Positions 1 to 41,763 of a stretch of DNA of 41,763 nucleotides are shown piece by piece (within the stretch, counting starts at the first letter, position 1; each line of letters starts with the position of its first letter). The DNA comes from Lachnospiraceae bacterium. GTDB lineage: Bacteria > Bacillota > Clostridia > Lachnospirales > Lachnospiraceae. The stretch is taken from the NCBI GenBank assembly GCA_017469405.1, contig JAFUGL010000040.1, positions 1-41,763 of the forward strand, read 5' to 3'. A program made the position numbers and the translations under genes. The notes below the pieces were generated by a model. That model saw only the letters and a list, made by a program, of their open reading frames with translations. It was not told the origin of the DNA and did no database searches.

Positions 1-812
1 TCTACAACTACATAGCAATGATTATTGATATTATAAAATAACATATCCAAAAATTGTTCTGTTTCTCCCACAACTAAACGATATTCTCTTCCAACAAAAG
101 CAAATCCCATACCAAGTTCTAAAAGAAATTGTTGAACATTTGCCATCAAAGCATCCTTAAGCTCTTTCTCATCGTAACCCTCTCTCAATGTCAAAAAATC
201 AAAATTGTATGGATCCCTTGTCATAGCTTGTGCCAAATCGCTTTCTATCTTTGGAAGTGTTAGTGTAAAATTAGAAATTGCTTTTCCTTCCCTTTCATAC
301 AAATTTGTATCTAAAAAATTCATTAAAACAGCTCTTGACCAATTATTTTCAAGTGTCTTTCTTACAAAAAATAATGCTTTTTCTTTATTATTCTTACATT
401 TATCAATTATGAGTTTATTATGTCCCCATGGTATCATAAATATAATCTGTTCAGAATTTACCCCAACTTGAGGTAAATTTGTGTCGGTATTCAATTCTAC
501 CTCAAGTTGGGGTAAAATTTGAACATCAGGATAAAGTTCATAAAACCATTTCATATAATGTAAATTTGTGACAGAAAAAGATTTAACATCTGGCAACACA
601 TTCTGCAAATCCAAACTAAGATTTTTAAAAAATGCTTTACCATAATCGTGTTTTCTTTCCTTGTTTGAAATATCTTTACCAAGTTGCCAATAAAATTCAA
701 GCATTTCTTCATTAACTTTTACTGCTGCTTTTATTTGACTATTTTTATATCTTTTTCCTACTTCATTAATCCATAAAGCATATTCATTGTCCATTTTAAT
801 TAGTTCACTCAT
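1..812 (-). CDS. DUF1016 (YhcG-type) PDDEXK nuclease-like protein, partial
   Basis: The minus strand is open from an ATG at 812 to the window edge (270 complete codons, no stop), so the 3' end is missing. The start MSELIKMDNEYALW is preceded by AGGAG at a good distance. The protein has the layout of the DUF1016/YhcG family. An N-terminal helical domain carries YWQLGKDIS near residue 45, then LHYMKWFYELYP, then MIPWGHNKLIIDKC, then LRE near residue 215. It ends with VVGETEQFLDMLFYN, the first acidic part of the PDDEXK nuclease fold; the E-x-K part would follow just beyond the edge. YhcG proteins are often linked to restriction or mobile DNA, but their substrate is not settled. The gene lies 71 bp downstream of a broken integrase on the same strand. 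A 19-bp inverted repeat lies inside the coding region. The family call is firm; activity cannot be judged without the C-terminus. Confidence 0.85.
   Translation of the reverse strand, partial: MSELIKMDNEYALWINEVGKRYKNSQIKAAVKVNEEMLEFYWQLGKDISNKERKHDYGKAFFKNLSLDLQNVLPDVKSFSVTNLHYMKWFYELYPDVQILPQLEVELNTDTNLPQVGVNSEQIIFMIPWGHNKLIIDKCKNNKEKALFFVRKTLENNWSRAVLMNFLDTNLYEREGKAISNFTLTLPKIESDLAQAMTRDPYNFDFLTLREGYDEKELKDALMANVQQFLLELGMGFAFVGREYRLVVGETEQFLDMLFYNINNHCYVVV
457..516. repeat. Perfect 19-bp inverted repeat inside the DUF1016 gene
   Basis: The arms at 457-475 and 498-516 are exact reverse complements (TTTACCCCAACTTGAGGTA and its complement) separated by 22 nt. Read as protein, the arms encode LPQLEVE and LPQVGV, so the palindrome stays in frame between two conserved blocks of the family. 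It may be an inserted palindromic element or a structured mRNA segment. Confidence 0.9.
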
Positions 813-883
813 ATATAATTTCTCCTAATCTTAATTAAACTCATGCATTTTTAATTTAAAAAAATAATAACACATTTTATCAA

Positions 884-2089
884 TTATCCCAAGAAATTTC
901 TAAACATCACACCCTCAAGTGCTTCCATTGATTTATTAATACCATCCTGAGTGGCATCTGCATATACATTTAAGGTGGTACTTATATCTGCATGCCCTAG
1001 TATGCTTTGAATTGCTTTTAAATCGTCAGAATTCTTGCACAACTGAGTTGCAAATGTATGCCTTAACTGATGTGTGGAAAATTCGGATATAGGATTGTCC
1101 GGATGTTCTTGATTGTATTCTCTGACAATCTGTTTAATCTGGGTTGCTACATTTTCCCTTGTATGTAGCTTACCACGTTCGGAAACAAATACAAAATTTT
1201 AATATCCGTCAACTACTGGTTGAGTTATCCCCAAAGCAAGTTGTTTTTCTTTTTCGGCAAGAAGAGCCTTCCTTACGTCCGAAAGCATAGGTATTTTCCT
1301 ATTACCCGCAAAAGACTTAGGACGTTTTATAATTTGTTTATAGTGACCGTCAATTTTTATGTAAGCTACAGAGTGATTAATACTTATTATATTATTTTTA
1401 AAGTCCAAATCCTCCCATCTAATGCCCAAAGCCTCACCAACTCTGCATCCCGTACCCAAAAGAAAAATTAGAAGATTTTTAATATTTTGATGCTTCGCAG
1501 AGTTCATAGCATAATTAATAAATGCAATTTGCTCATCCTCATTAAGTGCACATACCTTAGTCGGTCTCTCTCCACACTCACGTTTTATCTCTCCAATCAC
1601 ACCACGAGCCGGATTTTTTAAAATAATATCATCATAAACCGCCATCTCAAGCATTGGCAGAAGTATACAATCAATGCGTGCCAATGTTGAAACGCTTAAA
1701 TGTTTTTCGCCGGAGAGCAAATCAAGATAAAAGCCTTTAATCATTGATCGTTTAATGTCTTTCAATCTGATATTTCCTATTTTATCACGTATGTAACTGT
1801 TATAGGTTATAGTCATAGTATAAAATGTAGTCTGCTGCACAGTTTTTTTCTTATTTTCGAGATAAACCTTAGCCAAATCGTTAAGCATTATCTTTTGCTT
1901 ATCCACATTTAATCCTTTGCTTATATTATCAAAATATTCTTCTTCCTTTAAACGCAGTTCTTTAAGTGTCGGAGCATAAATAGTATGTCTTTTTTTATCT
2001 TTCGTTATACGAAACATATATGTACCGTCTTTACGCTGACTTTCGCCTTTCCTCAAAATACGCTTTCTGCTATCCATTCTCTTTTCCAT
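884..2089 (-). pseudogene. Tn916-type tyrosine recombinase (integrase) interrupted by an in-frame TAA
   Basis: The reading frame starts at ATG 2089 with GGAGG six bases upstream and runs 296 codons to a TAA at 1199-1201. The same frame then continues without another stop to 884, giving about 400 codons, the usual length of Tn916-like integrases. The N-terminus has the arm-binding domain (RKDGTYMFRITKDKKRHTIY). A core-binding SAM-like domain follows, then the catalytic domain with the first Arg in GTGCRVGEALGIRWEDL. The remaining catalytic residues lie after the stop: HQLRH, LGHAD and the nucleophile Tyr in NVYADAT. The stop therefore removes the active site. It falls in a surface stretch between DGY and NFVFVSERG. 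This is either a true nonsense mutation or a single base error; there is no frameshift. Confidence 0.88.
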
Positions 2090-2176
2090 CTTAATCCTCC
2101 TCTCAATAATTATCTTTTTATAATTAATTTCTTTTTTTGCCCTTTTTTATTTACTGTTCACTTAACAATATATTAA

Positions 2177-2248
2177 TATGTGCACATAGATATTTCAATT
2201 CGCGTTCTTCACAAAATATATGTGCACATATACAATGAATATTGTATA
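2177..2248. promoter_or_regulatory. Twin palindromic operators between int and the RHH gene
   Basis: Two copies of the 12-bp perfect palindrome TATGTGCACATA start at 2177 and 2219, exactly 42 bp (four helical turns) apart. The second is part of a 16-bp palindrome at 2217-2232. An 8-bp inverted repeat (TATACAAT, GAAT spacer, ATTGTATA) overlaps it at 2229-2248. They lie in the divergent gap between the integrase and the RHH gene, just upstream of a promoter. They look like operators for a dimeric regulator, possibly the adjacent RHH protein. Confidence 0.6.
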
Positions 2249-2268
2249 TAATTTACAAACTATATTAT

Positions 2269-2297
2269 TTGACTTTTAAAATACTATTTAGTATCAT
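2269..2297 (+). promoter_or_regulatory. Sigma-A-like promoter of the RHH gene
   Basis: TTGACT at 2269-2274 and TATCAT at 2292-2297 are separated by 17 bp. The RHH start codon at 2328 lies about 30 bp further on, with AAGGAG in between. Confidence 0.55.
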
Positions 2298-2327
2298 AAA
2301 TTTAAATAAATAATAAGGAGCACTGCC

Positions 2328-2540
2328 ATGCAAGAGGAAAAGAAAAGCAGATATACCCCTGCACAAGCAAAAGCAGCTAAAAAATATTTGACTAATACTG
2401 TTGAAGATATCAAAATACGCGTGCCAAAGGGTAAAAAAGAATACTACAAAGCAGTCGCAAAGAAATCCGGCGAGTCATTAAACCATCTTATGATACGTGC
2501 TGTTGATACATTAATTGAAAATGAACATTTATCCGAATAG
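2328..2540 (+). CDS. Small ribbon-helix-helix (Arc-type) DNA-binding protein
   Basis: A 70-residue protein with a good AAGGAG ribosome binding site. A basic N-terminal stretch is followed by the strand EDIKIRVPKGKKE, then helices YYKAVAKKSGESLNHLMIRAVDTLIEN. This is the strand-helix-helix pattern of Arc/MetJ-type proteins, in which the strand inserts in the major groove and the dimer reads a palindrome. It is transcribed away from the broken integrase and has twin palindromes upstream, so autoregulation or control of integrase is plausible but inferred. Such proteins are common on conjugative and mobilizable elements of Firmicutes. It could also be an orphan antitoxin, but no toxin gene follows. 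Confidence 0.8.
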   Translation: MQEEKKSRYTPAQAKAAKKYLTNTVEDIKIRVPKGKKEYYKAVAKKSGESLNHLMIRAVDTLIENEHLSE

Positions 2541-2575
2541 GTAGCAGAGTAAACTTCTGCTACCTATTTGAATGT

Positions 2576-2767
2576 TTACTCCTTATACTCGTTTTCAACA
2601 TAGTAAAAGAATCTTTTAACATCGATTCTTACCGCCCTGCCGATATGTAAATATGCACCGGCATCCTTTGCAATTTTTACAACTGTTCCTCTACAAAGGT
2701 TTATATCAGACATTACCTGTTCGACCGTTTGGTACTTTGCCGATTTATTTCTGTTTGGCTTATTCAT
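2576..2767 (-). CDS. Excisionase-like small DNA-binding protein (DUF6462 type)
   Basis: The start chosen is ATG 2767 (MNKPNRNKSAKYQTV), which has GGGGTGA just upstream; a longer frame to 2809 has no ribosome binding site. The 63-residue protein has a winged-helix/excisionase-like pattern: YQTVEQVMSDINLCRGTVVK as the helix-turn-helix, then AGAYLHIGRAVRIDVKRFFYYV, where a hairpin and an R-x-D-x-x-R-F segment resemble MerR/Xis-type folds. Excisionases bend DNA at element ends and bias integrase towards excision. It lies convergent to the RHH gene and upstream of the broken integrase in transcription order, as expected for an integrative element. The assignment to excisionase rests on pattern and context. 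Confidence 0.7.
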   Translation of the reverse strand: MNKPNRNKSAKYQTVEQVMSDINLCRGTVVKIAKDAGAYLHIGRAVRIDVKRFFYYVENEYKE

Positions 2768-2875
2768 AAAATCACCCCACTTTCCAAAATAATTAAAATC
2801 AAATTTCATAAAGACATATTACTAATTAATTTTCATAAGTTCATTACATCCGATGTCTGTATTTTGTCGGGAAAT

Positions 2876-2911
2876 AAAAAGGACAAATTTTTTTTGATTT
2901 AAAATTTGTCC
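2876..2911 (-). terminator. Intrinsic terminator downstream of mobC
   Basis: GGACAAATTTT and AAAATTTGTCC form an 11-bp stem at 2881-2911. On the minus strand it is followed by CTTTTTATTT. It would end transcripts coming from mobC. Confidence 0.7.
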
Positions 2912-3071
2912 TAAAATCACTTTTATAGTTTTTATACTTTTCACAGAGCAAGTTTCTCACCGTCGGACAAAAACCCTGTTTTTAAAATCCGGTGCATGCC
3001 ACTTGTTGGGGATTTTCCCCAAACCCTAAAACGAAAAAATCCTATTTTTCTATCAGCACGTTCGTGAGCGA
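2912..3071. other. Non-coding remnant after mobC with a short palindrome
   Basis: This is the place where a relaxase gene would be expected after mobC, but no relaxase frame is present. It contains a 7-bp inverted repeat, TTGGGGA and TCCCCAA, at 3006-3022, and otherwise nothing recognisable. It is probably the scar of a deletion joining mobC to the far flank of the mobilization region. Confidence 0.4.
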
Positions 3072-3416
3072 TTATACATCATCATTCTTTATACGATTTA
3101 TCTTATCAATTAGAGATATCCTCATTTTATGTAAAACATTTGCATATACATCAATAACTTTTATATCTCCGTCATGTAATATCATCATATTTGATTTATG
3201 TGCAATATGATTAATTCCCTCACCTATATAGGAAAGTTCATCCATAATTTTCTTTAAATCTCTTCTTAACAAGATATACTTTCCTGCCTCACTGTTACAT
3301 AAAATAAGCTCCCTTATAAATTCCGACTCGCTCATTCTTAATTTCTCACTTTTCCTTTTTGCCGTATCTGCCGTTACCTCATCAAAGCGATAATGCTTTC
3401 TAATCTTATAATGCAT
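3072..3416 (-). CDS. mobC: MobC-like relaxosome accessory protein
   Basis: The start at 3416 (MHYKIRKHYRFDE) has GGAGG nine bases upstream; an ATG nine bases earlier sits directly against the GGAGG and is unlikely. The 114-residue protein has an N-terminal ribbon-helix-helix pattern (YRFDEVTADTAKRKSEKLRM, SESEFIRELIL). The C-terminal half carries YIGEGINHIAHKSN, close to the G-x-N-I/L-N-Q-I-A signature of the MobC family (Pfam bacterial mobilization protein). MobC binds oriT and helps a relaxase open the DNA. The expected relaxase partner gene is absent downstream, so the protein is probably an orphan of a decayed mobilizable element. An oriT-like site lies about 300 bp upstream. Confidence 0.75.
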   Translation of the reverse strand: MHYKIRKHYRFDEVTADTAKRKSEKLRMSESEFIRELILCNSEAGKYILLRRDLKKIMDELSYIGEGINHIAHKSNMMILHDGDIKVIDVYANVLHKMRISLIDKINRIKNDDV

Positions 3417-3722
3417 ATTAATCATCCTCCTTCAATTTTTTTACAAATAAAAAATGCCATACGATCAAATCGCACAGCATTTACTCTTTTACCGATTACA
3501 GCATAACATATAAACAATACGTATTCAATTGTACAAAATTGTAAAGAATTGTATTTTATATGCCTGCTGATTTATATAATTATTTCATGCAATCGGCAAT
3601 TTTTTTTCATAGCTTTCTGTATAAACGATAGCACATCCTGAAGTGTATTTCAATTAATATGGATTAACATTAATTATTATTTTTCCAAAAATTAATTCCA
3701 TGAATATAAAGTGAAATATTTA

Positions 3723-3771
3723 TGTGTGTACATCTAGTTATAAATAGCAAGATACGCATTTTGTACACACA
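3723..3771 (-). other. Candidate oriT upstream of mobC
   Basis: A 10-bp inverted repeat, TGTGTGTACA and TGTACACACA, at 3723-3732 and 3762-3771, encloses GTATCTTGCTAT on the minus strand (3744-3755). That core resembles the MOBP/IncP-type nic consensus (TATCCTG-C). It is followed on the left by a C-rich stretch to 3805. Its position upstream of mobC is where such an origin sits in related elements. The rest of the 431-bp gap 3417-3847 holds nothing else recognisable. Confidence 0.45.
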
Positions 3772-3847
3772 AATGCATTCTTGTTCTGGGACACCCCTAA
3801 AACCCCGATTTATAACCCTCTTTATATACAAAATAATTATATTATTC

Positions 3848-4279
3848 CTATTTGCAATATATAATCCATGAACCAAGTGCTGTTTCAACTTTCTCAACTT
3901 CAACAGTCATTGTATCTCCCACTTCTGCACCTATATTATCTTTTATAATAAAATTCAAATGCTCACCCGCCCATAAATCATATCCAAACAGTGAATCAGG
4001 AGCAACATTAACTACTGTAAAGGTTACTATTGCACCTGTACCATCAATTCCATTATTTAATGCACTTTCAAAATCCTCCGCACAAGAATACTCCGAATTT
4101 TGTTCCGATATTTCAGTATTTTCAGCAGTATTATCATTTTTATTTGATTCATTTGCTATGGAAAAATCAACTGATACTTCCGTTGTTTTTATTTGCTTCA
4201 AATCCAAATCATCAGATGGCTTACTACACGCAGTCATTACAAACGTCAAAAAAATGATTGGAAAAATAATTTTTTTCAT
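3848..4279 (-). CDS. Small lipoprotein with a C-terminal beta-rich domain
   Basis: A 143-residue protein with a lipoprotein signal: MKKIIFPIIFLTFVMTAC, with the lipid-modified Cys at residue 18 after a V-M-T-A lipobox. A Ser/Asn/Glu-rich linker of about 45 residues follows. The C-terminal 75 residues (GAIVTFTVVNVAPD, HLNFIIKDNIG, VGDTMTVEVEKVE) look like strands of an OB-type barrel. The start has AGAGGTG eight bases upstream. It is the last gene of a minus-strand operon, 13 bp after a coiled-coil/OB-fold membrane protein. Both proteins may act outside the membrane with related folds. Function is unknown. Confidence 0.75.
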   Translation of the reverse strand: MKKIIFPIIFLTFVMTACSKPSDDLDLKQIKTTEVSVDFSIANESNKNDNTAENTEISEQNSEYSCAEDFESALNNGIDGTGAIVTFTVVNVAPDSLFGYDLWAGEHLNFIIKDNIGAEVGDTMTVEVEKVETALGSWIIYCK

Positions 4280-4292
4280 TATATAAACACCT

Positions 4293-4988
4293 CTAATTTA
4301 TCTCTATCGCATTTACAATCATCATACTTGGAATGGTAATACTAGCTCCCATCACAGATTCATAGGTAATTAATCCGGTATATAATCCGTATACTGTAAT
4401 TTTGTCTTCCTCTAAAATTCGCTTATCAACTATCTTACTATCATAAATAACCATTATTATGTTATCATAATCGCTGTTAACCGCTACCCTAAGTTGTGTG
4501 TATCCATCATCCTCCGTAACTTGAATAACCTTTCCTTTTATTTTTATAGCTTTTCCTTCAAAATCATCCGGAGTCCTTGCTAAATCGTCATATGTTACCG
4601 TTCCATCATATTCATCTAAATTTGTTGGTTGCTCATATGTTACTTCATTTTCCGCCAGTAAAGCATTATATTCTATACAAACTTGTTCATAATCAGATAC
4701 AAGTGAATTATAATCACTCTCTAGCGATTCATAATTAGTTTTCAATTCATTATAATTCGTTCCTAAAGTATCATAATCTGAAACTATTGTATTATATTGT
4801 TCAACAACCTCGTTATAATCCTTCTCAAATTTTTTAACATCCTTTTCCCACGATTTTTTTACAATTATGATTCCGGCAACCAAACCACTAACCGATAAGA
4901 AATAAATCAATACTGTTATTATAATTACTCCTGTTCTTTTACGAGGTTTTATTTGATTAATATTATCTGTTTGAAAACCATTTTCCAT
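4293..4988 (-). CDS. Membrane-anchored coiled-coil protein with OB-fold (tRNA_anti-like) domain
   Basis: The 231-residue protein has a short cytoplasmic N-terminus, one membrane segment (about residues 19-43), then a coiled coil and a C-terminal OB fold. The coiled coil, about residues 50-112, places a Tyr every seven residues in units such as DYNEVVEQYNTIVSDYDTLG. This gives about nine consecutive Tyr-marked heptads. The C-terminal domain (YDDLARTPDDFEGKAIKIKG, then VIQVTEDDGYTQLRVAV, then ITVYGLYTGLITYESVMG) matches the tRNA_anti-like OB domain seen in Firmicute surface proteins, which need not bind RNA. It is the middle gene of a three-gene operon. The topology suggests the coiled coil holds the OB domain away from the membrane. 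Function is unknown. Confidence 0.8.
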   Translation of the reverse strand: MENGFQTDNINQIKPRKRTGVIIITVLIYFLSVSGLVAGIIIVKKSWEKDVKKFEKDYNEVVEQYNTIVSDYDTLGTNYNELKTNYESLESDYNSLVSDYEQVCIEYNALLAENEVTYEQPTNLDEYDGTVTYDDLARTPDDFEGKAIKIKGKVIQVTEDDGYTQLRVAVNSDYDNIIMVIYDSKIVDKRILEEDKITVYGLYTGLITYESVMGASITIPSMMIVNAIEIN

Positions 4989-5030
4989 TTTTATTTCCTT
5001 TCTTATTCTGAATGTTATAAAAATTATATA

Positions 5031-6029
5031 CTACTTTGAAAACAAAACACTGTCAGGAAGCCCCCATTGAGACATATACTGATTTAATTTATCTTTTGAA
5101 GCATAAATACAAATTTCTGTGTACTTATAATTATCATCATAATAAATATAACTAATTTCAATTAGAAAATCATTTTTATTTTCAAAAGTATTTATTCGCT
5201 CTTTTTGGCGTAAAAGTAAGTATTTTATCCAAGCCTCACAATCTGTAAGATTTGGTTGAAATTCAGAAAAGGTTTCAATCAAAGTTTCTCTATTTTTTTC
5301 TTTATCATCACTAAAATTTATTTTCTTTATGTCTCCAGGCAAGTCATAATCAAAATCTTTATATCCATTCTCAATTAATTTTTCGTAATCAGAATTAATT
5401 GTATCAATTGATATCTCGCCTTGAGAATTAAATAATTTATCATATGAAAGCCCAGTGTCAACATACCCAGCTTTTCTTAAATCTCTCAGTTCTGATTCAC
5501 TACCTGTTCCGTCAGATATTTCAAAATCCATATTATTTAATATATATATATTAATAGTTCCATTATCATCATCTCCAAACCAATCAAATTTACTTATACA
5601 AACCTTAAATTCATCAATGTTAATATTTTCTATAAGCTTACCATCTCTATAATATTCATAATCGCTAACATCTAAAGGTGCAGCATGTCCATAATCTAAA
5701 ACAATTCCATTTTCTATTTTATCCAAATCATTAATTCCATCATTATAAGATATTTCATATTTTGCTCCATCAATTAAAACATATAAGTTATTTTCAGAAT
5801 TTTTGTTTTCTTCATCTTTTTTATTTCCAAGAAAATGAACAGTCAAGAAAACTCCTATTCCAATTATTAAAAACAAAAAAATTACAATTAATACTTTAGC
5901 AGATTTAGTTAATTTATTATTAGCTAATCTTTTTTTCGAAACCGTTTCAAAATCTTTAATTTTCGCCCCACAGTTACTGCAAAACAAACTTCCGTCAGCT
6001 ATCTTTGCACCACATTGATTACAAAACAT
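5031..6029 (-). CDS. Zinc-ribbon membrane protein with an unknown extracytoplasmic domain
   Basis: The 332-residue protein starts with a double-Cys zinc ribbon, MFCNQCGAKIADGSLFCSNC, whose four Cys can bind one zinc. One membrane segment follows at about residues 44-68 (VLIVIFLFLIIGIGVFLTVH), and then about 260 acidic, Asp/Asn/Tyr-rich residues. That C-terminal part has no motif I recognise. GGGGAGG lies ahead of the start. It is the first gene of the operon with the coiled-coil OB protein and the lipoprotein (42-bp gap). Zinc ribbon plus one membrane helix plus a variable outer domain is a common Firmicute surface-protein layout; a second example lies at 40747-41565. Confidence 0.75.
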   Translation of the reverse strand: MFCNQCGAKIADGSLFCSNCGAKIKDFETVSKKRLANNKLTKSAKVLIVIFLFLIIGIGVFLTVHFLGNKKDEENKNSENNLYVLIDGAKYEISYNDGINDLDKIENGIVLDYGHAAPLDVSDYEYYRDGKLIENINIDEFKVCISKFDWFGDDDNGTINIYILNNMDFEISDGTGSESELRDLRKAGYVDTGLSYDKLFNSQGEISIDTINSDYEKLIENGYKDFDYDLPGDIKKINFSDDKEKNRETLIETFSEFQPNLTDCEAWIKYLLLRQKERINTFENKNDFLIEISYIYYDDNYKYTEICIYASKDKLNQYMSQWGLPDSVLFSK

Positions 6030-6264
6030 TTAAATTACCTCCCCTAAAAAACAATTTCAAATCAATTCATTAAATGATTACAACAAGAACAAATTATATA
6101 AACTGCAGTATCACTTTTGACATTCATCATTTTAAAAAAGCCAAAATCCTCTATTTAAAAAAACAGTATTATAAAAATAATATTTTTATATTATATTTAT
6201 AATATATTATCATATCAAATAATAATTTACAATATACTTATATTAGATTATAGAGGTGTAAATT

Positions 6265-6435
6265 ATGTTTGAATTAAAAAAAGAATCAAGTGATTATGAA
6301 AATAAATCTCTCAGATTACCTAAAGAATTAATTGAAAAAGTACAATCATTAGCTAATGAATATAATATGTCTTTTAATAAAGTGGTTATTCAGTGTATAG
6401 AGTATTCCCTTGATAATATGAAAAAAGATGATTAA
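6265..6435 (+). CDS. 56-residue ribbon-helix-helix protein
   Basis: ATG at 6265, with AGAGGTG upstream, opens a 56-codon frame ending in TAA at 6433-6435. The protein reads MFELKKESSDYENKSLRLP, then KELIEKVQSLANEYNMS, then FNKVVIQCIEYSLDNMKKDD. The strand KSLRLP followed by two helices is the Arc-type ribbon-helix-helix pattern. An intrinsic terminator follows 25 bp later, so it is a complete one-gene unit. It is divergent from the zinc-ribbon operon across a very AT-rich 235-bp gap (6030-6264) in which I see no clear operator. Its target is unknown; that operon is an obvious candidate. Confidence 0.72.
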   Translation: MFELKKESSDYENKSLRLPKELIEKVQSLANEYNMSFNKVVIQCIEYSLDNMKKDD

Positions 6436-6460
6436 AGCTAAATACATTTATTATATATTT

Positions 6461-6490
6461 AACTGCATTCAATAATGCAGTTATTTTTTT
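6461..6490 (+). terminator. Intrinsic terminator of the 56-residue RHH gene
   Basis: A 9-bp stem, AACTGCATT and AATGCAGTT (6461-6469, 6474-6482), with a 4-nt loop is followed by ATTTTTTT. Confidence 0.85.
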
Positions 6491-6514
6491 ATTCATTACA
6501 AAGTATTTTTCAGA

Positions 6515-6538
6515 AAAATGGTGTAAAAATGGTGTAAA
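6515..6538. repeat. Two 11-bp tandem repeats, possible arm-type recombinase sites
   Basis: AAAATGGTGTA occurs twice with an 11-bp period at 6515-6538. Short tandem repeats of this form often lie at the ends of integrated elements as integrase arm sites. Here it could mark the right end of the decayed element, but no matching repeat is seen beside the integrase. Confidence 0.35.
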
Positions 6539-6616
6539 TAGACTTTTCAGACTATTTCAGATAACAAATAAAGAAAAAAGACCAATCCCCGCCAACCCGC
6601 CTATCTCCAAACAGGA

Positions 6617-6649
6617 GAAGAGGACAGTCAACGAACGACTGTCCTCTTC
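6617..6649. repeat. Perfect 13-bp hairpin between the accessory region and ftsH
   Basis: GAAGAGGACAGTC (6617-6629) and its reverse complement (6637-6649) flank a 7-nt loop. There is no T-run right after it on either strand; on the minus strand a run of six T comes about 40 nt later. It could be part of the ftsH operon terminator or an element boundary. The gap 6436-6854 contains no coding frame. Confidence 0.6.
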
Positions 6650-6854
6650 GGAGAAGGTATTTTGTTACTTATGGGGTGTAGCAAAAAACTATATAATGTA
6701 TTGGGGGTTACAAGTATTATTATACTCAAATCCGTTAAAAAGTGTATCCAACTTTTAAATTTTTATAAAAAATTTTTTATGCAGTATGCACATAACTTTT
6801 AAACGTTAGACAAAACTTTTACTAAATTATATCCCCATTTTTTGTGCATTTTGT

Positions 6855-8702
6855 CTAATTGTTCAAAAATAGCGACTCAAACTCGTCTTTTTCGATTCTC
6901 TCCTTCTCAAGAAGAAGATTAGCACATTTATGCAAGACATCCATATTTTCCATGATTATTCTCTTTGCCTCGGCATAACACTCATCGATTATTCTTCTTA
7001 CTTCTTCATCAATGGTTTTAGCCATCTTGTCGCTATAATTTCTCGAATGTCCCAAATCTCTGCCTAAGAATACCTCTTCGCCATTGTCTACCTCATAGTT
7101 GATGAGGCCGACCTTTTCGGAAAAACCGTACTTGATAACCATTGCACGGGCTGTTTCCGTAGCCTGCTTGATATCCTGTGATGCTCCGGTGGTTACATCG
7201 TCAAATATAAGCTCCTCTGCAATTCTTCCGCCAAAGCTTACCTGTATATCCTGAAGCATCTTTTTCTTGGTATTAAATACGTTATCATTTTCAGGAAGCG
7301 GCATAGTATATCCGCCTGCTCCACGTCCGTTAGGAATAATTGATACAAGTCTTACAGGACCAACCTCTGAAAGCAAATGGAACAATATCGCATGGCCTGA
7401 TTCGTGGTAGGCTGTAATCTTTCTTTCCTTTTCCGGTACAAGACGGCTCTTTTTCTCTCCACCGATTCCTATCTTGATAAAGCTCTTATCTACATCATCC
7501 TTGGTGATATATGGTCTGTTATTTCTTGCGGCACTTATCGCAGATTCATTCATAAGATTTTCAAGATCAGCACCGGCAAAACCGGCAGTTGTTCTTGCAA
7601 GCTCATGTAAATCTATATCATCTGCAAACTTCTTATTTCTTACATGTACCTTAAGTATTTCTTCTCTACCCTTAACATCCGGTCTTCCAACCATAACCTT
7701 TCTGTCAAAACGTCCAGGACGCAAAATCGCAGGATCAAGGATATCTACTCTGTTTGTTGCTGCAAGAACTATAATGCCCTCGTTGGTGCCAAATCCGTCC
7801 ATCTCAACCAAAAGCTGGTTAAGAGTCTGCTCACGCTCATCATGACCGCCGCCAAGACCTGAACCTCTTTTTCTTGCAACTGCATCTATCTCATCTATAA
7901 ATACTATACAAGGTGCATTTTTCTTTGCATCCTCAAACAAATCTCTTACACGTGATGCACCGACACCGACAAACATCTCAACAAAGTCCGAACCGGAGAT
8001 TGTGAAAAATGGTACGCCTGCCTCTCCTGCAACTGCCTTTGCAAGTAAGGTCTTACCTGTTCCCGGAGGTCCCTCAAGAAGAACACCCTTAGGAATTCTT
8101 GCACCTAAATCATTGTATTTTTTAGGCTCTTTGAGGAAATCAACGATTTCCGCCATATCCTCTTTTTCTTCTTCAAGTCCGGCAACATCCTTAAAGGTAT
8201 ATTTCTGATCCTTCTCTGTCATCACACGGGCACGGCTCTTGCCGAAGTTCATCACTCTTCCGCCACTGCTACCGCCTCCGGCGCCACCGCCACTTACGCC
8301 TCCCATAAGGACGATCATAAGCACAACTAAAAGAACTACTCCAACTATAACAGGCATCCAGGTCCAAAATGCGCTCTGTCTCGGCACATCGTAAAGGCTC
8401 ATATTAACCTGTCCGCCTTTTCTGTTCATTACGATATCCTGAACCACATTTACATCAGATACGTAAAACTCGATGCTTGAACCGCTGGTATAGGTTATTG
8501 TAACCGTACCTGTCGGTATCTCACTATTTTGATATATCTCAACTTCGCTGATAAGCTCCTCGTTTATGTCGCTTTTAAAATTATCTATAGTATAATCCGT
8601 ATCAGTCTCCTGTGATCTGCTCTGCAGCCAAAGCACGATACAAAAACCGATAAAGAACAATAGAAGATAAAAGCCAAGTCCTCTTCTTATACTATTTTTC
8701 AT
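6855..8702 (-). CDS. ftsH: ATP-dependent zinc metalloprotease FtsH
   Basis: A 615-residue membrane-bound AAA+ protease that degrades misassembled membrane proteins and short-lived regulators. Two membrane helices (about 9-27 and 112-134) flank an outer domain. A Gly-rich linker ([11 protein letters not shown]) leads to the AAA+ module with Walker A GPPGTGKT at 211-218, Walker B VFIDEID near 267-273, and the second region of homology [20 protein letters not shown]. The protease carries the zinc site HESGH at 433-437, with the third ligand Asp near 510 in TTGASQD. All key residues are present. AAAGGAG precedes the start. It ends the tilS-hpt-ftsH operon, a conserved order in Firmicutes. Confidence 0.98.
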
Positions 8703-8735
8703 TTCTCGCTCCTTTCTTTATCCGCATAGTATAAA

Positions 8736-9254
8736 TTATTCTTCGATAACGCCTATATAAGGCAGATTTCTATACTTTTGTGCACAGTCAAGTCCATATC
8801 CCACAACAAATCTGTCCGGTATTTCAAAGCAGGTCATATCCGGCTCGATATCCACCACTCGTCTTGACGGTTTATCTAAAAGAGTAATTACTTTGAAGCT
8901 TGCCGGATGTCTCTCTTTCAAAATCTTAACAAGATAGGATAAGGTTCTTCCTGAATCCATTATGTCTTCAACTAAGATAACTTCTCTTCCCTCTATGCTT
9001 TCATCCAAATCCTTGATTAGCTTCACAACTCCCGAAGAGGTTGTTCCGTTGCCATAGCTGCTAACCGACATAAAGTCAAGTGTAACAGGCAATGTAATCC
9101 TCTTTGCCAGCTCGCACATAAAAAATACGCTTCCCTTTAGAACTCCGATCAAATGTACCGTCTTTCCTTCGTAGTCGCGGCTTATTTTTTCTGCCATCTC
9201 AGCAATCTTAGCATTTACCTTTTCCTCGCTGATTAAAACACCGATTTTCTCCAT
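8736..9254 (-). CDS. hpt: Hypoxanthine phosphoribosyltransferase
   Basis: A 172-residue type I phosphoribosyltransferase that joins hypoxanthine or guanine to PRPP to make IMP or GMP in purine salvage. The PRPP-binding loop VILVEDIMDSGRTLSYL lies near residues 91-107. LDKPSRRV and the base-contacting DRFVVGYGLDCAQKYRNLP follow near the C-terminus, both typical of HPRT. AAGGAG lies upstream. It is placed between tilS and ftsH with gaps of 38 and 33 bp, the same neighbours as in Bacillus and Clostridium, so co-transcription is very likely. Confidence 0.97.
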   Translation of the reverse strand: MEKIGVLISEEKVNAKIAEMAEKISRDYEGKTVHLIGVLKGSVFFMCELAKRITLPVTLDFMSVSSYGNGTTSSGVVKLIKDLDESIEGREVILVEDIMDSGRTLSYLVKILKERHPASFKVITLLDKPSRRVVDIEPDMTCFEIPDRFVVGYGLDCAQKYRNLPYIGVIEE

Positions 9255-9292
9255 AGTATCACTCTCCTTACGTTATATTTTCTTTTGTATCA

Positions 9293-10756
9293 TCAGTTTA
9301 GCTTATATTCCATATATAATATTTTTTCGGTTTTATCATCTATCTTATAAGCTTCACTATATCTAAGACCTACCGCCCATATTATCTCACTGCCGCAAGC
9401 AATAACAGGCCATGAAAGTCTCTTTTCCCTGTCCACCTTATTATCAATAAAAACCCTTGATAACTTCTTGGAATTGCCCTTATCATCAATTATTATATAA
9501 TCCCCTTCCTGTGGGGTTCTTATACAAAGAGCACCTTTTATTTTACCATAATCAGCCATTTTAGTATAGTTATTTTTTATTATTTGAGTTTCCGAATTGC
9601 AGCTGTCGATATACAAATTAATGCAACCATCTCCCAAAACCAATGTGTATCTTCCTTTTTCCAAGGTATCAGCATCAATATCAAAAGAAAATCCACTGTC
9701 TTCCTGCTTCAGGTTGGAGATAATCAGCCTGTCATAGCTTATCCTTGCTGTTATATCATAAGGAAGATTGACGCTGCTTCCGGACTTGCTCTCCATAAGC
9801 TTAAGCACGTCCTCTATATGTCTTCTGGTTATATCCTTCTTTTTTCCGGCAACCTTTGCTATAGCCTCATGGATAATATTTTCCCTGATAAGCTTAGGCA
9901 GCTTAATTATAGCCGTCTTATCAAGTGCAAGCATAGATTCCGAATTCTTACCGGTCATACTTTTTGCGTTAAAGTTCTTTTTTACATCCTTATTATCAGC
10001 AAGTCCTTTATCTAAAAACACTTCATCAACTATACACCTTTCAAGCTCTGCCTCACTCGTTTTATTTATAAGCTTGTAAGCTTCATATGCCTCATCTGCC
10101 ATATCGGCTATATGCTCTATAGCGCCGTCATTCAATTCAAGCAATGTCGGTAAAACTATATGTCTTATTTTATTTCTGTCATAATCCTTGGAAAGATTTG
10201 TCGAATCGGTTCTAAAATCCTGTCCCTGCTTTTCAAGATATGCCTCTATCTCATCTCTTCTAACGCATAAAAGCGGTCTTATTATATCACCGCGAACCGC
10301 CTTAATTCCGGAAAGTCCGTTTATGCCGCTGCCTCTTGTCATATTAAATATAACGGTTTCCGCCAGATCATTTTTATTGTGGGCAACTGCAATCTTTGCC
10401 GCTCCCAATTTTACCCTTTGTTCTTCAAAGCAGGCATATCTGAATTTTCTTCCCGCCTCCTCGACAGTCATCCTTTCATCCTTTGCATAAGCCTTTATAT
10501 CCTTATGATAGACCTCAAGCGGTACGCCAAGCTTTTCACAAAGCCTTATACAAAACTCTTCGTCTGCATCTGCCTCATCACCGCGCAGCATATGATTGAT
10601 ATGAACCGCATAAGCCTTCGCTCCAAGCTTCTTTAAAACCATAAGCAGACATACCGAATCAGCACCGCCGGATAGCCCGACGATAACTTTGTCACCCGAC
10701 CCAATCATATCATTTTCATATATATATTTTTTTATCTTATACTCAAAGCTTCTCAT
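9293..10756 (-). CDS. tilS: tRNA(Ile)-lysidine synthase
   Basis: TilS attaches lysine to C34 of tRNA-Ile(CAU), changing codon reading from AUG to AUA and charging from Met to Ile; it is essential. The start chosen, ATG 10756 (MRSFEYKIKKYIYEN), has GGGGAG about 12 bases upstream; the frame extends to 10798 without a ribosome binding site. The 487-residue protein has the PP-loop VGLSGGADSVCLL near residue 27, HINHMLRGDEADAD and HNKNDLAETVIFN in the catalytic half. The C-terminal tRNA-binding domain carries RTPQEGDYI and KKLSRVFIDNKV. It opens the tilS-hpt-ftsH operon, 149 bp after spoIIE. Confidence 0.95.
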   Translation of the reverse strand: MRSFEYKIKKYIYENDMIGSGDKVIVGLSGGADSVCLLMVLKKLGAKAYAVHINHMLRGDEADADEEFCIRLCEKLGVPLEVYHKDIKAYAKDERMTVEEAGRKFRYACFEEQRVKLGAAKIAVAHNKNDLAETVIFNMTRGSGINGLSGIKAVRGDIIRPLLCVRRDEIEAYLEKQGQDFRTDSTNLSKDYDRNKIRHIVLPTLLELNDGAIEHIADMADEAYEAYKLINKTSEAELERCIVDEVFLDKGLADNKDVKKNFNAKSMTGKNSESMLALDKTAIIKLPKLIRENIIHEAIAKVAGKKKDITRRHIEDVLKLMESKSGSSVNLPYDITARISYDRLIISNLKQEDSGFSFDIDADTLEKGRYTLVLGDGCINLYIDSCNSETQIIKNNYTKMADYGKIKGALCIRTPQEGDYIIIDDKGNSKKLSRVFIDNKVDREKRLSWPVIACGSEIIWAVGLRYSEAYKIDDKTEKILYMEYKLN

Positions 10757-10905
10757 ATGTATAATAATCTCCCCGAAATTATTGTAAAATAATATCATAA
10801 CAAAGGGCTAAAGTATAGCCTTATCACAAACTTTTCACAACTTCACAAATCGATAATTCCCAAACCTAAGAACTCTTAACAACCTTTAAGACTTTTTCGA
10901 CCGTC

Positions 10906-12900
10906 TCATCCCATTTTCTTAACAACTTTGCACACTATTATAGTCGCATCATCCTTAAGACGGTTGCCGCTTAAGGACTTAATACTTCCCACTATCTCAT
11001 CTGCCAGTTCATCAGGTGTCATCGCATCCGATGAAAGCATAAGCTCCTTCATATAGTCTTCTTTATTTTCAAATAATATGCTCTCAAGCATACCATCACT
11101 TACCATAACTATCATATCATTTGAATAGAATTTTTTCATGCATTTTTCGCATATTGCATCGGGAGTAATTCCCACCGGAAGGGACGTCGATTTTATCATC
11201 TCAATCCACTCACCTCTTTTAACAAAGGTTGTAGCTGCACCCTGCTTATATATCCTGCCACAGCCTGTGTACAAATCAACAATCATCATATCAAGTGTCG
11301 AAAAGCTTTCTCCCTTGTTTTTTTCCGCAAGATATGAATTGACAACCCTTATGGACATCTCCTTGTCAAATCCGGCATTTAAAAGTTCCTCCAAAGAAAC
11401 AATCAATTGATTACTGTCCCTTGATGCCTTTTCTCCATTGCCCATACCATCCGCTATTAGCAGGAGCTTTTGACCGGTTCCTATATCTCCTATATAAAAA
11501 TTATCCCCGGAAACCTCATCCTCATATCTGCTTAACCGCCTTACTGCCGTTTCACACCTATAGTCCGGTTTTTCAATCATGCAAAGCATATCATATCTCT
11601 TACTCACTATACTTTTACTCTCATCCTTAAGCAAGAGCCTTACCTTCATGTTTTCCTCAACTATTTTTCTGACGGTTTCGGCAGTTACAAGTCTTCCCCT
11701 CCTCACACGGGCATTTATATAAACCTCATACCTCTCATCCTGGTTTTTAATCATAAGTATATTTTTGACAAGCACCTCTTTTTTGGAAAGTTCCTCTATA
11801 ATCGACGCTTCTATAGTCTTCCTTATCGGAACCATCTCATTTAACTGATTGGTGAAATTATCTATTATATTGCCCACATCATTGAAGCTGATACCGGTTC
11901 CGGCATCTCCGGCAAATGTATATTCAATTCTTTTAAAGGCATCAGCAAGCTTATTTACCCTTTCCACCACAATTCTTCCCCACTCGGGAGTATTATCAGG
12001 CTCGTAATAGCCTGCCTTGTCATCAAGTCTAAGCATCAGTCTGTCCGGTGCCAGTATAAATACAAGTATCGCCGAATAAAGTGCCTTTATCCCTTCTTCA
12101 GATAGCAGCATATCAAAATGCGTAAATCCGGCTATGTAATATATAATTAAAAATGAAGCTGCCTGGATAAACCTTCCTCCTTCGATAAATATTAAAAGCG
12201 CATAAACCAAAAGTGATATGGTAAGATATGCCACAAGAAAGTCCATCTCTCCCGTTTTTATCCCCATCAATATACCGGAAAAGGCAGTCCATGTAAGCCC
12301 GATGCCAAATCCAAACTTATACCATGCAAAAAGTATCGAAAAGACAAAAAAAGTCTGTGCGACAGTTATCCCATAAACCTCCAAAGGCATACCATAAAAT
12401 GAAGCTGCAAAAAAGCAAATAACACCCAATGCCGTTTCATTGTCCGTAACTATAGAAAGCGGATCACTTCGCAGACCTGAAATTCCTTTATAAAAAACTA
12501 TAACTGCTGCAAATGCTAGAGCAGCCATGATACCTGTATCAAAATAATTAATGTATTCATCCGTAACAAAGCCTGTAACACCGTGAACCACAAAGGTTAT
12601 ACCGCCCGTTATAAGAGCTGTCAGATAATTTTTACCCCTTAAGGTAATTGAATTCTTAAGCGATAGAAGAATCATTAAAAAAATCATTATTGAACCATAT
12701 TCAAATAGCATATATGGCAAGCTCATAGTTGCTATCCCGCCCATAAGACCGATAAATATAAGCCATACATTTTCACCCGAAAGTAAAAAAGCCACCAGCG
12801 CTCCGATTGCAAACGGATTCATATTCATAACAAATGCCCTGCCGATAAAAAAAGCAAAAGCAGCAAAGCCTATGCCTTTAAGCCTGTCAGATATCTTCAT
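10906..12900 (-). CDS. spoIIE: Stage II sporulation protein E (PP2C phosphatase)
   Basis: SpoIIE dephosphorylates SpoIIAA in the forespore, which frees sigma-F, and it also acts at the polar septum. The 664-residue protein has an N-terminal membrane region of about eight to ten helices (about residues 10-285), a helical middle domain, and a C-terminal PP2C-type phosphatase. The phosphatase shows LLIADGMGNGEKASRDS, where Asp and Gly line the metal site, MMIVDLYTGCGRIYKQGAA, MIVMVSDGMLES and the terminal KDDATIIV. Bacillus SpoIIE is about 827 residues, so this copy is shorter, mainly in the membrane and middle parts. AGGAGG precedes the ATG. It sits between the divIC block and tilS, the conserved location. 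Confidence 0.94.
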   Translation of the reverse strand: MKISDRLKGIGFAAFAFFIGRAFVMNMNPFAIGALVAFLLSGENVWLIFIGLMGGIATMSLPYMLFEYGSIMIFLMILLSLKNSITLRGKNYLTALITGGITFVVHGVTGFVTDEYINYFDTGIMAALAFAAVIVFYKGISGLRSDPLSIVTDNETALGVICFFAASFYGMPLEVYGITVAQTFFVFSILFAWYKFGFGIGLTWTAFSGILMGIKTGEMDFLVAYLTISLLVYALLIFIEGGRFIQAASFLIIYYIAGFTHFDMLLSEEGIKALYSAILVFILAPDRLMLRLDDKAGYYEPDNTPEWGRIVVERVNKLADAFKRIEYTFAGDAGTGISFNDVGNIIDNFTNQLNEMVPIRKTIEASIIEELSKKEVLVKNILMIKNQDERYEVYINARVRRGRLVTAETVRKIVEENMKVRLLLKDESKSIVSKRYDMLCMIEKPDYRCETAVRRLSRYEDEVSGDNFYIGDIGTGQKLLLIADGMGNGEKASRDSNQLIVSLEELLNAGFDKEMSIRVVNSYLAEKNKGESFSTLDMMIVDLYTGCGRIYKQGAATTFVKRGEWIEMIKSTSLPVGITPDAICEKCMKKFYSNDMIVMVSDGMLESILFENKEDYMKELMLSSDAMTPDELADEIVGSIKSLSGNRLKDDATIIVCKVVKKMG

Positions 12901-13043
12901 AATCTACCTCCTGATGAAACTATTTTTACATTCTTTCGTATATCTCCCCAAAATATCATAATTTCATATCAGCCTAAAAATTATAGCTTTGTACGGATTA
13001 ATTTTCTGTCTAACTCTGGAGGCTTTGCAAAATAATTATTGAC

Positions 13044-13075
13044 AAAAAAAGACCGCTCCGATTGACTCGAAGCGG
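13044..13075 (-). terminator. Intrinsic terminator of the divIC operon
   Basis: A stem at 13053-13061 and 13067-13075 (CCGCT paired with AGCGG plus CGA with TCG, one mismatch) is followed on the minus strand by seven T. It separates divIC from spoIIE. Confidence 0.8.
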
Positions 13076-13088
13076 CAATAAATCTTAT

Positions 13089-13400
13089 TTACTCCTGTGG
13101 CTTAATAACTATCTCATCCGGATAAACAAGTCCAAGCTTATCCTTGGCCACATCCTCTATGTATTTATTAGTCTGCATATACTGCTGCTGTGCAAGCAAA
13201 ACATCATTTTCCTGCTTTGCTGCCTCTATCTTTTGCTCCAAAACCGTCTCGGCATAAGCAAGTTCTTTACTCTGAGCACGGAGTTCTTTAATTCTTAAGC
13301 CTGATATGGTACATACAAATAACACAGCCATCACAATAAGAAAACTTGTGAATTTAGACTGTCTTCTTGTAGACTTTTTTCTACCTCTCCCTCTGCTCAT
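13089..13400 (-). CDS. divIC: Septum formation initiator (DivIC/FtsL-like)
   Basis: The start at 13400 (MSRGRGRKKSTRRQ) is preceded by AGAGGT. The frame is open to 13430, but the first ATG there sits right against AAGG. The 103-residue protein has a basic cytoplasmic tail, one membrane helix (about residues 20-37, LIVMAVLFVCTISGL), a short coiled coil (ELRAQSKELAYAETVLEQKI) and a conserved end, DKLGLVYPDEIV. DivIC joins FtsL and DivIB in the divisome and helps trigger septal wall synthesis. It overlaps the 3' end of yabQ by 20 bp, so the two are probably translationally coupled, as expected from the conserved order yabP-yabQ-divIC. Confidence 0.92.
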   Translation of the reverse strand: MSRGRGRKKSTRRQSKFTSFLIVMAVLFVCTISGLRIKELRAQSKELAYAETVLEQKIEAAKQENDVLLAQQQYMQTNKYIEDVAKDKLGLVYPDEIVIKPQE

Positions 13401-13848
13401 CTTTACCTCTGCCGGATGATTTAAATGCATCCTTTTCCTTCTTATTATTTTTGAAATATCTAAAAATAGATATATTCATTTTATACCATTTTACGCCATT
13501 TTTCAACATTTTCTTTGGCTTTTCGACGCATTTTTTTGCGCAATACAAGATGTAGTTAAGCAATTTAAAAATGCCACTACTTATTGTGTTTTTATAAATT
13601 ACTAATCCGGTAATTGCAACGACAAAAATGTAAATTCTGAAGCTTCCATCATTATATTTGAAGATATTTTCTATAAAAAGCCAGGTAAAGAAAAGCCAAT
13701 ATATTATATCCTCTATACCGACAAGCATATCACTGTGATTAAAGTTCTTTCTTATGCTTCGGAGCACATCATATACTGCTCCCATACATATCCCCATTAT
13801 AAGACTGACAACAAACATATTTCCCTGGGAATAAATAATTTCAAACAT
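13381..13848 (-). CDS. yabQ: Spore cortex biosynthesis protein YabQ
   Basis: The 155-residue membrane protein belongs to the YabQ family, needed for cortex formation in Bacillus spores. It has about four hydrophobic segments: FVVSLIMGICMGAVYDVLR near the start, IIYWLFFTWLFIENIF, YIFVVAITGLVIY and a final segment around LLNYILYC. The motif G-x-x-x-D-x-x-R in GAVYDVLRSIRK is typical of the family. The C-terminal tail is basic. The start codon follows the yabP stop directly, and the 3' end overlaps divIC, so the three genes form a tightly packed operon. Expression in the mother cell is inferred from the family. Confidence 0.92.
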   Translation of the reverse strand: MFEIIYSQGNMFVVSLIMGICMGAVYDVLRSIRKNFNHSDMLVGIEDIIYWLFFTWLFIENIFKYNDGSFRIYIFVVAITGLVIYKNTISSGIFKLLNYILYCAKKCVEKPKKMLKNGVKWYKMNISIFRYFKNNKKEKDAFKSSGRGKDEQRER

Positions 13849-14133
13849 TTATTTAAACATTCTCCCAAGTATTCCTGCAGCTGTCTTTTTTACATTGTGA
13901 TTTTCAGAGTAAACCATACTGTCAATCGTTCCCGCCATCTCAAGCTCACCCTTATCAACATCTAGTCTTATAACGTGCAAATCATCACCTTTAATCGTAA
14001 GTACTCCTGCCTCCGTAACCAGCACAACTATATCAGTATCAAAGGACTCAACATCTGTTATGCCATATATTGTAGCTTTTTTTCGATTATCTAAAGAGAG
14101 TTTGTGATTTTTTGCATACTGAATTTCTCCCAT
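13849..14133 (-). CDS. yabP: Sporulation protein YabP
   Basis: The start chosen is ATG 14133 (MGEIQYAKNHKLSLDNRK) with GGAGG five bases upstream; a TTG start at 14145 lies inside that ribosome binding site and is rejected. The 94-residue protein has the YabP/YqfC fold pattern of repeating beta strands: ATIYGITDVESFDTDIVVLV, GVLTIKGDDLHVIRLDVDKG and ELEMAGTIDSMVYS. YabP is made early in sporulation and is linked to coat and cortex assembly. It sits between rqcP and yabQ, the arrangement found in most spore-forming Firmicutes. Confidence 0.93.
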   Translation of the reverse strand: MGEIQYAKNHKLSLDNRKKATIYGITDVESFDTDIVVLVTEAGVLTIKGDDLHVIRLDVDKGELEMAGTIDSMVYSENHNVKKTAAGILGRMFK

Positions 14134-14184
14134 ATAATCCTCCAAATCAAGGAACTTATATAGAATATAATATGCTCTTATTAT

Positions 14185-14424
14185 TTAAAGTATGTTATAC
14201 ATTTCTTTAGCATCTTCTTTTTTAGTTGTCTCGGATATCTGTGTAACCTCTGCCTTAACTGTTTTATTACCAAAAGCTATTTCAATTATATCTCCCACTT
14301 TTACATCATAAGAAGCCTTTACAACTTTTCCGTTTACAGACACTCTGCCTGCATCACAAGCTTCATTTGCAACTGTACGTCTTTTAATAAGTCTTGAAAC
14401 TTTTAAATATTTATCAAGTCTCAT
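14185..14424 (-). CDS. rqcP: S4-domain RNA-binding protein RqcP (YabO)
   Basis: The start at 14424 (MRLDKYLKVSRLIKRRTVAN) has GAGGTGG upstream; a longer frame to 14475 lacks one and runs through the hup terminator. The 79-residue protein is almost entirely an S4 domain: RLIKRRTVANEACDAGRVSV, then NGKVVKASYDVKVGDIIEI. In Bacillus, RqcP binds obstructed 50S subunits and works with RqcH to add alanine tails to stalled peptides. Its place just ahead of yabP is conserved and supports RqcP over other S4 proteins such as heat-shock Hsp15, from which it cannot be separated by motif alone. Confidence 0.9.
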   Translation of the reverse strand: MRLDKYLKVSRLIKRRTVANEACDAGRVSVNGKVVKASYDVKVGDIIEIAFGNKTVKAEVTQISETTKKEDAKEMYNIL

Positions 14425-14451
14425 ATTAACCACCTCAAATTCATATAATGT

Positions 14452-14480
14452 AAAAAGTTCATCATACAAACGCATGATGA
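14452..14480 (-). terminator. Intrinsic terminator between hup and rqcP
   Basis: A 7-bp stem, TCATCAT and ATGATGA (14459-14465, 14474-14480), is followed on the minus strand by ACTTTTT. It would end or attenuate hup transcripts, leaving partial read-through into rqcP possible. Confidence 0.55.
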
Positions 14481-14507
14481 CCTTTTCTTAACTTTATTAT
14501 CTGCTAA

Positions 14508-14780
14508 TTAGTTCACAGAATCCTTTAAAGCCTTACCAGCCTTAAACTTAGGAGCCTTAGAAGCCTTAATCTTCATAGTCTCACCAGTTCTAGGATTTCT
14601 TCCTTCTCTTGCAGGTCTCTCAGCAACCTCAAATGTACCAAATCCAACTAACTGAATCTTGTCACCCTTCTTTAACTGCTCTGCAACTGTATCAGTGAAA
14701 GCCTTAAGAGCCTTCTCAGCCTCAGTCTTCTTTAAACCAGTCTTCTCTGCAATACTTGCAACTAATTCGTTCTTGTTCAT
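14508..14780 (-). CDS. hup: HU family DNA-binding protein
   Basis: A 90-residue histone-like protein of exactly the usual HU length. It begins MNKNELVASIAEKTGLKK and carries the HU signature GFGTFEVAERPAREGRNPRT with the DNA-inserting Pro in RNPRTGE near residue 63. HU dimers bend and compact DNA. The start has AGGAGG upstream and a strong promoter about 95 bp before the ATG. Codons are strongly biased (AAG, CTT/CTA, GCC), fitting high expression. It is placed between spoVT and rqcP, a common arrangement in Lachnospiraceae. Confidence 0.97.
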   Translation of the reverse strand: MNKNELVASIAEKTGLKKTEAEKALKAFTDTVAEQLKKGDKIQLVGFGTFEVAERPAREGRNPRTGETMKIKASKAPKFKAGKALKDSVN

Positions 14781-14872
14781 TTTATAAATTCCTCCTATAA
14801 ATACAAACGTTGATTGCTATATACAATCCCCTATTGTTTGTGGCATCTTTAATAATAAATGCCCTACGCTTA

Positions 14873-14901
14873 TTTATACCTTGTTAGCGCCAATTTGTCA
14901 A
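14873..14901 (-). promoter_or_regulatory. Strong sigma-A promoter of hup
   Basis: On the minus strand TTGACA (14896-14901) and TATAAA (14873-14878) are separated by exactly 17 bp. The leader of about 85 nt carries ACAAT-AGGGG-ATTGT, a small inverted repeat, before the AGGAGG site. Confidence 0.8.
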
Positions 14902-14960
14902 GTACATAGATGCCAAAAAACACTTATTTTTTATAGTTTTTTTAAATAACCGAAGTTTTT

Positions 14961-15509
14961 TTATCCTTCCATCTGTTTTCCGAGGAATTTTGCTGCTATA
15001 ACCGCCGCCTTTTGCTCGGCTTCTCCTATATTTACTGCATCATCCTTACTTAAAAGAATGACTGCTCCTATAGCGTCTCCCTCACTTATAATAGTCTGCA
15101 CAATCTCTCCTGAATACTCATTATCACCATTTCCAAGAATCTTTATAAACTTTTTCTCCCCTTTTTTTGCAAGAATAGCTTCTCTGTCATTTATAGCTTC
15201 TTCCAAATCCTTATGAAGGCTCTTGCCCAACAATTCTTTTTTGGGGATGCCTGCTACAGCTATAATCTGATCTCTGTCACATACACACACTCCACAGCCT
15301 AAAATCTGAGCAGCAGCCTCAACATACTCTTGAGCAAAACTTGAAAGTTCTCCTATAGGAGAGTATTTTTTTAATATTATCTCCCCATCCTTATCAGTAA
15401 AAATCTCAATAGGATCGCCTTCTCTTATCCTCAAAACCCTTCTTATCTCTTTTGGAACCACTATACGTCCAAGCTCATCTATTCTACGAATAATACCTGT
15501 TGCTTTCAT
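14961..15509 (-). CDS. spoVT: Stage V sporulation protein T (AbrB-like regulator)
   Basis: A 182-residue transcription factor that tunes sigma-G-dependent genes in the forespore. The N-terminal 50 residues form the AbrB swapped-hairpin DNA-binding domain: MKATGIIRRIDELGRIVVPK, then EIRRVLRIREGDPIEIF. The remainder is the GAF-like domain (AQILGCGVCVCDRDQIIAVA, GDAIGAVILLS) found only in SpoVT, which separates it from plain AbrB. The length matches the family (about 178). It stands alone, with the hup gene downstream across a 180-bp gap containing the hup promoter. In Bacillus it lies beside spoVB and mazG, which are not present here. Confidence 0.95.
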   Translation of the reverse strand: MKATGIIRRIDELGRIVVPKEIRRVLRIREGDPIEIFTDKDGEIILKKYSPIGELSSFAQEYVEAAAQILGCGVCVCDRDQIIAVAGIPKKELLGKSLHKDLEEAINDREAILAKKGEKKFIKILGNGDNEYSGEIVQTIISEGDAIGAVILLSKDDAVNIGEAEQKAAVIAAKFLGKQMEG

Positions 15510-15591
15510 ATCTACAAATCTCCTTATATTTACATTAGTCTGTTTCTATTATCTGTAAATTAAGGATTTTTATACATATAATTTATTATTT

Positions 15592-17691
15592 TTACTGTAT
15601 TACATTTATCTGATAATCATTACCCTGTGTATCCCAGATGTTATAAACGTAAACCTTTTCAACATTTGGATCTATATCCACCATATCAACTCCCAAATCT
15701 CCATCAAGGTAGAAACCATAAAATAATCCTGAAAAATTCTCCCATTCTTCAAACGGTTTTACGGTACCATCATCATTAAACTCGATAATCCTACCATATG
15801 AAAATGGTTCGATATAGCAGCCCTGCTCAAGCACAACACTGTTCTTAGGTAAAAGTGAAACTGTATCTTCATCCTCAAGCGGATAGATACCGATTATTAC
15901 ACCTCCCGGATTATCTTCATCTATCCTTATATGTATATTATAAGGGATAAAATACCTGTCCATATCATAGTCGCCGTTTTCATCCATATAGCTTACGATA
16001 ATCGGAGCCTTATATACAGCATAGCCATCACCTCTTTCGATTTCACGTGCACAGCAGTCAGCTTCATTTCCCGAAGTATCCTTGAGTATTATACGCTCGT
16101 TGAGAATTCCCGAAGAAAGCACATTATCATCAGAAAGATACACATCCGACGAATCAATCCAAAGGCCATAACCTCCATTATCATAGTTTTCATATATTTC
16201 CCAAATTTCAAGACTTGCACCTGCAAAATTCGCAGCCTGTTCATCAGTAAGCTGAATAGAAAAGCTTCCCATACTTCCTATATTTCCTACCTCATATTCG
16301 GATGTACCACCGACGGCTTCGTCCGGTTCCTCAGATGCCATTTCCACAACTGCATCATCCCCATCCAGTTCCCAAGCGGTAAGAGGCGCACCATAAAAGG
16401 TCTCCGTAAAATTTCTTACAAACTGCATATAAGTTTCACTAAATCCGGTAAGGCTGTATTCGTCCACCCATTCTTCTGCATATAATTTATTATCATATGG
16501 GAAATAAACCGCAACGCCATGTGCATTTTCCACATTTGATCTTTCATAAACCACCATCTCATTAAGAGAGTTTTGCAAAGCGCCAGCCTCACTTAAATGT
16601 GAATCAGACATATTTTCAGCAAGATTATAAAGATCTACGGTATCATAACAAAGCTCCTCATCAACAATTCCGAAAGCCTTTGTATTGCCACGCTGTCTGG
16701 CTATATTGGAATATTCTCCGTTGATAAGATCATTTTCCGTAGCGGATATAAGTGCATTAAAATTGTTCATTACATCCTCTGTCTTTGATAAATCAAGACA
16801 GGATAGAGTGTATTCCGGCTTGTACCAGATATAAGAATCATAATAATCTGCATAAGTATCTATTATTTCTTTTCCTGCTGCAGCTCCGGAAAAATCAGTA
16901 CCGTCAGATATCTTATCTAAAAACTCATAGTCCCATCCGTCACCCGGTATAACTTCCTCAGAGGCAATCAGATAATTTGAATAAGGTTCAAAAAGCTCTG
17001 CTATCTCTATCATACCCATAAGACAGGCATCAAAACCTACCCACTCAAACTTTTTTCCGTCTGTAATCATGTGTGAAGTTGTAAACGCTTCATCCATCTC
17101 AGCCATAGAAAGCGTATCATAGTCATATCTTTCATCTCCGCCATAACCCAATACGGCTCCACCACCATGATTCCAAAGTACAAGACTATAGTAATTCGCT
17201 TCATAGTTGTCATATGCGTAATCAAGGAACTCAGTTAAGGTTGCAGGATCAGCCATATTGTCTCCCTGCATGACATCCAGCTTTGTAATCTTTTCAGTTC
17301 CTGAATTAACCTCATATATAGCTACCTCATCTGCAGAAATATCATCATTCCACCAATAATTAGAGCCTCCTGTGCAAATTAATATCCTGATATTTTCATT
17401 GTCAAATCCGCTTTTTTGCATTTCCTCGATATCAAGACTCGCAAGTCCTGCTTCAGATTCAAGATTTGAGCCAACCATATAAACAAGCATAAGCTCGCTT
17501 GCCTCACCGGTTGCCACCATCAGATTATTAAAGCTATTCTCATAGTCATCCTTAAGCTTTATTCTGTCAGAATAATTATTTGCAAATTTGCGCTTTGTAT
17601 CCTTCGTATCTCCATAATTGGAATTTCCACATCCAAACAAGGACAAGCTAAGCAGCAGTGCTGCACATATAGCTCCAATTCTTTTTCTCAT
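15592..17691 (-). CDS. Clostripain-family (C11) cysteine peptidase lipoprotein
   Basis: The start at 17691 (MRKRIGAICAALLLSLSLFG) has AAAGGAG upstream. A lipobox L-F-G-C puts the lipid-anchored Cys at residue 21, so the 699-residue protein should sit on the outer face of the membrane. The peptidase C11 domain has YMVGSNLES near 71-79, the catalytic His in LVLWNHGGG (His 175) and the catalytic Cys in EWVGFDACLMGM (Cys 223). Clostripain family enzymes cut after basic residues and often self-process. The C-terminal 300 residues are beta-rich and acidic with no family I recognise. The gene lies 23 bp after a Na+-coupled amino acid transporter, suggesting linked peptide breakdown and uptake; that link is inferred. 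Confidence 0.9.
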   Translation of the reverse strand: MRKRIGAICAALLLSLSLFGCGNSNYGDTKDTKRKFANNYSDRIKLKDDYENSFNNLMVATGEASELMLVYMVGSNLESEAGLASLDIEEMQKSGFDNENIRILICTGGSNYWWNDDISADEVAIYEVNSGTEKITKLDVMQGDNMADPATLTEFLDYAYDNYEANYYSLVLWNHGGGAVLGYGGDERYDYDTLSMAEMDEAFTTSHMITDGKKFEWVGFDACLMGMIEIAELFEPYSNYLIASEEVIPGDGWDYEFLDKISDGTDFSGAAAGKEIIDTYADYYDSYIWYKPEYTLSCLDLSKTEDVMNNFNALISATENDLINGEYSNIARQRGNTKAFGIVDEELCYDTVDLYNLAENMSDSHLSEAGALQNSLNEMVVYERSNVENAHGVAVYFPYDNKLYAEEWVDEYSLTGFSETYMQFVRNFTETFYGAPLTAWELDGDDAVVEMASEEPDEAVGGTSEYEVGNIGSMGSFSIQLTDEQAANFAGASLEIWEIYENYDNGGYGLWIDSSDVYLSDDNVLSSGILNERIILKDTSGNEADCCAREIERGDGYAVYKAPIIVSYMDENGDYDMDRYFIPYNIHIRIDEDNPGGVIIGIYPLEDEDTVSLLPKNSVVLEQGCYIEPFSYGRIIEFNDDGTVKPFEEWENFSGLFYGFYLDGDLGVDMVDIDPNVEKVYVYNIWDTQGNDYQINVIQ

Positions 17692-17714
17692 ACTTTCTCC
17701 TTTCTCCCAAAGCA

Positions 17715-19070
17715 TTATCCCATTAATCCCTGCACCAAAATAACAATTATAAGCAACGGCAAAATAAATCTAAAATAATTTTTAAGTTTAGGCGATATCA
17801 TTATGCCCTCACCGGTGTTTGCCTCTTCAATGTATTTATCAAAGCCCCAGCCCCATTTTGTTACACAGAACAGGAGAAATACAAGTGAACCTATCGGAAG
17901 AAGCAAATTACTAACTATAAAATCCTCACTGTCAAGTACATCTCTGTTTCCTATGATATGAAGATTGCTCCATTTATTATATCCCAATACACATGGCATA
18001 CTTGCAATTAGAATAAGCACAAGATTAATAACTGCTGCTTTTTTTCTCGACCACTCAAAATTGTCCATGCATGTTGCAATAAGATTTTCAAATACCGCTA
18101 TAACAGTTGAAAAACTGGCGAATGTCATAAACATAAAGAATAATGCACCCCATATTCTACCACCATTCATATGAATAAATACCTGAGGTAAGGTCTGAAA
18201 TATAAGTGATGGACCTGCCGTGGTTTCCACACCATAAGAAAAGCACGCAGGAAAGATAATCAGTCCTGACATAAGTGCTACAAATGTATCAAGCGAACAA
18301 ATCCTTATAGCCTCTCCGCCAAGCGAATAATCACTTGACATATAGCTGCCAAATATCTCCATCGCACCTACACCAAGGGAAAGTGTAAAAAAGCTCTGAT
18401 TCATAGCTGCCACAATTACATTTCCGACACCGGCCTCTTTCATCCTTTCCACACTCGGTAAAAGATAAAATCCAATTCCTTCTGCAGCACCCTTTAAGGT
18501 AAAGCTGTGTATTGCGAGAACGATTATCAGTCCCAAAAGGCATGTCATCATAACCTTAGAAATCTTTTCAAGTCCATTTTGCATTCCTACTGCGCATACT
18601 AAGATTCCAAGAACTACAATAATTGCCATATATAAAGTCATCTCATATGGATTGGAAAGCATATCTCCAAATATACCGCCAACATTTTCTGATGTCACAG
18701 TATCAAATTTTCCCGCTGTAAATTTTACAAAATAATCCAACATCCAGCCTGAAACAGTTGTGTAATACATCATGAGCATAAAGCATCCAAGTATGCAAAA
18801 CCAACCATGTATATGCCACTTGCTTCCCCTTTTTTCAAGTGCCTCATACCCTTTTACAACACTCTTTTTACTTGCCCTGCCAACTGCAAGCTCCATAGTA
18901 AGCACCGGCGCACCCATTATTACCAAAAACAAAAGGTAAAGCAGAACAAATAATCCTCCTCCGTTTTGTCCTGCAACATAAGGAAATTTCCACACATTTC
19001 CTATACCAATGGCACAGCCTGCACTTACAAGCAAAAATCCAATTCTTGATTTAAAGCTTTCTCTTTTCAT
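17715..19070 (-). CDS. Sodium-dependent amino acid transporter (NSS/SNF family)
   Basis: A 451-residue membrane protein with 11 to 12 helices and the hallmark first helix FLLVSAGCAIGIGNVWKFPY (unwound GIGNVW site that binds Na+ and substrate), followed by NGGGLFVLLYLLFLVIMGAP. Later it has FFTLSLGVGAMEIFGSYM, the helix-6 site region, and FASFSTVIAVFENLIA, the helix-8 Na+ site. Bacterial members such as LeuT, MhsT and TnaT import neutral or aromatic amino acids with sodium. Substrate cannot be told from sequence. It is upstream of the C11 peptidase in the same transcript and divergent from asparaginase across 155 bp of AT-rich DNA. Confidence 0.93.
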   Translation of the reverse strand: MKRESFKSRIGFLLVSAGCAIGIGNVWKFPYVAGQNGGGLFVLLYLLFLVIMGAPVLTMELAVGRASKKSVVKGYEALEKRGSKWHIHGWFCILGCFMLMMYYTTVSGWMLDYFVKFTAGKFDTVTSENVGGIFGDMLSNPYEMTLYMAIIVVLGILVCAVGMQNGLEKISKVMMTCLLGLIIVLAIHSFTLKGAAEGIGFYLLPSVERMKEAGVGNVIVAAMNQSFFTLSLGVGAMEIFGSYMSSDYSLGGEAIRICSLDTFVALMSGLIIFPACFSYGVETTAGPSLIFQTLPQVFIHMNGGRIWGALFFMFMTFASFSTVIAVFENLIATCMDNFEWSRKKAAVINLVLILIASMPCVLGYNKWSNLHIIGNRDVLDSEDFIVSNLLLPIGSLVFLLFCVTKWGWGFDKYIEEANTGEGIMISPKLKNYFRFILPLLIIVILVQGLMG

Positions 19071-19225
19071 AATTTAAAATCATCCATCCCCTTATATCTC
19101 TCAAAACTCATATAAAATTATATAAGATTTTAATCAATATGTGAATAGTTATTTTTAATTGATTTAATGGGCAAAATATATATAATTATATAAGAACATG
19201 AATTATAAAAAACAAGGAGATAAAT

Positions 19226-20113
19226 ATGTCTAATATACTTGTTATACTCACCGGCGGCACCATAGGTTCATCCGTAGAAAACAATCTTATATCCGTTAAT
19301 TTAAACTCAAAAAAATATAAGATTATCGAATTATACAAAGAAAAAAATCCGGATTTATCGAAAGATATAATTTTTGAAACCTGCGAGCCGTATACCATAT
19401 TAAGTGAGAATCTTAGCGGAAAATATATCAATAAACTTATCAGCTGTGTAAATGAAAATGTTAAAAAAAGCTATGACGGAATTATAATTACCCACGGAAC
19501 CGATACGCTCCAATACACTGCCGCTGCTTTGGGAATTATTTTTAATGCTGTAAATATCCCTGTTATACTCGTATCAAGCAATTATATCCTAGAGGACAAA
19601 CGCGCGAACGGTCTTGATAATTTTTCGCTTGCAGTAAAATATATCAGGGATAAATGTACACCCGGTATCTATGTTTCATATGACGGAAAGACGACAAGCG
19701 GGCTTACCCTGCTGCCGCATATGGCATATTCTGACAAACTCTACCGGATTGATAATTCGGATACGGATTTTGACTTCATTGATATCGACGGCACCAAAAA
19801 CACTCTGTCAGATATTTCACCCGTACTGTTCCTTAAGGCAGTGCCGGGACAGTTTTATCCTGATTTGGAAATCACACATCCCAAAGCAATTCTTTTTGAA
19901 ACCTACCACTCCGGAACACTTTGTACCGACAGTAAGGCTTTTAAAGAATTTTGTGATAAGGCAAATTCACTTAATATACCGGTTTATGTTGTCGGGATAG
20001 AAGAAAGGATCCAATACGAAAGCACTTCTGCATATGAAGAGCTTCATCTTAAAGTACTTGGCAAAATCTCCCCTGTAACAGCCTATATGATGCTTTGGAT
20101 TAAATATAGTTAA
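19226..20113 (+). CDS. L-asparaginase
   Basis: A 295-residue enzyme that hydrolyses asparagine to aspartate and ammonia. It has both Thr motifs: VILTGGTIGSSVENN near residue 6, with the nucleophile Thr in TGGTIGS, and IIITHGTDTLQYTAAALG near residue 85, with the Thr-Asp pair. No signal peptide is present, so it is cytoplasmic and nearer type I. It is shorter than typical type I (about 330), mainly in the C-terminal domain. AAGGAG precedes the start, and a strong convergent terminator follows. It could also act on other asparagine-like amides. Confidence 0.9.
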   Translation: MSNILVILTGGTIGSSVENNLISVNLNSKKYKIIELYKEKNPDLSKDIIFETCEPYTILSENLSGKYINKLISCVNENVKKSYDGIIITHGTDTLQYTAAALGIIFNAVNIPVILVSSNYILEDKRANGLDNFSLAVKYIRDKCTPGIYVSYDGKTTSGLTLLPHMAYSDKLYRIDNSDTDFDFIDIDGTKNTLSDISPVLFLKAVPGQFYPDLEITHPKAILFETYHSGTLCTDSKAFKEFCDKANSLNIPVYVVGIEERIQYESTSAYEELHLKVLGKISPVTAYMMLWIKYS

Positions 20114-20142
20114 AAAGGAGCGTAAATTTTTACGCTCCTTTT
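20113..20142. terminator. Bidirectional terminator between asparaginase and plsC-like gene
   Basis: A 14-bp perfect stem, AAAAGGAGCGTAAA and its complement (20113-20126, 20129-20142), has A-rich and T-rich flanks on both strands. The stop codon of the converging acyltransferase lies inside the stem. Confidence 0.88.
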
Positions 20143-20909
20143 GCTTCGCATTTACTACATTTCTTTTGTCTAAGCTGCTTCTTAAACTCGCCGCTTTTTA
20201 TGTCATTAATTCTTTGTTGAATAAGTCCCTGTACCATGTCACTTATTTCTTTTTTCTTCATGTGACCGTACTCTTCATAGTAAATCGGTTCCAGAAAATG
20301 TACCTGAGTGGTAACAGGTCTTATAGTATTGATATCCATTGATTTCCATGAATCATATAATACAACCGGAATAATCGGTGCCTTAGATTTTAATGAGCAT
20401 GAAAAACATCCATGTTTAAATTCCTGAAGTGTATTTCTGTTATTGGTGTAACCACCTTCAGGGAAGATAAGATATCTTCTTCCGTTTGCAACCTCATCCG
20501 CAATCTCATTTAACACCTTTATCTGCTGTCTCGGATTGTCAAATTCAATCGTCTGAGCACGAAGCAGTCCACATATCTGTCTAGCTAAAAGTCTGTCCGC
20601 TGACTTTGCCTCCCACAATACTGCACAGGTCGGTTTATGCTTGATAAGTATACCCAACGCATCGTATTTGCCCTGATGATTTGAGTACATTATATAACCG
20701 CCCTCTTTAGGAAGGTTCTCTACTCCATAGCATTTCGTCCTTGTCATAGCCTTAAGCTTCATATGGCGCATTATTTTAATGGCGCGTCTGTAGCACACTT
20801 CCTCCGAATATTTTTCCGGATGCCTGATCATATAATTTGATTTCGGTATACTTCCGAAGCCGTATATCAGGCTTGTCGCTACCACAAACTTAAATTTCAT
20901 CTGTTTCAT
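20130..20909 (-). CDS. PlsC-type 1-acylglycerol-3-phosphate acyltransferase
   Basis: The 259-residue protein carries the acyltransferase motifs in order: motif I YSNHQGKYDALG (H-x4-D) near residue 75, motif III LIFPEGGYTNNRN near residue 148 and motif IV APIIPVVLYDSWKS. Motif I has Gln after the His where many PlsC have Ser or Arg. The reaction adds an acyl chain to lysophosphatidic acid to give phosphatidic acid at the membrane. A hydrophobic N-terminal stretch could be an interface helix. The C-terminus ends with a CSKC pair. It lies 29 bp downstream of corA on the same strand, and its 3' end is inside a shared terminator. Substrate range is not certain. Confidence 0.88.
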   Translation of the reverse strand: MKQMKFKFVVATSLIYGFGSIPKSNYMIRHPEKYSEEVCYRRAIKIMRHMKLKAMTRTKCYGVENLPKEGGYIMYSNHQGKYDALGILIKHKPTCAVLWEAKSADRLLARQICGLLRAQTIEFDNPRQQIKVLNEIADEVANGRRYLIFPEGGYTNNRNTLQEFKHGCFSCSLKSKAPIIPVVLYDSWKSMDINTIRPVTTQVHFLEPIYYEEYGHMKKKEISDMVQGLIQQRINDIKSGEFKKQLRQKKCSKCEAKGA

Positions 20910-20938
20910 AATATCACCATCTGTCCTGTTCTAAAACT

Positions 20939-21880
20939 TCATAACATTTTCTTTCTTTTCAATGCCCACAATACAATAATACATATAAGAACAATAATTC
21001 CGCAAATTATATAAAAGCCATACGGTGTCTGCGAAAGCGGCATCCACCTGCCCGCAACGTTCATTCCGTATATACCGGAAATTATCGTCGGTATAGCCAT
21101 TACAATCGTTATGGCTGCCAGATATTTCATAATGTTATTGAGTCGGTTATCAATAACCGTCGACATAAGTTCTCTGGTACCTTTTATGATATCACGGTAA
21201 ATCTGAGTCATCTCTATCGCCTGCAGATTTTCGACAATCACATCATCCAAAAGCTCCTGATCCTCCGGGAACTTTTTAATACCGCTGTATCTGGTAAGTC
21301 TGTCGACAATCATACGATTTGCACGAAGAGACGTATCGAAATACACAAGGTTTGACTCGAGCTCGTGAAGGATTATGATATCAGAGTCTTCGGTTGCACC
21401 ACCCATTTTTTCTTCCATTTCAAGACGTTTCCTGTCAATTATCCTAAGATATGACTGATAGAGCATGCTGGTGCGGTAAAGAATCTGATAAGTAAATCTC
21501 ACCTTTTTCTTGGTTGTAAAATCCTTAAGCTTGTTAATGATAAAATGCTTTAAGACCGGTGTCTCCACAGAGCATATGGTAATAATCGAATCATCCGTCC
21601 ATATAATTCCAAGAGGTATGGTTGTATACGCCTCCTGATTGTGACGTATCTCAACCGTAGGTATATCAAAGATTATAAGAACATAATTGTCATTGATATC
21701 GACACGAGAAGATTCCTCTTCATCAAGAGCCGCCCTGATATCCGGTAAGTCTATACCATAGCGTTCAGAAATTTCGATACTTTCTTCCTGTGTGGGGGCT
21801 GTAAGATTAATCCACATTCCATTTTCATAATCTTCAATTTCTCTAAATACACCATCATCAGTTATATACCTGCTAATCAT
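20939..21880 (-). CDS. corA: CorA family divalent cation transporter
   Basis: A 313-residue protein of normal CorA length. The N-terminal 240 residues form the cytoplasmic alpha/beta domain (IWTDDSIITICSVETPVLKH, LVYFDTSLRANRMIVDRLTR). Two C-terminal membrane helices follow, the first ending with the signature YGMNVAGRWMP, where GMN forms the selectivity loop, and the second ending in basic residues. CorA forms pentamers that let Mg2+ or Co2+ into the cell. A small palindrome, TATCAGTCTGATA at 21931-21943, lies upstream, and I see no Mg riboswitch. It shares a strand and a short gap with the acyltransferase. Confidence 0.95.
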   Translation of the reverse strand: MISRYITDDGVFREIEDYENGMWINLTAPTQEESIEISERYGIDLPDIRAALDEEESSRVDINDNYVLIIFDIPTVEIRHNQEAYTTIPLGIIWTDDSIITICSVETPVLKHFIINKLKDFTTKKKVRFTYQILYRTSMLYQSYLRIIDRKRLEMEEKMGGATEDSDIIILHELESNLVYFDTSLRANRMIVDRLTRYSGIKKFPEDQELLDDVIVENLQAIEMTQIYRDIIKGTRELMSTVIDNRLNNIMKYLAAITIVMAIPTIISGIYGMNVAGRWMPLSQTPYGFYIICGIIVLICIIVLWALKRKKML

Positions 21881-22008
21881 GGCTGTTACCCCCGTCTTAG
21901 TTTAATAAAATAAGTTATTCTGACACTCCGTATCAGTCTGATAACCCTAAATTATAGGATAACATAAGTTTTATTTAATTGTACACACTTTTTTCATGGG
22001 CTTTTATA

Positions 22009-22218
22009 TTATTTTATACCAACAACCTTATAATCCTGGTCTTCTACAGCCTTCTTTAAAACATCATCTGCCACTTCTTTTGAAAATGTAACGACTGCCT
22101 CATTTTTCTCGTGACTTGGAACTGCCTCTGTTACCCCATCAATTGCTTCAAGAGCCTTCTTAACTCTTGCCTCACAATGTGCACACATCATTCCTTCAAT
22201 AGACATTATTTTCTGCAT
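22009..22218 (-). CDS. Possible internal start giving a stand-alone CopZ-like chaperone
   Basis: Inside copA, in frame, an ATG at 22218 is preceded by GGAGG at 22227-22231 with an ideal 8-nt A-rich spacer. Translation from it would give a 69-residue protein, [20 protein letters not shown] onwards, which is one complete HMA domain of exactly CopZ size. The GGAGG arises from the codons of MEDKK in the linker, so chance is possible, but site, spacing and domain border coincide. E. coli copA makes a free chaperone by a frameshift, so dual output from copA has precedent. Whether it is used here is inference. Confidence 0.45.
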
Positions 22219-24789
22219 TTTTTTGTCCTCCATACCTAATTTATCTGATATGTTATTTTCATCTGATAATTTTTCTTTTTTTTCTGATGTATCACTATCA
22301 GATATTGATTGATTTTTCTCATCCTCATTCTTATCAATCTCATTTATTGTATCATCTTTAATTTGATCATCAGTAGATTTATTTTTTATCTTCTTAAGAT
22401 TAAGTCTAAGTGCATTCGTTACCACACATACACTTGACATACTCATAGCCGCAGCACCAAACATCGGATTAAGAAGCCATCCAAATATAGGATACCACAC
22501 ACCCGCAGCAAGTGGAATACCAATTACATTATAAATAAATGCCCAAAAAAGATTTTCATGTATATTCTTTATGGTCGCCTTGCTGAGTCTTACCGCCGCT
22601 GCGACGTCACTTAATTCACTTTTCATTAAAACCACATCTGCCGAATCAATCGCTATATCTGTTCCCGAACCGATTGCGATGCCCACATCCGCCTGTGTAA
22701 GTGCAGGCGCATCATTTATACCATCGCCGACCATAATAACCTTCTTACCTTGATTAATATAGTCTGTGACAACCTTAGCCTTGCTTTCCGGCATAACCTC
22801 TGCAATGATTTCATCAACTCCTGCCTTTTTGCCTATTGCGTCAGCCGTCTTCTTGTTGTCTCCGGTAACCATAACGACAGTTTTTCCCATAGCCTTAAGC
22901 TCACTTATTGCCAAAATGCTATCATCCTTTAATACATCTGCAACTGCAATAATTCCAAGCAGCCTATCCTCCTCACAAAAAAGCATAGGAGTTTTTCCTT
23001 CATCTGACAGCTCATCTATTTTTTTAACAACAACATCGCTTAGCTTTATCTTGTCAGATATATATCTGCGGTTTCCGGCATATATATTTTTCCCTGAAGT
23101 TTTTCCACTCAATCCGTTGCCTGCGTGGTTTTCAAATTCTTCGATTTCTATATCATTAAATTCCACTACTCCGAAATTCAATTTGGAGTTAACTTTTGAA
23201 GTCTCTTTCGATCCTGACTTTTCATCACCTTTATAAGCAATCAAATCCTCGCAATATGAAACAACTGCTTTTGCAAGCGGATGCTCACTTTTTTTCTCAA
23301 GTGCATAGGCAACTTCTATAAGACGCTTTTTGTCAACAGATATATTACCACTATTATCACTGTTAATATTATCCGCTGTTTCAATCTTTCTTTCTATATC
23401 CTTTAACGAAACCACATCCGTAACAACCGGCGTACCCTTGGTTATGGTTCCCGTCTTATCAAGGAGTATCACTTCTGCTTTGCCCGCATTTTCAAGTGCT
23501 GTTGCATTTTTAAACAATATACCATTTTTTGCACCAAGTCCGCTTCCGACCATAATCGCAACCGGAGTTGCAAGTCCAAGCGCACAAGGACAGCTTATAA
23601 CCAAAACAGATACTGCTCTGGCAAGAGAAAATCCGACATCATAGCCTGCTACGGTCCAAACTATATAAGTAACTATGGCGATGCCGATTACAATCGGTAC
23701 AAAAACCCCCGAAACCTTATCTGCTATTTTGGCAATCGGAGCTTTAGTCGCTGCGGCATCACTAACCATCTTTATTATCTGTGAAAGAGTTGTATCCTCA
23801 CCGACCTTTGTCGCCTCACAGGTTACAAATCCGGAGAGATTGATTGTTGCTGTCTTAACCTCATTTCCGATTTCCTTGTCAACCGGTATACTCTCACCGG
23901 TCAAGGCACTTTCATCTATGCTCGTACTGCCCGATACGATTCTTCCGTCAACAGGAATTCTCTCACCCGGTCTTACAACAAATGAATCGCCTACCCTTAC
24001 CTCATTTGCAGGAACCGTTACCTCTTTGCCATCCCTTACAACCGTTGCCGTATCCGGTGCAAGCTTCATAAGACCTTTTATGGCATCCGTAGTTCTTCCC
24101 TTTGAGTAGGCCTCAAGCATCTTGCCAAGCGTAATAAGCACAAGTATCATGGCAGCCGACTCAAAATAAAACTCGTCCATATAATGCTCAACCGCTGACA
24201 TATCTCCATGAACGCTTGCATCTGTCATGGCAAAAAACGCGCACACACTGTATATAAAAGAAGCTCCCGAACCAAGTGCAACAAGACTGTCCATATTTGG
24301 CGCAAGATGTCTGAAGCCCTTGAATCCGCTTATGAAAAACTTCTGATTGATAACCATTATAATAGCTGCAAGCAAAAGCTGTAAAAGTCCCATCGCCACA
24401 TGGTTTCCGTCAAAAAATGCCGGAAGTGGAAATCCAAGCATCATATGCCCCATAGAAAAATAAAGGAGCACAAGCAAAAATCCAAGAGATATGAAAAACC
24501 TCTTTCTTATATTCTTAAACTCTATGTTTTCTCCTGATTTATCACCTGAATTTACAGAATTTTTTGTAGTTTTGTTTTTGGCATCACCGGCATCCTTTAA
24601 GCTTGCACCATATCCGGCATCCTCTACTGCTCTTATAACAGTATCAGCGCTTACATCACCCTCAACGGTCATGGAATTGGTTAAAAGATTAACGGCAACC
24701 GTGTCAACGCCCTCTACTTTGGAAACAGCTTTTTCAACTCTGGCACTACACGCTGCACAGCTCATACCGGTCACATCATAACGCTGCAT
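22009..24789 (-). CDS. copA: Copper-exporting P1B-type ATPase with N- and C-terminal metal-binding domains
   Basis: The start at 24789 ([20 protein letters not shown]) has TTTAGGAG upstream; the frame runs on to 24849 without a ribosome binding site. The 926-residue pump exports Cu(I). Domains in order: HMA domain with M-x-C-x-x-C (residues 9-14), membrane helices, actuator with DESALTGES near 292-300, metal-site helix SCPCALG near residue 400, phosphorylation site DKTGTITKG at about 444, hinge [10 protein letters not shown], and the last two helices. A charged 60-residue linker then leads to a second HMA domain ([15 protein letters not shown]) at about 858-926. That tail has the length and motif of the chaperone CopZ and begins at an internal start site. 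No CopY or CsoR regulator lies next to the gene. Confidence 0.95.
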
Positions 24790-25018
24790 TATATCATCTC
24801 CTAAATTATAACTATTATTTTCAATATTTATATTAATTATTAAATACATTTTACAGTATATCTTAAATATTAAAAATTGTTCTATAAAATGTTAGCACAA
24901 TCTAACCTCTTATGCAAATCAAAATAATCTATAACCGGATTTAACAAAAACTTTACAACAATACATTTACAATGTTATTATTTTTAAGAATTCAATTTTA
25001 AGGAGAAATAGGGATTAC

Positions 25019-26098
25019 ATGAGTAAGAAAGCTTTAATCGCAATGAGCGGAGGCGTAGATTCAAGCGTTGCAGCCTACCTTATGGTAAAGCAGGGCTATG
25101 AATGTATGGGCGCTACTATGAAATTATATACCAATTCAGATATAGATATTCCCAAGGGACATACCTGCTGCAGCCTTGATGATGTCGAGGATGCAAGATA
25201 TATCGCGCAGTCTCTTGACATGCCTTACTATGTCTTAAATTTTTCCGACAGATTTAAAGAAGATGTTATGGATAAATTTGTATCCTGCTATGAAAACGGA
25301 ATTACCCCTAATCCCTGCATAGACTGTAACCGCTACCTTAAATTTGAGTATCTGTTTAATCGTGCCAAGGAGCTTGGACTTGATTATGTAGTAACAGGAC
25401 ATTACGCCATAATTGAAAAAAACGAAGAAACCGGAAGATACTTACTTAAAAAATCACCGTATCTTGCCAAGGATCAAAGCTATGTACTTTATTCATTGAC
25501 CCAAGAGCAGCTTGCCCACACGATGTTTCCTCTCGGTTCTATGAGCAAGGATGAAGTAAGAAAGCTCGCCGAAGAAAACGGCTTTATAAATGCAAGAAAG
25601 CACGACAGTCAGGACATATGCTTTGTACCTGACGGAGACTATGTAAAATTTATAGAAAACTACACAAAAAAACTATACCCACACGGAAACTTTATAGATA
25701 AAAACGGAAATGTCCTCGGCGAACACAAGGGCATAATCTGCTACACCATAGGTCAGCGAAAAGGTCTCGGTTTATCCTTTAGCGAACCAATGTATGTAAT
25801 GAATATAAATCCTGTTGACAATACGGTTATGCTTGGAACAAACGATGATCTCTTTACAAAAGAGCTTATCGCAGATGATATGAATTGGATTTCTATCGAA
25901 AAGCTTACCGAACCTCTACACATCAAGGCCAAGGTGCGTTACAGACATACCGAAGCGCCGGCAACCGTCTATCCAATCGAAGATGGCAAGATAAAGGTAA
26001 TATTTGACGAACCACAGCGCGCCATCACAAAAGGACAGGCTGTAGTCCTCTACGACGAAGACCTCGTAGTCGGCGGCGGAACCATAATCACAACCTAA
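25019..26098 (+). CDS. mnmA: tRNA-specific 2-thiouridylase MnmA
   Basis: MnmA places sulfur at C2 of wobble U34 in tRNA-Lys, Glu and Gln, using ATP and persulfide sulfur. The 359-residue protein has the PP-loop IAMSGGVDSSVAAYLM near residue 7, the first catalytic Cys in ITPNPCIDCNRYLKF near 97, and the second in HDSQDICFVPDGDY near 198. LDYVVTGHYA, AKDQSYVLYSL and YTIGQRKGLG are also present. Length is normal. AAGGAG precedes the start, and the gene is divergent from copA across 230 bp of AT-rich DNA in which I see no clear copper box. Confidence 0.97.
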   Translation: MSKKALIAMSGGVDSSVAAYLMVKQGYECMGATMKLYTNSDIDIPKGHTCCSLDDVEDARYIAQSLDMPYYVLNFSDRFKEDVMDKFVSCYENGITPNPCIDCNRYLKFEYLFNRAKELGLDYVVTGHYAIIEKNEETGRYLLKKSPYLAKDQSYVLYSLTQEQLAHTMFPLGSMSKDEVRKLAEENGFINARKHDSQDICFVPDGDYVKFIENYTKKLYPHGNFIDKNGNVLGEHKGIICYTIGQRKGLGLSFSEPMYVMNINPVDNTVMLGTNDDLFTKELIADDMNWISIEKLTEPLHIKAKVRYRHTEAPATVYPIEDGKIKVIFDEPQRAITKGQAVVLYDEDLVVGGGTIITT

Positions 26099-26164
26099 CA
26101 TATAGCAAATTGATGGTTAGCTCCTATATACCTGCTTATTTTCTATTCTGACAGCTGATATAAA

Positions 26165-27259
26165 TTAAGCGACCACCTGGTCCTTGCCGTGCTGCTTTCC
26201 GTAGTAGAGCTTTACGTCCGCCTGCTTTACAAGCTCGTCGGCGGTCATGCCCTTCATAAAGGCGGCAACTCCGATGGTAATGGTTACTCTTATATCTTTG
26301 TCTTCATACTTGGTTAGAGAAGTTGCCACATGGTTGCAGATACGATGTGCAACATTTGTAGCTACCTTAAGGTCCGCTCTAATTAAAACAAGGATTTCCT
26401 CACCGCCCCAACGGAATACCAAATCTCCCTGTCTTACATCATTGGTTATAATGGCTGCGATTTTCTTTAATACCTCGTCACCGCAGTCATGTCCATAGGT
26501 ATCATTTACCTTCTTAAAATCATCAATATCTGCCATAAGTATGCAGAAATTTTTATCCTCAAGCTCGGAAAATTCTATAATATCATTGAAATACTTGGTC
26601 ATGGAATTTCGATTAAGAAGATGCGTCAGCTTGTCATAGTTTGCCTGTTCTTCAAGCTCAACATTTTCAACACGAAGATTTCTCTGCATATTTCTCATTT
26701 CTATTACATATAACACGGCGAAGTAAAGTAAAAATGCAAGTGCGATGATATTATTAAGATAAAAGAATATTTCTTCTATCCTACTGTCTATCCGGCTCAC
26801 CGGTTCACTGTGTCTTGCTATGACAATCATTGTCATATATATCACAGATATCATCAGTGATGTATATAAAGAAACCTTCAAATCACTCTTTATCTCTTCA
26901 AGAGTAAATGAAATGTAAAAGCATATAGGTATCAGGGTGATAGTATATATCATAAATCCCGGATTCCAACCGGTCAGAATAGTCGCAATAACAGAATGTG
27001 CCATTATCTCAATAACAAGAAAGGCAAAAACATTTACATATTTTCCCTTTCTTGACCAGACCAATCCGGAATAAGTATACATCAAAACTATAAATATATT
27101 ATAGATGAAAAGCGGAGTAACTCCTGCTATATAAAAAAGCACAAGAAAAATAAAATGTCCCATTGCGACAGCCAACGACACAATCATATATTTCAGCTTA
27201 TCATTTACTACAACGCTTCCGTTTTCAATACGCTTAAAAATATTCATTTTATCATTCAT
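26165..27259 (-). CDS. Membrane diguanylate cyclase (GGDEF)
   Basis: The 364-residue protein has about six membrane helices in its first 185 residues, a short coiled linker (NMQRNLRVENVELEEQANYD) and a complete GGDEF domain. That domain has DKLTHLLNRNSMTKYF, DDFKKVNDTYGHDCGDEVLK and the active site FRWGGEEILVLI (GGEEI). An intact RxxD inhibitory site, RQGD, lies five residues before GGEE, so c-di-GMP feedback is expected. It should make c-di-GMP from GTP in response to an unknown signal at the membrane. It is the last gene of a three-gene operon, 26 bp after the CgeB-like gene. Confidence 0.93.
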   Translation of the reverse strand: MNDKMNIFKRIENGSVVVNDKLKYMIVSLAVAMGHFIFLVLFYIAGVTPLFIYNIFIVLMYTYSGLVWSRKGKYVNVFAFLVIEIMAHSVIATILTGWNPGFMIYTITLIPICFYISFTLEEIKSDLKVSLYTSLMISVIYMTMIVIARHSEPVSRIDSRIEEIFFYLNNIIALAFLLYFAVLYVIEMRNMQRNLRVENVELEEQANYDKLTHLLNRNSMTKYFNDIIEFSELEDKNFCILMADIDDFKKVNDTYGHDCGDEVLKKIAAIITNDVRQGDLVFRWGGEEILVLIRADLKVATNVAHRICNHVATSLTKYEDKDIRVTITIGVAAFMKGMTADELVKQADVKLYYGKQHGKDQVVA

Positions 27260-27285
27260 CGGCGTTACCCATCCTCCCCATATCT

Positions 27286-28458
27286 TTAGATAATTCCGGC
27301 TATCTGAAGCATTGCCTGAAGTCTGATATCATAGGTATGCTCTTTTTTTATCCTGTCATGACCGTTTTTTGCTATCTGCTTTCTTTCATCATCATGCTTT
27401 AGATAATAATCTATCTTATCCAGCAAATCCGGTATGCTCTCATATAAAACTATCTCTTTATCCACCTCAAAATACTCCGGTATCTCGGCCTGATAATTGG
27501 AAATCACAAAGCCTCCTGCACCCATCAGATCAAATATTCTGAGTGGAAGACCCGTCTTAATAGGCTTATTGGTCATATTGAGATTAATTTTACTGCATTT
27601 TATTATCTGCGGCATCATGTTATTGGAATCCGCACCGCCACGGTTATGAATTTTAGGTATCATGGATGCGTCACTTAATGTCCACAAATCCATATTAAAT
27701 CTTTCACTTATAGCACGCAGCACACGGATTCTTTCCTGCTCGGTGCATTTATATCCAAGGTACGTATCCGCAACTATTGCCTTTGTATCTTCTCTATAAT
27801 CCTCTGCAAGTGGAATCCAGTCAGCATATTTCTTAAATTCATCAGCCCATTCATCCGATATAGAATCCTCAATAAAGTTATATCCGTATACATTTAACTG
27901 GGCGTCTATAAGTCCATCAACATATCCTCTCATATAATCCGGCAAATCCTTTTCCACCTGATTATATCTTGTCTTTTCAGAATAAAGCGAACCCACAAAT
28001 GATATATCACAATCATAATTCATATGATCCTGTACGGTAAGCTTTATACTATCCCAGGTTGCAAGGTCACATCCAAGCGGCATATAAAATATGCAATCAG
28101 GATTATATGGTGCAAACCTCTGATATTGCATCTGATCAAATAAAAATATACGGTTAGTCGGATAATCTATAGTTTCTGAATAAAGCTGAAACTGTGGGCA
28201 GTCAACCGTCCATGAAATGTACGGGAGCTTTAACACCTTACAGGTTCTTGCTATAATCGGCTGAAAATTTACTGAAAACACGCAGTCTGCATCCGGATTA
28301 TCCTGTATAACCTTAGCAAGTGCATCAAGATAATTGGTATCATAATCAACACTTTCAAAATTGCGGTCAAAGGGTACAAGGGTATAACCAAGCCGTTTTA
28401 TCGCATTGGTTATTCCATCCTCACATATACTATTCCATCTGCAAAATATAATCTTCAT
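27286..28458 (-). CDS. CgeB/DUF3880-type glycosyltransferase
   Basis: The 390-residue protein looks like a two-domain GT-B glycosyltransferase. The N-terminal half (MKIIFCRWNSICEDGI, DADCVFSVNFQPIIAR, LPYISWTVDCPQFQLYSETI) matches DUF3880. The C-terminal half (CDISFVGSLYSEKTRYN, INLNMTNKPIKTGLPLRIFD, LMGAGGFVISNYQAEIPEYF) matches the CgeB/YkvP-like family, with the E-P-E/D-x-E region that binds the sugar nucleotide near residue 330. CgeB works on the spore surface in Bacillus, while other members make flagellar or cell-surface glycans. Donor and acceptor are unknown. It follows the TPR protein by 59 bp and precedes the diguanylate cyclase. Confidence 0.85.
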   Translation of the reverse strand: MKIIFCRWNSICEDGITNAIKRLGYTLVPFDRNFESVDYDTNYLDALAKVIQDNPDADCVFSVNFQPIIARTCKVLKLPYISWTVDCPQFQLYSETIDYPTNRIFLFDQMQYQRFAPYNPDCIFYMPLGCDLATWDSIKLTVQDHMNYDCDISFVGSLYSEKTRYNQVEKDLPDYMRGYVDGLIDAQLNVYGYNFIEDSISDEWADEFKKYADWIPLAEDYREDTKAIVADTYLGYKCTEQERIRVLRAISERFNMDLWTLSDASMIPKIHNRGGADSNNMMPQIIKCSKINLNMTNKPIKTGLPLRIFDLMGAGGFVISNYQAEIPEYFEVDKEIVLYESIPDLLDKIDYYLKHDDERKQIAKNGHDRIKKEHTYDIRLQAMLQIAGII

Positions 28459-28517
28459 GTTGCTTATCCCCGAAAAACCAAGTTAAATCCATGTACTTAC
28501 TATAAATCTTCTATCTT

Positions 28518-31124
28518 CTAATCAAGCTTTTCCTCTGCTTCATCAACTGATGCATATCCATAAAGTTTTGCTGTATTGGACATAATCATAAACGCAAGAT
28601 TTTTTCCGTCCTGATTTAATTTAGCTATGAATCTTCCATATAAAACAAGCGTATCATCTGAATAGGTACTAATCTCACCTCTTAGATATGTCTCATAAGA
28701 GGTATTATAATGACTGTCCTCATAAGTATGGATGCTTCTCGAATTTCCTGCCATCTTCGGATATTTAGCAGCAAATTCCTCCATCCATTCTATCTGAATT
28801 TTAATTATCTCTTCTTGAATGGCAATCCTTTCCGGACTCCTATATGGAAGTTTTTCCTTTAGCTCCTCGAACTCCTCCGGAGATGTACTCTCCATCATTC
28901 GGGCATATTTTTCCGTTATAAGATTCCACCCGTTGCTGTCTGCCTCAGCAAGGTCATTTCTATAGCTTGTAAGAAGGTCTTCATTCCACGTCATATACTG
29001 GCTTCTTCTCATAATTGAAAATGTATTCCAATCATCCTGGCAGTCCGCACGTCCGCCCTCATTATCGACCTTATCAAACTGATTCCACTCACGAAGTACG
29101 ATTTCTTCAATTAATTCCTCTGCCACCTTGCTCACCCTGCCTTCTTTAACATCCGAAACTCTTGGTCTGATTTTATTTTCGTATACGTCACTCTTATCCT
29201 TATCTTCATTAACATATGCAAGCGAAGCTATCTCTGATGCATATGAATCCAAAAATGTATCTTTTTTCCTTACAATTCTTCTCTTATTTAACTCATCAAG
29301 AATCATACCTGCTATATCTTCAAATGCTGTAGCAGTCTTATCCGCAACATTTATCATATATGGACTGTATGAAGAATGCTCCCATGCCTCCTTTTGAACC
29401 GGAAGTTCCGAAATCTCATCCAAAAGCTTTACTGCCTTTGCAAGTATATTCACATCATCAAGTCCACGTCTAAGCCACTTATAATATGGAGCAAATTTTG
29501 CATTTAAAATATATATGATATGCATGGCATTATCTATCGCCTTAGCCTTACATATATTTGCGGTAGTATAATCATGTCTTGCCATCATCCTTACGTAATT
29601 ATACTGTCCCGCCTGTGAAAAATCATGTATGTATTGGGCAAGTTTAAGCATTATAACCTTATTTGGATAATATTCCTTAAGAGCAGTTCTTACTCTGGAA
29701 AACTCACCCAGATCATCCCTGAAAACTCTTCCGTTTGTAGCAAGACTTATCCTTTCCTCCGAAAGTCTTAACCACATCTGCTCACTTAAACTATACTGTC
29801 CATATCCTGCCAATCCGCAAAGCTTGTCATAAAAGCCGCTGCTATCAAGGACAGTATCATAGAAACGACCTATAGTGAAAACGCCTCTTCTTTCACTTAA
29901 TTTTTTATCATTTTCTTCCCTTCTAAAGAATTCACTACTGTAATTCTCAACAAGCTTATCATATTCCTGCTGAAGCTTCTCACCTATCTCACCATATATC
30001 TCATCAGTAAGCCACAGACAAAAACCAACTCCGTAATCATGATCTTTTGAAATATCATCATCATATTCCATACAATCAGAGCCATCACCCACAAGCCCGA
30101 CTGCTATTCTTGACTCATATTCCGGAAATTTTTCCTTTATCATGGCTGCTCCATGTTCATAATAAAACGTCATACAACGTTCCATATTATTTTTAAATTC
30201 TCTCTTATTATTGAGATTCTTATAAGATGACTTTCCATCCTCTCTAATCATCTTTTCAGCATCATCAAAATCATTCATTATATGGTCATAATTAGCCAAT
30301 TCATTACTCTGAATAGCCTTCTCATAATTATCCTGAATTCTATAATAAGCATCTGTTTTACCGACATGCCTTTCAGTTTCCTCAAGTGCTCTGCCATAGT
30401 ATTCTGCTGCCTCTGTAAACTTATTTTTATAATAAAGCACATCTCCCATTGCAGAAAGCGCTGCACTGTAGTGGAAATCCCTTCCTCCGTCATTTTCATA
30501 TATAAGGAGTGCCTGCTCCAAGTATTTCATCGCAGTATTATAAACTTTATCAGAAGATGCCTCATCCTTTTCCTCGCGACTGAGTCTTAACAATGTAACT
30601 GCAATATTGGTTCTTGTGGTTGCCTGCTCCATAACAGCCTTAGGATACTGATCAACAATTTTTAAAGCTTTTCCAAGCATATTTGCAGCACTTACAAAAT
30701 CTCCAAGTTCCTGATAAAGAAGGCTCCAGTTATTATAAAGGCTGGCATAATTAAACGCACCTGTCTCAAGCTTATCATTATAAATATTTTCTACATCCTC
30801 GTATAACTTCAATGATTTTTCAAGCTTTCCGAATGCTCTGTAAGCATTAGCTATATTAAGAAGCGTGGTGGCATACTCAACAGTTCCGTTGATTTCCTGT
30901 GATGCCATCAGCTCTAAGACCTGATTAGAATACTTATCTGCTTTTTCACCCTGGCTTGTATCTCTGCAAAGACCTATCATTTCATTGAGAAGAGTGATTG
31001 CCGAATAATAATCCTCTTCCTTATATGCCTCATCAATCTTATGTGCAAGAAAATCCTCTATGTCTTCCATTGAATCGACATCAAACATATTATCATACTG
31101 CATAAGTACTTTATTGATGTCCAT
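28518..31124 (-). CDS. TPR, nucleotidyltransferase-like (DUF4037) and DUF4125 protein
   Basis: An 868-residue cytoplasmic protein in three parts. Residues about 1-290 are helical TPR repeats, for example LLNIANAYRAFGKLEKSLKL and LGDFVSAANMLGKALKIV. Residues about 320-640 are a DUF4037 domain with the nucleotidyltransferase-like motif VGDGSDCMEYDDDISKDHDY, where the Asp run and DHD could bind metal. Residues about 670-868 are DUF4125, with WNQFDKVDNEGGRADCQDDW and FSIMRRSQYMTW. The same composition is common in Lachnospiraceae, usually near surface or motility functions, but the reaction is not known to me. It heads the operon with the CgeB-like glycosyltransferase and the diguanylate cyclase. 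Confidence 0.85.
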   Translation of the reverse strand: MDINKVLMQYDNMFDVDSMEDIEDFLAHKIDEAYKEEDYYSAITLLNEMIGLCRDTSQGEKADKYSNQVLELMASQEINGTVEYATTLLNIANAYRAFGKLEKSLKLYEDVENIYNDKLETGAFNYASLYNNWSLLYQELGDFVSAANMLGKALKIVDQYPKAVMEQATTRTNIAVTLLRLSREEKDEASSDKVYNTAMKYLEQALLIYENDGGRDFHYSAALSAMGDVLYYKNKFTEAAEYYGRALEETERHVGKTDAYYRIQDNYEKAIQSNELANYDHIMNDFDDAEKMIREDGKSSYKNLNNKREFKNNMERCMTFYYEHGAAMIKEKFPEYESRIAVGLVGDGSDCMEYDDDISKDHDYGVGFCLWLTDEIYGEIGEKLQQEYDKLVENYSSEFFRREENDKKLSERRGVFTIGRFYDTVLDSSGFYDKLCGLAGYGQYSLSEQMWLRLSEERISLATNGRVFRDDLGEFSRVRTALKEYYPNKVIMLKLAQYIHDFSQAGQYNYVRMMARHDYTTANICKAKAIDNAMHIIYILNAKFAPYYKWLRRGLDDVNILAKAVKLLDEISELPVQKEAWEHSSYSPYMINVADKTATAFEDIAGMILDELNKRRIVRKKDTFLDSYASEIASLAYVNEDKDKSDVYENKIRPRVSDVKEGRVSKVAEELIEEIVLREWNQFDKVDNEGGRADCQDDWNTFSIMRRSQYMTWNEDLLTSYRNDLAEADSNGWNLITEKYARMMESTSPEEFEELKEKLPYRSPERIAIQEEIIKIQIEWMEEFAAKYPKMAGNSRSIHTYEDSHYNTSYETYLRGEISTYSDDTLVLYGRFIAKLNQDGKNLAFMIMSNTAKLYGYASVDEAEEKLD

Positions 31125-31233
31125 TTTTTACCTCCTTAGTAACAAGTAACCCCATAATATATAGATTTTATCACAAACAAACGCAATATGCAATTGTCAT
31201 GTATACTTTTAAAAAGCATTTTATGCAAAATTT

Positions 31234-32625
31234 TTACAATAACGTTTTTATAATGTTAAATGTTATATCAAGCATTTCTTTATCTACATTTGAATAATTT
31301 AAAATAAACCTGTGCTGCGTATCAGTCCTTTTATAATAATAATCCGAAATCGGCTGCATATGTATACTTTTCTTTTCAAATAACTGTTTCAATTCCTCAT
31401 CATTCTTTTTTGTATCAAACTGCAGGATAAAATGCAGACCGGAATTATTTTCAAGCACACTGCATCTTTTGGACAAGCCGCTTTTCTTAAGACTCTCCAT
31501 AACCATATTTCTCTGCCTTTGATAATGAAGTCTCATACGGTTTATATGCTTTTCAAAATATCCCTGACCTATAAATTGGGCAAGAGTATACTGCTCAAAA
31601 TTGGAGACTGTACAGGAGTAAAACGAAAGCTCTTTATAGTATTTATTGGCAAGTTCAACCGGCAATACCATATAGCTTACCCTTATGGTCGGAGAAAGCG
31701 ACTTCGAAAATGTATTTACATATATCACCTTTCCGCTTGCATCTATACTCTGAAGTGACGGAATCGGTTTTCCGTTTAACCTGAATTCACTGTCATAATC
31801 ATCCTCGATTATGTATCTTCCCTTTTTTTCATTTGCCCATGCCAGTATCTCGTAACGTCTGCTAATTGGCATGGTTATACCCGTTGGAAAATGATGCGTC
31901 GGACTTATATGCGCCACCTCTGCCTTTACTTCATTTAGTCCATCCACCGTTATACCGGATTCATCCATATCTGCATATGTACACCTTGCACCATTTTTTT
32001 CGTATATCTGAAAAATCTTTTTATATCCGGGATTTTCCACGCAGTAAAGCTTATCTTTACCAAGCAGCAAAAGAAGTATGCCATAAAGATATTCCGTACC
32101 TGCACCAATCAATATCTGAAAAGGATCAACCGCCATGCCACGAAATGAATAAAGATGAGTGGCAATTGCTTCTCTTATGGGTTTTACACCTGCACAAAAG
32201 GACTTGGTCATAAGTGCGTCCTTATCACTTGAAATAGTTTCACGCATAAGCCTTGCCCATATGGAAAAAGGAAAATTGTCCGGATTTATCTGATTACCCG
32301 ATAAATCGTAGATATAATTTTTTGCCGGCTCCGGAAGCTTTATATCTCTCTTTATCCGAACAGCTTTTACAATCTTGTTTTTATCCTTTATATCTGCGAC
32401 ATAATATCCTTTTTTGGCAATCGAATACATATATCCTTCACTCATCAACTGGTCATATGCATTTTCAACCGTAATGGTACTAACCCCAAGATTTTTTGCA
32501 AAGCTCCTTTTCGACGGTAGATGTTCATCCGGCATGAGAATTCCACCCTCAATATCCTTTTTTATAAGCATATAAAGTTGTTCATATAAAGGTCTTTTTG
32601 AATCATCAAAATTATATGTAAGCAT
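31234..32625 (-). CDS. pdxR: MocR/GntR-type regulator PdxR
   Basis: The start at 32625 (MLTYNFDDSKRPLYEQLYML) has GGGAGG upstream; the frame is open to 32715 but lacks a ribosome binding site there. The 463-residue protein joins an N-terminal GntR winged helix (HLPSKRSFAKNLGVSTITVE) to a class I aminotransferase domain. The latter has DDYDSEFRLNGKPIPSLQS and the PLP lysine in VNTFSKSLSPTIRVSYM. MocR regulators sense PLP; PdxR activates or represses pdxST. It lies divergent from pdxS with a 12-bp inverted repeat between them, which makes PdxR the natural call rather than another MocR protein. Confidence 0.9.
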   Translation of the reverse strand: MLTYNFDDSKRPLYEQLYMLIKKDIEGGILMPDEHLPSKRSFAKNLGVSTITVENAYDQLMSEGYMYSIAKKGYYVADIKDKNKIVKAVRIKRDIKLPEPAKNYIYDLSGNQINPDNFPFSIWARLMRETISSDKDALMTKSFCAGVKPIREAIATHLYSFRGMAVDPFQILIGAGTEYLYGILLLLLGKDKLYCVENPGYKKIFQIYEKNGARCTYADMDESGITVDGLNEVKAEVAHISPTHHFPTGITMPISRRYEILAWANEKKGRYIIEDDYDSEFRLNGKPIPSLQSIDASGKVIYVNTFSKSLSPTIRVSYMVLPVELANKYYKELSFYSCTVSNFEQYTLAQFIGQGYFEKHINRMRLHYQRQRNMVMESLKKSGLSKRCSVLENNSGLHFILQFDTKKNDEELKQLFEKKSIHMQPISDYYYKRTDTQHRFILNYSNVDKEMLDITFNIIKTLL

Positions 32626-32639
32626 ATTGCCTCCCTTCA

Positions 32640-32691
32640 AAACTGAACATATCAAAAATATATTTTCTGAATATTTCTTTATGGTCAGTTT
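32640..32691. promoter_or_regulatory. Candidate PdxR operator between pdxR and pdxS
   Basis: AAACTGAACATA (32640-32651) and TATGGTCAGTTT (32680-32691) are reverse complements with one mismatch, 28 bp apart, within the 111-bp divergent gap. The pair suits a dimeric MocR regulator binding two half-sites. Confidence 0.55.
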
Positions 32692-32736
32692 AAGTGTATC
32701 ATATTTGAAAAACATTTACAAGGAGGAAGATTTTTA

Positions 32737-33612
32737 ATGGCTAATACACAATACGAATTAAATAAAGGTCTTGCACAGATGCTAAAGGGCGGTGTAATCA
32801 TGGACGTAACCACTCCTGAGCAGGCAAAAATCGCAGAAAAAGCAGGCGCCTGTGCGGTCATGGCACTTGAAAGGATACCTGCCGACATACGTGCTGCCGG
32901 AGGCGTATCCCGTATGAGTGATCCTAAAATGATTAAAGGCATACAGGAGGCCGTCAGCATACCCGTCATGGCAAAATGCCGTATAGGACATTTTGCAGAA
33001 GCCCAGATTCTTGAGGCGATAGAGATAGATTATATAGACGAATCCGAAGTGCTCTCTCCTGCAGATGATGTATATCATATCGACAAGAGAAAATTTAAGG
33101 TTCCGTTTGTATGCGGTGCAAGAGATTTAGGTGAAGCACTCCGTCGTATAAATGAAGGTGCATCCATGATAAGGACCAAGGGTGAACCCGGAACGGGTGA
33201 TATCGTTCAGGCAGTCAGGCATATGCGTAAGATGAACGAGGAAATCGCCCGTATTACATCACTTAGAGAGGATGAATTATATGAAGCCGCAAAGTCGCTT
33301 CAGGTTCCTTATGACCTTGTGCTTTACGTACACGAAAATGGAAAGCTGCCGGTAGTCAATTTTGCTGCAGGAGGTGTAGCGACTCCGGCTGATGCCGCAC
33401 TTATGATGCAGCTTGGTGCCGAGGGAGTATTTGTCGGTTCAGGCATATTTAAATCAGGTGACCCGGCAAAGCGTGCTGCTGCAATCGTAAAGGCTGTTAC
33501 AAACTATACCGATGCCAAACTTATCGCAGAATTATCTGAGAATTTAGGTGAAGCTATGGTCGGTATAAACGAACAGGAGATTAAACTCATCATGGAAGAA
33601 AGAGGCAAATAA
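32737..33612 (+). CDS. pdxS: Pyridoxal 5'-phosphate synthase lyase subunit PdxS
   Basis: PdxS condenses ribose 5-phosphate, glyceraldehyde 3-phosphate and ammonia into PLP. The 291-residue TIM-barrel protein has the conserved [10 protein letters not shown]-like start ([20 protein letters not shown]), the Schiff-base Lys in [32 protein letters not shown], and the phosphate site [36 protein letters not shown] is also intact. Length matches the family (about 294). AAGGAGG precedes the start. pdxT follows after one base, so the glutaminase and lyase are made together and form the usual 12+12 complex. Confidence 0.98.
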
Positions 33613-33613
33613 A

Positions 33614-34207
33614 ATGAAAATCGGTATACTTGCTGTTCAGGGAGCATTTATAGAACATCAAAAAATGCTTGAAGATTTAGGTGCTGAGTGCGTACTGCTT
33701 AGAAAAAAGTCAGATATAACGGAGGATATAGACGGGCTGGTTCTTCCCGGTGGCGAAAGTACGGTTCAGGGAAAGTTGTTACGAGAGCTTGATATGTATG
33801 AGGTTTTGAAGGATAAAATTGAAAACGACCTTCCTGTGCTTGCAACCTGTGCCGGCTTGATACTTCTTTCCGAAGATCTTTCAAACGATCCGAACATCTA
33901 CTTTGCAACACTTCCGGTCATTACAAAGAGAAATGCCTACGGAAGACAGCTTGGAAGCTTTAAAAAAATCGCCAATCTAAATGAGATTGGCGGTTTTGAA
34001 ATGGTCTTTATAAGAGCTCCTTATATAGAAGCCGTTAAATCTACTGATGTAAAAGTTCTTGCGACAATTGATGAATATATCGTTGCCGTAAGATACAAAA
34101 ATCAGCTTGCGCTTACATTTCATCCTGAACTCGGAGAAGACAACAGGGTGCACAGATATTTTCTTGATATGGTCAATAATTTTCAGGTCAGACACCGGTA
34201 TATCTAG
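33614..34207 (+). CDS. pdxT: Pyridoxal 5'-phosphate synthase glutaminase subunit PdxT
   Basis: PdxT hydrolyses glutamine and passes ammonia to PdxS. The 197-residue class I amidotransferase has KIGILAVQGAFIEHQKML at the start, the oxyanion loop LVLPGGESTVQGKLLRE, the nucleophile Cys in LATCAGLILLS near residue 80 and the His-Glu pair in LTFHPELGED near residue 173. All catalytic residues are present. The start overlaps no other gene but is one base after the pdxS stop, with the ribosome binding site inside pdxS. The stop TAG shares a CTAG with the stop of the converging transporter gene. Confidence 0.97.
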   Translation: MKIGILAVQGAFIEHQKMLEDLGAECVLLRKKSDITEDIDGLVLPGGESTVQGKLLRELDMYEVLKDKIENDLPVLATCAGLILLSEDLSNDPNIYFATLPVITKRNAYGRQLGSFKKIANLNEIGGFEMVFIRAPYIEAVKSTDVKVLATIDEYIVAVRYKNQLALTFHPELGEDNRVHRYFLDMVNNFQVRHRYI

Positions 34208-35370
34208 TCACTAAAATCCGTATCAAGTGCTATCTGCAATGTATAGTCCGGATATATTTTATTTACCTCTTTAACTATATTCTGGTAAACCTCTTTTCTG
34301 TCCGGCGCATCAAAGCTTACTACAACATCAAAACGTATGGTTTTCTTTTCTTCATTAAGATAAAAACCATGCATCTGAAGTGCATACTCATTTTTAAAAA
34401 CGATTTTGCTGACATCATCACGAACCTTGGCAGCATAATCGTTTTTTGTATTGACAGAATAAACTCCGATAGCTGTAAGTATTACATTGTGCTTTTCAAA
34501 TACAGCTATGGTAATCTGTCTTAACAAATCATCAAGATCGTAAGCGGTATATGTATCAGGAACTTCAACGTGAACCGAACCGTTAAATGCGTTTGGTCCG
34601 TAGTTATTTAGGATAAGGTCATATGCACCCTGTACATCCGGGAAAGAGGTAACAGTTTCCTTTATGGCAAGTGCAAGCTCTCTGTCTATTCTCTCACCCA
34701 AAAGCTGAGATATAGTCTCTCTTAGCATGTCTATACCGGATTTAATAATTATGATTGAGATAATAGCACCAAGCCATGCCTCAAGTGAAAGTCCGGATGC
34801 CTGAAATATAACTGCTGCCACAAGTGTCGATGCAGATATAACAGAATCCATGGTTGCATCCTGACCGGAATTGACGAGTGCATCCGAATTGGTTTTTTCG
34901 CCCATCGCCTTTACATATCTTCCAAGCACAATCTTTACTACAACCGCTACCGCAACTATCACAAGTGCCACAATCGTATATTCAGGTTTCTTAGGTGTAA
35001 TTATTTTCTTTATTGATTCTATAAGTGAAGTTACACCTGCATAAAGAACCAATACCGCTATAACCATCGCACTAAGATACTCAACCCTTCCGTGTCCGAA
35101 GGGATGCTTCTTATCCGGCTCCTTTGCAGCAAGCTTTGTACCGATTATTGTTATAAGCGATGATGCTGCATCCGTTAAGTTATTTACAGCATCCATTATG
35201 ATTGCTATCGAATGTGTAAGAAGTCCAACTACTGCCTTAAAACCGGCTAAAAATACATTTGCCAGAATTCCTATCACACTTGTACGTATAATAATCTTGT
35301 CTCTGGATATTATTTTTTTCGAAACCTCTTCTGAATTAAGCGCATTTTGCGCTTCCTGTATATTTCCCAT
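34204..35370 (-). CDS. Cation diffusion facilitator (CDF) metal transporter
   Basis: The 388-residue protein has six membrane helices with the metal sites of CDF transporters: SIAIIMDAVNNLTDAASSLI near residue 53 (the Asp and Asn-x-x-x-Asp pattern) and SGQDATMDSVISASTLVAA near residue 167. KHPFGHGRVEYLSAMVIAVL is also present. A cytoplasmic C-terminal domain from about residue 230 carries VHVEVPDTYTAYDLDDLLRQ. CDF proteins export Zn, Mn, Fe, Co or Cd against protons; the D/N-D metal site is closer to Mn/Fe-type members, but the ion is not certain. A further 85-residue C-terminal extension is present. It converges on pdxT with overlapping stops. Confidence 0.9.
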   Translation of the reverse strand: MGNIQEAQNALNSEEVSKKIISRDKIIIRTSVIGILANVFLAGFKAVVGLLTHSIAIIMDAVNNLTDAASSLITIIGTKLAAKEPDKKHPFGHGRVEYLSAMVIAVLVLYAGVTSLIESIKKIITPKKPEYTIVALVIVAVAVVVKIVLGRYVKAMGEKTNSDALVNSGQDATMDSVISASTLVAAVIFQASGLSLEAWLGAIISIIIIKSGIDMLRETISQLLGERIDRELALAIKETVTSFPDVQGAYDLILNNYGPNAFNGSVHVEVPDTYTAYDLDDLLRQITIAVFEKHNVILTAIGVYSVNTKNDYAAKVRDDVSKIVFKNEYALQMHGFYLNEEKKTIRFDVVVSFDAPDRKEVYQNIVKEVNKIYPDYTLQIALDTDFSD

Positions 35371-35415
35371 GTGTTATCTCCTTATATTTACCGGATTATA
35401 TCAATAAATCAATTT

Positions 35416-35445
35416 ACAGGCACTCATAAGTCCTTGAGTGCCTGT
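35416..35445 (-). terminator. Terminator hairpin downstream of ldh
   Basis: An 11-bp perfect stem, ACAGGCACTCA and TGAGTGCCTGT (35416-35426, 35435-35445), has an 8-nt loop. The run after it on the minus strand (AAATTGATTTATT) is weak in T, so termination may be partial. Confidence 0.6.
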
Positions 35446-35479
35446 ATAATCATCTTGTCTAAAATATATAAGGTCAGGC

Positions 35480-36436
35480 TTATAATCCCGAATCTGCTAT
35501 AACTGCCTTAAGAGTATCTGCTGACGCTTTAAGTGCTGCCATTTCATTTTCATCAAGTTCAATCGGAAGGAGTGTATCAACACCCTTTTCACCGACTATA
35601 GCCGGCATGGAAAGACATACATCCTCAAGTCCGAACTGACCTGTCATAAGAGTGGAAACAGGAAGTATCGAACGCTCATCTCTTATGATAGCCTCACATA
35701 TTCTCTTGATTGCCATACCTATACCATAATAGGTTGCACCCTTTTTATCGATTATCTCATAAGCAGCATTTTTAACCTGCTCTGCAAGTCTTCTTGTCTC
35801 GTAGTCATGATCCGTAAAGCCTCTCATCTCGCATACCTTGTGGATTGGTACACCGGATACATTTGCAGAAGACCATGCAGCAATCTCGGAATCTCCATGC
35901 TCACCGATTATGAATGCATGGATACTACGGCTGTCAAGATCAAGATGCTCACCGAGAAGATACTTAAATCTTGCAGTATCAAGAACTGTACCTGAACCGA
36001 TTACTCTTTCTTTAGGGAAGCCCGAAAGCTTAAGAGCAGCATAGGTAAGCACATCAACCGGATTGGCAACGATAAGGAGTGTACAATCCTTATTGTACTT
36101 AACTACTTCAGGGATAATTGACTTAAATATTCCTACATTTTTCTTAACAAGGTCAAGTCTTGTCTCTCCCGGCTTCTGAGCAGCACCGGCAGTTATTATT
36201 ACGATTGATGCATCTGATATATCTGAATAATCTCCTGCGATTATCTCGACAGGCTTTGCAAATGGGATTCCGTGGCTTATATCAAGCGCCTCTCCCTCTG
36301 CCTTGTCCTTATTGGCATCAATAAGAACTATATCTGAAAAAAGACCTGACTGCATGAGTGCATACACTGAAGCAGAGCCTACAAATCCGCAGCCTATCAT
36401 CGCACATTTTCTACTATCTAATTTCTTCTTTGACAT
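35480..36436 (-). CDS. ldh: L-lactate dehydrogenase
   Basis: A 318-residue NAD-dependent enzyme that reduces pyruvate to L-lactate and regenerates NAD+ in fermentation. The Rossmann site is AMIGCGFVGSASVYALMQSG and the NAD-choosing Asp lies in DIVLIDANKDKAEG. The substrate loop GAAQKPGETRLDLV has Gln, which marks lactate rather than malate dehydrogenase (Arg). LIVANPVDVLTY, GSGTVLDTARFKYLLGEHL and the proton-relay His in FIIGEHGDSEIAAWS follow. All active-site residues are present, and length is standard. A good AAGGAGG lies upstream. It is transcribed alone, with a hairpin after it. Confidence 0.97.
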   Translation of the reverse strand: MSKKKLDSRKCAMIGCGFVGSASVYALMQSGLFSDIVLIDANKDKAEGEALDISHGIPFAKPVEIIAGDYSDISDASIVIITAGAAQKPGETRLDLVKKNVGIFKSIIPEVVKYNKDCTLLIVANPVDVLTYAALKLSGFPKERVIGSGTVLDTARFKYLLGEHLDLDSRSIHAFIIGEHGDSEIAAWSSANVSGVPIHKVCEMRGFTDHDYETRRLAEQVKNAAYEIIDKKGATYYGIGMAIKRICEAIIRDERSILPVSTLMTGQFGLEDVCLSMPAIVGEKGVDTLLPIELDENEMAALKASADTLKAVIADSGL

Positions 36437-36545
36437 GGTTTTATACCTCCTTGGATTTTAAATATCTGAAGTCTATTTATATATCAGATATATTAACCTG
36501 ATTGGTTTTATAATAACTTTATATTAATATGTTAGCAAGTATTTT

Positions 36546-36758
36546 TTAGTATTCTTTGGTAATTTTTTCGACACCGTATTCTTTCATAAACTGTTTTAAG
36601 TCAGCATCGGTTCGGATTAGTGTGACATCATTGAATTTACCTGTGGTTTTATCTTTGAAGCCGGCTACCTGCTCACCGGTACATATGCTGCATCTAAGAA
36701 CCGGTATCTGATTTTCTTTATCATAGGTTTTGGAATTCTTTTTATTTTTGAAAAGCAT
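36546..36758 (-). CDS. 70-residue Cys-containing protein of unknown function
   Basis: A short protein with a basic N-terminus (MLFKNKKNSKTYDKENQIP), a central PVLRCSICTGEQVAGFKDK with a CSIC pair, and an acidic C-terminal half (DADLKQFMKEYGVEK). Similar small proteins occur in Lachnospiraceae and are often given unreliable names such as aspartate dehydrogenase; no dehydrogenase fold could fit in 70 residues. The C-x-x-C and following G-E-Q-V-A-G-F-K-D look like a metal or redox site joined to a glutaredoxin/ArsC-like end, which is only a guess. AAAGGAAG precedes the start, and it lies 14 bp after the ATPase, so the two are probably co-transcribed. Confidence 0.75.
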   Translation of the reverse strand: MLFKNKKNSKTYDKENQIPVLRCSICTGEQVAGFKDKTTGKFNDVTLIRTDADLKQFMKEYGVEKITKEY

Positions 36759-36772
36759 TTATGGCACTTCCT

Positions 36773-37810
36773 TTATACACTCCAGTTTTCATTAACATAT
36801 TCATCAAAAAATGGTAATACAAATTTTACATATCCATATTGTTCACCATTTATTAACCCTTTTTTTATTAATCTTTTTCTGTATGGATTAAATTCATTTG
36901 TTGAAATACCAAGGTAATTTCTGATATCTACTATTTTTCCTGAAGGCGCATTGGCAATTCCAAACAGTATCTCACGATCCTTATTGGATAATTCAGCCCA
37001 TATCTTATCATAGGAATATTCAGATACATAATTTTTATATTTATTTATTACCTTTCTGAAATCTCCATTATTTTCCCATGCAAAATATCCCAAAACCTGA
37101 AAAGCAAATGAATAGCCATTAGTTAGTCCGGACATTTCAGTTGCATCTTCATCATTTATCTTAAGCGTATTTTTATAGTTATATGCTATTTCTTTTTTAT
37201 TCAACGGATTTAGATAAATCTTTGGTGCTCTATATAAAAAAGTAAGATTTTTTTGATTTTGCAATTCATCTATATTCTCAAACAAGCCTGTCATAAGGAG
37301 ACAAATCGGAAGATTCTGTCTGACAAATATTTGAAAGGCACTGGCAAATTCTTTCATAGATTTATTATTTACAACTTCATCTATAGTTACAAGTACCTTT
37401 TTCTTATGGTTTTTCAGTTCCTCCATCATTTTAGTTATAGCAAGTTGAATATTGGTTATAGGAGCAGTTCCTCCAACCTCTAACCCAAAGCCCCAAAATG
37501 AAAGATTTATTTTAGCTTTTTTAAATATTTCTGCACGAGAATTCTCACTTGCAAGGTGTGATGCAAGATTTTCAAGTAAATTTGATTCTGAGCTTAATTC
37601 TATCACAATCCAATCTTTATCCTTCTTAAGTTGATTGGAAATCTCTGTCATAAACACCGTTTTGCCGGAACCTCTTACTCCGGTTATCATATATATTTGT
37701 TCCGATGGACTTTCATAACTAAAATTTTGTATTATTTCTTCAGCTTCAGCAGCTCGACGAATATACTGCTCCGGTTCACGCCCAAAAAGTAATGAATAAG
37801 GATTTTTCAT
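36773..37810 (-). CDS. STAND/AAA-like ATPase with C-terminal winged helix
   Basis: The 345-residue protein belongs to the family of stand-alone ATPases also seen as archaeal-type ATPases. Walker A is MITGVRGSGKTVFMTE near residue 42, and Walker B is KKVLVTIDEVVNNK near residue 137. LPICLLMTGLFENIDEL (sensor-like) and GYSFAFQVLGYFAW, typical of the family's second ATPase part, follow. The last 70 residues (KDREILFGIANAPSGKIVDI, RKRLIKKGLINGEQYGYVKF) form a winged helix that could bind DNA. GGGAGG is upstream. Its promoter lies inside nine repeats of ACYAGTAAA, so self-control through the winged helix is plausible but inferred. It is co-transcribed with the 70-residue Cys protein. Confidence 0.8.
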   Translation of the reverse strand: MKNPYSLLFGREPEQYIRRAAEAEEIIQNFSYESPSEQIYMITGVRGSGKTVFMTEISNQLKKDKDWIVIELSSESNLLENLASHLASENSRAEIFKKAKINLSFWGFGLEVGGTAPITNIQLAITKMMEELKNHKKKVLVTIDEVVNNKSMKEFASAFQIFVRQNLPICLLMTGLFENIDELQNQKNLTFLYRAPKIYLNPLNKKEIAYNYKNTLKINDEDATEMSGLTNGYSFAFQVLGYFAWENNGDFRKVINKYKNYVSEYSYDKIWAELSNKDREILFGIANAPSGKIVDIRNYLGISTNEFNPYRKRLIKKGLINGEQYGYVKFVLPFFDEYVNENWSV

Positions 37811-37826
37811 ATTGATTTTCCTCCCG

Positions 37827-37942
37827 TTTACTAGTTTGCAATTCGTTTACTGGTCTTTACTACTTTTTACTGGTTTGCATTTCTTTTACTAGTCTTTACT
37901 ACTCTTTACTGGTTTGATTTTATTTTACTGGTCTTTACTGGT
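37827..37942 (-). repeat. Nine phased ACYAGTAAA repeats upstream of the ATPase gene
   Basis: On the minus strand the sequence A[CG][CT]AGTAAA occurs nine times between 37942 and 37827. Successive starts are 10, 19, 10, 10, 19, 10, 10 and 19 bp apart, a 39-bp higher-order unit close to whole helical turns. The units are followed by G, A or C, and the long spacings carry A-rich filler (AAATCAA, AAATGCAA, AATTGCAA). They cover the promoter and leader up to the GGGAGG site. Confidence 0.92.
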
Positions 37943-37950
37943 TTTGTCAA
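37922..37950 (-). promoter_or_regulatory. Promoter of the ATPase operon, overlapped by the repeats
   Basis: On the minus strand TTGACA (37945-37950) and TAAAAT (37922-37927) are 17 bp apart. The first repeat lies in the spacer, and the second overlaps the -10 element, so binding there would block RNA polymerase. Confidence 0.75.
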
Positions 37951-37953
37951 TAT

Positions 37954-38002
37954 AATTTAGCCGTATAACTCATTATTATATAATAAGTCATACGGCTAAA
38001 TT
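37954..38002. terminator. Long hairpin between acylphosphatase and the ATPase promoter
   Basis: A 13-bp perfect stem, AATTTAGCCGTAT and its complement (37954-37966, 37990-38002), has a 23-nt loop that contains the palindrome TTATTATATAATAA. It sits right after the acylphosphatase stop and may terminate that transcript, although no T-run follows. Confidence 0.5.
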
Positions 38003-38019
38003 TATCCTTTATCTATCTA

Positions 38020-38301
38020 CTAATACTCCTCACCATGTCTTACCTTAAAGCTTCTTTCATCCTCTACCAGTGGGATTGTCTTGCTGTCAATCCTGTCAAT
38101 CATTACAAAAGTTCCTTTTCCTATCATGGCGACTAGCTTGTCTATTTCCTCTTCCTGTCCCTGGGCCTCCATGATAACCGAACCATCCCAATTATTCATC
38201 ACCCAGCCTGTGAGCTTAAGTCCCTGGGCAGCATAATAAGCGCGGTATCTGAAGCCTACGCCCTGGACTCTTCCTATAAATGTTAATCTTTTTCGTACCA
38301 T
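38020..38301 (-). CDS. acyP: Acylphosphatase
   Basis: A 93-residue enzyme that hydrolyses acyl phosphates such as 1,3-bisphosphoglycerate or carbamoyl phosphate. It has the phosphate loop FIGRVQGVGFRYRAYYAAQG near residue 8, with the catalytic Arg in GFRY, and the catalytic Asn in GWVMNNWDGSVIMEAQG near residue 36. The length is standard. It lies 40 bp downstream of the HD-GYP/GGDEF gene on the same strand and may be co-transcribed with it. Hydrolysis of small phosphodonors next to a signalling gene is common context, but no link is proven. Confidence 0.95.
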   Translation of the reverse strand: MVRKRLTFIGRVQGVGFRYRAYYAAQGLKLTGWVMNNWDGSVIMEAQGQEEEIDKLVAMIGKGTFVMIDRIDSKTIPLVEDERSFKVRHGEEY

Positions 38302-38341
38302 ATATCACACGTCCTAACTATATTAACTACTTAAAATCATA

Positions 38342-40498
38342 TTAATTCTTCGACAAATCCGCCGTATCATAATGCACCGAAAACTCATTTTTATCATAGG
38401 TTCTAAGGAACTCTGTCATGATACGATTTATAACACTTTCGACTTCAGCCAAAGTAAGGTTCATAAGAAGTATCGCAAACTGTGTACTGCTGTACTTGGT
38501 TATAACATCCACATTACGAATAGAATTAACAACCGCCTTTTGCAAAAGTTCCATAACCCTGTCCTGTTCCTCAAGCGATGCCTTGGCACCCTTAACCTGC
38601 GATACGGTAAATAATGCAATCTGAACCTTCATCTCATTACGCTCTGCAAGGGAACTGATAAATTCATACATCTTTCCAAACTCCGGATAGGCAGCTACCA
38701 AACCGCCCTTATAATGCTCACGGTTTTGTATAATTTCAACAAGCTGCTTTAAATCGGCAGCCGGATCCGAAGGCTCATCATTTTGATATTCCAACGCCTG
38801 ATGGCTGTAGTATGTATTGCCTCCGCGCTGCTTCGCAACATAGAGAGCTTTGTTTGCATTTTCATAAAGGAACATAACCTTATCTTTTTCGGTAATCACC
38901 TCTGATATACCGATTGAAACCGAAAATTTACTTACACGTTTATCTGTTTCGGCAAGATTTTTTATACGGTCGATAAATATTTCCGCAAGCTTCTCAGCTT
39001 CGTTAGCATCTTTTAGCTCCGGGAAATATGTAACAAATTCATCTGCTCCGAAACGAGCTATAATCTGTTTTTCCGAAAGACCTCTTATCTGCTCTACCAT
39101 CTTTTTAAGATAAATGTCACCTATGATAAATCCGTCCGTATCATTTATTCTGTGGAAATGATCTATATCAAATATAACGATACAGCCGGTTCCATTTTTT
39201 GATATGGCATTTTGTATTGCATGCTTTCCTTTATCACGTCCGTATGCACCTGTTAAGTCATCCAGCTCGTCAGATGTATCGCTTCCCTTATCTTCCGCAA
39301 TATCTATAACTCTTGACAAAATGGTTGATGTCTGCTGTACCAGTTCTGTTTCAGCATCCGGATTAATCTTAGGAAGTCTGTCCTCATTTATAAGCTTTAT
39401 CATTACATTTGTAATTTCTTCATCCCACTGTGTACCGCATCCTTTTTCAAGTTCGAACAATATTTTGTCTTTAGGAAGATGCCTTCTGTATACACGATTT
39501 GAAGACATGGCGTCATAAGCATCCGCTACTGCAATTATACGTGCAAGGTACGGTATATCATCACCGGATATACCCTCGGGATAACCTTTTCCATCTATAC
39601 GCTCATGGTGATATTTTGCACCTATTTCAAGTCCCGGAATCATATCGATATCCTTAAGAATCTCTGCACCTGCCAAGGTATGACCTTTCATTATCTGGAA
39701 CTCTTCATTGGTAAGCTTACCCGGTTTATTTAAAACAGAATCCGGTATACCTATCTTGCCTATATCATGCAAAAGACCTATTATTCTTATATTTGAAACC
39801 TCAACATCAGACATACCAAGCTCCGCAGCAATCGTAGCTGAATACTCAGCAACACGCCTTGAATGACCTCTTGTGTACTCATCCTTCGCATCGATAGTAT
39901 TGGCTATGGTGGTTATGGTCTGCATGGTCATACGTTCAATATCTTTATTTCTTTCGGATAATTCTTTATTATATTTTTCATTGGTTTTATGAATCTCGTC
40001 ATAGAGTCTGGTAGCAAGATAAGAGCCTAAAAAGCAAAGGAATAAAAGAGCGAGCTGAATCTCTATGTCCTTGCTGTTTTCTGTTGTTATCTCACCACGA
40101 TTATATCTTAGAAGTATAGAAATCAAATTAAGTACAGTGGCACAGATACCGGTCACCATAATTATTATCGGTTGATGGAAAAGCACCAACAGTGAAAGCA
40201 TTGGCAGAATATAAGAAAATACCATTGTCGTGCTTCCGGTTATCATAACGAAGATGTACATTATAAAATAACCGCCAACAATAGTATATCTTAACGAATA
40301 TCTATCCGGTTGTTTCAGATATAGTATCAGAACAATTATGGCAGGCACTGCCGTAACAAGCATGAAAACAAAGAGGTAGCTTATGCTTCTTTGACCTTTT
40401 ACAACCTCCATGGTATAGCTTATAAAAAGAATAAGCACAATCAACATCCAGCCATACACCAAATTACGATTTATTTTTTTTACGTGTGAATTGTTCAA
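38342..40498 (-). CDS. Membrane HD-GYP phosphodiesterase with degenerate GGDEF domains
   Basis: The frame opens with TTG at 40498, preceded by AGAGGGGG at an 8-nt distance; no ATG fits. The 718-residue protein has five to six membrane helices (residues about 15-170), then an HD-GYP domain and two GGDEF-like modules. HD-GYP: HSRRVAEYS, IGLLHDIGKIGIPDSVLNKP and YHHERIDGKGYPEGIS, with all metal residues present, so c-di-GMP hydrolysis to GMP is expected. The first GGDEF-like module has FDIDHFHRINDTDGF and ARFGADEFVTYFPEL, with Ala in place of the second Gly. The last 130 residues resemble a second GGDEF with no signature left. It precedes acyP on the same strand. Confidence 0.9.
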   Translation of the reverse strand: MNNSHVKKINRNLVYGWMLIVLILFISYTMEVVKGQRSISYLFVFMLVTAVPAIIVLILYLKQPDRYSLRYTIVGGYFIMYIFVMITGSTTMVFSYILPMLSLLVLFHQPIIIMVTGICATVLNLISILLRYNRGEITTENSKDIEIQLALLFLCFLGSYLATRLYDEIHKTNEKYNKELSERNKDIERMTMQTITTIANTIDAKDEYTRGHSRRVAEYSATIAAELGMSDVEVSNIRIIGLLHDIGKIGIPDSVLNKPGKLTNEEFQIMKGHTLAGAEILKDIDMIPGLEIGAKYHHERIDGKGYPEGISGDDIPYLARIIAVADAYDAMSSNRVYRRHLPKDKILFELEKGCGTQWDEEITNVMIKLINEDRLPKINPDAETELVQQTSTILSRVIDIAEDKGSDTSDELDDLTGAYGRDKGKHAIQNAISKNGTGCIVIFDIDHFHRINDTDGFIIGDIYLKKMVEQIRGLSEKQIIARFGADEFVTYFPELKDANEAEKLAEIFIDRIKNLAETDKRVSKFSVSIGISEVITEKDKVMFLYENANKALYVAKQRGGNTYYSHQALEYQNDEPSDPAADLKQLVEIIQNREHYKGGLVAAYPEFGKMYEFISSLAERNEMKVQIALFTVSQVKGAKASLEEQDRVMELLQKAVVNSIRNVDVITKYSSTQFAILLMNLTLAEVESVINRIMTEFLRTYDKNEFSVHYDTADLSKN

Positions 40499-40746
40499 GT
40501 CAAGATCCCCCTCTTTTGTTATACATAATCAGCATGTCAATGTCCGAAAAACGACAATATTTTAAATTATTGTAACATACAAAAAATTACTAAGCAATTT
40601 GATTTTGTACCATTTATATTGTTTTTTTTCTATATAATGTTGATTTATAATCATTTTTTTACAGTCAGTTAATACTTATTTTCATATGGAATAATCCTCT
40701 AAATAATGCTATAATATTTCTATATAATCCTTGGAGGTATCAGCCT

Positions 40747-41565
40747 ATGAAATGTCCAAACTGCGGTGCCATCCTTCCTGACAATACAGACTTTTGTAAT
40801 AACTGCGGATATTTTATTGAAAATGTAAATGAAACTCATACCACCGATATTCCAACCGGAAGCTCCATTACCTCCGGTCTTTTTAACATTACCTCCGATT
40901 CCATAATAAACGTTGAGCCTAAAAGAAAGAAAAAATCTTTAAGTCAAAAACAGCTTACCATAATTTCCATATGCATATTATTTATTGCATTGCTTGCAAT
41001 CGTACCTAAAATCGGTGTAAGAAGGGGAATATCCGGAATTGGAGAGCCGATACAGGAAGAAACAACCGGATATACCGAAATAGAAGTTGGTGGATACGAG
41101 GTGTCCGTTTACAAGCTATACACCTACGAAATTGAAGCTCTCGTGGTTCACACAAAAAATTATTATGGTTTTGGATTTTCCCAAAAACTTGTTCCAAAGG
41201 ATGTCGCTTTAGCATGGGGTGATGTTGCAAAATATAATGACACTGTTAATTTTCATTGGCATCAGGGGCAACGCCGATGCTACTGTCGATTAAACGAAGA
41301 GGACTTAAACATCGTGGGTGGCCCTGACTATGTTTCAAGTCACTTTTCAAATAATCATCTTATAGCCGCAGACAACACCGTTAAGCGTAAAATTAAGAAA
41401 ATCAAAAAAGGCGACCATATCATAATCACCGGATATCTTGTAAATATAGATGCTGAAAATGACAGCGATAAATACTATCTGTGGGACACAAGCACAACAA
41501 GGGATGACGAGGGCGATGGTGCCTGTGAATTAATATTTGTAACAGACGTAAAATGGCTGGATTGA
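40747..41565 (+). CDS. Zinc-ribbon membrane protein of unknown function
   Basis: The 272-residue protein begins with a four-Cys zinc ribbon, MKCPNCGAILPDNTDFCNNC, a Ser/Thr-rich linker, one membrane segment at about residues 69-88 (LTIISICILFIALLAIV), and a C-terminal domain of about 180 residues. The last part reads TAWCEWKYN-like strands: IEVGGYEVSVYKLYTYEIEA, FHWHQGQRRCYCRL and KIKKIKKGDHIIITGYLVNI. It is rich in Tyr, Trp and His and ends in beta strands that suggest an OB-type barrel. No family name is certain. GGAGG precedes the ATG. It resembles the layout of the zinc-ribbon protein at 5031-6029 but not its C-terminal sequence. It is divergent from the HD-GYP gene across 248 bp of AT-rich DNA. 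Confidence 0.75.
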   Translation: MKCPNCGAILPDNTDFCNNCGYFIENVNETHTTDIPTGSSITSGLFNITSDSIINVEPKRKKKSLSQKQLTIISICILFIALLAIVPKIGVRRGISGIGEPIQEETTGYTEIEVGGYEVSVYKLYTYEIEALVVHTKNYYGFGFSQKLVPKDVALAWGDVAKYNDTVNFHWHQGQRRCYCRLNEEDLNIVGGPDYVSSHFSNNHLIAADNTVKRKIKKIKKGDHIIITGYLVNIDAENDSDKYYLWDTSTTRDDEGDGACELIFVTDVKWLD

Positions 41566-41568
41566 TAA

Positions 41569-41597
41569 TTGACAAAAAAATACACTCAATATATTAT
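41569..41597 (+). promoter_or_regulatory. Strong promoter at the window's right end
   Basis: TTGACA (41569-41574) and TATTAT (41592-41597) with 17 bp between them form a near-consensus sigma-A promoter just after the zinc-ribbon gene. Confidence 0.75.
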
Positions 41598-41763
41598 AGT
41601 TTTGTATAATCATATATAGCCCCTCGGAATCTTGAGGCTTAAAAACGCATTTATCGTATAAATGCAATGTTCTTTGAAAATTGAATACTATCAGGAATGA
41701 AAAAAGAGCTAAAAGAAATATTTTTTGAAAAAATGGGCGACTTTAATACACATATTCGTCAGA
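41598..41763 (+). promoter_or_regulatory. Probable rRNA operon leader with boxA
   Basis: After the strong promoter comes an inverted repeat GCATTTAT-CGT-ATAAATGC (41648-41666), then TGTTCTTTGAAAA at 41668-41680, the Firmicute boxA antitermination sequence found ahead of 16S rRNA. The following A-rich stretch runs out of the window without an open frame. A 16S gene is predicted just beyond the edge; none of it is visible here. Confidence 0.6.

Follow-up and report, generated by a model that had tools for sequence, protein, structure and literature searches.

ATPases that bind DNA and regulate their own genes are known as individual cases, for example DnaA and Orc1-2. Two other kinds of system resemble the one described here in part. 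MalT-type STAND activators are STAND-like ATPases that oligomerize on repeated boxes, as we propose below, and plasmid iterons, parC/ParR and the omega heptads are tandem direct repeats lying over the promoter of their binder, again as proposed here. The MalT-type activators differ in their LuxR-type HTH and sensor repeats and in activating other operons. The iteron and centromere systems come with replicon or partition partners and are bound by a different kind of protein; for the ATPases studied here we found no conserved partner gene among 518 neighbour ORFs. DnaA differs in its DNA-binding domain and its box, and is an essential initiator present once per genome. DnaA is reported to be an ATPase that is cooperative on clustered boxes, forms filaments with ATP and autoregulates via sites in its own promoter (PMC6727663).

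The closest described likeness is the archaeal Orc1-2, a Sulfolobus DNA-damage regulator. It is an AAA+ ATPase with a winged helix that binds a short motif in the promoter of its own gene, and binds it strongly in complex with ATP (PMC9738581). Our system shares with it the combination of an ATPase with a winged helix (predicted in our case) and a short motif on the promoter of its own gene. Orc1-2 differs in being a global regulator that uses an ANTTTC motif on several promoters, and the excerpts of its source mention neither a tandem array nor a private word for each paralog (PMC9738581). Nor does Pfam place our ATPase with Orc1/Cdc6; its sequence family is that of the PF01637 ATPase_2, AAA_14 and novel STAND NTPases. 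In searches of an open-access library we found no description of upstream arrays accompanying this family.

The window, by which we mean the whole analysed stretch of 41,763 nucleotides from a Lachnospiraceae bacterium, carries one such ATPase gene, with a promoter and an array of short repeated words ahead of it:

37945..37950, minus strand: -35 box TTGACA, 2 bp ahead of word 1 (from the sequence)
37922..37927, minus strand: -10 box TAAAAT, overlapped by word 2 (from the sequence)
37827..37942, minus strand: array of operator words, A[CG][CT]AGTAAA nine times, on a lattice of 9.75 bp in which single slots are left out (from the sequence and family-wide conservation)
36773..37810, minus strand: gene of a 345-aa P-loop ATPase, PF01637 ATPase_2 (Pfam 42.6 bits, cut-off 33.2)
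37655..37681, minus strand: Walker A, GVRGSGKTV, residues 44-52 (R46, G47, G49 and K50 invariant over 38 members)
37376..37393, minus strand: Walker B, LVTIDE, residues 140-145 (D144 invariant over 38 members)
36776..37012, minus strand: C-terminal winged-helix region, residues 267-345 (HTH_24 profile in relatives)
36866..36904, minus strand: putative recognition helix, residues 303-315, STNEFNPYRKRLI (co-variation with the word)
36887-36889, minus strand: N308, the strongest single co-varying residue (co-variation scans)

All nine words, on the minus strand, match ASYAGTAAA exactly, starting at 37827, 37846, 37856, 37866, 37885, 37895, 37905, 37924 and 37934. The window holds one more match elsewhere; the mean expected by chance is 1.76, and the largest number reached in 100 shuffles is 5. 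In order of transcription the steps between words are 10, 19, 10, 10, 19, 10, 10 and 19 bp, a pattern of three words followed by one empty slot (39 bp). The -35 and -10 boxes are separated by a spacer of 17 bp; word 1 lies inside it, word 2 reaches into the -10 box and the other words occupy the 5' leader. These observations agree with a first-pass annotation of the DNA, which had claimed nine repeats with this spacing and direction and a TTGACA-17-TAAAAT promoter under the first two. Its claim that all copies lie near one face of the DNA does not hold. The best period of the array is 9.75 bp, with a vector length R of 0.99; at 10.5 bp per turn R is 0.15, and the copies spread across most of the circle. 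The same is seen in the 102 arrays of the family that have at least six copies, where mean R is 0.94 at 9.75 bp and 0.36 at 10.5 bp. Same-face phasing on B-DNA (10.5 bp per turn) is thus ruled out by the 9.75-bp period, both in the window and across these arrays. No RNA family of Rfam matched positions 36400-38400.

The genome that contains the window (G000; 2.75 Mb in 138 contigs) holds four further members of the ATPase family, 37-62% identical, one of them cut by a contig end. Arrays lie directly upstream of these paralogs too, built of the words AACAGTAAA, AACTATAAA, AGTTATAAA and AATTATATAA, so that the five members have five words. The survey found members in 11 of 37 genus genomes, in 59 of 397 genomes at family level and in 11 of 391 at class level, ten of the class positives lying in the same family; the family and class surveys scored at most five candidates per genome, and their counts are lower bounds. 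The largest number of members in one genome is six. Most of the surveyed genomes may be incomplete, and start codons were picked by script. We collected 133 ATPase genes, 127 of them encoding 325-400 aa and the remainder being fragments. The set includes orthologous pairs and one duplicate contig (L069/L092); seven homologue matches (six partial genes and one broken by a stop) and three further loci were left out.

In 124 of the 133 genes the upstream region has a significant array, one that beats every one of 100 dinucleotide shuffles. The count of upstream regions with at least five words in register is 116 of 133; for control windows of the same loci it is 5 of 1299, and for shuffles 9 of 13300. 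The part of the earlier interpretation that ties the array to the ATPase family is therefore upheld. The annotation had named homologs lacking such repeats as evidence against it: the relatives mostly carry arrays, made of other words, and nine have no significant one. These nine are the fragments L064 and L138, L117 (138 bp of upstream sequence) and the full-length L076, L081, L125, L129, L134 and L137; the array score of L134 was reached by one of 100 shuffles.

Words vary by clade (CAGTAAA, CTATAAA, GTTATAAC, GTATATA, GTTGTGGA and others) and the 10/19 spacing is constant. Steps of 10 bp (441) or 19 bp (164) make up 605 of 765, as counted by a chain builder that permitted steps of 8-11, 18-21 and 28-31 bp, and in many family arrays two words are followed by one empty slot (29 bp). 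A TTGACA-like -35 box with at most one mismatch, together with a -10 box, stands in fixed register with word 1 in 52 of 130 arrays. Repeats of other kinds were also seen at two loci: in L120 (G546:C9), self-matches reveal long tandem tracts with a unit of ~52 bp flanking the ATPase gene on both sides, and in L127 five TGTCCGGATAAAGTCAT-type repeats ~19-20 bp apart lie ~1.3 kb upstream of the gene. We also considered a rule by which members within one genome would exclude equal words. At a similarity above 0.8, equal words were found in 1 of 105 pairs against 2.4 expected, which is not significant; in the genus only, in 0 of 47 against 2.9 (P = 0.03); at a similarity of 0.7 the whole set gave 7 against 5.1, in the opposite direction. 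The rule was rejected.

The association extends to plasmids. Homologues were found by tblastn in 51 plasmid records, and we inspected the 130 bp upstream of 17 of them, which are 23-37% identical. Arrays of three to six words, unmatched by any of 60 shuffles, precede eight of the 17, which come from four phyla. Their hosts are Pseudobutyrivibrio (Lachnospiraceae), Lactobacillus crispatus, Arthrobacter (two), Cellulosimicrobium, Citricoccus, Protochlamydia and Pseudomonas oryzihabitans. Four others are borderline (reached by 2-3 of 60 shuffles) and five show nothing of the kind. Two plasmid words, TTTCACC and GACTCAC, are unlike -10 boxes. As to a phage origin, we found one weak phage record, and viral contigs gave no relative by protein or profile query in pattern-limited scans. 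A word-pair scan of viral contigs returned 93 stretches, all of which were checked; four or more words in register were present in L235 and L252. The latter, a viral contig of 165 kb (IMG/VR 3300021431_000079), has five AGTAAA-type words at steps of 10, 19, 10 and 10, with no ATPase in the 1.7 kb examined. In L235, near 2650-2710, six contiguous 10-bp repeats of AGTAAATGAC type lie at the end of a phage ORF and probably belong to a different system.

Repeats in an AT-rich promoter might arise by slippage, as duplicated -10 boxes that no protein reads. Many of the words do look like -10 boxes, and the copy number differs between close relatives (five in L013, eight in L037). However, the 10/19 lattice is constant across very different words, including the TATA-free GTTGTGGA and the two plasmid words above, and the word co-varies with the ATPase, as described below. 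We regard slippage as a scarcely credible explanation.

PF01637 is matched by 34 of 38 diverse members at E <= 0.01, some of these below the Pfam cut-off, and over the same 38 members the residues R46, G47, G49, K50, D144, F191, R194, G232, Q238, G241, L314 and G326 are invariant. Ten pairs of relatives, of which one is saturated, gave dN/dS ratios of 0.00-0.11. The members are under purifying selection, and the low ratio indicates that the ATPase does something. Among the 24 Pfam matches of the window ATPase at E <= 0.1 there are no DnaA domains, no Cdc6/Orc match, and no LuxR-type HTH or sensor repeats like those of the MalT-type STAND proteins. Its solved-structure relatives by sequence are three generic P-loop proteins. 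Comparison with the anti-phage defence ATPases of PADLOC gave no full-length match and nine partial ones (best E 5.8e-06); membership in a defence system was dropped, as the matches are partial throughout.

Profiles in relatives point to a C-terminal winged helix in this family. A winged-helix match to HTH_24 is found at E <= 0.01 in 6 of 38 members, and PF13412 HTH_24 lies above its cut-off in two of ten relatives, L045 (residues 278-324) and L031 (282-328); the window ATPase itself has no winged-helix match in Pfam. The assignment rests on sequence profiles because fold predictions, with three near-identical sequences as input, failed to confirm that fold. The full-length model has a pLDDT of 45, its best-scored stretch being helix 304-316, the third of three C-terminal helices. 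The model of the isolated C-terminal domain (pLDDT 53) is strand-rich, with no winged helix visible.

If the ATPase reads the array, the positions that contact DNA should change together with the word beyond what relatedness explains. We ran a partial Mantel scan on 100 non-redundant genes out of 112 with five or more words, correlating word distance with the distance in each of 338 eight-residue windows of the protein after removal of the distance over residues 1-265. Word distance was register-free and covered 18 columns; relatedness was controlled by regression, by strata and on one tree. The six best of the 338 windows all fall within residues 303-315, with r up to 0.25. Permuting the labels 500 times, a procedure that disregards the tree, never gave a value as high as the scan maximum. 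When the pairs are split into three strata by divergence, the highest-scoring windows of every stratum fall in residues 299-315, with starts at 299-308. For the most closely related pairs r is 0.64; where divergence is greatest, the Walker A windows (r 0.26-0.27) approach the recognition helix (0.30).

A discrete check used a tree from which the winged helix had been excluded. The AGTAA word undergoes nine changes on it, and eight of these share branch and direction with a change of residue 308 to or from Asn; the maximum in 1000 simulations was four. Residue 308 was first spotted by eye, before a blind trait scan in which N308 ranked first of 2548 position-residue traits on both measures. Next for shared changes are S36 and A93, outside the helix, and then T304 and P309, within it. 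Exceptions exist: ten genes have N308 without AGTAA, and one has AGTAA without N308. Pairwise mutual information between residues and bases in 50 anchored words was too noisy, and its best pair lies outside the helix. Our main finding, which was out of sight for the first-pass annotation, is that the word differs between relatives. As the array is tied to the ATPase family and its word co-varies with this helix, the ATPase itself is the likely reader of the word upstream of its own gene.

We give a probability of roughly 0.7 to the reading in which the ATPases bind their own arrays on the 9.75-bp lattice and repress their own promoters, with nucleotide setting the assembly of the oligomer. The C-terminal winged helix of each ATPase would read a private word of ~8-10 bp, which is present in a run of typically 4 to 14 head-to-tail copies extending from the -35/-10 spacer across the 5' leader. 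Several subunits would bind directly and cooperatively, side by side on the lattice, with single slots left empty after every two or three words. The bound subunits would shut the promoter, and the ATPase would thereby measure and limit its own amount. Control of the promoter is probably by repression: with words 1 and 2 in the -35/-10 spacer and on the -10 box, and the rest in the leader, a repressor fits better than an activator. Nucleotide state probably governs assembly; this ATP control we infer from the invariance of the Walker residues and the behaviour of Orc1-2 and DnaA. Since word and recognition helix have changed together repeatedly, several members share one cell, each with a different word.

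Any further job of the ATPase might be the more important one. The cognate ATPase could bind the array chiefly as an assembly site for another task on DNA, initiator-, partition- or iteron-like, with autoregulation a by-product. Such a role would account for words that are too many and too tightly packed for simple repression, and for homologues on plasmids of several phyla; a P-loop ATPase joined to a winged helix is also the layout of some initiators, such as Orc1. Yet the surveyed members are mostly lone genes, with no conserved partner gene among 518 neighbour ORFs within 1.5-2 kb, single neighbours not all having been named, and the arrays sit on the promoter and leader of the ATPase's own gene. 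We consider this alternative unlikely.

In the window, the neighbours of the ATPase gene and its promoter are the following:

36546..36758, minus strand: gene of a 70-aa Cys protein, 14 bp past the ATPase stop codon, a resident host gene (from the genus survey)
37960..37996, minus strand: terminator-like hairpin separating the acylphosphatase gene from the ATPase promoter, outside the unit (read by eye)
38020..38301, minus strand: acylphosphatase gene, the upstream neighbour, outside the unit (from sequence and comparison)

The Cys protein contains a CSICTGEQVAGFKD stretch and has no match in Pfam, NCBIfam or PHROG. The first-pass annotation had counted it as part of the ATPase unit. Its gene, however, is present in 29 of 37 genus genomes and in 17 of the 18 good ones, against 11 of 37 for the ATPase. 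In G024 the acylphosphatase gene is followed ~100 bp later by the Cys gene with neither array nor ATPase between them, an empty site. Being far commoner than the ATPase and present at this empty site, the Cys protein is no partner of it; its gene may be co-transcribed with the ATPase gene in the window. Across the family, neighbouring genes are mostly co-directional with the ATPase gene (88 of 107 upstream, 86 of 121 downstream). In the site comparisons that follow, neighbour genes were named by eye unless stated.

Comparison of sites between genomes indicates that ATPase members come and go at the same places. One such site is flanked by a YhcC-like gene and a response regulator. There, G000 and G008 have a AACAGTAAA member and then two AAAGTATAAA words; G020, G014 and G016 have a AAAGTATAAA member and then four or five AACAGTAAA words; and in G024, G004 and G023 the ATPase is absent and two or three words are present. 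In G008 and G014 an ATPase with a AATTATGAA-type word precedes a HepS1-like gene, where G020 has a solo array. The G020 array, found by eye near 1980 of L345 (G020:C27), is of AATTATGAA type but degenerate, and occupies the promoter region of that gene.

Solo arrays of AACAGTAAA type occur in G018 (six words), G830 (five), G730 (seven) and G448 (five). Two more stand right before a cobA-like gene, with four words in G035 (L168, G035:C11:62913) and five in G006 (L181, G006:C1:1176198), the difference in copy number being one 19-bp unit. An exact ACAGTAAANNACAGTAAA pair is found in 8 of 397 family genomes, and its reversed control in 3 of 397. The pair lies at ATPase promoters in G000, G584 and G786, in the solo arrays of G830, G730 and G448, within a coding frame in G642, and in G526 in an open frame just before a tetrapyrrole-methylase-like gene (L226, G526:C17:21887). 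The pattern AGTTGTGGNNAGTTGTGG, which fits few known arrays of that type, was found in none of the 397 genomes. The G448 array (L225, G448:C28:2965-3010) lies ahead of ORFs that by eye resemble AbiEi/AbiEii-type toxin-antitoxin genes, and none of the five members found in G448 has its exact word.

Arrays in genomes without a cognate ATPase go beyond the needs of plain autoregulation and count against our preferred reading. They would be expected if a separate host-encoded protein bound the arrays and the ATPase gene were merely its target: no family member was found in G006, which is a single contig, or in G035 at E <= 0.001, or in G830 at E <= 1e-15, and all three have solo AACAGTAAA-type arrays. 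But the word tracks the predicted recognition helix of the ATPase at every level of divergence tested, and with up to six members per genome a host would require as many readers as there are words. We therefore hold a host-encoded reader to be very improbable.

The same sites bear on the possibility that the gene is a one-gene mobile element, with the array mainly a place of insertion or excision. Its patchy presence in the genus and family surveys, the empty site in G024, the solo arrays elsewhere, and the one site at which two different members alternate between genomes, with words of the other's type behind each, would all fit such an element. On the other hand, we noticed by eye no terminal repeats or target duplication at the compared sites, and no recombinase is a conserved neighbour among the same 518 ORFs. 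Lateral transfer and recombination in the flanks would be enough to move the gene. A relic in G024 (G024:C12), where an array adjoins the last 40-60 residues of an ATPase, is apparently an internal deletion, from which it follows that solo arrays can come from plain deletion. An element of this kind seems to us quite unlikely.

Self-regulation by the ATPase through its own array would mean that one design of autoregulated ATPase has apparently been re-specified many times while its operator lattice stayed constant, and that a recognition code for this winged helix could therefore be readable from sequence. It would offer many presumably orthogonal pairs of regulator and operator, and the odd 9.75-bp lattice would be a direct clue to an oligomer that wraps or twists DNA. 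The genes form an overlooked, mobile-looking family on the chromosomes and plasmids of several phyla. Tentatively, and at somewhat less than even odds, we picture them as widespread single-gene mobile 'self-addressed' ATPases, each with a private address on the 9.75-bp lattice, in which protein and address are re-specified together, letting several coexist in one cell, and the promoter can be left behind. If this is true, the promoter and array that remain after loss of the ATPase would serve the next host gene, as with the HepS1-like gene in G020, the response regulator in G024 and possibly the cobA-like genes in G006 and G035. The family would then serve as a natural laboratory for the co-evolution of proteins and operators, and its genes would be promoter-donating elements of a new kind.
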